Shown piece after piece: positions 1 through 38,953 of a stretch of 38,953 nucleotides of DNA; position 1 is the first letter of the stretch, and the number at the start of each line of letters is the position of its first letter. The translations under genes were made by a program, and so were the position numbers. Source of the DNA: Alphaproteobacteria bacterium. Its GTDB lineage: Bacteria; Pseudomonadota; Alphaproteobacteria; UBA9219. The stretch is taken from positions 1-38,953 of the forward strand of contig JAQVBU010000018.1 in NCBI GenBank assembly GCA_028690155.1. The letters are read 5' to 3'. The notes under the pieces are model-generated. The model saw only the letters and a program-made list of their open reading frames with translations. It did no database searches and was not told the DNA's origin.

Positions 1-1016
1 TGAAGCTGTTTGGCCATGTCGTTAAAGTCAAAGCGCCCCTGTTTCAGGACTCGTTCCGCCATGGCTTCGGCTTCGTCTTTATCGACGGTCTCAAGAGCGT
101 GCTCCACCAACGATACGACGTCGCCCATATCCAAAATGCGGCCGGCCAAGCGGTCGGGATGATAGGCGTCCAGCGCGTCGAGCTTTTCGCCCGTGCCGAG
201 AAATTTAATCGATTTCCCCGTCACGGCCCGCATGGATAACGCCGCGCCGCCGCGCGTATCGCCGTCGAGGCGTGTCAGGACGATGCCGGAAATCCCGACT
301 TTTTCGTCAAACCGCTGGGCGGTTTGAACGGCGTCTTGCCCGGTCATGGCATCGACGACCAAAAGGCTTTCATGGGGACGGACCCGGTCGCGAACGGCAA
401 CGGCTTCGTTCATCAAAGCCTCGTCGATGGACAGGCGGCCGGCCGTATCCAAGAGGACGACGTCGAAATTTTCTTTGCGCGCGGTTTCGATCGCTCGGTC
501 CGCAATGGCGATGGGATCCTGCCGGGGGATGATGGGGAGTGTCGCGATGCCGATTTGTTGTCCCAAAACAGCCAACTGTTCCTGAGCGGCGGGGCGCTGC
601 ACGTCCAAAGACGCCAACAAAACTTTTTTATTCTCTTTCGTCGTTAGATGCCGCGCCAGTTTGGCGGCCGTCGTTGTTTTCCCGGATCCTTGAAGCCCCA
701 GCATGAGAATGACGGCAGGAGGCGGAACGTTCAAGGCCAGGCTTTCGGAGGCGGTTCCCAAAAGCTCGACCAAATGGTCGTGGACAATTTTGACGACCTG
801 TTGGCCAGGCGTGATCGAACGTAAAACCTCTTGCCCCATCGCGCGTTCTTTGACGCGTGCAACAAACTCTTTTACGACGGGCAGTGCGACGTCGGCTTCA
901 AGAAGGGCAATACGAATGTCGCGCAGCGCGTCGGTCACGTCCGCTTCGGTCAAAGCGCCGCGTCCCTTCAGGCGATCGAGAACGCCCGTTAATTTGCCGC
1001 TCAAAGTTTCAAACAT
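1..1016 (-). CDS. ffh: Signal recognition particle protein Ffh (3' end outside the window)
   Basis: Ffh is the SRP GTPase that binds 4.5S RNA and signal sequences and delivers nascent membrane proteins to FtsY. About 338 codons are visible, reading from an ATG at 1016-1014 out of the window. The N domain begins MFETLSGKL. The G domain shows the P-loop GLQGSGKTT (residues 107-115), DVQRPAA (138-144), DTAGR (190-194) and TRLDGDTRGG (248-257). The Met-rich M domain would follow and is mostly cut off at the window edge. The upstream 370 bp hold a candidate promoter and a strongly folded leader, listed separately. In many alphaproteobacteria rpsP-rimM-trmD-rplS follow ffh; that side is not visible here. 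Identification is secure. Confidence 0.97.
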   Translation of the reverse strand, partial: MFETLSGKLTGVLDRLKGRGALTEADVTDALRDIRIALLEADVALPVVKEFVARVKERAMGQEVLRSITPGQQVVKIVHDHLVELLGTASESLALNVPPPAVILMLGLQGSGKTTTAAKLARHLTTKENKKVLLASLDVQRPAAQEQLAVLGQQIGIATLPIIPRQDPIAIADRAIETARKENFDVVLLDTAGRLSIDEALMNEAVAVRDRVRPHESLLVVDAMTGQDAVQTAQRFDEKVGISGIVLTRLDGDTRGGAALSMRAVTGKSIKFLGTGEKLDALDAYHPDRLAGRILDMGDVVSLVEHALETVDKDEAEAMAERVLKQGRFDFNDMAKQL

Positions 1017-1053
1017 CACATCGTCAAAACAAACGTATAGTCAACAGCCATCA

Positions 1054-1145
1054 GGCCTGTGCTCGCAACGCGAGGACAGACCTTACGCCCCACACTCCTT
1101 CGGGACGTATCCGCAAACGGTACGACCCCCTATTCCGTCGGGGTC
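1054..1145 (-). promoter_or_regulatory. Structured leader RNA upstream of ffh
   Basis: Three hairpins lie between the candidate ffh promoter and the ffh start. 1054-1082: CTCGC/GCGAG with loop AAC, extended by CTGT/ACAG and GG/CC across single mismatches. 1102-1128: GGG, CGTA and CCG pair with CGG, TACG and CCC around loop CAAA. 1124-1145: GACCCC pairs with GGGGTC. The last two share 1124-1128, so they cannot form together. This looks like a switching leader or attenuator, but no ligand is known, and I do not recognise 4.5S or 6S RNA signatures. The strand is inferred from the promoter and from ffh. Confidence 0.45.
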
Positions 1146-1177
1146 CTTCCGCTGCCATGTGGCTGGGATGGAGAGCG

Positions 1178-1205
1178 ATGTATCAGGAACGCAGGAGAAT
1201 GTCAA
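1178..1205 (-). promoter_or_regulatory. Candidate sigma-70 promoter for ffh
   Basis: On the minus strand a perfect -35 box TTGACA (complement of 1200-1205) is followed after 16 nt by ATACAT (1183-1178), a weak -10 box. Transcription would begin near 1170 and give a leader of about 155 nt that contains all three hairpins. Confidence 0.4.
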
Positions 1206-1389
1206 TAAAATGGAAAATGCACGCAATTGTTGCACAGCAGCATGAGTAACATGCTCATAATAAAGGGTTTTATTTCTCTATAAAATCTCTATAAAAAGGC
1301 CCTTTTTTTAGGGAACTTGCCTGTTGTGCGTTTTTTAAAAACCCATTAGAGTTGTCTCGTGTTTAGGTTGTCTTTTAAGGGGTAGAACC

Positions 1390-1899
1390 GTGTCTTTCTT
1401 CGATGTGCCCCCTGAAGCGGATCAGGGTTTTCAGACCGAGGCCGTGGTGAAGTGGTTTAGTCTGACAAAGGGGTTTGGTTTTGTGGCGCCTGTTGATGGA
1501 ACGTCCGATGCTTTTGTCCATTCCTCGGTCGTCAATCGTGCCGGACTGCGCGATCTTCCTGAAGGAACGAAGCTTCTGGTTCAGGTTGGAGAAGGCGCGA
1601 AAGGCCGGCAAGTTCTTAACATCGTGCAAGTTATCGGCATGAGCGAAACGCCGCTCGTGACGTCACGTCCTGCGGCAACCGGTCCGGAAGTTGAGATGAC
1701 GGGCGAAGTCAAGTGGTTCAAAGTCGACAAGGGCTTTGGCTTTGTGACCCCCGATGATGGAGGCCGGGATATTTTCGTTCATCGCACGGTGGTCTTGCGC
1801 GCGGGGCTGCAGATTTTGGAATCCGGGCAAAAAGTCAAAATGATGGTCCAGACAGCCGCCAAGGGACGGGAAGCGGCGTCGATAGAAATCGTCGGCTAA
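1390..1899 (+). CDS. Double cold-shock-domain protein (CspA family)
   Basis: This 169-residue protein contains two cold-shock domains in tandem, at about residues 18-83 and 103-169, joined by a flexible Pro/Ala linker. Both keep the nucleic-acid-binding motifs: RNP1 KGFGFV at 27-32 and 114-119, and RNP2 AFVH/IFVH at 41-44 and 128-131. Such OB-fold proteins bind single-stranded RNA or DNA and act as RNA chaperones. The two-domain form is common in alphaproteobacteria, where single-domain CspA is the norm elsewhere. The start is GTG at 1390, placed by AAGGGG 8 nt upstream. It is convergent with the large gene ending at 1966. Confidence 0.93.
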   Translation: MSFFDVPPEADQGFQTEAVVKWFSLTKGFGFVAPVDGTSDAFVHSSVVNRAGLRDLPEGTKLLVQVGEGAKGRQVLNIVQVIGMSETPLVTSRPAATGPEVEMTGEVKWFKVDKGFGFVTPDDGGRDIFVHRTVVLRAGLQILESGQKVKMMVQTAAKGREAASIEIVG

Positions 1900-1965
1900 G
1901 GCGGACCTAATCGGGTGTGGATGCGCCGTGGCGCTGTGCCGTCGCGACGCGCGCGTTTTGCGCTT

Positions 1966-4900
1966 CTACTCTTTCTTATTTTTTTCAGATGGTTTGTCGT
2001 CACTTTTTTTGACCGCCGTATTGGCGATCAAAGGCGCGGCTTGGCGATAGCTGTTCAGGAATCCGCTGAACATATCGGTTTGGGAAAGCTGCGCTTGGGC
2101 GGCAGCAAGATTGCTCATCTGGCCCATGCTTTCCGGCTGGGTAAGCAAATCGAACATGTTGCTTTGCGCCTGCTGTTTCATGGTGTTGCCATAATCGCGG
2201 GCGAGGGCGCCGAGACAATCCTGATCGTCCAGCATGGCGCACGCGATGGCGGCGTTTAAAAGCCATGATGCTTTGTCGGGAGAAAGCGATTTGTTTTCGG
2301 GCGGCGGCGGGCCGACGAGCTCCATAAGAAGCGTGCTGGCAGTCTTCCACTGTTTGGCCTTCATGGCCAAATCGGCGCGAAGCAATAACGCGCCGGGGCT
2401 TGTGTTGTCCTTTAAAAGGGCGTCGACCTCGGCGGGTTGGTCCATTTCGGACAGCGCGCGGGCGCGTAGAAGCATGCGTTCGTTCTTGATGTCGTCCGGG
2501 ATAGGGTCTTTTCCGGTAAGAGCCAAAGCGTCGAGTGCTTGGGTCGGCTTATGATCCAAAAGGCGAATGGCGGCGAGGCGCGATATAGCCTCAAGACGGG
2601 CTTTTCCCTTCAGGCGGTTTTTCGCAAGGTCCTCCAACAGAATGGCCGCCTGATCCAGAAGATCAATCGAAACGAGGCGTTCGGCAAGACCGGCGACGAC
2701 GGCATCGCTTTCTTTGCCCGGAGGAAGAAGGTCGCGATACTGGTTATAAAGGGAGAGCGTGTCGAGCGGCGATAGCTGTTCGCCAAGCGTACCGATGAAA
2801 ATGTCGCGGAAGGTGGACTCCATCTCGGTGCGGATCAAGGGGACAAGGGGGCTCGAAGGGTAAAGCGTGGCGGCCTTGGCCAACGCGTTGATCCCGGCCT
2901 TGAGATTTTTGGCTTGGATGTAAAATTGGCCAAGGCGGCGAAGGATATCGACTTCCAGATCGTCGCCGCGCCAGCCGAAACGAAGCGCTTCAAGCCGATC
3001 GGCGGCATGGGCGGGGGTCAAAGAGCCTTCGGCGACGCCCAGATCAATCAGGGCCAGTTCGGCGCGAACGCTATAGAGCCTGTCTTGGGAGTTCTTGGCG
3101 AGGCGCCACGCTTCCTCGGCTTCTTGTGCCCGACCGGCCTTGGCGTCAAGGACGCCGCGCAGAAAGTTTAAGGCCGGATTGATCGACGCCGCATGGGGAG
3201 CGTTGAGAACGAAATGGAGCCAGTCGGCGGCTTCATAAGGCTGATCGGCGGCCAAAGCGGCTTCGATGGCAAGGACGAAGAAGCGCGAAAAGAAAGGCTC
3301 CGGATAGCCGGCCAAGATGCGTTCGGTCGATGTCAATTTTTCTTCCGCTTGCTTCCATGAGCGCAACTGGGCCAAGGCAATGCCTTGCCACAGCGTGATT
3401 TCAGGTTGTCCGGCCAGCCCTGGGGAGCTCAGATCGGCCAAGCCTTCCTCGGGGTGATAGGCCAAAATTTTCGAGGCCCCCAAAAGCGCAAGAAAATCCC
3501 CGTGAAAGCGAAGGTCCGGGACTTCATCGGCCAAGGCTTCTAAAAGGGCGGCGGCTTCCTCGCCCATGCCGTGGGCAAAATAGAACCGCGCCAATTCCAT
3601 CCGTGCGCGATTGCGCTCGGCCTCAGGCACGTCCACGATGGTTTGTTGAAGGCGCTGACGGGTTTGGGTAAAGGTCTCGCCCGGTTTTCCCGCCCACGTG
3701 GTGAAGTCGAAAATGGATTTTCCTTTCAAAGCGGCTTGGCTTTGAAGGTGTGAGCGTTTTTGGGCGCCGGTGTCTGAGGTGTCGGAGAGCAAAAGTCCCC
3801 CTTCTGCCGTAATCTCGATACCATCCGAGACGGCGCGGGCGATGATGGAATCAGACAACGGCTTGATGACCAATCCCTGTGCGGCTGGAAGGATCTCCAA
3901 ATCGACAGAGCGTCTTTCGACGTTGAACGCTTCGCTTTGCGCGAGGGGAACGAGGATCAGTGAATCGCCGACAACAGGATCCGTGATGCGAATCGGCTGA
4001 GTGCTGTCGGGAAGAGGCAGAAGGAGGCGCGCGCCCAGAGCGAAGTCGGGCTGTTCGACGAGTGTGGTGGTCACGGGCGGCGTTTGGTTTTTCTTGGAGA
4101 GGTAGATTTTCCACGCTGTGCCGTCGAGCGAGGCCAAAAGCGTGGCGTTTGAGGGGACGGCAAAACGGTACCCCGCGTTATGCGGTAAGGGGAAAGGGAC
4201 GATTTTAATCAAGGAAGAATGCCCGTTCAGAAGTTCCTCGGGCGATAGCGTCATTTTTTTATCAAAGACCACATAGCCGACCCCCGCGCGAAGATAAATG
4301 GCGGCGCGCGTCGCAACATGCGGATCAAGTGTGGCCACCAACATCGGCTTTTCGGTCAACACAAAGGAAAAGACGGCGGGTTTAGCGGGCCGATCAATCG
4401 TGAAATCGATGGGCGGCAGCGCAAGGGATTGTTCTTTTCCCTCTGCCGTCCGGGGGGCAAGAGCCGGTTTGACGTCGGCGTTCTCAACCTGTTGCTGTGG
4501 TACCGGTTTGTTTTCGCTAATCTTTTCGTCCGGAAGGCTTATGATAACATCGACTTTTTCGCGCGGGGAAGCCGTGACCCGAGGGGCGTCCACAGCCTTC
4601 TTTCCGCGTTGAGGGGGAGTCCCGACGAGCGAGGATCCCTCAATGTCGAGGACGACCGATGTTTCGTTGAAAAAGCTTTTGATCGAAGCCGAAGGATCGA
4701 TGCGAAAGGTTACGATAACGTAATCGCCCTCGGTTTTTGTTTCAAAATCCCGGGCGCGTGAAAGATTGTATCGTAAGTTTTTGGGATAAGCGATGTGCCC
4801 GGTTGCTTTGAAAAGAACCGAAACCGAGCCTCCGTTGCGCTGAACGTCGTAAAGAACCTTCTGGGGCCAGTCGAAAACAATGCGGTCGAAGGCGCGATGC

Positions 4901-5004
4901 GCGCCGACGCGGACCGTCACGACGGGGGCATTTTGTGCGGCCGCGCCATTAGGGTTAAAAAAGATAAACGCCAAGGCGGCAAGGAAGAGGATGCGTGTGC
5001 GCAT
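1966..5004 (-). CDS. Large exported TPR-type protein of unknown function
   Basis: This 1012-residue protein starts with a clear signal peptide (hydrophobic core about residues 5-17, AAAQ cleavage region near 24). Residues about 28-125 look beta-rich (VTVRVGAHRAFDRIVFDWP, then VVLDIEG), reminiscent of AMIN-like domains. A Pro/Lys/Glu-rich linker follows, then another beta-rich stretch. From about residue 480 to the end it is helical with TPR-like periodicity (for example ARMELARFYFAHGMGEEAAAL). The tail is Lys-rich. By architecture it is a periplasmic scaffold or envelope protein. I recall similar large TPR proteins in Rhodospirillales but do not know a function. It is transcribed alone and divergently from the DUF924 gene. 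Confidence 0.75.
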   Translation of the reverse strand: MRTRILFLAALAFIFFNPNGAAAQNAPVVTVRVGAHRAFDRIVFDWPQKVLYDVQRNGGSVSVLFKATGHIAYPKNLRYNLSRARDFETKTEGDYVIVTFRIDPSASIKSFFNETSVVLDIEGSSLVGTPPQRGKKAVDAPRVTASPREKVDVIISLPDEKISENKPVPQQQVENADVKPALAPRTAEGKEQSLALPPIDFTIDRPAKPAVFSFVLTEKPMLVATLDPHVATRAAIYLRAGVGYVVFDKKMTLSPEELLNGHSSLIKIVPFPLPHNAGYRFAVPSNATLLASLDGTAWKIYLSKKNQTPPVTTTLVEQPDFALGARLLLPLPDSTQPIRITDPVVGDSLILVPLAQSEAFNVERRSVDLEILPAAQGLVIKPLSDSIIARAVSDGIEITAEGGLLLSDTSDTGAQKRSHLQSQAALKGKSIFDFTTWAGKPGETFTQTRQRLQQTIVDVPEAERNRARMELARFYFAHGMGEEAAALLEALADEVPDLRFHGDFLALLGASKILAYHPEEGLADLSSPGLAGQPEITLWQGIALAQLRSWKQAEEKLTSTERILAGYPEPFFSRFFVLAIEAALAADQPYEAADWLHFVLNAPHAASINPALNFLRGVLDAKAGRAQEAEEAWRLAKNSQDRLYSVRAELALIDLGVAEGSLTPAHAADRLEALRFGWRGDDLEVDILRRLGQFYIQAKNLKAGINALAKAATLYPSSPLVPLIRTEMESTFRDIFIGTLGEQLSPLDTLSLYNQYRDLLPPGKESDAVVAGLAERLVSIDLLDQAAILLEDLAKNRLKGKARLEAISRLAAIRLLDHKPTQALDALALTGKDPIPDDIKNERMLLRARALSEMDQPAEVDALLKDNTSPGALLLRADLAMKAKQWKTASTLLMELVGPPPPENKSLSPDKASWLLNAAIACAMLDDQDCLGALARDYGNTMKQQAQSNMFDLLTQPESMGQMSNLAAAQAQLSQTDMFSGFLNSYRQAAPLIANTAVKKSDDKPSEKNKKE

Positions 5005-5220
5005 GAGTTAAGGAATGTCTAACACAAGGCAGGATCGAGGAAAACAAGCCGCAGGATACGCTAGGAACGTTCAGAGTTCCAGGATTTCTACACGAATTGC
5101 GCCCAAGGCATAAGGAAAAAGAGAAAGCGTTCTTTTTGGGCGTGGGTCTAAGGCGAGATAACGCCGTTTATCAGGGTGATAAGTAAGTTTTCTGTAACTT
5201 TATTGACGTACGTTAGGCGT

Positions 5221-5736
5221 ATGAAGGAACCGGAAGACATTCTGAATTTTTGGTTTTACGAAGTCGAGCGTGCCGCATGGTTTTCGTGCGAGGCCGGTTT
5301 GGACGCGCGGATAACGGAACGATTCCTTGAGGATTACGAATGTGCGAGCCGCGGCGAATACAAAGAGTGGGAACAGACACCCGAAGGTATGCTGGCGTTG
5401 TTGCTTCTTTTGGATGAGTTTCCCCGCCGTATGTTTCGCGGCACGGCGCGGGCGTTTGAACTGAGTGATACGGCCGTCAATCTTGCACGCGAAGGGATCG
5501 TCAAACATTTTGATGACCGGATTGATGCTCAGTACAAGATGTTGTTTTACATGCCCTTTTTGAATTCAGAGAATTTGGGCGATCAACGTTTGGCCCTTTT
5601 TTATATTCGCGAACGTGCCAAGGACGCCGCATGGCTTGAGTTGGCGGAGAAAAACTACGCCACCGTTCGGCGTTTCGGGCGTTTTCCGGAAAGAGATGCG
5701 TTCTTAGGTCGTAGCGACGCCGGCCAAAGGGGTTAG
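5221..5736 (+). CDS. DUF924 family protein
   Basis: The 171-residue product has the DUF924 hallmarks: FWF near the N-terminus, LLLLLDEFPRRMFRGTARAF in the middle, FYMPFLNSENLGDQ, and the C-terminal RRFGRFPERDAFLGR. The biochemical role of this cytoplasmic, all-helical family is not known to me. An in-frame GTG at 5176 would add 15 residues, but ATG 5221 matches the usual family N-terminus, which begins a few residues before FWF. The TAG stop overlaps the TAA stop of the convergent amidase gene (5733-5736). Confidence 0.85.
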   Translation: MKEPEDILNFWFYEVERAAWFSCEAGLDARITERFLEDYECASRGEYKEWEQTPEGMLALLLLLDEFPRRMFRGTARAFELSDTAVNLAREGIVKHFDDRIDAQYKMLFYMPFLNSENLGDQRLALFYIRERAKDAAWLELAEKNYATVRRFGRFPERDAFLGRSDAGQRG

Positions 5737-6563
5737 CCGAAAAGCGAACTGCTCAGGATCGTGGCGAGGTTCTTGGCCATTAACAGGGCGATCCGCTTGC
5801 GATGTTGGGTCGTGCGAAGAATTTTTTCATCCTGCGGATTTGACAGGAAGCCGGTTTCCACGAGCATGGACGGGACATCCGGCGCGCGAAGGACAACAAA
5901 GTTGGCCGCGCGCATGGGTTGCTCCAAAAGGTGCCATTTGCTCCCGATGGCTTGGATAAAGCGGACGCGGGCGTGTTGCGCGGTATTTCGTGTCTGGCGG
6001 GTCGCCAGATCCAACAGGATGGCGGTTACTTCTTCGTCGGCCACGGGAAGATCGAGACCGCCCATAAGATCGGCCTTGTTTTCATGATCGGCTAATTCCT
6101 TGGCAAAGGCGTCCGAGGCCTTGGAGGACAGCGTATAGACAGAAAGCCCACGGGCCGAACGGTTCGGCGCGCTGTCGGCATGGATGGACAAGAACAAATC
6201 GGCGCGGGCCTCTTGGCCCATACGCACGCGTTCTTCGAGCGGGATAAAGACGTCCCTTGTCCGAGTCAGCTTGACGGAAATCCCTTGCTTGTTGGAAAGG
6301 GCGGCGGCCATGTGCTGGGCGATGTCAAGCGTGATGTCCTTTTCGTAAGTGCCGCGATGGCCGACGGCGCCCGGATCGCGCCCGCCATGGCCGGGATCAA
6401 GCATCAACAGCTTTGGCGCCCTAGGTTTGCGCGTCGGCAAGGGGTGGGCGTGGGCGACGGACGTCAGCAAGCCGGGAGACAAGGCAAGCAACGATACGCC
6501 CGTCAGCGAAGCCGTAAGGCTCGCCTGAAGAAAACGGCGGCGTGTCAGACGATCATCGGACAT
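5733..6563 (-). CDS. N-acetylmuramoyl-L-alanine amidase, Tat-exported (Amidase_3)
   Basis: This zinc amidase cleaves the bond between N-acetylmuramic acid and L-alanine in peptidoglycan. The 276-residue protein begins with a twin-arginine signal (RRRFLQAS, residues 8-15, then a hydrophobic stretch ending AHA near 39). The catalytic domain follows directly: LDPGHGGRDPGA with zinc ligand H59, E74 in GTYEKD, H128 in FLSIHAD, and general base E236 in LVETGFLSN. Unlike E. coli AmiB/AmiC it has no AMIN domain. The frame is open upstream, but ATG 6563 puts the Tat signal at the N-terminus. It is divergent from the glycosyltransferase, with a shared 69-bp promoter region. Confidence 0.92.
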   Translation of the reverse strand: MSDDRLTRRRFLQASLTASLTGVSLLALSPGLLTSVAHAHPLPTRKPRAPKLLMLDPGHGGRDPGAVGHRGTYEKDITLDIAQHMAAALSNKQGISVKLTRTRDVFIPLEERVRMGQEARADLFLSIHADSAPNRSARGLSVYTLSSKASDAFAKELADHENKADLMGGLDLPVADEEVTAILLDLATRQTRNTAQHARVRFIQAIGSKWHLLEQPMRAANFVVLRAPDVPSMLVETGFLSNPQDEKILRTTQHRKRIALLMAKNLATILSSSLFG

Positions 6564-6632
6564 GACGTTATTTTTGTCTGTTTGGGTTAAAAAAGTCTTA
6601 TACTCCGGAACCTTTGAAGAGAGAAACCCCTT

Positions 6633-7748
6633 ATGCGTCTCGCTTTCGTCGATTTTGTCTACGGATACGACGCGGGGAGGCCCGACGAGCCGGCCCCTTT
6701 GGGTGGAACGACGTCGGCCGTGTGCTTTCTGGCGCGCGCGCTGCATCAGGAGGGGGTTTCCTGTACGCTTTTCAACGCGATAGAGACCCCGCGTTCGGCA
6801 CATGGCATTCCAAGCCTTCCTCTTGAATCCATTAAAGACGCCGTGCTCGACGAGGCGTTCGACGTCTACATCTTTTGCGGGCGCTGGCAGGAGTCGTTGG
6901 TTCGTTTTTTAAGGGCCCGCACGCAAGCGCCTTTTATCGCCTGGATGCACGAAAGCGAATTGGGAGGGGCTTTGACACCGGCGCTGGAAGCGTTTGACGG
7001 TATCGTGTTCGTCAGCGCGTGGCAGCAAAGGGTCAACAGGGCCCTTGTACCTCCCTCATGGCGTCAAACCGTCATCCGCAACGCGATGAATCCCTGCGTG
7101 GCGGCGTCCTTTCAGGAGGGCGCGTCGATTTTGGCGGCCAAGTCCATGCCGCCGCTTTTGCTTTTTGCCGGAAATGTCGCGCGCGGCGCGTTTCATCTTC
7201 CGGGAATCTTGCAAAAAATTCGTGAGCGGCGGAGCGATTTTTCGGTCGAGGTCTTTTGCGACCTCAACCCTTCCGGCGACCCGGGTCCAGACGCGGCGTA
7301 CCTTGATTGGATGCGCCAACAGCCGAACATCGTGCATGTCGGCCCGGTCGGGCAGACCGAGCTGGCGCGGCGCATGCGCCGCGCGGCCCTTTTTGTGGCG
7401 CCGAATCCGTGGCCTGAAACGTCGTGTATCGCCTTGATCGAGGCGATGGCATCGGGGCTCGACGTGATCGCCACACAGAGGGCGGCGCTGCCGGAAACGG
7501 CGTCGGGCTTTGCGCGGCTCATCCCGATCGACGCGTCCGACGACCGCAGGCGCTTTGATCAGGCGATTGACGTAGACGCCTTTGCCGACGCGGTTCTTGA
7601 GAGCCTCGCGGCATGGGAGACACGAAGCCTCGATCTTGAAAGGCGGCTCGAACGTCAAGTCGCGTTTTTCCGCCAGCACTATCAATGGGCTTCCCGCGTG
7701 CCGTTATGGCGGGCGTTTATGGACGATCTGAAAAAAGAGGCGGGCTGA
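6633..7748 (+). CDS. Glycosyltransferase, GT4-like (GT-B fold)
   Basis: The 371-residue protein has a GT-B layout. The N-terminal part begins MRLAFVDFVYGYD and carries the acceptor-side loop PLGGTTSAVCFLARAL. The C-terminal nucleotide-sugar part contains LLFAGNVARGAFHLPGIL, HVGPVGQTELARRMRRAALFVAPNPWPETSCIALIEAMASGLDVIATQRAALPE, here given by its key residues: the GT4 E-x7-E element is PETSCIALIEAMASG. Sugar and acceptor cannot be read from sequence. It lies alone among housekeeping genes, without other polysaccharide genes. Its 3' end overlaps the 3' end of purN by 32 bp on the opposite strand. Confidence 0.85.
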   Translation: MRLAFVDFVYGYDAGRPDEPAPLGGTTSAVCFLARALHQEGVSCTLFNAIETPRSAHGIPSLPLESIKDAVLDEAFDVYIFCGRWQESLVRFLRARTQAPFIAWMHESELGGALTPALEAFDGIVFVSAWQQRVNRALVPPSWRQTVIRNAMNPCVAASFQEGASILAAKSMPPLLLFAGNVARGAFHLPGILQKIRERRSDFSVEVFCDLNPSGDPGPDAAYLDWMRQQPNIVHVGPVGQTELARRMRRAALFVAPNPWPETSCIALIEAMASGLDVIATQRAALPETASGFARLIPIDASDDRRRFDQAIDVDAFADAVLESLAAWETRSLDLERRLERQVAFFRQHYQWASRVPLWRAFMDDLKKEAG

Positions 7749-8379
7749 AAAGAGCGATGCCGGCACCGTCATCCGTCTTGGCGATAAAGGTGCGTTCATT
7801 GAAAACATTGACGCATCCTTCGGCGATCAGGCGTACGGCGGAAGGATAGGCTTTATGCTCGGCCTCAAGCACGCGAGCCGCCAGAACTTCCTCGGTGTCG
7901 TTGTCCAAGACCGGCACAACGGCTTGAAGGATGATAGGGCCATGATCCATTTCGGCGCGAACAAAATGAACCGTGCATCCCGTTACTTTGGCGCCGTAAT
8001 CCAAAACTTTTTGGTGAACGTCCACGCCCGGGAACGCCGGGAGAAGGGACGGGTGAATGTTGACCAGCCTGTCGCGCCACCGTTCGGTGAACCACGCCGT
8101 CAAAAGACGCATGAACCCGGCCAGACAGACAAGCTGGACATCATGTTTTTCCATCGTCGCATCCAAGGCCTCCTCGAAGGCTTGGCGCGACGCAAAATCT
8201 TTATGAGGGATGACAAAGGCCGGAATCGAGGCGTCTTTGGCATAATCCAGCCCTTTGGCCGAGCCGTTATTGGCGATAACGCAAGAAATTTTGGCGGGAA
8301 AGCCGGGCTGGGCGCAGGCGTCGATCAAGGCGCGAAGGTTGCTCCCTCGACCGGAAATGAGGACGCCGAGATTCAGCAT
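7717..8379 (-). CDS. purN: Phosphoribosylglycinamide formyltransferase PurN
   Basis: PurN transfers a formyl group from 10-formyl-THF to GAR in purine synthesis. The 220-residue protein has the N-terminal ISGRGSNL phosphate-binding loop and the catalytic set N107, H109 ([10 protein letters not shown]) and D145 (EMDHGPI). ATG 8379 is preferred over ATG 8385 because AAGG sits 7 nt upstream of it but directly against the earlier one. Its start overlaps the purM stop by 7 bp, so purM-purN are translationally coupled, the usual order for these consecutive steps. The C-terminus extends slightly beyond the conserved domain. Confidence 0.96.
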
Positions 8380-9452
8380 GAGCATACCTTGTCGTTATTG
8401 TCGATGACCACGGCGGCGTTGTCGCGTCTTTCGACGACGCCGATCGCAAAAACGGTTTCGCCCTTTTCGCGCAGGATCGCGGCGACCTCTTCGGCGCGTG
8501 CCGCGTCGACGATGATAACCATGCCGATGCCGCAGTTGAAGGTTCGCGTCATCTCGTGGGCGTCAATGTTTCCCGCTTTGGCCAGCCACGGAAAGACGGA
8601 CGGAACCGTCCACGCGGCGGCGTCGAGGCGCACGCTCAAGGTTTCGGGAAGAACACGCGGAATATTTTCGAGAAGGCCGCCGCCCGTGATGTGGGCCAAG
8701 GCCTTGGGCGCGTCGATTTTAAGCGCGGCAAGGACGGCGCGCACGTAAATCTTCGTTGGCGTCAACAAGGCGGCGCCCAGCGTTTTTAAGGGATCGAAGG
8801 GGGCCGGGTCGTTATAGGACAGTTTTTCTTGTGCCACGATCTTTCGCACCAAAGAAAAGCCGTTGCTGTGTATGCCGCTTGAGGCAAGGCCTAGAACAAC
8901 GTCGCCTTCTTTAAGAAGGGTCTCTTTGGGCAACAGGTTTTCGCGTTCGACGGCGCCGACGGCAAATCCGGCCAAGTCGTAATCGCCGGTGCCGTACATG
9001 CCGGGCATCTCGGCTGTTTCCCCGCCGATCAGCGCGCATCCCGCCTGCCGACACCCTTCGGCAATGCCGGCAATAACGGTTTTGGCGGCGTCGACATCAA
9101 GATGGCTTGTGGCAAAATAGTCTAAAAAGAACAAAGGCTCGGCCCCTTGAACGATCAGATCGTTGACGACCATAGCCACCAAATCAATCCCGACGGTGCT
9201 GTGCATGGCGGTGTCGATCGCGATTTTAAGTTTCGTTCCGACCCCGTCGGTTGAACTGACCAAGATGGGGTCCCGAAAGCCGGCGGCCTTCGGGTCGAAC
9301 AAAGCGCCAAAGCCGCCCAACCCCGCCATGGCGCCCGCGCGCGTGGTGGTTTTGGCATGAGGCGCGATGGCGGCAACCAGAGCGTCACCGGCGTCGATAT
9401 CGACGCCAGCCGAGGCATAAGCGCCTGAAGAAGAAGGAGTAGAGGACTTCAT
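8373..9452 (-). CDS. purM: Phosphoribosylformylglycinamidine cyclo-ligase PurM
   Basis: PurM (AIR synthetase) closes the imidazole ring of AIR from FGAM using ATP. The 359-residue protein shows GFGALFDP, the signature [12 protein letters not shown], the [11 protein letters not shown] loop and [13 protein letters not shown], all typical of the family, at normal length. An upstream in-frame TTG at 9470 exists, but ATG 9452 has AGGT about 8 nt upstream. It is the first gene of the purMN pair and is divergent from the DUF2066 gene; in many proteobacteria DUF2066 genes also neighbour purM. Confidence 0.97.
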
Positions 9453-9582
9453 GAAAATACCTAAAAGCAAGGGACGAACCCACGTCGGATGAATACCGAT
9501 GAAGGAGGTAGCATAAAAAACAGATTCGACAAAATCCTAAACAAAAGGCTAGTGTTAGGCGCAACCGAAGGAGCCGATTCGT

Positions 9583-10341
9583 ATGCGTTTAGTCTTTTTT
9601 CTGCTTTTGTTCTTTCTGCCGGTTATGGGGAAAGCGCAGGCGCAGTTTGTGGCGAGTGATATTCAGCCTGTTATTGTCGAGGGCGCACCAACGTCAAGCG
9701 ACGAGCAAGCGGAAGAGGATCGGCGCGCGTCTTCGGCTTCGGAAGAGGCCGAGGAGGCTCCGGCTGTCGCCTTTGATCCCTATGCGGTGACAAACGTGGC
9801 CGTGGACGTGACGGCGGAAACGGCCTCCGAGGCGCGGGATCAGGCGCTGGTGCAAGCCGAGCGTCTGGCGTATGGGCAACTGTGTGCACGCTTTGGCGCG
9901 GAACGCGAAATCGAGCTGATGACGGATGAAGAGCTTGCGGCGTTGGTGCAGAGCTTCGAAGTCCAAAGCGAGCGGATTTCGGCGGTGCGTTACATCGGCG
10001 TTTTTACGATTCATTTTAACCCCGATGCGGTGAAAGAGCGTTTTGCCGTTCCCTTGGAAGCGCCGACACCTTCCGTGACCGAAGCGTTGGGGCAGGTTGC
10101 CGTAAATATTTCCGCCCAAACGTTGGCCGAATGGCTTCAGATCAAGCAGCGCCTGATGAGCCTACCCCTTGTAGCGCGGCTTGATACGCGGCGTGTCCAG
10201 CGAGGGCTTGTGTCGGTGGACGTGGTCTTCCACAATTCTTTCAGCGATCTTTGTGACGCGTTGGATGAAGCCGGGTTTGCCCTTAGGCAAAATGAAGACG
10301 GATCCTTGGCTCTTTCGAATAAGCCGCGGGTTTTTCCGTGA
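9583..10341 (+). CDS. DUF2066-like exported protein
   Basis: The 252-residue protein has a signal peptide (LVFFLLLFFLPVMGKAQAQ, cleavage near 21). It is followed by an acidic low-complexity stretch (residues about 40-62) and a domain starting YAVTNVAVDVTAETASEARDQAL, which resembles the N-terminal part of DUF2066 proteins. The C-terminal half is predicted as alternating strands and helices (VARLDTRRVQRGLVSVDVVF). The family has no firm function. The placement back to back with purM matches the recurring purM-DUF2066 neighbourhood. Its TGA overlaps the GTG start of the next gene, so the two are coupled. Confidence 0.7.
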   Translation: MRLVFFLLLFFLPVMGKAQAQFVASDIQPVIVEGAPTSSDEQAEEDRRASSASEEAEEAPAVAFDPYAVTNVAVDVTAETASEARDQALVQAERLAYGQLCARFGAEREIELMTDEELAALVQSFEVQSERISAVRYIGVFTIHFNPDAVKERFAVPLEAPTPSVTEALGQVAVNISAQTLAEWLQIKQRLMSLPLVARLDTRRVQRGLVSVDVVFHNSFSDLCDALDEAGFALRQNEDGSLALSNKPRVFP

Positions 10342-10838
10342 GGATAAAAATCCGTTCCATCCCTCCGCCGCGCGTGCGTTATGCGCCGGTTTGGGTCGAC
10401 GGCCTTGCCTTGGTTGCGGGATTGACGGAGGCGGGCGCGGTGTGCCGGATCGGTTTTCTTGACGGCCGCTCGCTTAGGGGCCTTGTCAACGCGTGGCGGC
10501 GCCTGTGGCCTCAGACGGCCTTTGAAGAGGAAGAAACCCCTTTCCCCGAAGATCTTCGGGCTCTTCCGGTGCTTCTTGTGGGGACGCCGTTTCAAGGCGC
10601 GGTATGGCGGGCTCTTTCGCGGATTCCCGCAGGACGTACCGTGACCTATGGGGATTTGGCCGCGCGGCTCGGCAAACCCGGCGCGGCGCGCGCGGTAGGG
10701 CGCGCATGCGGCGCGAACCCGGTTCCGGTTTTGATTCCTTGCCATCGGGTTGTTTCTCGGGAAAACTTAGGGGGCTTCTCGGCCGGCGTTCGGCACAAGG
10801 AATTTTTATTGCGACAGGAAGGCGTTTTTTTAGCGTAG
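10338..10838 (+). CDS. ogt: Methylated-DNA--protein-cysteine methyltransferase (Ogt/AGT type)
   Basis: This suicide repair protein moves the alkyl group from O6-alkylguanine to its own cysteine. The 166-residue sequence has the family core: TPFQGAVWRAL (83-93), the helix-turn-helix IPAGRTVTYGDLAARLG, recognition-helix ARAVGRACGANPVPVLI, and the active site PCHRV with C135, followed by GGFSAGVRHKEFLLRQEG. No Ada-type N-terminal domain is present, so it is the Ogt-like single-function form. The GTG start at 10338 is embedded in the preceding stop (GTGA), implying translational coupling. Confidence 0.93.
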   Translation: MRIKIRSIPPPRVRYAPVWVDGLALVAGLTEAGAVCRIGFLDGRSLRGLVNAWRRLWPQTAFEEEETPFPEDLRALPVLLVGTPFQGAVWRALSRIPAGRTVTYGDLAARLGKPGAARAVGRACGANPVPVLIPCHRVVSRENLGGFSAGVRHKEFLLRQEGVFLA

Positions 10839-10845
10839 GCGTAAC

Positions 10846-11553
10846 ATGGTAGAGAAAAAAAAGACGGGAAAAAAGGGAGGCCTTGGCGATGTGGCCTCGC
10901 GGCGGCACAGCGCGGTTCGCGTGAAAGCCAAGAAAACGCGTCGCGAATCGTCGCGCCGGTGGATTGAACGGCATCTTAACGATCCCTATGTGGCGGCGGC
11001 ACAGGAAGAAGGCTATCGTTCGCGCGCGGCGTTCAAGCTTCTTCAGTTGAACGAGCGTTTTGGTTTTCTCAAGCCCGGCTTGCGCGCGCTGGATCTTGGC
11101 GCGGCTCCCGGCGGATGGTCTCAGGTTGTGAGCCAAGCGATTGGGACGACAAAAGGCGTGTGCGTGGCGCTGGATCTTTTGCCGATGGCCCCGATAAAGG
11201 GCGTGACCTTTTTTCAAAAGGATTTCACGGATGAGGATGCGCCCGCCTTGTTGAAAGAAGCGTTGGGCGGCGCGGCCGATCTTGTGCTCAGCGATATGGC
11301 GCCCAACACGACGGGACATGCGGGCACGGATCATTTGCGCATTATGGGGTTGGTCGAGATGGCGGCCTTTTTCGCGGTGGAAATTCTCGCGCCCGGCGGG
11401 GCCTTTGTATGCAAAGTGTTTCAAGGCGGCGCCGAGCGTGAGGTGCTGACGTTTTTAAAGAAGCATTTTAAAAGCGTCCGCCATGCCAAGCCGCCGGCCA
11501 GCCGGGCGGAATCGTCCGAAACGTATCTTGTCGCGCAGGGGTTTCGATGCTGA
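10846..11553 (+). CDS. rlmE: 23S rRNA (uridine-2'-O-)-methyltransferase RlmE (FtsJ/RrmJ)
   Basis: RlmE methylates the 2'-O of U2552 in the A-loop of 23S rRNA in late 50S assembly. The 235-residue protein has a basic N-terminal tail (VEKKKTGKKGG) for rRNA contact, then SRAAFKLLQLNE with the first catalytic Lys, the SAM motif LDLGAAPGGWSQV, the catalytic Asp in LSDMAPNTTGH, Lys in FVCKVFQGG and Glu in SSETYLVAQGF: the complete K-D-K-E tetrad. Its end overlaps the start of the M48 protease gene by 7 bp. Confidence 0.96.
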   Translation: MVEKKKTGKKGGLGDVASRRHSAVRVKAKKTRRESSRRWIERHLNDPYVAAAQEEGYRSRAAFKLLQLNERFGFLKPGLRALDLGAAPGGWSQVVSQAIGTTKGVCVALDLLPMAPIKGVTFFQKDFTDEDAPALLKEALGGAADLVLSDMAPNTTGHAGTDHLRIMGLVEMAAFFAVEILAPGGAFVCKVFQGGAEREVLTFLKKHFKSVRHAKPPASRAESSETYLVAQGFRC

Positions 11554-12923
11554 GAAGGTGGAGGACCCTTCTTTTGTGTTTTGTCGTCGGCTTTGTTCCG
11601 GCGGCGCGCGCCGATGAGGGCGTGGTGTTCGTGCGCGACGCCGAGATCGAGGCGTACGTGCATGCGTTGGCCGCGCCGATTTACCGCGCGGCCGATATCG
11701 ATCCGCAAAGCGTGACGATTGCGCTTATTCAAAGCAATGAAATTAACGCCTTTGTCGCGGAAGGGCTGAACGAATTTTTTTATACGGGGCTTCTGGAAAA
11801 GACGAAAACGCCAGAGGATCTGGCGGGCATCATCGCCCACGAAACGGGCCATATTGCCGGGGGACACCTCATTCGCGGCAAGGAAGAAATGAAGAACGCG
11901 TCGGCCGAGGCGATTTTTGCGACGCTTTTGGCGGTGGCGGCTGGGGCCGTCAGCGGCAACACGAACCTTGCGCTCGGCGGCATCGCGGGGGGCGCGCAGG
12001 TCGCCGAGCGCAGTTTTTTGAGCTTTAGCCGGGCTCAGGAAGCGTCGGCGGATTCGGCGGCGCTGCGTTTTTTGGATACGGCCGGGATTTCGGCCAAGGG
12101 AATGGAGGCGTTTCTGAAACAGCTCGCGGGGCAGGAGCTTCTGCCCCAAGACCGTCGCGACGCGTATGTCCGGACGCATCCTCTCACGCAGGACCGTATC
12201 GACGTCGTGCGGCGGCATGTCGAAGCCTCGCCGATCCGGGACAAGAAAATGGCGGCGCCTTTTTACAAGATGCATGAGCGTATGAAGGCCAAGTTATTGG
12301 GTTTTTTGCACCCGCAGGTCGCGTTGTTGCGCACGACGGATCAAGATCCGGACCCGTCGCGGCGGTACGCGAGGGCGATCGCTCTTTATAAAACGGGCAA
12401 GGCGGACCGCGCGCTGCGTTTGATTGACGGTCTGATCAAGGAAGAACCGGACAACCCGTTTTTTTACGAATTGAAAGGGCAGGTTTCGTTCGACAACGGC
12501 CGCATGGATGAGGCGTTGCGCGCGTACGAAAAAGCGGTCAAGCTTCTGCCGTCCTCGGCGCTTTTACAGCAGGCCTTGGGCCATGTTCTTTTGGAAAGCG
12601 CGGATAAGGCGCATGAAAAAGACCGCGTGGACAAGGCTCTTGTGTCGTTAATCGAAGCGGCGCGGTTGGAACCGCACGAGCCGATGACGTGGCGTTTTTT
12701 GGCTTCGGCGTGGGGGCGGAAAGCGGCTTGGGCGGTTGATAACGATTATCAGGCGCTGGCGACATACGCGTTGGCCGAAGAAGCGGCGGCCCAAGGAAAC
12801 GCAAAGACGGCAGGACGTCTTGCCTCGCGGGCGATGGAAGGGTTGCGTCGCGGCTCGCCGTATTGGCTTCGAGCCCAAGACCTTAAACTTGTGTCGGATC
12901 GCATGGGAAAAGAGTCGGAATAG
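11547..12923 (+). CDS. M48 family metalloprotease with TPR domain, BepA/YfgC-like
   Basis: The 458-residue protein has a signal peptide (LLLCFVVGFVPAARA, cleavage near 22) and an M48 peptidase domain. The zinc motif is HETGH (H98, E99, H102), and the third ligand Glu is in AQEASADSAA (E165). Residues from about 270 on are TPR-like (ARAIALYKTGKADRALRLID; FYELKGQVSFDNGRMDEALRAYEKAV). BepA in E. coli is a periplasmic chaperone-protease that checks outer-membrane protein assembly, notably LptD; that role is inferred here from architecture. The ATG lies inside the end of rlmE. The gene is the last of the 9583-12923 run and is followed by tRNA-Gln. Confidence 0.92.
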   Translation: MLRRWRTLLLCFVVGFVPAARADEGVVFVRDAEIEAYVHALAAPIYRAADIDPQSVTIALIQSNEINAFVAEGLNEFFYTGLLEKTKTPEDLAGIIAHETGHIAGGHLIRGKEEMKNASAEAIFATLLAVAAGAVSGNTNLALGGIAGGAQVAERSFLSFSRAQEASADSAALRFLDTAGISAKGMEAFLKQLAGQELLPQDRRDAYVRTHPLTQDRIDVVRRHVEASPIRDKKMAAPFYKMHERMKAKLLGFLHPQVALLRTTDQDPDPSRRYARAIALYKTGKADRALRLIDGLIKEEPDNPFFYELKGQVSFDNGRMDEALRAYEKAVKLLPSSALLQQALGHVLLESADKAHEKDRVDKALVSLIEAARLEPHEPMTWRFLASAWGRKAAWAVDNDYQALATYALAEEAAAQGNAKTAGRLASRAMEGLRRGSPYWLRAQDLKLVSDRMGKESE

Positions 12924-12964
12924 GCTAAATTAACGAAAAACAGCCCTACACAAATAAAAAAAGC

Positions 12965-12973
12965 TGTGATACT
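12965..12973 (+). promoter_or_regulatory. Extended -10 element for tRNA-Gln
   Basis: TGTGATACT is an extended -10 (TG, one base, GATACT). It predicts a transcription start near 12980, nine bases before the mature tRNA 5' end. No strong -35 box is seen, which is usual for extended -10 promoters. Confidence 0.4.
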
Positions 12974-12988
12974 AAACCCCCGCTCTGC

Positions 12989-13062
12989 TGGGGGATCGTC
13001 TAGCGGTAGGACAACAGACTCTGACTCTGTTTACCGTGGTTCGAATCCACGTCCCCCAGCCA
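12989..13062 (+). tRNA. tRNA-Gln (anticodon CUG)
   Basis: The cloverleaf is complete. The acceptor stem TGGGGGA pairs with TCCCCCA, with the U1-A72 pair typical of tRNA-Gln. The anticodon stem ACAGA pairs with TCTGT around the loop CTCTGAC, giving anticodon CUG. The T arm is CGTGG/CCACG with loop TTCGAAT. Discriminator G73 and an encoded CCA end the gene. It reads CAG codons. A degenerate copy of its 3' end lies 100 bp downstream. Confidence 0.97.
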
Positions 13063-13121
13063 ACAAAGCCCCCCCCCTTTTTTTAGCGCGACGGCTCTGT
13101 GCCTTACGGCACAATCGCGAC

Positions 13122-13141
13122 TGCGCTTAAAGCGCGTTTTT
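13122..13141 (+). terminator. Rho-independent terminator after tRNA-Gln
   Basis: A GCGCT/AGCGC stem (13123-13127 with 13131-13135, loop TAA), extended by a T-G wobble pair, is followed by five T (13137-13141). It is well placed to end the tRNA transcript. A second small hairpin, GTGCC/GGCAC, precedes it. Confidence 0.6.
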
Positions 13142-13143
13142 AC

Positions 13144-13170
13144 AATCCACGTCCCTCCGTCAGCAACAAA
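13144..13170 (+). repeat. Degenerate copy of the tRNA-Gln 3' end
   Basis: AATCCACGTCCC at 13144-13155 repeats the tRNA sequence at 13044-13055 exactly, with a spacing of 100 bp. A diverged stretch follows, and then CAGC and AACAAA recur (13161-13170 against 13057-13066). Such partial copies of a tRNA 3' end are what integrases leave as attachment-site duplications. A decayed tRNA is the alternative. No integrase gene is seen nearby. Confidence 0.5.
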
Positions 13171-13178
13171 AGGGGTTA

Positions 13179-13649
13179 TCACGGATAACGCAAGCTAGGA
13201 ACGTTTTCCGAAGCGGGGTTCCCCGAGGGAGGCGAAGGCGCCTTTTCAAGAAAGGGAGCGGTGATTTCCTCCGGCAAACGATCCATAAGGGACCCCATAA
13301 GCTTCGGGGCCATGGCCATTTTCGAACCATTTTCCGAAAGCTGTACATGTCCGGAAGAGATAAGGCGGCGAAGGGCGGTGCTGGGCGGCTCTACAAGATT
13401 CCTGTCGTAGGCAGGGTTGGGGCGAGGCATTCCCGCATCGACCCAAAAGGAATTTTGTTTGAGCATGCGTTGAAGAAGCCGCCCAATAAGGTCTTCTTGT
13501 TCGGAGGCATTGGGTGAGAAGGCGCTGGTATTACAAAAACCCCAACTCAGCGATTTGTCCCACAGGCTGGCGGCGGAGGTAACGACGTCTTTATAATCGC
13601 CCAAACCAGTTTGGGGCCATTGGTCCGGGAGGGAGAAAGTTTTTTGCAT
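13179..13649 (-). CDS. Hypothetical protein, 156 residues
   Basis: I do not recognise this protein. It has no signal peptide or membrane segment. Residues about 1-110 look globular and mixed (several Trp and Phe in the first 75 residues), with a helical segment TALRRLISSGHVQL that could pack as a small winged-helix-like element. The last 30 residues are Pro/Ser-rich. The ATG is supported by GAGGAG upstream in good spacing. It lies between the tRNA-Gln 3'-end copy and another unknown gene on the same strand, and may share a transcript with it. The lineage-specific character and the tRNA-side position suggest acquired DNA. Confidence 0.65.
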   Translation of the reverse strand: MQKTFSLPDQWPQTGLGDYKDVVTSAASLWDKSLSWGFCNTSAFSPNASEQEDLIGRLLQRMLKQNSFWVDAGMPRPNPAYDRNLVEPPSTALRRLISSGHVQLSENGSKMAMAPKLMGSLMDRLPEEITAPFLEKAPSPPSGNPASENVPSLRYP

Positions 13650-13801
13650 GGTAACGACTCCTCGTAATGGATGGCGCGAAAAAACAAAGCTTTTTTAAAA
13701 AGGATCGAACGGAAAAACGAATACCATTCGGTTAATTTTTTCAAAAGCGATAGTTTTGGTTAAAACGCTCTTATTTCGCCGTTCGTCCGTCCCGCAAGGG
13801 T

Positions 13802-14689
13802 TTATCGATCATACGTTGGCGGCTTGCGTGGCGGCGTATGAGGACGCTGGGGACTTTGGGGCTCGGCAGAAGGAAGTTTTTCAGCCAGCTTGGCATATTT
13901 TGGCATGGCAGAAGGAAGTTTTCCCGCCAAGCTCAGAATATCGTCTAATCCTGTGACACGAACGACGAGTTTGTTGCCAAGCGATTGGCTTTGTGTGAGC
14001 GTGCTCTCGACACCCCAGGAAGAAAGGCGTCCCTGAATATAGCCGATTTCGGCAGGCGTTCTGTCTTCGGCGTAGAAGTTCACAAGGGGGGTGCCGTCTC
14101 CCTGCCAAAATCCCGGGTTGGCCATCTCGCGATCAATCTCTTCTTTATTTCTGTCGGTCAGTGTGGCTCCGGACTTTAAAAGGTCAGGAAAAGCCGTTGG
14201 CAGAAGATCCATCGTTTTTCCGAGGTTTTCCAGCCCATCAATGTGCAAGAACATGTCAGGGGGTGGTGTTAGTTGAAACTCCGAACGGTATTTGATGCCC
14301 TTATGCTTGAAAAGTTTATCTATGCATGCGCTCTGTTCTGGTGTGAGGTGGCCGATGGAGATGCTTTTGCGCGGGCTGCCGTCTTTGTCGGCGTTTTTCC
14401 AATTTTCGGGCTGTCCCAGATACAAAAGAGCTTTCAGCTGATCGAGGCTGTCTTTTTCGGGACCGACGCGAACCACATTGATGTTGCCCAAAGATTTGCT
14501 TGGAATTTGTGTGGCTTTAAGACCATATTTTTTTTCTAAAATGTCAATGAACGCGGCCTTCTCTTCGTCTGTCCGTTCGCGAAGGGGCAGACTCTGCAAT
14601 TCGTCCCCCCGGACGTTTTGGCCGGATTTCCACTTTTCTTTGTCAAAGAATTCTTGAAAGGCATTGTACAAGAGGGCGGCGTTCATCAT
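13802..14689 (-). CDS. Hypothetical protein with three related alpha/beta modules
   Basis: I find no known family. The 295-residue protein contains three related units, about residues 35-88, 111-167 and 206-262. Each starts with a strand and a T-x-E-rich helix start (RTDEEK, LTPEQS, RTPAEI). A helix follows, then a Gly-hydrophobic turn, a strand pair ending VVRV or FLHI, and a helix starting near GL(D/E). Units 1 and 3 share SxSLGN. The tail (about 275-295) is Pro/Arg-rich. The pattern suggests beta-alpha-beta-beta-alpha folds. ATG 14689 is chosen over TTG 14701 because GGAG lies 6 nt upstream of it. No export signal is visible. Confidence 0.65.
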   Translation of the reverse strand: MMNAALLYNAFQEFFDKEKWKSGQNVRGDELQSLPLRERTDEEKAAFIDILEKKYGLKATQIPSKSLGNINVVRVGPEKDSLDQLKALLYLGQPENWKNADKDGSPRKSISIGHLTPEQSACIDKLFKHKGIKYRSEFQLTPPPDMFLHIDGLENLGKTMDLLPTAFPDLLKSGATLTDRNKEEIDREMANPGFWQGDGTPLVNFYAEDRTPAEIGYIQGRLSSWGVESTLTQSQSLGNKLVVRVTGLDDILSLAGKLPSAMPKYAKLAEKLPSAEPQSPQRPHTPPRKPPTYDR

Positions 14690-14842
14690 AACGGTCTCCA
14701 AAAAAGGGAAAGAATATTCTTCGCATTATGCCTGAAACAATAAACGCGTTCGTTTAAAAAGGGCTTAATTTTATTGCATCTTTGGTGCTCAAAGAGGCGA
14801 ACGCCTTCATTTCAAGAACAAAAATTATTCATGAAGGGTTTG

Positions 14843-16216
14843 TTAACGTGTCCCCGCATCCCCACCCAGCGCCTTATAAAGCGTGATGGTATCGGTCAGT
14901 TGGGTTAAGCGGTTTTCAAGAACGGACACCTGAGCCGCGCGCGCCTTTTCTTGTGCGTCCAGCCAAGTTTGTTTGTCGGCATAGCCTTGTTTGTACTGTT
15001 CGGCATAAAGGGCTTCGGCTTTTTGGGCTTGGGCTAGGGCTGTGGCCAGCTTCTTGCCCTTCTTGGCGTCGTTGCTGTGGGCCGAAAGCGCGTCTTCGAC
15101 CTCGGCCAGCGCCGAGTAAAGGGTCTGGCGGAAAGAGACGACGGCCTCTTCATACGCGGTCTCGGAAATCTCGGTATTCTTCTTGGCGTCGTACCAGTTT
15201 AAAAACGGCAGCGCGATACCCGCGCCCAGCGCGCCGACGGGGTTGGTCAAAATTTTGGCCAACGCGTCGCTTGTCGAGCCCAGACTTCCGGTCAGCGACA
15301 AGGTTGGCATATAGCTGGCGCGCGTGGCATCGGTGTCGGCAAGAGCTTCGCGTAAACGAAGCTCGGCGGCGCGCAGATCGGGACGCCGTTCGAGAAGGGA
15401 CGCCGGCGTGTTCGCGGGAAGATTCGGTATGGAGGTTTTAGGGAGCGCCGCCGGAAACGCCTTCAACGTTTCGGGAGGCTCGTCAAACAGAATGGCAAAA
15501 GCATGCAACGCTTCGCTTCGTTGCTGCATGTAATCGCGATGCGCGGCTTCCTGCTCGGCGAGGCTTTGCGCGACGGCGGCTTCGTCGATGCCCGATGAGG
15601 CGCCCGCGTCGTGCTGGATTTTCGCCAGCGCCAGGGATTCCCGGCGATAGGATAAAGACCGTTCGGACAGGGTAATCCGTTCGTTCAAATAAGCGATTTT
15701 CCAATAAAGGTTGATGGTCGTGCCAATCAGGGCCACGGCCGCGCTTTGCCGATCCTGCTCGGTGGCCAAGGCTTCCCACGCGGCGGAATCCGCCTCGTGC
15801 GCCAGCTTGCCCCACAGATCGACTTCATAGCCGACGTCCAGCGCCGCGCCATAGGTCCGCGTGATGGTTTGATTGCGCCGCAAGCTTCGACTGTTCGAAA
15901 GCGAGCCCGAGGCGGAGAGATCCGGCAAATTTTGATCCCAAGCCAAATCGGCGGCCAGCTTGGCGGCCTTGACCTTCAAGGCGGCCGCGGCAAGGTCGTT
16001 GTTCTTGGCGAGCGCTTCGTCCACAAGGCGGTTCAAGACAGGGTCGTTGAAGGTTTCCCACCACGCCGAAAGCGTGACGCCCGAGGCCGTTCGCACAGGG
16101 CTTTGCCACAACGCGGGCATCTCGATATCGGGACGTGCGTAGTCCGTTGTTGTCAGACTGCCGCATCCGGCGAGCAGGACAAGGGAAGGGAGGGCAAGGA
16201 GAAGAGCTTTTTTCAT
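14843..16216 (-). CDS. Outer-membrane efflux lipoprotein, NodT/OprM type (TolC-like)
   Basis: The 457-residue protein is the outer-membrane duct of a tripartite efflux pump. It starts with a lipoprotein signal ([14 protein letters not shown], lipobox LAGC). The family features follow: [21 protein letters not shown], repeated helical stretches of the TolC barrel-tunnel fold, and [20 protein letters not shown], known here by its LLERRPDL core. The start ATG 16216 overlaps the macB stop (ATGA), so it is coupled to macB. Together macA-macB-this gene form a complete pump operon. Substrate cannot be read from sequence. Confidence 0.93.
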
Positions 16217-18177
16217 TCGCGCGCCAAAGCCTCCACAGGATCGAGACGAGAGGCGTTTCGTGCCGGCAGAAAGCCGAAGACGATGCCGATCAGGGTCGAG
16301 CACAAGAACGCCAGAACGATTGCGGTTGTCGAAAAGACCATGCTGAATTGCGAGGAGAACTCAGCGAAAACAAGGCCGAAGCCCAACGCCGCCGCGATAC
16401 CGATGATGCCTGCGAAAAGGCAGACCAAAACGGCCTCGAGAAGGAATTGGAGGCGCACGTCGCTTTGGCGCGCGCCGACCGCGATGCGCACGCCGATTTC
16501 CTTGGTGCGCTCGGTGACGGAGACCAGCATGATGTTCATGACGCCGATGCCGCCGACGATCAGCGAGATGACGGCGATCATGCCGGTCAGAAGGCGCATG
16601 GTCGAGGTCGTGCTTTCGATGGTTTTGCGGATGTTGGTGGTGTTGAACAGATAGAAGTCGTTGGCGCGGTGGCGGCGCGTCAGAAGCCGGGTGATGCCTT
16701 CTTCGGCGGCGCTTTGCGAGATGCTGTCGTCGATGCGCACCATGATGTTGCGCAGATAGGACTGGCCGAGCAGGCGATGCATGGCGGTCGTATAGGGAAC
16801 GTAGATGTTCAGGTTTTCGTCGTTGCCGATGCCGCTTTCCTTGGGCTTGACGACGCCGATGATGCGGCAGGGCACGGTGCCGAGAAAGACGACCTGTCCC
16901 ACGGGGTTTTCGCCATTCGGGAAAAGTTTGTCGAGGGTGTTTTTGTCGATCACGGCTTCCTGGGCGATGCGTTTGACGCCGTCTTGGTCGAAGGAGCGTC
17001 CGTCGGACAGGGTGATGTCGCGCACCTGAAAATAGCTTTCGCCCACGCCGTTCACGCGCGCCGAGGCGGACACGTTGCCGTGGCGCAACGTGACGCTGGT
17101 GGCCACGACGGGGGTCGCGCTGTGAACGTAGCTTTGCCGGGCGATGGCCTCGGCGTCGCTGGGAACGAGGGTCTCGATTTTCTGGGACTCGCGGTCGCCG
17201 AAGCCCTTGCCGGGATAGACGTTGAGGGTGTTGGTGCCCATGGCCGAAATATCTTTGAGGATGCGCTGCTGCGATCCCGCGCCGAGCGCCGTGACGCAGA
17301 CGACGGACGCGATGCCGATGATGATGCCCAGCATGGTCAGCAGCGTGCGCATTTTGTGCGAGATCATGGCCAGCCACGCGATGTGCAGCGCCTCGCGGCT
17401 CCGGTCGATCAGCGCGCGAACCGACGAAGGCTTCTCCGCCGATACGTCCCAAATCTTGGACGGGGCGGCGGGCTTTGAGGCGGCGGCTTTGTCCGTTTTC
17501 CGGTCGGCGATGATTTTGCCGTCGCGGATTTCGATGATGCGTTCGGCGTGGTTTGCGACGCTCATGTCGTGGGTGACGATGATGACGGTGTGGCCCTCGC
17601 GGTGAAGCTCCTCCAAAAGAGCCAGCATGTCCGTGCCGCTGTGGCTGTCCAGAGCGCCGGTCGGCTCGTCGGCGAGGATGATATGGCCGCCGTTCATCAA
17701 CGCGCGCGCGATGCTGACGCGCTGCTGCTGGCCGCCGGAAAGCTCGGACGGCTTGTGGTGATGCCGATCGCCGAGCCCAAGCCGCGTAAGAAGTTCAAGG
17801 GCCCTTTTGCGGCGTTTTTCTCGCGGGATTCCGGCATAAACGGCGGGCACTTCGACGTTTTCCAAAGCCGTCAAGTCGTTGAGGAGGTGATAGCGTTGAA
17901 AGATGAAGCCGAAGTTTTCGCGGCGCAGCTTGGCTTGCGCGTTGGGATCTAACGTGTGGCTGTCAACGCCGGCCACGCGATAGGTTCCATGCGTGGGCCG
18001 ATCGAGACATCCCAAAATATTTAAAAGGGTCGACTTGCCTGATCCGGACGCGCCGACGATGGCGACCATTTCGCCTTCATTGATCGTCAAGTTAATGTCG
18101 TTCAACGCGATAACACGGGCATCGCCCGCGGCGTATTCTCGTTGCAACGCGCGCAATTCAATAAGGGGCGTCGCCAT
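16213..18177 (-). CDS. macB: MacB-type ABC transporter, fused ATPase and permease
   Basis: MacB is a homodimeric mechanotransmission ABC protein. It drives efflux of macrolides, peptides or lipids through MacA and a TolC-type duct. The 654 residues match the usual length of about 650. The N-terminal ATPase has Walker A GASGSGKS (42-49), signature LSGGQQQR (146-153) and Walker B ILADEPTG (167-174). A first transmembrane helix lies near 275-300, then a large periplasmic domain, and three further helices in the C-terminal 130 residues (for example [25 protein letters not shown] by its core). It begins 2 bp after macA ends. Confidence 0.95.
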
Positions 18178-18179
18178 GG

Positions 18180-19394
18180 CTACATTCCCATAGGTGGTCC
18201 GCGCCGCCGGAACGATGCGGTTGTCGATTCACCGTCGGCCGAGGCCGACTGGCTGACGACAATCGTGTCGCCCTCGCTCAAGCCTTCGGTGACTTCGGCG
18301 CGGACGTTATCGTTGACCCCGATGGAGACGGTGCGCGTTTCAAGGGACCCATCGGCGTTCAGGACGCGGACGGTATAGCGTCCATCCGGCAGAGGGTCGC
18401 TGAGCGCGGTGCAGGGGATGGTCAGGGCGTTTTTGGCCTCTTTCAGCACGATATGGACTTCGGCGGTCATGGCAATGCGCAGAGTCCGGTCCGGGTTGGG
18501 CACGTCGAATAAGCCGTTGTAGTAAATGGCTTCGTCGGACGAACTCGATGACGCGCTGCTGGAAGATGAATCGCTGGTTTCGATGGAATCGGGTGCGGGC
18601 TCGACGGCGCGCAAGGAGGCCTCATAGGTTTTATGGGGTTCGCCCAAAACGGTGAAATAAACATGCTGCCCGACATGGACGCGCGTGACGTCGGCCTCCG
18701 AGATCTCGGCTTCGACCGTCATGGTGTCCAACTGAGCGACTTTGATGATGGTGGGGGTTGTCTGAGCGGCGTTGACGGTTTGACCCTCCTCGGCCACGAT
18801 GGCCACGACCGTGCCGTCGATCGGAGCGTAGATTTTCGTGTAATTCAGATTGACCTTGGCCGTATCAACGGTGATTTCGGCCGCCTTGATCTTGGCGCCC
18901 AGCGCGGTCAAATCGGCCTTAGCGGCATCATAAGCGGCTTCGGCGTCTTGAAAGCTTTCCTTCGAGACGGCATCGCGTTTTTGCATAGTTTTTTGACGCT
19001 TATAGATGGCCTCGGTTTTTTTAACGACGGCCTGCTGGGCGGCATAGGCGGCCCGGGCGTTTTCCAAAGAGGCTTGGGCGTTCAGAAGATCGTTTTGCTG
19101 GGTTCGCGAATCGATTTCGGCGACAAGCTGATCTTTTTTAACCTGATCGCCCAGTTGGACGTGCAGAATTTTGATTTGGCCGGAAGCTTGGGCGCCCACG
19201 CTGACAAGCTTGGAAGCCTGAAGGGTGCCGTTGGCCAGCACGCTTTCTTCAAGGTCGCCGCGCGAGACTTTTTCGGTGATAAGGGGCGGCGTTTGGGTGC
19301 CCGAAGAGGTTATTTTCCATCCGCCGATCGCCGTAAGAGCGAGAAGGATGGATAAGAAAAGAAAGCGCAGGGCCGATTTCATCGAAGAGGACAT
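18180..19394 (-). CDS. macA: MacA-type periplasmic adaptor protein
   Basis: MacA is the membrane-fusion subunit that stimulates the MacB ATPase and links it to the outer-membrane duct. The 404-residue protein has an N-terminal membrane anchor (about residues 7-25). A biotinyl-lipoyl-like half follows ([26 protein letters not shown]), then a coiled-coil hairpin (about 95-165), the second lipoyl half ([20 protein letters not shown]) and beta-barrel domains. A Ser-rich insertion lies around residue 285. ATG 19394 is preferred because AAGGA is 6 nt upstream, while ATG 19400 directly abuts it. It is the first gene of the efflux operon. Confidence 0.94.
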
Positions 19395-19807
19395 AGCCAT
19401 TCCTTAGGCGGCGGGAAAGAATGTTATTGGATCATAGAGAGCCGACGCTTGGCAAGCGCGTCCGTTCCGTGAGGGCGGCACCGACGTGCGATCGAGAGTG
19501 TAACGAGCGGGAGCGTTTTCCCTTACGAAAAAGACGTGAAATGTCTCGTATTTTTCTTCACAGGAAAGAAGGGGCTTGGCACACTTTTGGCAATATGATT
19601 CGGGGCCATGATTCGGGGCTTTCCCACGCGGGCATGTCTTTATGGGGTGGGATAAAACGATAACGTCTTGATTGTTCGGAACGTTTTCTTTGCCTTGGGC
19701 AAAGTTTTTGCGGAATCGGGAGGGCCCGTTAGGACGAAGGGCCGGTCGAAAAGCGTTGTCGGACAGGACGTCCTTTCTTTTTCTTTCTTTTTTGTGCGGA
19801 GCTTCTC
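19395..19807. other. Divergent intergenic region, macA to DcaP-like porin
   Basis: No convincing gene is present in these 413 bp. The region must hold the macA promoter (not resolved) and the porin promoter. I see a sigma-54-like -24/-12 element (listed separately) and, immediately after it, a direct repeat of ATGATTCGGGGC at 19595-19606 and 19608-19619. A pyrimidine-rich tract lies just upstream of the porin Shine-Dalgarno sequence CGGAG. Confidence 0.5.
19576..19592 (+). promoter_or_regulatory. Candidate sigma-54 (-24/-12) promoter
   Basis: TTGGCACACTTTTGGCA keeps the invariant GG at -24 and GC at -12 with correct spacing, and TTGGCAC matches the -24 consensus fully. The -12 side has one mismatch (TGGC in place of TTGC). 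It would start a transcript near 19603, about 200 nt before the DcaP-like gene. No activator binding site is assigned. Confidence 0.35.
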
Positions 19808-21412
19808 ATGCGAAAAATGTCAAAGTCCCGTTTGGGTCTTGCTGTGTCCTTTTTTGCCTTGGCGGTGGGGGTGGCGCCGGGAGCGCACGCCGCGGATACG
19901 GCGGCGGCGCTTGACGCGTTGCAAAAGCAGATCGACGCCCTGCAAAAGCAACTTGCCGAGTTGAAAGCGGCGCAAGCAAAGGCGGATCGGGAAGAGAAAG
20001 CCGAGAGGGTCGTGTCCCAAAAAGAAGAGCCCTCGCCGTCGGAAGGAAGCCTGCGCGGCGTCATCAAGGCGAAAACGGGGGTGGATGTGACGATGGGAGG
20101 TTTTATCAATGCCTCCACAATTTTCCGCACCAAGAACGAATCGGCGGACGCTGGATCGAACTTCAACACGATGATTCCGTTCAACAACGCGGCGAACGCG
20201 CACCAATCGGAATTCCGGGAATCGGCGCGTGGCTCCCGGCTGTCGCTCAAGGCCGTGGGAAAGCCCGGCAAGGACGCGACGTTGACGGGGTACTTCGAGT
20301 TCGATTTTCTCGGCGCGGGCTCGACGTCCACCCAGACGCAAACCAACAGCTACACGCCGCGCGTTCGGCACCTTTTTGCCTCGTATGACGACAGCGCGTC
20401 GGGGTGGCGTATGGTGGCGGGCCAGACGTGGAGTCTGGCAACCATGAACGCGGAAGGGATCAACCCCTTCAAGCAAAACATCCCAATGGTTCAGGATTCC
20501 GGGTTCTTGCCTGGGGTCAACTTTACGCGTGTGCCGCAGCTTCGCGTCGTCAAGGATTTCAAGGATCGGCATGTGTCGATCGGCCTTTCGGCGGAAAGCC
20601 CTCAGATGGCGACGGCGGGCATCTGTACGTCCAGCACGGCGACGTCGATCGGCAACTCGCCCAGCACGGGAACAAATCCCTGTTCGGGCGCGACGACGGC
20701 GTACAGTCTGGTGGGCGCGGCGTTCAGCGGCAATCTTCAAGGCAGCATCACGACGGATATCGCGCCGGATATGATCGTTAAGGCGACCTATGATCCGGGA
20801 TGGGGGCACTATGAAGTGTTCGGGCTGACGCGCGTTTTCCATGGTTTGTCCGGGGCCAACAACCATAACAACATGGCGTTCGGCGGAGGCATCGGCGCGG
20901 GCGCGTCGTTGCCGATCGTGCCGAAGAAAGTGGATCTTCGGGCCAACGTGCTGGTGGGCAAGGGCGTCGGTCGTTACGGCGCGGCCCAGCTTCCGGACGT
21001 CTCCGTGGCGTCGGACGGCAAGCTTAAGCCGCTCAGCCAGTACACGGCCATGCTGGGCGTGGTCGGTCGGCCCAGCCCGTCGTGGGACGTGTTCCTTTAT
21101 GCGGGGATGGAACAGGCGTTTCGCCACAGCGTGGCGGGCGTCACGAACAACGTGTACGGCTATGGCAACTTCGGCGTGGACAACAGGGGATGCTCGACGT
21201 CGGGCAGCACGACGTGCTACGCGCAGACATCGAGCGTCTGGCAGGTTACGGCGGGACTGTGGCATGTTTTCTATGAAGGCGACTACGGTCAGGCCAAGAT
21301 CGGGCTCCAACATTCGTGGACGCGGCGCAACGCGTTTTCGGACGCGAACGGGATCAACCCGCATGGGATTCAGAACATTTCCCTTCTGGCGATTCGGTAT
21401 GCGCCGTTCTAG
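19808..21412 (+). CDS. DcaP-like outer-membrane porin
   Basis: The 534-residue protein has a signal peptide (LGLAVSFFALAVGVAPGAHA, cleavage near 28). A short heptad coiled coil follows (ALDALQKQIDALQKQLAELKAA), as in trimeric DcaP channels whose N-terminus forms a periplasmic coiled-coil stalk. The beta-barrel region starts with KTGVDVTMGGFINAS and includes FYFEFDFLG-type strands and GWRMVAGQTWSLATM. The C-terminus ends in Phe (IRYAPF), the beta-barrel assembly signal. DcaP porins take up dicarboxylates and other anionic solutes; the substrate here is unknown. CGGAG is 7 nt before the ATG. It is convergent with gpsA, with only 9 bp between the stops. Confidence 0.85.
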   Translation: MRKMSKSRLGLAVSFFALAVGVAPGAHAADTAAALDALQKQIDALQKQLAELKAAQAKADREEKAERVVSQKEEPSPSEGSLRGVIKAKTGVDVTMGGFINASTIFRTKNESADAGSNFNTMIPFNNAANAHQSEFRESARGSRLSLKAVGKPGKDATLTGYFEFDFLGAGSTSTQTQTNSYTPRVRHLFASYDDSASGWRMVAGQTWSLATMNAEGINPFKQNIPMVQDSGFLPGVNFTRVPQLRVVKDFKDRHVSIGLSAESPQMATAGICTSSTATSIGNSPSTGTNPCSGATTAYSLVGAAFSGNLQGSITTDIAPDMIVKATYDPGWGHYEVFGLTRVFHGLSGANNHNNMAFGGGIGAGASLPIVPKKVDLRANVLVGKGVGRYGAAQLPDVSVASDGKLKPLSQYTAMLGVVGRPSPSWDVFLYAGMEQAFRHSVAGVTNNVYGYGNFGVDNRGCSTSGSTTCYAQTSSVWQVTAGLWHVFYEGDYGQAKIGLQHSWTRRNAFSDANGINPHGIQNISLLAIRYAPF

Positions 21413-21421
21413 GCAACGGGG

Positions 21422-22423
21422 CTAGACCGTCTCATTGCGCAAGGCGCGCCCCATCAACGCCGCGATGCTTTCGTCGACGCTCGTTTTGTCTCGCAAGATT
21501 TGATCGACCGCGCTGACAAGAGGCATCTCGATACCGTGTCGGCGGGCCAGCCCCAAGGCGGCCGCGGCCGTCGGGATTCCCTCGGTGACGGTTTTTCTCT
21601 GGCTCAGAATGACGCTCAGCTCTTGGCCTTCGCCCAGAGCGAAGCCTAAGGACATGTTGCGGGACTGTGTGCTGGAGCAGGTCAGGACCACATCGCCCAA
21701 GCCCGAAAGGCCCATAAGCGTTTCCATACGCGCGCCAAGAGCGAGGCCCAGCCGCGTGATTTCCGCCAACCCGCGCGTGATGAGTGCGGCGCGCGCGTTT
21801 TCGCCGAGGCCTTTTCCGGCGGCGATGCCGCAGGCGATGGCAAGGACGTTTTTAAGTGCGCCGCCGATTTGAGCACCGATAATATCGTCGGTGGTATAGA
21901 TCCGGAGCGTGGGCGAGGCCAAGGCTTGAGCCAAGGCTTCAGAATCGTTTTCTGAAGCGAGGGTTAGGGCTGTCGGTTTGTTCCGCGCCACCTCGAAGGC
22001 AAAGCTTGGGCCGGACAGGATCGCGACGGGGTTTTGAGGAAGCTCTTCGGTGCAGACCTCGCTCATCAGGCGGTGAGAGGAGAGCTCAATGCCCTTAGAG
22101 GCGATAATCAAAGGGGTTGAGGCGGGAAGATTCGCCGCCGCCAACGCGCGGCAGGAATCGCGAACGTGCTGGGCGGGAGTCGCGAGGATAAGCGCGTCGC
22201 ACGCGGTCATGGCGCGGATATCGGTGACGTACGTTAAAGCCGAGGGCAGGGGGATTCCCGGTAAATAAGCCGAATTTTCTTGCGTTTTGGCCATAGAGGC
22301 GGCGAGTTCGGGCTCGAAGACCCACAAGGAAACCGAACGGCCTGCGCGGTGAAGGGCCAACGCCAACGCGGTTCCCCACGCGCCGGCGCCGATAATTCCG
22401 AAATGGTTAAAAGAAGAAGGCAT
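21422..22423 (-). CDS. gpsA: Glycerol-3-phosphate dehydrogenase [NAD(P)+] GpsA
   Basis: GpsA reduces dihydroxyacetone phosphate to sn-glycerol-3-phosphate for phospholipid synthesis. The 333-residue protein begins with the Rossmann motif GIIGAGAWGTALA. It contains ATPAQHVRD, the substrate-site IASKGIE and SGPSFAFEVA, then IGGALKNVLAIACGIAAGKGLGENARAALITRG (catalytic Lys in GGALKN), and the C-terminal PLVSAVDQIL. GAGG lies 7 nt before the ATG. Length and motifs are normal for the family. Confidence 0.97.
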   Translation of the reverse strand: MPSSFNHFGIIGAGAWGTALALALHRAGRSVSLWVFEPELAASMAKTQENSAYLPGIPLPSALTYVTDIRAMTACDALILATPAQHVRDSCRALAAANLPASTPLIIASKGIELSSHRLMSEVCTEELPQNPVAILSGPSFAFEVARNKPTALTLASENDSEALAQALASPTLRIYTTDDIIGAQIGGALKNVLAIACGIAAGKGLGENARAALITRGLAEITRLGLALGARMETLMGLSGLGDVVLTCSSTQSRNMSLGFALGEGQELSVILSQRKTVTEGIPTAAAALGLARRHGIEMPLVSAVDQILRDKTSVDESIAALMGRALRNETV

Positions 22424-22598
22424 AACAAAACCTCGAAGGTGTTTGGGGAGAAGCCCCTCGTGACAACGTTGCGGGAAATCGCTCTTTTCCGTTTAGCATG
22501 GACGGGCTCAGGCTTCTACGGTAAAGGAGCCAGTCACAAGGCTTTCTTTGCAAGGCCTCTAGCCATGAGAGTCTTTCTTTGCTAATTCTAAAGGACTC

Positions 22599-22624
22599 GC
22601 CCCCGGACCCGTTCGGAAGGGGGC
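22599..22624 (+). promoter_or_regulatory. GC hairpin in the dnaN leader
   Basis: GCCCCC (22599-22604) pairs perfectly with GGGGGC (22619-22624), with a further CCG/CGG possibility inside. It ends 28 bp before the dnaN ATG and is followed by TTGTTTCC. It could be a weak terminator of upstream transcription, an attenuator, or a translational control hairpin. Only the pairing is seen. Confidence 0.35.
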
Positions 22625-22652
22625 TTGTTTCCTCTTGCGGTGGATTTTTTTC

Positions 22653-23768
22653 ATGAAACTGACCTTATCGCGCGACGTGTTACTCAAAAGTCTTGGCCAT
22701 GTTCAAAGCGTGGTCGAGAGGCGGAACACGATCCCTATTTTGGCGAATGTCTTGATTCGTGTGACGCCAGAGGGCGTTTTTATGACAGCGACGGATATGG
22801 AAATTGAAATTAACGAGGCTATTGAAGCCCATGTTTCAAAAACCGGTTCGGTAACGGCTCCGGCGCATACGTTATACGAAATTGTCCGCAAGCTTCCGGA
22901 TGGGGCGGATGTCGAATTAAACGCTTCCTCCGCGGGGCAATTGACGCTATCGTCCGGCCGCTCGCATTTCAAGCTTGGCTGCCTCCCGGTTGAGGATTTT
23001 CCGGTGATGCCGGACAGCGATTTGACGCATACGTTTCGCCTGTCGTCGACCGCGTTGAAGGATATGGTGGATCGGGCGCGGTTTGCGATGTCGTCGGAGG
23101 AGACGCGGTATTATCTGAACGGCCTTTATATGCACGCGACCAAGAACGGCAAGCTCAACGTGCTGCGCATGGTGGCGACGGACGGGCACCGTCTCGCGCG
23201 GGTCGAAATGCCGGCCCCAGAGGGCTCTCTCGACATTCCCGGGGTCATTTTACCGCGGAAAACGGTGGGCGAAGTGCGCAAGTTGATTGATGAAAGCGCC
23301 GAAGATATCGACGTGTCGCTGTCTGAAACGAAGGTTCGTTTTACAATAGGCGGGGTCGTGATTACATCGAAGTTAATTGACGGCACGTTCCCGGATTATG
23401 AGCGCGTGATCCCTGCAGGCAACGACAAGATGCTGGAAGTTGACGCCAAGGTTTTGGCCGCGGCCGTGGATCGCGTGGCCACGATTTCGACCGAGAAGTC
23501 TCGCGCCATTAAGATGGGCCTGTCGGACGAAACAATCGTGCTTTCCGCAAGCTCGTCCGAGGCGGGCAGCGCGCAGGAAGAGATTGAAGCGCGCTTTGAC
23601 GGCGCGGCGATCGAGATAGGCTTTAATGCGCAATATCTTCTTGATATTCTTCAAAGAATCGGCAGCGTCAGCGCCCGCTTCATGCTGGCCGACTCGACCG
23701 CGCCCGCTCTGATCCAAGACGTATCGGACGGCAGCGCGCTTTACGTTCTCATGCCGATGCGCGTCTGA
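22653..23768 (+). CDS. dnaN: DNA polymerase III sliding clamp (beta subunit) DnaN
   Basis: DnaN forms the ring-shaped dimer that holds polymerase III and many repair factors on DNA. The 371-residue protein has three similar clamp domains. It begins [24 protein letters not shown], recognised by its [19 protein letters not shown] core. It also contains the NGLYMHA and VATDGHRLA signatures and ends in the hydrophobic-cleft residues YVLMPMRV. The ATG at 22653 fits the family N-terminus; an upstream TTG does not. dnaN is here followed by metK rather than recF, and dnaA is not in view. Confidence 0.98.
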
Positions 23769-23809
23769 TCGGCCAGCCGGGAAACCAGAAAAATAATATT
23801 GGGGGAAGA

Positions 23810-24991
23810 ATGAGTCAAACGCATCATTATCTTTTTACATCCGAATCCGTCGGAGAGGGGCATCCTGATAAACTTTGCGACCGCGTGTCGGATTCAATTG
23901 TGGACTTGTTTTTGAAAGAAGATCCGGAAAGCCGCGTCGCCGTCGAAACGCTGGCGACGACAAATCGGGTGGTTTTGGCGGGCGAAGTTCGGGGCCCGGC
24001 GTCGGTGACGGCGGAGAGGATGATCGAAACGGCGCGTGAAGCCATCCGCGAAATCGGCTATGCCCAGAAAGGGTTTCATTGGCAGTGGGCCGACATTCAA
24101 AATTATGTGCATCCTCAATCGACGGACATTGCCTTGGGCGTGGACGCCAACGGCGAGAAGGATGAAGGCGCCGGCGACCAAGGAATCATGTTCGGCTATG
24201 CCTGCCGCGAGACGCCGTCGTTTATGCCTGCGCCCATTTTTTACGCGCATAATATTTTGCGGGTAATTTCGGAAGATCGCCATGCCGGAAAATTGCCGCT
24301 TCTTGGGCCGGACGCAAAAAGCCAAGTTACGTTGGAATATGTGGACGGCAAGCCGGTGCGGGCCGCGCGCGTGGTGCTCTCGACCCAGCATGACGCGAGT
24401 CTTGACCAGAAGCAAATACGCGAGATTGTGCGGCCCTATGTGGCCAAAGCGCTTCCCGAAGGGTGGATGCCGGAAGAAAAGTATTTTTATGTCAACCCAA
24501 CCGGCCGCTTCGTGATCGGCGGGCCGGATGGCGACGCGGGACTGACGGGACGCAAGATTATTGTGGACACCTACGGCGGTGCCGCGCCGCATGGCGGCGG
24601 TGCGTTTTCGGGTAAGGACCCCACCAAGGTGGACCGCTCGGCGGCCTATATGGCGCGCTATCTGGCCAAGAACGTCGTGGCGGCCGGGTTAGCCGACAAA
24701 TGCACCATCCAGTTGGCCTATGCCATCGGGATTTCCGAGCCGTTGGCGCTTTATGTTTCGACCTGCGGCACATGCAAAGTGGACGAAGGCGTTTTGCCCG
24801 AAGTGCTGCATGATATGGTGCGGCTGACGCCGCGCGGCATTCGCGAGCATCTTCAGCTTAATCGGCCGATTTATAAGAAGACGTCGTCGTTTGGCCACTT
24901 TGGCCGCGCCCCGGAAGAGGACGGACACTTCTCGTGGGAGCGTCTGGATCTGGTTGATCAACTCAAAGCCCATTTCAAGCTTAGCGCCTGA
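23810..24991 (+). CDS. metK: S-adenosylmethionine synthase MetK
   Basis: MetK makes S-adenosylmethionine from methionine and ATP. The 393-residue protein has the N-terminal [14 protein letters not shown], the [12 protein letters not shown] hexapeptide region, the P-loop-like [19 protein letters not shown] and C-terminal FGHFGR, all canonical. A strong ribosome site (GGGGGAAG) precedes the ATG. It lies 41 bp after dnaN on the same strand, which suggests cotranscription. The short gap leaves no room for the SAM riboswitches that control metK in some alphaproteobacteria. Confidence 0.98.
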
Positions 24992-25148
24992 TCGGCTTGG
25001 CCTTGTTGGCATGGTCTCAGCGCCATGCGTTTTTTCTTTTGGATTGTTCCTCCCGCAAGAGGAAGGCCCGCGATAGGGGTGTCGTCGCCTGACGATCCCC
25101 GTTCGCGTGTGGCGATTCGGTCAATCAAAAAGCGAGCGGTGCAATGCG

Positions 25149-25220
25149 CCAAACGCCTGTGGCGTTTGGTCACGCAAACGGTTGGCACGAAAGAGGCCAA
25201 CCTTATTGCGATCGGCTCTA
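25149..25220 (-). repeat. Palindromic intergenic repeat, copy A
   Basis: Read on the minus strand, the 3' arm begins AGAGCCGATCG and contains ATAAGGTTGGCC. This matches copies B (27353-27406) and C2 (30357-30416). Its far end is replaced by a separate perfect 9-bp hairpin (25149-25169). It shares the CCGTTTGCGTGA-type inner segment with C2. Confidence 0.6.
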
Positions 25221-25237
25221 AAGGGTCGCCATAAAGA

Positions 25238-25265
25238 AAGGGCGGTGGATTGCTCCACCGCCCTT
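25238..25265. terminator. Bidirectional terminator between metK and porin
   Basis: A perfect 12-bp stem AAGGGCGGTGGA/TCCACCGCCCTT with a TTGC loop is present. On the minus strand it is followed by TTTCTTTAT, and on the plus strand by a T-rich stretch ending CTTTTAA. It lies 36 bp past the porin stop and probably ends that transcript, and possibly metK as well. Confidence 0.75.
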
Positions 25266-25300
25266 CTTACTTTTAACACTCACTTACGTGAGGGTTAGGC

Positions 25301-26413
25301 TTAGAACGCCAACTTCTGCGAGAGAAGGAGGACGTAGCCGCTGTTCTTCGTACCAGCTTGAAGCTTCTGATCGAACAGAATGCCATCGACATTCGTGGTC
25401 AATCCAGGAGCCCACGTATAGGCACCACCGATGCCATAGGTGTTCAACCGCTTGACGTACGTGCTGTTCGCAACACCAAGGGAGTCATGCCCTTGGCCGC
25501 CCAAGTAGCTGACGCCAACCGCGACCTTGTCGATCTCATAGGTCAAGCCGACCGTATAGACCTGTTGGTCTTTGTTGTTCTGCGTGGTGGACGCGTTCGT
25601 GTTGTAGTGGCCGAGGTCGGTGTAAGTACCGCCCAAGGTGAAGCCGTTGTAGGCAACCTTGGCGCCCAAGCCCCACGCCATGAAGTCACGCGTTCCGGCA
25701 GCGTCGTCCGACGAGGCCGAGATCACATCGGCGCTGAAGCCGGTCGCAACGTCCTTGAACGCACCTTCGTAAGCCAACACGCCCTTGAACATGTTCTTGT
25801 AGGTCGAGGTGCCGGTTTGCACAATGGAGTTACCCGTGCTGTCGACGTTCGGAGCATAGGTGACCGCAGCCTGAACCTTGTGCATATCGTTGCCAAGCTT
25901 CGGGGTGTAGTAGGTCACGTTCGTGCTGTGATCCGTGCCGTCGATGCCGACAACCAGATTCTTGGCAAACGTTGTGGTGCCGAGGAAGTTGATGTAACGG
26001 CCCGTAACTTGGCCTTCGCCAACCGTCGGAGCAACAACCGCGAGGTCCGTGGCGCCGCGGAAATCACCGGCTTGAACCTTGCCGAAGATGCCCGAAACGA
26101 ACACGTCAGCTTCCGAAACGCGGACGCCGTCGTTCTGAGCGGCAAAGTAGTCGGACGCTTCCGGATAGTTGTCGAGGACGAGGTTGCCGCCGTACTCAAG
26201 ACCATTGGCCGCTTTGCCCGTGACACCGAAGTTCAAGGAGTAAAGGGTTTCAAAGTCGCCGTTGGTGTTTCCGCGCGCTTCGTTGTAGGCACCGGCGACG
26301 AAGTCGACGCTGCCACCGACGGTGACGTTGAGCGGCGAGGTGGTCGCGGCTTGAGCGGCACCGGCCGCAGCAAAACCGACGAGGGCCGTCGTCGCTAAAA
26401 GAATCTTACGCAT
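25301..26413 (-). CDS. Outer-membrane porin (Gram-negative porin type)
   Basis: The 370-residue protein has a signal peptide (MRKILLATTALVGFAAAGAAQA, cleavage near 22). A 16-strand-type porin barrel follows: LNVTVGGSVDFVAGAYNEA at the start, repeated Gly/Tyr-rich amphipathic strands, YYTPKLGN, and a C-terminal strand ending LSQKLAF with the terminal Phe needed for BAM recognition. The ATG is fixed by a GGGGG ribosome site. Codon choice is strikingly uniform (many GCC, GTC, AAC, TTG), as in highly expressed genes. The leader carries two perfect hairpins. It is probably a major porin for small solutes. Confidence 0.88.
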   Translation of the reverse strand: MRKILLATTALVGFAAAGAAQAATTSPLNVTVGGSVDFVAGAYNEARGNTNGDFETLYSLNFGVTGKAANGLEYGGNLVLDNYPEASDYFAAQNDGVRVSEADVFVSGIFGKVQAGDFRGATDLAVVAPTVGEGQVTGRYINFLGTTTFAKNLVVGIDGTDHSTNVTYYTPKLGNDMHKVQAAVTYAPNVDSTGNSIVQTGTSTYKNMFKGVLAYEGAFKDVATGFSADVISASSDDAAGTRDFMAWGLGAKVAYNGFTLGGTYTDLGHYNTNASTTQNNKDQQVYTVGLTYEIDKVAVGVSYLGGQGHDSLGVANSTYVKRLNTYGIGGAYTWAPGLTTNVDGILFDQKLQAGTKNSGYVLLLSQKLAF

Positions 26414-26836
26414 GTTTCCCCCTTTGGGTTGTAGTAGTGGGTAGTTGATAAAGAAAGGGACAAGCTGTCCCACAGCGGGGAATTTGATGCGTAAGGCCTG
26501 CACAGACAAGCGGGAAATAGCTTTTTGACGAACACGCGTTAGGGATGTTGCATTCCAGCAACAAGGTGTGCCGAGGGCGGCGTATTAACCATATGAAAAG
26601 CAAGGATTCCTTGAAAAAGGCGCTCTTAAGAAATGAATAAATCGTTAATAAATAAGATTTTCTTTACGTGGAAAGCCCTCGAACGGCCTTAGCTCCTGAA
26701 TCATTCCGGGACGGTAATAAAAAAGGGCTTAAGGTGTTATCGGAAGCGATCCTCGGCCCATAAGTCCTTGCACGCGGGGAAGGCGTGCCTTAAATAAGAT
26801 TTCTGTGCGAATCACCCTCCTGCCTCACGGGTTTTT
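26414..26836. other. Divergent intergenic region, porin to DUF3576 gene
   Basis: This 423-bp, partly AT-rich region contains no supportable gene. On the porin side it has two perfect hairpins that would lie in the porin leader: GGGACA/TGTCCC (26457-26471) and TGTTGC/GCAACA (26546-26563). On the other side it has a plausible promoter for the DUF3576 gene, TTGCAC (about 26774-26779) with TTAAAT 16 nt on. Its spacer holds an inverted repeat GCACGC/GCGTGC that could be an operator. Confidence 0.5.
26457..26563 (-). promoter_or_regulatory. Porin leader hairpins
   Basis: Two perfect 6-bp stems with small loops (GGGACA-AGC-TGTCCC; TGTTGC with a 6-nt loop) lie 44-150 bp upstream of the porin start. 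5' hairpins of this kind stabilise major outer-membrane protein mRNAs or act as small-RNA target sites. The role here is inferred. Confidence 0.35.
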
Positions 26837-27355
26837 ATGAAAACGTTTCGACCTTCTTTTGCGGCGTTTGTTGGATTGCTGGCGTTGGCAGCGTGCAGCG
26901 ACATCACGGCCGACCCGTCTTACGATAATAAGATGAGGGAAGAGCTTTACAAGAACGGGAGCCTTGTTTCGGACGAAGGGGGCTGGGATCTGTTTGGTCG
27001 TGACGAGGAGAAGAAGGAAAACACAGGCATCGGCGTCAATGCGTTTTTATGGCGGGCGGCTTTGGATACGATTTCGTTTATGCCCATTTCGTCGACGGAT
27101 CCGTTTGGTGGGGTGATTTTGACGGATTGGTACAGCGCGCCCGATTCGCCAAACGAACGAACCAAGCTGAATATTCTGATCCGCGATCGGGATTTGACGG
27201 CGAACGGTGTAAAAGTGTCGGTTTTTCGGCAAGTTAAGAAGGAAAAAGGCGACTGGGAAACGGCACCGGTTTCCGAGACGACGGCACGATCGATTGAAAA
27301 CGCGATTCTCACGCGGGCGCGACAAATCCATATGGCTCAAAAGCAGTTGGACTAG
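26837..27355 (+). CDS. DUF3576 family lipoprotein
   Basis: This 172-residue protein has a lipoprotein signal (AFVGLLALAACSD, lipobox LAAC with Cys20). The DUF3576 core follows, recognisable by GIGVNAFLWRAALDTISF, MPISSTDPFGGVILTDWY and the C-terminal ARSIENAILTRARQIHMA. The family is confined largely to alphaproteobacteria and is thought to be an envelope protein of unknown role. Its TAG stop (27353-27355) is formed by the left end of palindromic repeat copy B. It is convergent with the AlgH gene. Confidence 0.88.
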   Translation: MKTFRPSFAAFVGLLALAACSDITADPSYDNKMREELYKNGSLVSDEGGWDLFGRDEEKKENTGIGVNAFLWRAALDTISFMPISSTDPFGGVILTDWYSAPDSPNERTKLNILIRDRDLTANGVKVSVFRQVKKEKGDWETAPVSETTARSIENAILTRARQIHMAQKQLD

Positions 27356-27406
27356 AGCCTTTACCGGACGCGCAAACCAGGGCCAACCTTATCACGATCG
27401 GCTCTA
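27353..27406 (-). repeat. Palindromic intergenic repeat, copy B
   Basis: The outer arms are TAGAGCC and GGCTCTA. Read on the minus strand the element begins AGAGCCGATCG and continues with GATAAGGTTGGCC, then TTTGCGCG and GGTAAAGGCTCT. It aligns over its full length of about 52 bp with copy C1, and in its first half with A and C2. The left TAG is the stop codon of the DUF3576 gene. Confidence 0.7.
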
Positions 27407-27474
27407 AAAGGCCGTTTGAGGCCTCGGCCCCCTCTGATTTCAATGCGGTTCTTTAATGGATCACCCTTGATGGG

Positions 27475-28086
27475 TTAGGCGTTCCCCTGCGTATGCGAAA
27501 GCATGGCGGGCGCGATGCCGATTTGTTTAAGCGCACATTCCCATTTGGTTTCCAAATTGGGGTCGAACAGAATGGTTTCGTCCACGTCCGCCGTCAGCCA
27601 GCCGTTGTCTTTTAATTCGCCTTCAAGTTGCCCGGCGCTCCACCCGGCATAGCCCAAAAGAAGAAGCGCGCGTTTGGGCCCTTTGCCCTTGGCAATATCC
27701 TCGATGATTTCGATGGTGGCGGTCACGGAGATCGAATCGTCAATGCGCACGGTGCCGTCCCGAAGATAATCGTTGGAATGCAGAACGAAGCCGCGCCCCA
27801 TTTCAACGGGGCCGCCGAATTGGACAGGGATGTCGGGCGCAAGATCGCGGTCGACCTGGATGTGGAGTTGTTCGAGAAGCAAAGGGAAATCGGCTTCGCC
27901 CAAAAGGCGGTTGACGATAAGGCCCATAGCGCCTTGAGGCCCGTGCGAACAGACGTAAATGAGGCTTCGCGCAAACCGTGGATCGGGCATGCCTGGCGTG
28001 GCGACGAGGAACTTGCCCGTAAGCCACGTCGGGCTGTCGGGCGTTGGCCCGCCGGTTTTTTTGATAGGTGACAGAAGCTCTTTCAT
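27475..28086 (-). CDS. YqgE/AlgH family protein (DUF179)
   Basis: The 203-residue protein has the family landmarks: LTGKFLVATPGMPDPRFARSLIY, recognised by GKFLVATPGM and the RS(L/V)IY strand; then GAMGLIVNR, the VQFGGPVEMGRGFVLHS region, and LLLGYAGWSAGQLEGEL, LGYAGW being the diagnostic motif. AlgH was first linked to alginate control in Pseudomonas, but its molecular function is unknown. It is divergent from dsbD, a neighbourhood often seen in alphaproteobacteria. Confidence 0.93.
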   Translation of the reverse strand: MKELLSPIKKTGGPTPDSPTWLTGKFLVATPGMPDPRFARSLIYVCSHGPQGAMGLIVNRLLGEADFPLLLEQLHIQVDRDLAPDIPVQFGGPVEMGRGFVLHSNDYLRDGTVRIDDSISVTATIEIIEDIAKGKGPKRALLLLGYAGWSAGQLEGELKDNGWLTADVDETILFDPNLETKWECALKQIGIAPAMLSHTQGNA

Positions 28087-28186
28087 GCGATAGGCCTGTG
28101 AAATCTTCTCTTGCCAAGGTCAATAGAAGCAGCGATTCTTTCGTAGCATAAATTGGCGCGGTCTTCCTTACGAAAAGGAAAGGGCT

Positions 28187-30292
28187 ATGGTTTTGAAGGG
28201 CAAAGAGCTTTTTTTTCGGGCTGTTTTCGGATTTTTGGTGTGTGTTTTTCTTCCGTTGCCGACGTGGGGGATGGCGGGAGATTGGGTGGGAGACGAGGAT
28301 CTTCAGGCGCGCCTGATTTCGGCCCACACGGCCGTAGGCGATGCCGCGAGGGTTTCTTTGGGGCTTGAGATCAAGCTTGGATCGGGCTGGCATACGTACT
28401 GGCGTTCATCAGGGCAGGCGGGTTTTGCGCCGACGCTCGAGTGGGATAAAGCCGATGCCGGCAACGTGCGCGATGTGACCTTTTTTTATCCCGCGCCCTC
28501 GCGGTACCAAGCCTATGGGCTTGAGACGGTCGGCTATCGCAATCATGTCGTGTTTCCGTTGGACGTGAGCCTTGCGCATGCGGGGAAAGCGTTGCGCGCT
28601 CAAGCGACGGCCGATCTTTTGATTTGTTCGACGATTTGCGTGCCCAAACGCGTCGAGGTGGCGCTGGCCCTTCCGGAAGGCAAGGCCGAGCCTTCGCCCG
28701 AAGCGGAGATTTTAAAGCGCTTTCGCGATCAGATTCCTTCCTCGCCGGAGGAATCCGGACTTCTTCTGCGCAGCATGACGACCGACGGGAAAAGCCTGAC
28801 GTTTGCGCTTACGGCGCGGCATCCTTTGAAAGCGCCGGATGTGTTTGTCGAAACCCCCTTGAATATCGGCTTCGGCGCGCCGGTCGTGGCGCTCGATCCG
28901 GACGGCTTTTCGGCGACGCTGACGGTTCGGGCCGTCGATACGATGCCGCGCCCCGATGCGCTGGCCAGCCTTCCCTTGACGCTGACTTTTACGGATCCTC
29001 CCTTTGCGACCGAGATCACGACGCAAACGCCCGCGACGTTCGTTCGATCCCCGTCGTCACCCTCGATGTCGGAACAGGGACTTCGGCTTGGTTTGGCCCT
29101 GCTTTTTGCGTTGCTGGGGGGCTTGATCTTGAACTTGATGCCGTGCGTTTTGCCCGTGCTTTCGTTGAAGGTCGTGTCGCTCATTGGGCATGCCGGGCAG
29201 GATACGGCCAAAGTTCGGCTCAGTTTCCTGATGACGGCGGCGGGGATCGTCTTTTCGTTTCTCGTTCTGGCGGCCGCGACGGTTCTCCTGAAGGGGCTCG
29301 GGATGACGCTCGGCTGGGGCATCCAGTTCCAGCAGCCGATGTTTTTGATGTTTCTTGTCCTGCTGTTGACCTTCTTTGCGGCCAATTTGTGGGGACTCTT
29401 CGAGATAACCCTGCCCCGGTTTCTGGCGGACAGGATGGACGGAAGATTCGAGCCCAGCCTTGTGGGCAGCTTTTCGGCCGGCGCGTTCGCGACGCTTCTG
29501 GCGACGCCGTGCTCGGCGCCGTTTCTGGGTACGGCCGTGGGCTTTGCCTTGAGCGGCGGCGTCGCCGAAATTTTCGCGGTTTTCCTTTGCTTGGGCCTCG
29601 GCATGGCGGGTCCCTATTTTCTGCTCCTGGCGTTTCCGGGACTCGTGACGCTTCTGCCGAAGCCGGGCGCGTGGATGGTTGGTTTGAAGAGGGCTCTCGG
29701 TATCGTGCTGGCGCTGACGGCGCTGTGGCTTTTGTGGGTGTTGAAGGCGCAAATCACGGCGCCGATGGCTCTGTCCTTCATGCAGCTTATGATCGCGCTC
29801 GGCCTTCTTCTGGCGCTTCGGAAAAGAGGGACGCTTCGTGGGCTGACGACGGCGGGGCTTGTGATCGTGAGTCTTTCGGCGCTCACCCTCGGTTGCGTGG
29901 GGGCCGACCGGCCCAGAGAAGGAACGCAACTCGATCGGCGCTGGATGGCGTATTCCCCGGCGACGTTGCGTGCCGATCTTGCGGAAGGGAAGACGGTTTT
30001 TTTGAACGTGACGGCGGACTGGTGCCTGACGTGCAAGGCCAACAAGCGTTTTGTGCTGAAGACGGAAAAGGTGGCGCGGCGGCTTTTCCGCGGCGACGTG
30101 GTGGCGATGCAGGCGGACTGGACCATCCCGGATCCCTCGGTGGACGAGCTGCTGCACACGTACCGGCGCTACGGCATTCCGTTTAACGTTGTCTTCGGGC
30201 CTGCGGCGCCGGACGGCATCGTCCTGCCCGAGCTTTTGACCTCGGCGGTCGTGCTTGACGCTTTGGACCGCGCGTCGGGGGCCAGGCCCTAG
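28187..30292 (+). CDS. Thiol:disulfide interchange protein, DsbD/ScsB type
   Basis: The protein carries electrons from cytoplasmic thioredoxin across the inner membrane to periplasmic thiol proteins. The 701 residues comprise a signal peptide (1 to about 30) and a periplasmic DsbD-alpha-like domain with C147 and C151 (ICSTICVPKR). A multi-helix membrane domain follows with the redox pair C320 (NLMPCVLPVLS) and C442 (TPCSAPFLG), then a C-terminal thioredoxin domain with C613 and C616 (ADWCLTCKANK). All six cysteines expected for the three-stage relay are present. The large N-terminal domain resembles ScsB more than E. coli DsbD. The stop TAG (30290-30292) is the left end of palindromic repeat C1. 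Confidence 0.93.
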   Translation: MVLKGKELFFRAVFGFLVCVFLPLPTWGMAGDWVGDEDLQARLISAHTAVGDAARVSLGLEIKLGSGWHTYWRSSGQAGFAPTLEWDKADAGNVRDVTFFYPAPSRYQAYGLETVGYRNHVVFPLDVSLAHAGKALRAQATADLLICSTICVPKRVEVALALPEGKAEPSPEAEILKRFRDQIPSSPEESGLLLRSMTTDGKSLTFALTARHPLKAPDVFVETPLNIGFGAPVVALDPDGFSATLTVRAVDTMPRPDALASLPLTLTFTDPPFATEITTQTPATFVRSPSSPSMSEQGLRLGLALLFALLGGLILNLMPCVLPVLSLKVVSLIGHAGQDTAKVRLSFLMTAAGIVFSFLVLAAATVLLKGLGMTLGWGIQFQQPMFLMFLVLLLTFFAANLWGLFEITLPRFLADRMDGRFEPSLVGSFSAGAFATLLATPCSAPFLGTAVGFALSGGVAEIFAVFLCLGLGMAGPYFLLLAFPGLVTLLPKPGAWMVGLKRALGIVLALTALWLLWVLKAQITAPMALSFMQLMIALGLLLALRKRGTLRGLTTAGLVIVSLSALTLGCVGADRPREGTQLDRRWMAYSPATLRADLAEGKTVFLNVTADWCLTCKANKRFVLKTEKVARRLFRGDVVAMQADWTIPDPSVDELLHTYRRYGIPFNVVFGPAAPDGIVLPELLTSAVVLDALDRASGARP

Positions 30293-30343
30293 AGCATTTT
30301 TGGGAAAGGTCGGCCTTTTTGGCGCAGACGGTAAATGCTCTAG
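30290..30343 (+). repeat. Palindromic intergenic repeat, copy C1
   Basis: This is the best-formed copy. TAGAGCATTT at the left pairs perfectly with AAATGCTCTA at the right (10 bp), with GCC/GGC pairing inside around a T5 loop. It includes AAAGGTCGGCC on one arm and GACGGTAAAT on the other, shared with copy B. The left TAG is the dsbD stop codon. The size and the TAGAGCAT ends recall RIME-type elements of Rhizobiales. Confidence 0.75.
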
Positions 30344-30356
30344 CCCCTTGATTGCC

Positions 30357-30416
30357 GAGTAGATTCACGCGAACGGCCGGCCGCAAAAGCGGCCAACCTT
30401 ATCACGATCTACTCTA
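30357..30416 (-). repeat. Palindromic intergenic repeat, copy C2
   Basis: The outer arms are GAGTAGAT and ATCTACTCTA. Read on the minus strand it starts TAGAGTAGATCG, then GATAAGGTTGGCC, then a GCCGC-type inner stem and CGTTCGCGTGA as in copy A. It follows C1 after 13 bp. The minus-strand TAG (30414-30416) is the stop codon of the pilin-like gene. Confidence 0.7.
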
Positions 30417-30956
30417 GTTGATCATGAACGTCAGGGCGAGACGGGCATTCAATTCATCGCCGCACGCAGCGACGGCGGCGTCAACCTGTTGCGCGTCGGG
30501 CAAAGGATAGATAAGGCTCCATGACGCGTTTGGCATCGGCTTGGCGGCGACGGAAAGAAGATGGAGCTCGGTTGGTTCGAGACTTAGAAAATAAAGAGCT
30601 ATACGGCGGCAGTTATGGGAGGGTAAAAAGGTTTCGACGCGAACGCTGTTGCGTGTGGCGGCGTGCGCGTCAAGCGTGCCGCCCCAAGGGAGCGACCGGT
30701 CCATCGTGGCTGAAACCTGACCGCTTTGGATCAAGGCGGCCCAGACGTCGTCACCGGGGTCGAGCGAAGGGATGCGTTGGGCCGACGCGGCAGAACGGAC
30801 GGTGCGGACGATCCACAGGATTTTCGACGTGGCCTCGACGAAGCGCTTGTTTTCGAGGATGGAGGCGACCGAAACGGAAGCCGCGCCGCCGATAATGCTA
30901 AGAACGACGACGAGGACGGCTAGAAAAAGACGGTCTTGATCTTTAAGAGTGAACAT
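30414..30956 (-). CDS. Pilin-like membrane-anchored protein (PilS/TcpA-like)
   Basis: The 180-residue protein has one N-terminal hydrophobic helix (about 10-32). A helical stretch EATSKILWIVRTVRSAASAQ follows, then DPGDDVWAALIQSGQVSATM, SLPWGGTL and an SVRVETF strand. C116 and C165 could form the C-terminal disulfide typical of type IV pilins. This order (long helix, W/G loop, PWGG, strand, two Cys) resembles PilS-type type IVb pilins. No prepilin leader with a clear cleavage site is seen and no pilus assembly genes are nearby, so the call is tentative. The start ATG 30956 lacks an obvious ribosome site; the frame is open further upstream. It is divergent from rsmA. Confidence 0.5.
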   Translation of the reverse strand: MFTLKDQDRLFLAVLVVVLSIIGGAASVSVASILENKRFVEATSKILWIVRTVRSAASAQRIPSLDPGDDVWAALIQSGQVSATMDRSLPWGGTLDAHAATRNSVRVETFLPSHNCRRIALYFLSLEPTELHLLSVAAKPMPNASWSLIYPLPDAQQVDAAVAACGDELNARLALTFMIN

Positions 30957-31031
30957 GGAGCGAAAAGCAAAAAGAATTATGGAGATAAGCTTAACCGATA
31001 GAGCGTCTTTTTCGCAACGAGAGAGTTGGTT

Positions 31032-31859
31032 ATGGAACAAGAGATAGTTTGGCCCCCGCTGCGGGATGTTCTGGCGCGGTATGATTTGAAAGCGCGTAAG
31101 GCGTTGGGGCAGCATTTTCTGTGCGACATGAATTTGACGCGCCGGATTGTCGCGTGCGCCGGCGATCTGTCGGGTTGTACGGTTTTTGAAGTCGGTCCCG
31201 GACCCGGCGGCCTGACGCGCGCGCTTTTGGAATCGAAGGCCGAGCGGGTCGTCGTCATCGAAAAGGACGAACGTTTTTTTCCGGCGCTTCAAGAGGTTGA
31301 GGCTATGGTTCCAGGACGGATGCAGCTTATCGGGGGCGATGCGTTGACGCTGGATCTTGAGGCCTTGGCGCCCCCGCCGCGCGTGGTCGTGGCGAATCTT
31401 CCCTATAACGTGGGGACGGAGCTTCTTGTGGGCTGGCTGAAGAAGATCGACGCCTTTCGAAGTCTGACGCTGATGTTTCAGGCCGAGGTCGTGGATCGTT
31501 TGGTTGCGGCGCCGTCGAGCAAGGCGTACGGCCGTTTGTCGGTCCTGACCCAGTTTTGCGCTGTTCCCCAGCGTGTTATGGAGCTTCCTGCGTCGGTTTT
31601 CGTGCCGCCGCCTAAGGTGGCTTCGGCCGTTGTGCGCCTTGTCCCGAGACCGGACCGTCCTCCGGATATTCCAATCAGGGTTCTGGAAACGGTGACGGCG
31701 CATGCCTTTGGGCAACGACGTAAAATGTTACGGTCGAGCTTGAAGCCGCTGGGAGGCGAAGCCCTTCTGGCTCAAGCGGGGATTGATCCAACGGCGCGGG
31801 CCGAGACGCTCAGCCTCGCTCAGTTTGAGGCGCTTGCGCGGCTTGTAGCGCGGCAATAA
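31032..31859 (+). CDS. rsmA: 16S rRNA dimethyladenosine transferase RsmA (KsgA)
   Basis: RsmA dimethylates A1518 and A1519 near the 3' end of 16S rRNA in late 30S assembly. The 275-residue protein shows KALGQHFLCD, the SAM-binding VFEVGPGPGGLT, VIEKDERF, and the catalytic NLPYNVGT, followed by the C-terminal helical domain with FGQRRKMLRSSLK. ATG 31032 is taken over TTG 31026 because GAGAG lies at a suitable distance. Its last 50 bp overlap the 3' end of aroK on the other strand. Confidence 0.97.
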   Translation: MEQEIVWPPLRDVLARYDLKARKALGQHFLCDMNLTRRIVACAGDLSGCTVFEVGPGPGGLTRALLESKAERVVVIEKDERFFPALQEVEAMVPGRMQLIGGDALTLDLEALAPPPRVVVANLPYNVGTELLVGWLKKIDAFRSLTLMFQAEVVDRLVAAPSSKAYGRLSVLTQFCAVPQRVMELPASVFVPPPKVASAVVRLVPRPDRPPDIPIRVLETVTAHAFGQRRKMLRSSLKPLGGEALLAQAGIDPTARAETLSLAQFEALARLVARQ

Positions 31860-32376
31860 CCGCCTGGGCGTTCGTGGCGACGGAAGGAGCCCCGCAGGTT
31901 ACGGCCAGGTCGGCCAGAGCATAAAAAGGGCTCCGGGCGGCAAGAAGCGCGCTTATGGTTTTTAAAGGGTCGGCGCTTCCGGCCAAAAGAGGCCGCGAGG
32001 AGAGGTCTCCAAGCCTCTGGGACAAAATTTCCGGCGAAGCCTTAAGCCAGACGGACAGAGCTTTCTCTTGAATGCTTTGGCGTGTGGCCTCGTCAAGAAA
32101 GGCCCCGCCTCCAAGGGAAACAACGCACGGAGGTCGGTCCAAAAGGGCCGCGATGACGTCCCGTTCCATCCGGCGGAAGGCGTCCTCGCCTTCCTCGGCG
32201 AAGATTTGGGCTACGGATCGATGCGCCCGGCGTTCGATTTCCCGGTCCGAATCGACGAAAAGACAACCCCAATGTTCGGCCAAAGCCTGACCGATGGTTG
32301 TCTTGCCGACTCCCATCATGCCGATCAGGACAAGAGGCTTGGCCCCCCCAATTTTTTGGTCGAATGTCTTGCTCAT
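31810..32376 (-). CDS. aroK: Shikimate kinase AroK
   Basis: AroK phosphorylates shikimate in aromatic amino acid synthesis. The 188-residue protein has the P-loop GMMGVGKTT (19-27), DSD-REIE for shikimate and magnesium, the RRMERD helix and SLGGGAF, and the lid-region Arg in LSSRPLL. In many alphaproteobacteria aroK is followed by aroB and faces xerD. Here aroB is absent, but the divergent block leading to xerD is kept. The unusually long tail overlaps rsmA by 50 bp. Confidence 0.95.
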   Translation of the reverse strand: MSKTFDQKIGGAKPLVLIGMMGVGKTTIGQALAEHWGCLFVDSDREIERRAHRSVAQIFAEEGEDAFRRMERDVIAALLDRPPCVVSLGGGAFLDEATRQSIQEKALSVWLKASPEILSQRLGDLSSRPLLAGSADPLKTISALLAARSPFYALADLAVTCGAPSVATNAQAVIAALQAAQAPQTERG

Positions 32377-32522
32377 GCCACAATTTACTGTAACAAAGAC
32401 ACCGAAGCCAATCTTTCTTGAAACCCGGATTTTTCTTGGAAAAAAAAGCCGAAAAGGGTGGGTTTTAAGACATAAGACGGCTACACTATCTTTGGATTTT
32501 TTTGTGCTAAGGAGGAAACGGC

Positions 32523-32669
32523 GTGCGTTCTCAATCGCTTGTTGCTGTTGCAGTCGGTTTTTTGTTATTACTCGTGGCCTGTGGGGCGTTATGGCTGTCG
32601 AACGCTCAGATTATGCCTTCGTCCGAGAAGGTGGAAATGGTCGTGCCCGATGAAAGGCTTCCTCGCTAG
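32523..32669 (+). CDS. Small lipoprotein-like membrane peptide, 48 residues
   Basis: This short gene was found by eye from a perfect Shine-Dalgarno AAGGAGG 7 nt before a GTG start at 32523. The product begins MRSQSLVAVAVGFLLLLVAC, a short charged start, a hydrophobic stretch and a lipobox-like LVAC with Cys20. A 28-residue mature part with an acidic/basic tail ending VVPDERLPR follows. It may be a tiny lipoprotein or a single-pass peptide. Its end overlaps the next gene start by 20 bp, so it is the first gene of the xerD-nadD-rsfS-rlmH operon. I know no function. Confidence 0.7.
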   Translation: MRSQSLVAVAVGFLLLLVACGALWLSNAQIMPSSEKVEMVVPDERLPR

Positions 32670-34404
32670 TCTCTGTGTTGTTCTTTTCGGGGCGGTCGCG
32701 GCGCGTGCGCAAGCCGCGGCGCCGACGGGGCCTGCGGTTGAACCGAAGCCTGTTGTCGAGGACAGGACGGTTGTGACGGCGCCTCTTCCGGAAGGGCTTG
32801 CCGCCTTATCCGCTGATCTTGCGATTACGCCCGTGTCGATGGACACGCTGCCTTTTGTGAGCCGGGAGTCGGTGGGCGTACAAGACGCGACGAGTCTCGG
32901 CGTCTCGATGTGGCGCGGCACACGGCGTCCGGTGGCACAGTTTTTGATGGACCAAGCGCGTCCGACGGCCTCGCCTGTGTTGAATGATCTTGTGTTGCGC
33001 GTGCTCGAAACCGCGGCCGTTCCGCCCGAGGGGACGGAAGAAAAGGGCGGGAACAGCCTTGTCGCGTCGCGCGTAAGGGCTCTTGTGCGTTTTGGCAAGG
33101 CAAACGAGGCGTTGGCGCTGGCGCGCCAAGCGGATCCGACGCTTGTCGACGGAGCGATGGCCCGCATGGCGGTTGAGAACGCTTTTTTGACCGGCGATGT
33201 GTCCGGATGCCGGACCCCGGCAACTTTGGTCAAAGCCTACCCTAAGGAAAACTGGCAGAAGTTTCTTATCCTGTGTCATTTGCAAGCGAACGACAGGCAT
33301 GCGGCTCAGGTGGCCTTGGATGTGTTGCGTACGGAAAGCAAGGCCAATAAAGATGACCTGTTCTTGACGGTGGCGGAAAAGAATGTGTTGGGGGACAATC
33401 GCGCGCTCCCTCTTAAAATCGATCCTCAGCGCGCCGACCTTTTGGGCTTGATGCAGATGGCGGGCTTTCCTGTATCGCGGACGCTTTTTGCGCAGGCGGA
33501 GCCGGCGCGTGCGCGCGCCTTTTTGCGCATACCGGGACAACGGGACGATCAACGTTTGGCGTTGGCCGAGCGGGCGGCCGAAAGCGGTATGCTCAGCCCC
33601 GAGGAATTGGGCGAAGTCTATGCGTCGGTGTCTTTCCCCGCTGCCGCGTTGGCGGCACCGTTGGTGACGACCGAGAAAGGCTCGTCGTTACGGGCGCTTT
33701 TGTATCAAGCTTCGGTGGCACAACCGAACGCCGCGCTTAAGGTTGCGCTGGCAACGCGTTTTGTCGCATCCTCCGATGCGGCCTTTTTGAATGGTGCCGG
33801 CGCGCTCTTGTGGGCCATGCTGGGGCCGATACCGGTTGACGAAACGTTGGCGGAGAAGGCCGTTCCGCTTGCCCACCTTTACATGCTGGCGGGCAAACCC
33901 GACGTGGCCAAAGCTTGGCTTGAGGAAGCGCGGCGCACAAACCATGGCGCGGCCGAGCGCGACGCGTTATGGCCGGCGTTTGTTTTGTCGGGGTTGGAGG
34001 CCGGGGACGGCCCGGCTTTTTCGGAAGCCTTCGACGCATGGTTTGAGCCAAAATTGAAGGCAGCGGACAAGCAAACGCTTCGCAAGGATCTTGCGCCGAC
34101 GCTGCTTATTCTCGAAGCGGCCGGAAAGCCGGTTCCCGACACGGCGTGGGCCAAGATTCTGGCCAAGAGCCAGCTTTGGGAAAAAGAAAAAGCCTCGCCG
34201 CTTGGCATCGCGCGGTTGCGCCATGCGGCGGCGGACGCGCGGCGCGCCGAGACGGTTTTGTGGGCGGCGCGTCTTGCGGCTGAATCGCCGTCGTCTCTGT
34301 CCGTATCGTTGGAGATTATACGGGCCCTTCGGCAGGTGGGGCTTGGCGACGACGCGGCGGTTTTTGCGCGGCACGGCGCCGCTCTTCTTGCCGAGGCGTC
34401 TTAA
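32650..34404 (+). CDS. Exported helical-repeat protein of unknown function
   Basis: The 584-residue protein begins with a signal peptide (MKGFLASLCVVLFGAVAARAQA, cleavage near 21). A Pro-rich stretch follows, and then long helical arrays with Ala/Leu periodicity like TPR or solenoid proteins (VRFGKANEALALARQADPTL; PLAHLYMLAGKPDVAKAWLEEA). There is no catalytic motif. A protein of this type between aroK and xerD is a neighbourhood I recall from Rhodospirillales, where it is unnamed. ATG 32650 is chosen because the signal peptide starts there; the open frame upstream belongs to the small gene region. Its stop overlaps the xerD start (TAATG). Confidence 0.75.
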   Translation: MKGFLASLCVVLFGAVAARAQAAAPTGPAVEPKPVVEDRTVVTAPLPEGLAALSADLAITPVSMDTLPFVSRESVGVQDATSLGVSMWRGTRRPVAQFLMDQARPTASPVLNDLVLRVLETAAVPPEGTEEKGGNSLVASRVRALVRFGKANEALALARQADPTLVDGAMARMAVENAFLTGDVSGCRTPATLVKAYPKENWQKFLILCHLQANDRHAAQVALDVLRTESKANKDDLFLTVAEKNVLGDNRALPLKIDPQRADLLGLMQMAGFPVSRTLFAQAEPARARAFLRIPGQRDDQRLALAERAAESGMLSPEELGEVYASVSFPAAALAAPLVTTEKGSSLRALLYQASVAQPNAALKVALATRFVASSDAAFLNGAGALLWAMLGPIPVDETLAEKAVPLAHLYMLAGKPDVAKAWLEEARRTNHGAAERDALWPAFVLSGLEAGDGPAFSEAFDAWFEPKLKAADKQTLRKDLAPTLLILEAAGKPVPDTAWAKILAKSQLWEKEKASPLGIARLRHAAADARRAETVLWAARLAAESPSSLSVSLEIIRALRQVGLGDDAAVFARHGAALLAEAS

Positions 34405-35348
34405 TGCGCAAAGATTCCGCGACCCCTTTTCACGGCATGGTGGGCGCTTTTTTGGACATGATGCGTGCCGAGAGGAATGCGTCGCTCAATACGTGCGCGG
34501 CTTACGCGCGCGACCTCGAAAACGCGGCGTTATTTCTAGCGCGTCGCCGTACCGATTTGGCCGACGCGCGTGAAGACGATTTGCGTGCCTACCTTCAGTC
34601 GCAACGATCCTTTGCCCCGCGCACGCAGGCGCGACGGTTGTCGTCGCTCAAGCAGTTTTACCGTTTTTTGTGTTCCGAGAAATACCGGGCCGAGGATCCG
34701 ACCCGCGCCTTGGACGCGCCCAAAATGGGGCGCGCGCTCCCAAAATATCTGAGCGAGAAGGACGTGCGGGCGTTATTGAAAGCGGCGGCGTCCCATCCGG
34801 GAGACGAGGGTGTGAGGCTTCGGGCGATGGTTGAACTTGTGTACGCGTCGGGGCTTCGAGTCAGCGAGCTTATGGGGTTGCCTGTTTCGGGGGTGTTGTT
34901 TGACCGGTGCGTGGTTCTTGTACGCGGCAAAGGCGACAAGGAGCGTATGGTCCCGCTTGGCGAGCCGGCGATCGAGGCGCTTAAAGCATGGCTGCCTGTG
35001 CGCAAAGGCTGGCTAGGGGAAAGGGCGTCGCCCTATCTTTTTCCGTCTTTTTCGTCGCGGCGCGCGGCGCCGATGACCCGGCAACGTTTCTTTCAGATTT
35101 TGAAGGCGCTTGCGTGTACAGCAGGCCTCGATCCGCGGCGGCTTAGCCCCCACGTGATTCGCCATGCGTTTGCCACGCACCTGATCGAACACGGTGCGGA
35201 TTTGCGAAGCGTGCAAAGCATGCTGGGGCATGCGGATATTGCGACGACGCAAATTTATACCCATCTGGCGAACGACAAGTTGGCCCGGACGCTTGCCGAG
35301 CACCATCCCTTGGCGCAAGCAAGGCTTGGAAAGGGAGGGGGGTCATGA
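34404..35348 (+). CDS. xerD: Tyrosine recombinase XerD
   Basis: XerD acts with XerC at dif to resolve chromosome dimers under FtsK control. The 314-residue protein has the N-terminal SAM-like core-binding domain (about 8-95). The catalytic set is complete: R152 in ASGLRVSEL, K176 in GKGDKE, H251 and R254 in HVIRHAFATHL, H277 in LGHADIATTQIY, and nucleophile Y285. Size and C-terminal ending (LARTLAEHHPLA) fit XerD rather than a phage integrase. It overlaps the preceding stop by one base and the following nadD start by four. Confidence 0.93.
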   Translation: MRKDSATPFHGMVGAFLDMMRAERNASLNTCAAYARDLENAALFLARRRTDLADAREDDLRAYLQSQRSFAPRTQARRLSSLKQFYRFLCSEKYRAEDPTRALDAPKMGRALPKYLSEKDVRALLKAAASHPGDEGVRLRAMVELVYASGLRVSELMGLPVSGVLFDRCVVLVRGKGDKERMVPLGEPAIEALKAWLPVRKGWLGERASPYLFPSFSSRRAAPMTRQRFFQILKALACTAGLDPRRLSPHVIRHAFATHLIEHGADLRSVQSMLGHADIATTQIYTHLANDKLARTLAEHHPLAQARLGKGGGS

Positions 35349-35965
35349 TCGTTCCTCACCCGCGCAATGGACAGACGTTTCGAGGCATGAGGATCGGCCT
35401 GTTGGGGGGATCCTTTAATCCGGCGCACGAGGGGCATCGGGCTATGAGTCTCCACGCGCTCAAAGCGCTGGGGTTGGATCAGGTTTGGTGGCTTGTTTGC
35501 CCTCAAAATCCTTTGAAGGACAAGGAGGAGATGGCGTCGCTGGCCAAGAGATTGGTGCGAGCGGAGCGGTTTGCGCGGCATCCCCGGTTTGTGGTGACGG
35601 CGATCGAAGCGGCCTTGGGTACGACGGCGACGGTTGATACGTTGCGCCAGCTCAAGAAACGGTTTCCGGGCGTGACGTTTATCTGGCTTATGGGGGCGGA
35701 TAACCTTAGACAGATTCCGAAGTGGCAAAAATGGACCGAGATTTTTCGTCTTGTTCCTGTTGCCGTTTTTCGCCGACCCTCGTATCCTGCCGGTAAAGGG
35801 TTGGGGTTGGCCGCGATAAGGTTTGACGCGGGATGGGCCCCTTCCTTAAAGGCAGGCGCGTTGGCGCGGCAAACCGGGGATCAAACACCGGCATGGACTA
35901 TGCTTGATAACGAACTGAACGAGACATCGGCGACAGAAATCAGAAAGGATAACCCGTGGTGGTGA
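35345..35965 (+). CDS. nadD: Nicotinate-nucleotide adenylyltransferase NadD
   Basis: NadD adenylates nicotinate mononucleotide in NAD synthesis. The 206-residue protein has GGSFNPAHEGHR (21-32; the HxGH nucleotidyltransferase motif), WLMGADNLRQIPKW, and the C-terminal SATEIRK that replaces the usual SST-x-IR. The ATG overlaps the xerD stop (ATGA). ATG 35387, which would begin MRIGLLGG, is an alternative start and would remove a 14-residue non-conserved leader. Its end overlaps the rsfS start by 10 bp, the common nadD-rsfS-rlmH order. Confidence 0.95.
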   Translation: MIVPHPRNGQTFRGMRIGLLGGSFNPAHEGHRAMSLHALKALGLDQVWWLVCPQNPLKDKEEMASLAKRLVRAERFARHPRFVVTAIEAALGTTATVDTLRQLKKRFPGVTFIWLMGADNLRQIPKWQKWTEIFRLVPVAVFRRPSYPAGKGLGLAAIRFDAGWAPSLKAGALARQTGDQTPAWTMLDNELNETSATEIRKDNPWW

Positions 35966-36993
35966 AAGCAGCGAAGAAGACTGTCAAAAAGACGGCAAAG
36001 GTCAAAAAGGCAGCAAAGAAGGTCGTGACGAAGAAAGCGTCGGCCACAAAGCCCCTCAAGGGACCTGCCGCAGCGCGTAAAAAGACCGTTAAAAAGGCAT
36101 CAGCCCCCCCGCGCGCCGCGAAGAAAACGCGGACGCCTAAGAAGGCCGGGGCAAAGGCAATGAAAAAGACGGCCCTTAAAAAGGCCGCGACGAAAACGGT
36201 CAAGAAAGTCGCCAAGAAAGCGGCCGTCAAAAAGGCCGTGAAGAAAGCGGCGCCCAAGAAGCTCAAGAAACTCGTCAAGAAGACGACGAAGGCCGCGACG
36301 AAAACGGTCAAGAAAGTCGCCAAGAAAGCGGCCGTTAAAAAAGCCGTGAAGAAAACGGCGCCCAAGAAACCCAAGAAAGTCGTCAAGAAAAAGACGAAAG
36401 CGGCGACGAAAACGGTCAAGAAAGTTGCGAAGAAAGCGGCCGTCAAAAAGGCCCCAAAGAAAGCGCTTAAGAAAGCACCCGTAAAAAAGGAAGCCGTACG
36501 TCGCGCGGCAACCCCCAAGGCCCCGCGTGCCGTCGACTTTGTGTCGGAAAAAACGGTTCCTGTTCAGGCTCAGCCTAAGGCGGCGGCCGCTGAGGATGTG
36601 TTGCCCCTTTTTGCCGGGGTCGATTTTGAGCAAGACCGCGAGGTTGTCGCGGCTGCGGATTTCCCGGAGAAGCTTCTGGAAACGGTTCAGAAAATCTTGG
36701 ACGAACGCAAGGCCGAAGACATCGTAACGGTCGCTCTTGCGGGGCGCAGCGCCTTGGCGGACTATATGGTGATTGCGTCGGGCCAGTCGGGACGGCAACT
36801 TCTGGCGTTGGCGGACTATTTGGACGAAGCGTTCCGCAAGGCGGGCGTCGTGAATGTTCGCATTGAAGGAAAGACCGACGCCAATTGGGTCCTTGTGGAT
36901 GCGGGCGATGTGATCGTTCACCTGTTTTTGCCCGACGTTCGAGCGTATTACGATCTGGACACACTGTGGAGCAAAAGCCCCGAGGCCGAGTGA
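35956..36993 (+). CDS. rsfS: Ribosome silencing factor RsfS with long histone-H1-like N-terminal extension
   Basis: RsfS binds uL14 on the 50S subunit and blocks joining of subunits when nutrients are short. The domain occupies residues about 234-340 (KAEDIVTVAL, ADYMVIASGQSGRQ, ANWVLVDAGDVIVHLF, YYDLDTLW). It is preceded by about 180 residues made almost only of Lys, Ala, Val, Thr and Pro (KKVAKKAAVKKA-type), including a 36-residue unit at 78-113, 114-149 and 150 to about 177, then a linker. Normal RsfS has about 105-150 residues. The frame is continuous, with AAGGA 6 nt before GTG 35956. The tail resembles AlgP/Hc1-type DNA-binding tails; binding RNA or DNA is inferred. Confidence 0.92.
   Translation: MVVKAAKKTVKKTAKVKKAAKKVVTKKASATKPLKGPAAARKKTVKKASAPPRAAKKTRTPKKAGAKAMKKTALKKAATKTVKKVAKKAAVKKAVKKAAPKKLKKLVKKTTKAATKTVKKVAKKAAVKKAVKKTAPKKPKKVVKKKTKAATKTVKKVAKKAAVKKAPKKALKKAPVKKEAVRRAATPKAPRAVDFVSEKTVPVQAQPKAAAAEDVLPLFAGVDFEQDREVVAAADFPEKLLETVQKILDERKAEDIVTVALAGRSALADYMVIASGQSGRQLLALADYLDEAFRKAGVVNVRIEGKTDANWVLVDAGDVIVHLFLPDVRAYYDLDTLWSKSPEAE
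36187..36486 (+). repeat. 108-bp coding tandem repeat in rsfS
   Basis: Units begin at 36187, 36295 and 36403, an exact 108-bp (36-codon) period; the third is incomplete. The first 40 bases of each are nearly identical, and the rest differs by substitutions such as AAG/AAA and Ala/Thr changes. Strain-to-strain length changes by slippage or recombination are likely. Confidence 0.9.
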
Positions 36994-37457
36994 AGACGCT
37001 TATCCTTGCTATCGGCAAGCTGCGCGGTCCTGAGGCCGCATGGTGCGACGAATACCTGAAACGTTTAGGCAAGACGGTCGAGGTTCGGGCGTTTACGGTC
37101 TCAAGCTCTCTGCCGCCTCTTGAGGCGCAGAAAGCCGAGGCGCAGCTTTTGCTGAAAGCGATTCCGGAAAAAAGCTTTGTGGTGCTGTTGGACGAACGCG
37201 GGCGCACGCTGACCAGCCCCGATTTGGCAAACAAGCTGACGCAATGGCACGCGCGCGGCACGGTGACCTTTATCATCGGCGGGCCGGACGGCGTGACGGA
37301 AGAGATCAAAACGCGCGCCGATTTTACGATGTGTTTTGGCGCGATGACGTGGCCGCATAAGCTGGCGCGCGTGATGTTGTTGGAGCAACTCTACCGGGCG
37401 CAACAGATTCAGGCGGGCCATCCCTATCATCGAAGCGGCCTCGGAAGCGATCCTTGA
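36990..37457 (+). CDS. rlmH: 23S rRNA (pseudouridine1915-N3)-methyltransferase RlmH
   Basis: RlmH is a SPOUT methyltransferase that modifies pseudouridine 1915 in helix 69 of 23S rRNA in 70S ribosomes. The 155-residue protein has the family length and motifs: LDERGRTLTSPDLA, FIIGGPDG (94-101), FGAMTWPHKLARVMLLEQLYRA and the C-terminal PYHR (145-148). The GTG start lies in the rsfS stop (GTGA). It is the last gene of the operon that starts at 32523. In staphylococci the 3' end of rlmH is the SCC integration site; a decayed second 3' fragment lies at 38878-38953. Confidence 0.96.
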   Translation: MKTLILAIGKLRGPEAAWCDEYLKRLGKTVEVRAFTVSSSLPPLEAQKAEAQLLLKAIPEKSFVVLLDERGRTLTSPDLANKLTQWHARGTVTFIIGGPDGVTEEIKTRADFTMCFGAMTWPHKLARVMLLEQLYRAQQIQAGHPYHRSGLGSDP

Positions 37458-37518
37458 CTTTAAGGCTTTTTCCAACATCGCGGCGGTTTCTTTAAGTTAT
37501 TTTTTCGAGGGCCAGCAT

Positions 37519-37550
37519 ACTCGGCGGTGCTAATGGTAGCGAGACCGAGT
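37519..37550 (+). terminator. Possible terminator after rlmH
   Basis: ACTCGG/CCGAGT form an outer 6-bp stem, and GCTA/TAGC form an inner 4-bp stem across a 4x4 internal loop. CGTTTTGAT follows. The T-run is short, so termination efficiency would be modest. Confidence 0.3.
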
Positions 37551-37617
37551 CGTTTTGATACAATCACCCCATACCAAGAAGGGACAGACTGGACGCACAC
37601 TGAAACGGAGAAGCAAC

Positions 37618-38832
37618 ATGGCAAACAACGCAGCATGGCAAAAAGCCTTGTTTTCGATGGCGGCAGCGATCGAGACAGGATTCGGTTTTAGCGTGAAGGA
37701 AAATTTCCCCGGTCTTTTGAAGGCCCTGCCACAAAACGATTCAAAGCGCGTCGACGTGCTTATTGTCTCGATTGGAAAAATTTGGACATTGTGCGGTGTC
37801 AGCGATGCCTTTTGCTCCGTGAAAAGAGCCCTTGAGGCGGCCAAGCCGAACAGCGAGCTTGAAAAACGGCTGGAGCCGATTTTTGGGGCTGTGACGAAAG
37901 CCTTTTTTAAAAGCGATTCGTCATGGTTTTTTGTTTTTTCACAAATTGAAAATGTTCTTGCGCACGCGCAACCGGGTCGGGCTTTAGAGCGCAGCGCGGC
38001 GGCTGAGTTTTTGTCGGCGCTGCCGCATATGGAAGGGAAGGATTTTGGGGCGCTCTTTGAGCACGTTGTGGAGAAGCTTCGGGAAGCCTCACCGGGCAGC
38101 CTGTTTGAGCGGTGCGAAGGCCAAGCCTTTGACGAAGTGACGCGGCGATGGTTTGTCGAGGATCCTTCGGCGGCGGTTGCTGCGCTTGAGGACGCGAGAT
38201 CCCTTTTCAAGCCCGGCACGCCGTTAGAAAGGCATGCCACAAAAATGTATGACGAGATATTTCCGCAATACGTTCAAGGAGATGCGGAGGAGCTTTTCCC
38301 GTTTATTTCGGAGAGGATTCGTCGCGGCGATGCCCCAAAAGGGGTGAAAAACCACATGCATCACGCGTTTGAGGCCGCTGTGTCTGTGTTATCGGAGAAG
38401 GATCCGCCCAACACGCTGAGCTCTTTTATCATTGAGCTTGCCCGAACGGACCCGGACAGCACTTTTGTGCCCTTGGCCCTAGCCAAGCTTCCGCCCCTTG
38501 CTCGGACGTGTTTTGAGAAAGATCGTGTCCAAACGTTTAACCTCGTGATTCAGGCGTTTCTTGCGGCGGGAGAGAACAGCGCGCTTGATTGGTGTATGCA
38601 AAATGTCTTTAGCGATTTGGCAAGCCGTTATGTCAAAGCCGATGAAGAAGAGGCGATGAAGGCGATATTTGAGGGGCTTCACAATTTTTCCAGCGGAGAC
38701 GCAGGGTCGCCCCCGAATCGTTGTGAGGCTTTCAAGAAGCTCTGCGAAAAAAGCCTGCCTTTCTCGCGGATGGAAGGCGGGGTTTTTTTGATGCGGCACG
38801 GCGACACCTTGGAGCGCTTTACGCCGAAGTAA
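37618..38832 (+). CDS. Unknown protein built from 40-residue helical repeats
   Basis: I do not recognise this 404-residue protein. It has no signal peptide or membrane segment. From residue 118 to 357 it consists of six consecutive units of exactly 40 residues (starting 118, 158, 198, 238, 278, 318), with a looser unit at 76-117. Units begin x-P-G-x or similar (PG at 119, 159, 199) and carry L/F-E-R at positions 6-8, an aromatic or Leu near 14, a hydrophobic pair near 21-22, Asp at 24-25 and a hydrophobic residue near 30. Two helices per unit, as in HEAT- or TPR-like solenoids, are likely. GGAG is 7 nt before the ATG. It lies between rlmH and a decayed rlmH fragment. Confidence 0.75.
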   Translation: MANNAAWQKALFSMAAAIETGFGFSVKENFPGLLKALPQNDSKRVDVLIVSIGKIWTLCGVSDAFCSVKRALEAAKPNSELEKRLEPIFGAVTKAFFKSDSSWFFVFSQIENVLAHAQPGRALERSAAAEFLSALPHMEGKDFGALFEHVVEKLREASPGSLFERCEGQAFDEVTRRWFVEDPSAAVAALEDARSLFKPGTPLERHATKMYDEIFPQYVQGDAEELFPFISERIRRGDAPKGVKNHMHHAFEAAVSVLSEKDPPNTLSSFIIELARTDPDSTFVPLALAKLPPLARTCFEKDRVQTFNLVIQAFLAAGENSALDWCMQNVFSDLASRYVKADEEEAMKAIFEGLHNFSSGDAGSPPNRCEAFKKLCEKSLPFSRMEGGVFLMRHGDTLERFTPK

Positions 38833-38877
38833 CGGACCGAGCCGTTATGATTTTTTTGTTTCTTTCCCCTGTTCAAG

Positions 38878-38953
38878 GGCGGTGACGCGGTCCGTGAGCG
38901 AGCGGATTTCACGCTGGGCTTTGGCGCGATGACGTAGCCGTATAAGCTTGTGC
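38878..38953 (+). pseudogene. Decayed rlmH 3' fragment (runs out of the window)
   Basis: In one frame this reads GGDAVRERADFTLGFGAMT, stop, PYKLV. It matches RlmH residues about 108-127 (RADFTMCFGAMTWPHKLA) of the intact gene upstream. From the shared Asp codon on, 41 of 49 bases agree, including TTTGGCGCGATGACGT exactly. The conserved Trp codon TGG is TAG here. Differences are partly at third codon positions, so the copy diverged before or while decaying. No start region is present; upstream is the unknown repeat-protein gene. The rest lies beyond the window. Confidence 0.6.

Follow-up and report, generated by a model that had tools for sequence, protein, structure and literature searches.

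What would a ribosome silencing factor do with a long polycationic tail? Few ribosome-silencing factors are as widely conserved as RsfS, which is regarded as a small uL14-binding domain. In the stretch of alphaproteobacterial DNA analyzed here (38,953 nucleotides; hereafter the window), rsfS carries a Lys/Ala-rich N-terminal extension (35956 to 36993, forward strand, 345 aa, GTG start). We asked whether the extension is translated and selected, how widely it occurs, and what it may bind.

The rsfS gene and its neighborhood

An earlier note on this DNA had read Lys/Ala-rich repeats and a canonical RsfS domain in one frame, and the profile search agrees: 35956 to 36993 is a single open frame without an internal stop, in which TIGR00090 matches residues 241-338 at 106.8 bits (cut-off 56.9) and PF02410 matches residues 243-338 at 104.2 bits (cut-off 21.6). 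The domain spans residues 239-341 (36670 to 36978, forward strand); the earlier note had given 234-340. Passages of PMC9503621 report that E70, W77, D81, and Y98 of Staphylococcus aureus RsfS touch uL14, and that E70A and Y98A weaken its anti-association activity. These four residues correspond to E304, W311, D315, and Y332 of the window protein, with the numbering taken from equal-length matched ranges to 6sj6, and they are invariant in all 34 members of the order. The genome's own uL14 (L176) retains the GTRIFG and FMKIIS stretches, which we take to be those holding T97, R98, and K114 of Escherichia coli. The best explanation of this sequence evidence is that the window protein is a working RsfS with its uL14-contact residues intact. 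In one further motif the window differs from most of its relatives: FRPEVR reads FLPDVR, with L325 (36928-36930) where 32 of the 34 order members have Arg.

Upstream of rsfS lies a nadD-like gene (CTP_transf_like, 35345 to 35965, forward strand), whose stop overlaps the rsfS start, a feature absent from the earlier note; downstream, the GTG of an rlmH-like SPOUT methyltransferase gene (36990 to 37457, forward strand) overlaps the rsfS stop. The names nadD and rlmH are our presumption from the families matched. Across 34404-37457, Integrase/XerC-like, nadD-like, rsfS, and rlmH-like genes stand in a row with overlapping starts and stops, and these overlaps suggest that their translation may be coupled. 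Elsewhere in the window, frames of 1,012 aa (1966-5004, reverse strand) and 621 aa (32539-34404, forward strand) have no Pfam match at E 1e-5.

Composition of the tail

The Lys/Ala-rich tail covers residues 1-190 (35956 to 36525, forward strand), about 190 residues rather than the roughly 180 given previously. It contains 74 K, 5 R, 45 A, 24 V, 19 T, 12 P, and a single acidic residue, for a charge of about +77 and a pI of 12, with Lys far commoner than Arg. Within it, a repeat search found a 108-nt (36-aa) unit that recurs in tandem, with 2.5 copies in all (36181 to 36453, forward strand). Also missing from the earlier note is an acidic linker of about 48 residues that follows the tail (residues 191-238, 36526 to 36669, forward strand; charge about -5 over residues 191-240); residues 241-345 are acidic as well, with a charge of about -7. 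We judge from its composition that the tail is probably disordered.

To gauge how unusual this composition is, we counted Lys in the best 40 residues of 2,724 frames of at least 50 aa, taken from 249,733 bases that amount to about 12% of the genome (the window plus 20 stretches). The tail has 19, and the runner-up frame 10; the Lys/Ala tail is more than chance. AT-rich drift was considered as the source of the Lys and rejected: Lys content barely tracks the G+C of the locus (r = -0.28).

Translation and selection

If translation began only at an internal start near the domain, as the earlier note allowed, the tail might never be made. The start region argues otherwise. A Shine-Dalgarno-like AAGGA (35945 to 35949, forward strand) lies 6 nt before the first GTG. 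Among order members, 28 of 33 have a start codon at the edge of the tail with a Shine-Dalgarno motif at 4-13 nt, against a background, in a count that ignores kinship, of 1,172 of 5,737 start-like triplets at the same loci. Later in-frame start codons inside the tails are preceded by such a motif in 45 of 120 cases, so that additional short forms are possible; candidates in the window are the ATG at 36160, with AAGG 2 nt upstream, and the TTG at 36601, with AGGA 4 nt upstream. These starts are what speaks for mainly internal initiation, in which a short RsfS would be made from within or after the tail. We consider it highly improbable, because the best motif in the window precedes the first GTGs and because a tail that was not made would give selection on its residues nothing to act on.

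Several comparisons indicate such selection. Compared over 19 codons, the third copy of the repeat in the window shows 4 synonymous changes against copy 1 and 6 against copy 2, and no nonsynonymous change against either; copies 1 and 2, compared over 36 codons, have 4 changes of each kind. Between two close relatives, L037 and L038, the rsfS tail was compared over 125 codons, of which 49 differ synonymously and 22 nonsynonymously (dN 0.118, dS 1.76, from a single pair in which the repeat alignment is uncertain). The corresponding synonymous and nonsynonymous counts are 32 and 7 of 110 codons for the RsfS domain and 22 and 21 of 215 codons for nadD. The tail thus looks to be under selection, and the Shine-Dalgarno-preceded start at its edge, together with the mostly synonymous differences, favors translation of the long form.

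What is retained appears to be charge rather than sequence. Across 33 order genomes, the distance from start to domain ranges from 36 to 238 residues (median 80) and the net charge in between from +9 to +72; the shortest tail has about 36 residues. This variability in length, the unconserved sequence, and the tandem repeat in the window would also be expected of a tolerated low-complexity expansion, in which slippage-grown repeats yield a tail that does little. Such an origin without function is nevertheless very unlikely, given a tail in all 34 genomes at loci of 43-65% G+C, the synonymous bias, the retained start and Shine-Dalgarno motif, and comparable tails in eight other families.

Distribution of tailed RsfS

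The search for basic extensions on RsfS in related genomes, proposed in the earlier note, found them throughout the order. RsfS is present in all 34 genomes of the order (15 genera, three families), and every one has a Lys-rich stretch in frame before the domain, in which Lys makes up 0.28 to 0.47 of the best 40 residues, measured from the preceding stop codon. One of the 34 loci, L049, ends at a contig end. Of 96 RsfS loci from outside the order in a first comparison, two reached 0.28 K, and the next highest had 0.17.

Among the matches listed, at least 200 of the 212 class genomes searched have RsfS. We then took a wider sample of the 30 best-scoring loci and 60 picked mostly for long frames, which biases it toward long frames. 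A fraction of at least 0.25 K was found in 11 of 101 unnamed class genomes outside the order, in eight families, and in 1 of 80 named genomes (distinct domains, with the same long-frame bias). Counted as distinct loci outside the order, 12 of 180 have a comparable stretch, again measured from the preceding stop in the long-frame-biased sample; some of these are marginal, at 0.25-0.28 K, and their upstream frame may be partly untranslated. By these sequence counts the tail is fixed in one order and scattered among other families of the class. In a tree of the RsfS domain, built on few columns, the order's rows need two changes, which is compatible with a single origin.

We also considered the tail as a substitute for lost hibernation factors; this was rejected, as HPF-type S30AE is present in 32 of the 34 order genomes. 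A separate peculiarity was seen in G004, where RsfS (L039) has a basic tail and, at its C-terminus, about 47 extra residues that are acidic.

Comparison with known proteins

The window protein shares with RsfS / YbeB / iojap (PF02410, TIGR00090) a domain above both cut-offs, the uL14-contact residues, and the nadD-like and rlmH-like flanks. The compact single-domain form is usual, although not defining, for this family: RsfS in the matched solved bacterial chains has 105-152 aa, whereas the window protein has 345 aa and departs through its 190-residue, +77 tail. MALSU1, the mitochondrial RsfS homologue, has a homologous domain (54.8 bits to 5ool_u) and is also N-terminally extended, its match starting at residue 90 of 234. 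The tail differs from that extension, which includes a targeting sequence and is not a Lys/Ala repeat.

The likeness to AlgP and Hc1 claimed in the earlier note stands as regards composition but not as regards family membership. Hc1 (PF07432) has no matches in the genome at E 0.01, and HC2 (PF07382; cut-off 40 bits) has none in the window protein at E 0.01 or in the genome at E 0.001. Among the relatives whose tails exceed the HC2 cut-off are L037, at 71.9 bits, and L039, at 44.4 bits. As described in portions of PMC2848022, Hc2 and BpH1 resemble the tail in their Lys/Ala/Val/Thr repeats, in changing length by in-frame duplication, and in a 36-aa unit; the 36-aa (108-bp) repeat elements of Hc2 duplicate and delete in frame. 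Hc2 and BpH1 are free nucleoproteins, unlike the tail, which is fused to RsfS. In AlgP and PhaF of Pseudomonas, too, a separate domain carries a disordered tail that is basic and rich in Lys and Ala, according to excerpts of PMC9239181. Their tail is C-terminal, built of KPAA units, and attached to a helical or granule-binding domain rather than to a ribosome factor; that of the window is N-terminal and built of KK-spaced Ala/Val/Thr units.

Sequence search with the tail itself was of little use. As a BLAST query it recovered the rsfS tails in 0 of the 33 other order genomes, and since it misses the order's own tails, its lack of matches elsewhere means nothing. HU proteins were examined as further tailed nucleoid proteins and set aside, the genome's three HU-family matches (frames of 98-113 aa) having no such tail.

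The earlier note knew of no described RsfS with such a tail, and we likewise found none in a search of mostly open-access literature, including passages of PMC3400551, with subscription journals mostly outside its scope. The RsfS domain family is known, and the tailed architecture is a new form of it.

Function of the tail

With moderate confidence, we propose that RsfS docks on uL14 while its polycationic tail binds nucleic acid close by and so serves as an anchor on the 50S. The target that we infer as likeliest is rRNA belonging to the same subunit. The domain would dock on uL14 of the 50S and block subunit joining, as in other bacteria. In the structure covered by sections of PMC7125091, RsfS occupies a cavity of uL14, bL19, and helix 95 of 23S rRNA. 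Because this site borders helix 95, the tail would be delivered beside rRNA and meet rRNA first. There it would grip adjacent nucleic-acid phosphates through multivalent charge, keeping RsfS on the 50S. That charge is conserved and sequence is not, and that no tail is shorter than about 36 residues, fits such a multivalent local anchor, and longer tails could reach further; the longest, that of the window among them, could also bridge to a second subunit or to DNA, clustering silenced subunits.

Some findings count against an rRNA anchor. Lys is preferred over Arg, and the relatives' tails that exceed the HC2 cut-off look more like DNA-packing proteins. In addition, the Lys/Ala module occurs without RsfS, as a reading frame lacking the domain and as a Lys-rich N-terminus on an AhpC/TSA protein (G028), and is therefore not tied to ribosomes. 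The same findings bear on the main rival, in which a DNA-binding tail, as in AlgP/PhaF or Hc2, would hold silenced 50S subunits at the nucleoid or help compact DNA in starvation. A nucleoid tether of this kind would account for the histone-H1-like composition and the Lys preference, for the HC2 matches in many order genomes, most of them at nadD-rsfS, and for the RsfS-free Lys/Ala frame that stands beside rsfS in every genome of one genus (both detailed below). Parts of PMC9239181 state that C-terminal peptides of AlgP bind DNA and that the homologous tail of PhaF is thought to tether granules to the nucleoid, and the repeat elements of Hc2 described in PMC2848022 share the period of the window repeat, which may be coincidence. 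However, the RsfS domain puts the tail at the 50S, short tails of 36-50 residues would hardly be able to bridge to DNA, and the window's own genome has neither an HC2 nor an Hc1 match. We regard the tether as possible but rather unlikely.

Binding to polyphosphate, which would tie RsfS to a polymer made in starvation, is suggested by AlgP, whose similar tail associates with polyphosphate granules in the account excerpted from PMC9239181. A search limited to the profile of Polyphosphate kinase 1 (PPK1, PF02503) gave matches in 9 of the 34 order genomes and in none of the 11 of the window's genus, its own genome included, which makes polyphosphate an extremely improbable target.

Returning to the rRNA anchor, we considered whether the tail compensates for lost rRNA-contact charge in the domain. 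This idea found no clear support: sites matching S. aureus Q49, R53, and K56 do not separate tailed from tail-less proteins. Relative to tail-less RsfS, the order has a slightly lower helix charge (0.73 versus 1.48) and a less acidic domain as a whole (-2.0 versus -4.7), in a comparison that ignores kinship. The occurrence of the tail on RsfS throughout one order, with similar tails in other families, suggests that factors of this kind can acquire nucleic-acid binding as an added function. Versions of RsfS with and without the tail could show in a simple way whether dormant ribosomes are anchored, gathered in clusters, or attached to the nucleoid.

Lys/Ala modules at the nadD-rsfS junction and elsewhere

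The earlier note had also considered that the basic region might be a separate gene in relatives. It is in frame with RsfS in all 34 genomes; in one sister genus, g2, all six genomes (G011, G019, G021, G022, G023, and G024) have an additional Lys/Ala stretch between nadD and rsfS. Here the nadD frame runs free of stops into a Lys/Ala stretch of 56-84 codons. This stretch opens with an ATG of its own, with AAGGAG upstream, and a terminator-like hairpin with a T run comes after it. This arrangement is found on the forward strand at L037 426-1301, L026 185-1090, L020 164-1252, and L283 518-1381, and also at L038 and L029. Downstream follows rsfS with a tail of its own; in G023 the RsfS domain is on another contig and just the start of the tail is visible. 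Over 69 codons, the extra stretch shows 13 synonymous and 2 nonsynonymous differences between L037 and L038. In this genus, then, a basic tail may end NadD, an inner start may yield a free H1-like protein, or both.

The HC2 profile gives 26 rows in 22 of the 34 order genomes, above the cut-off in 9, and misses the other 12, the window's included, so that it is no complete census. The nadD-rsfS junction accounts for 23 of these rows, and the remaining 3 are at other sites, in G031, G017, and G028; by this measure the Lys/Ala module is concentrated at the locus but not confined to it. One could go further and picture the junction as the cradle of a histone-H1-like protein, with a tail on RsfS throughout the order and, in one genus, a second module as NadD C-terminus and free basic protein, the two jointly condensing silenced 50S subunits and DNA in starvation and so coupling silencing to nucleoid packing. 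We think this distinctly unlikely.

Two of the occurrences away from the junction can be described individually. In G031, a Lys-rich frame of 152 aa (L277 1207-1662, forward strand) has a weak HC2 match alone. In G028, an AhpC/TSA peroxiredoxin-like protein (L282 1048-1773, reverse strand) carries its Lys-rich tail at the N-terminus.
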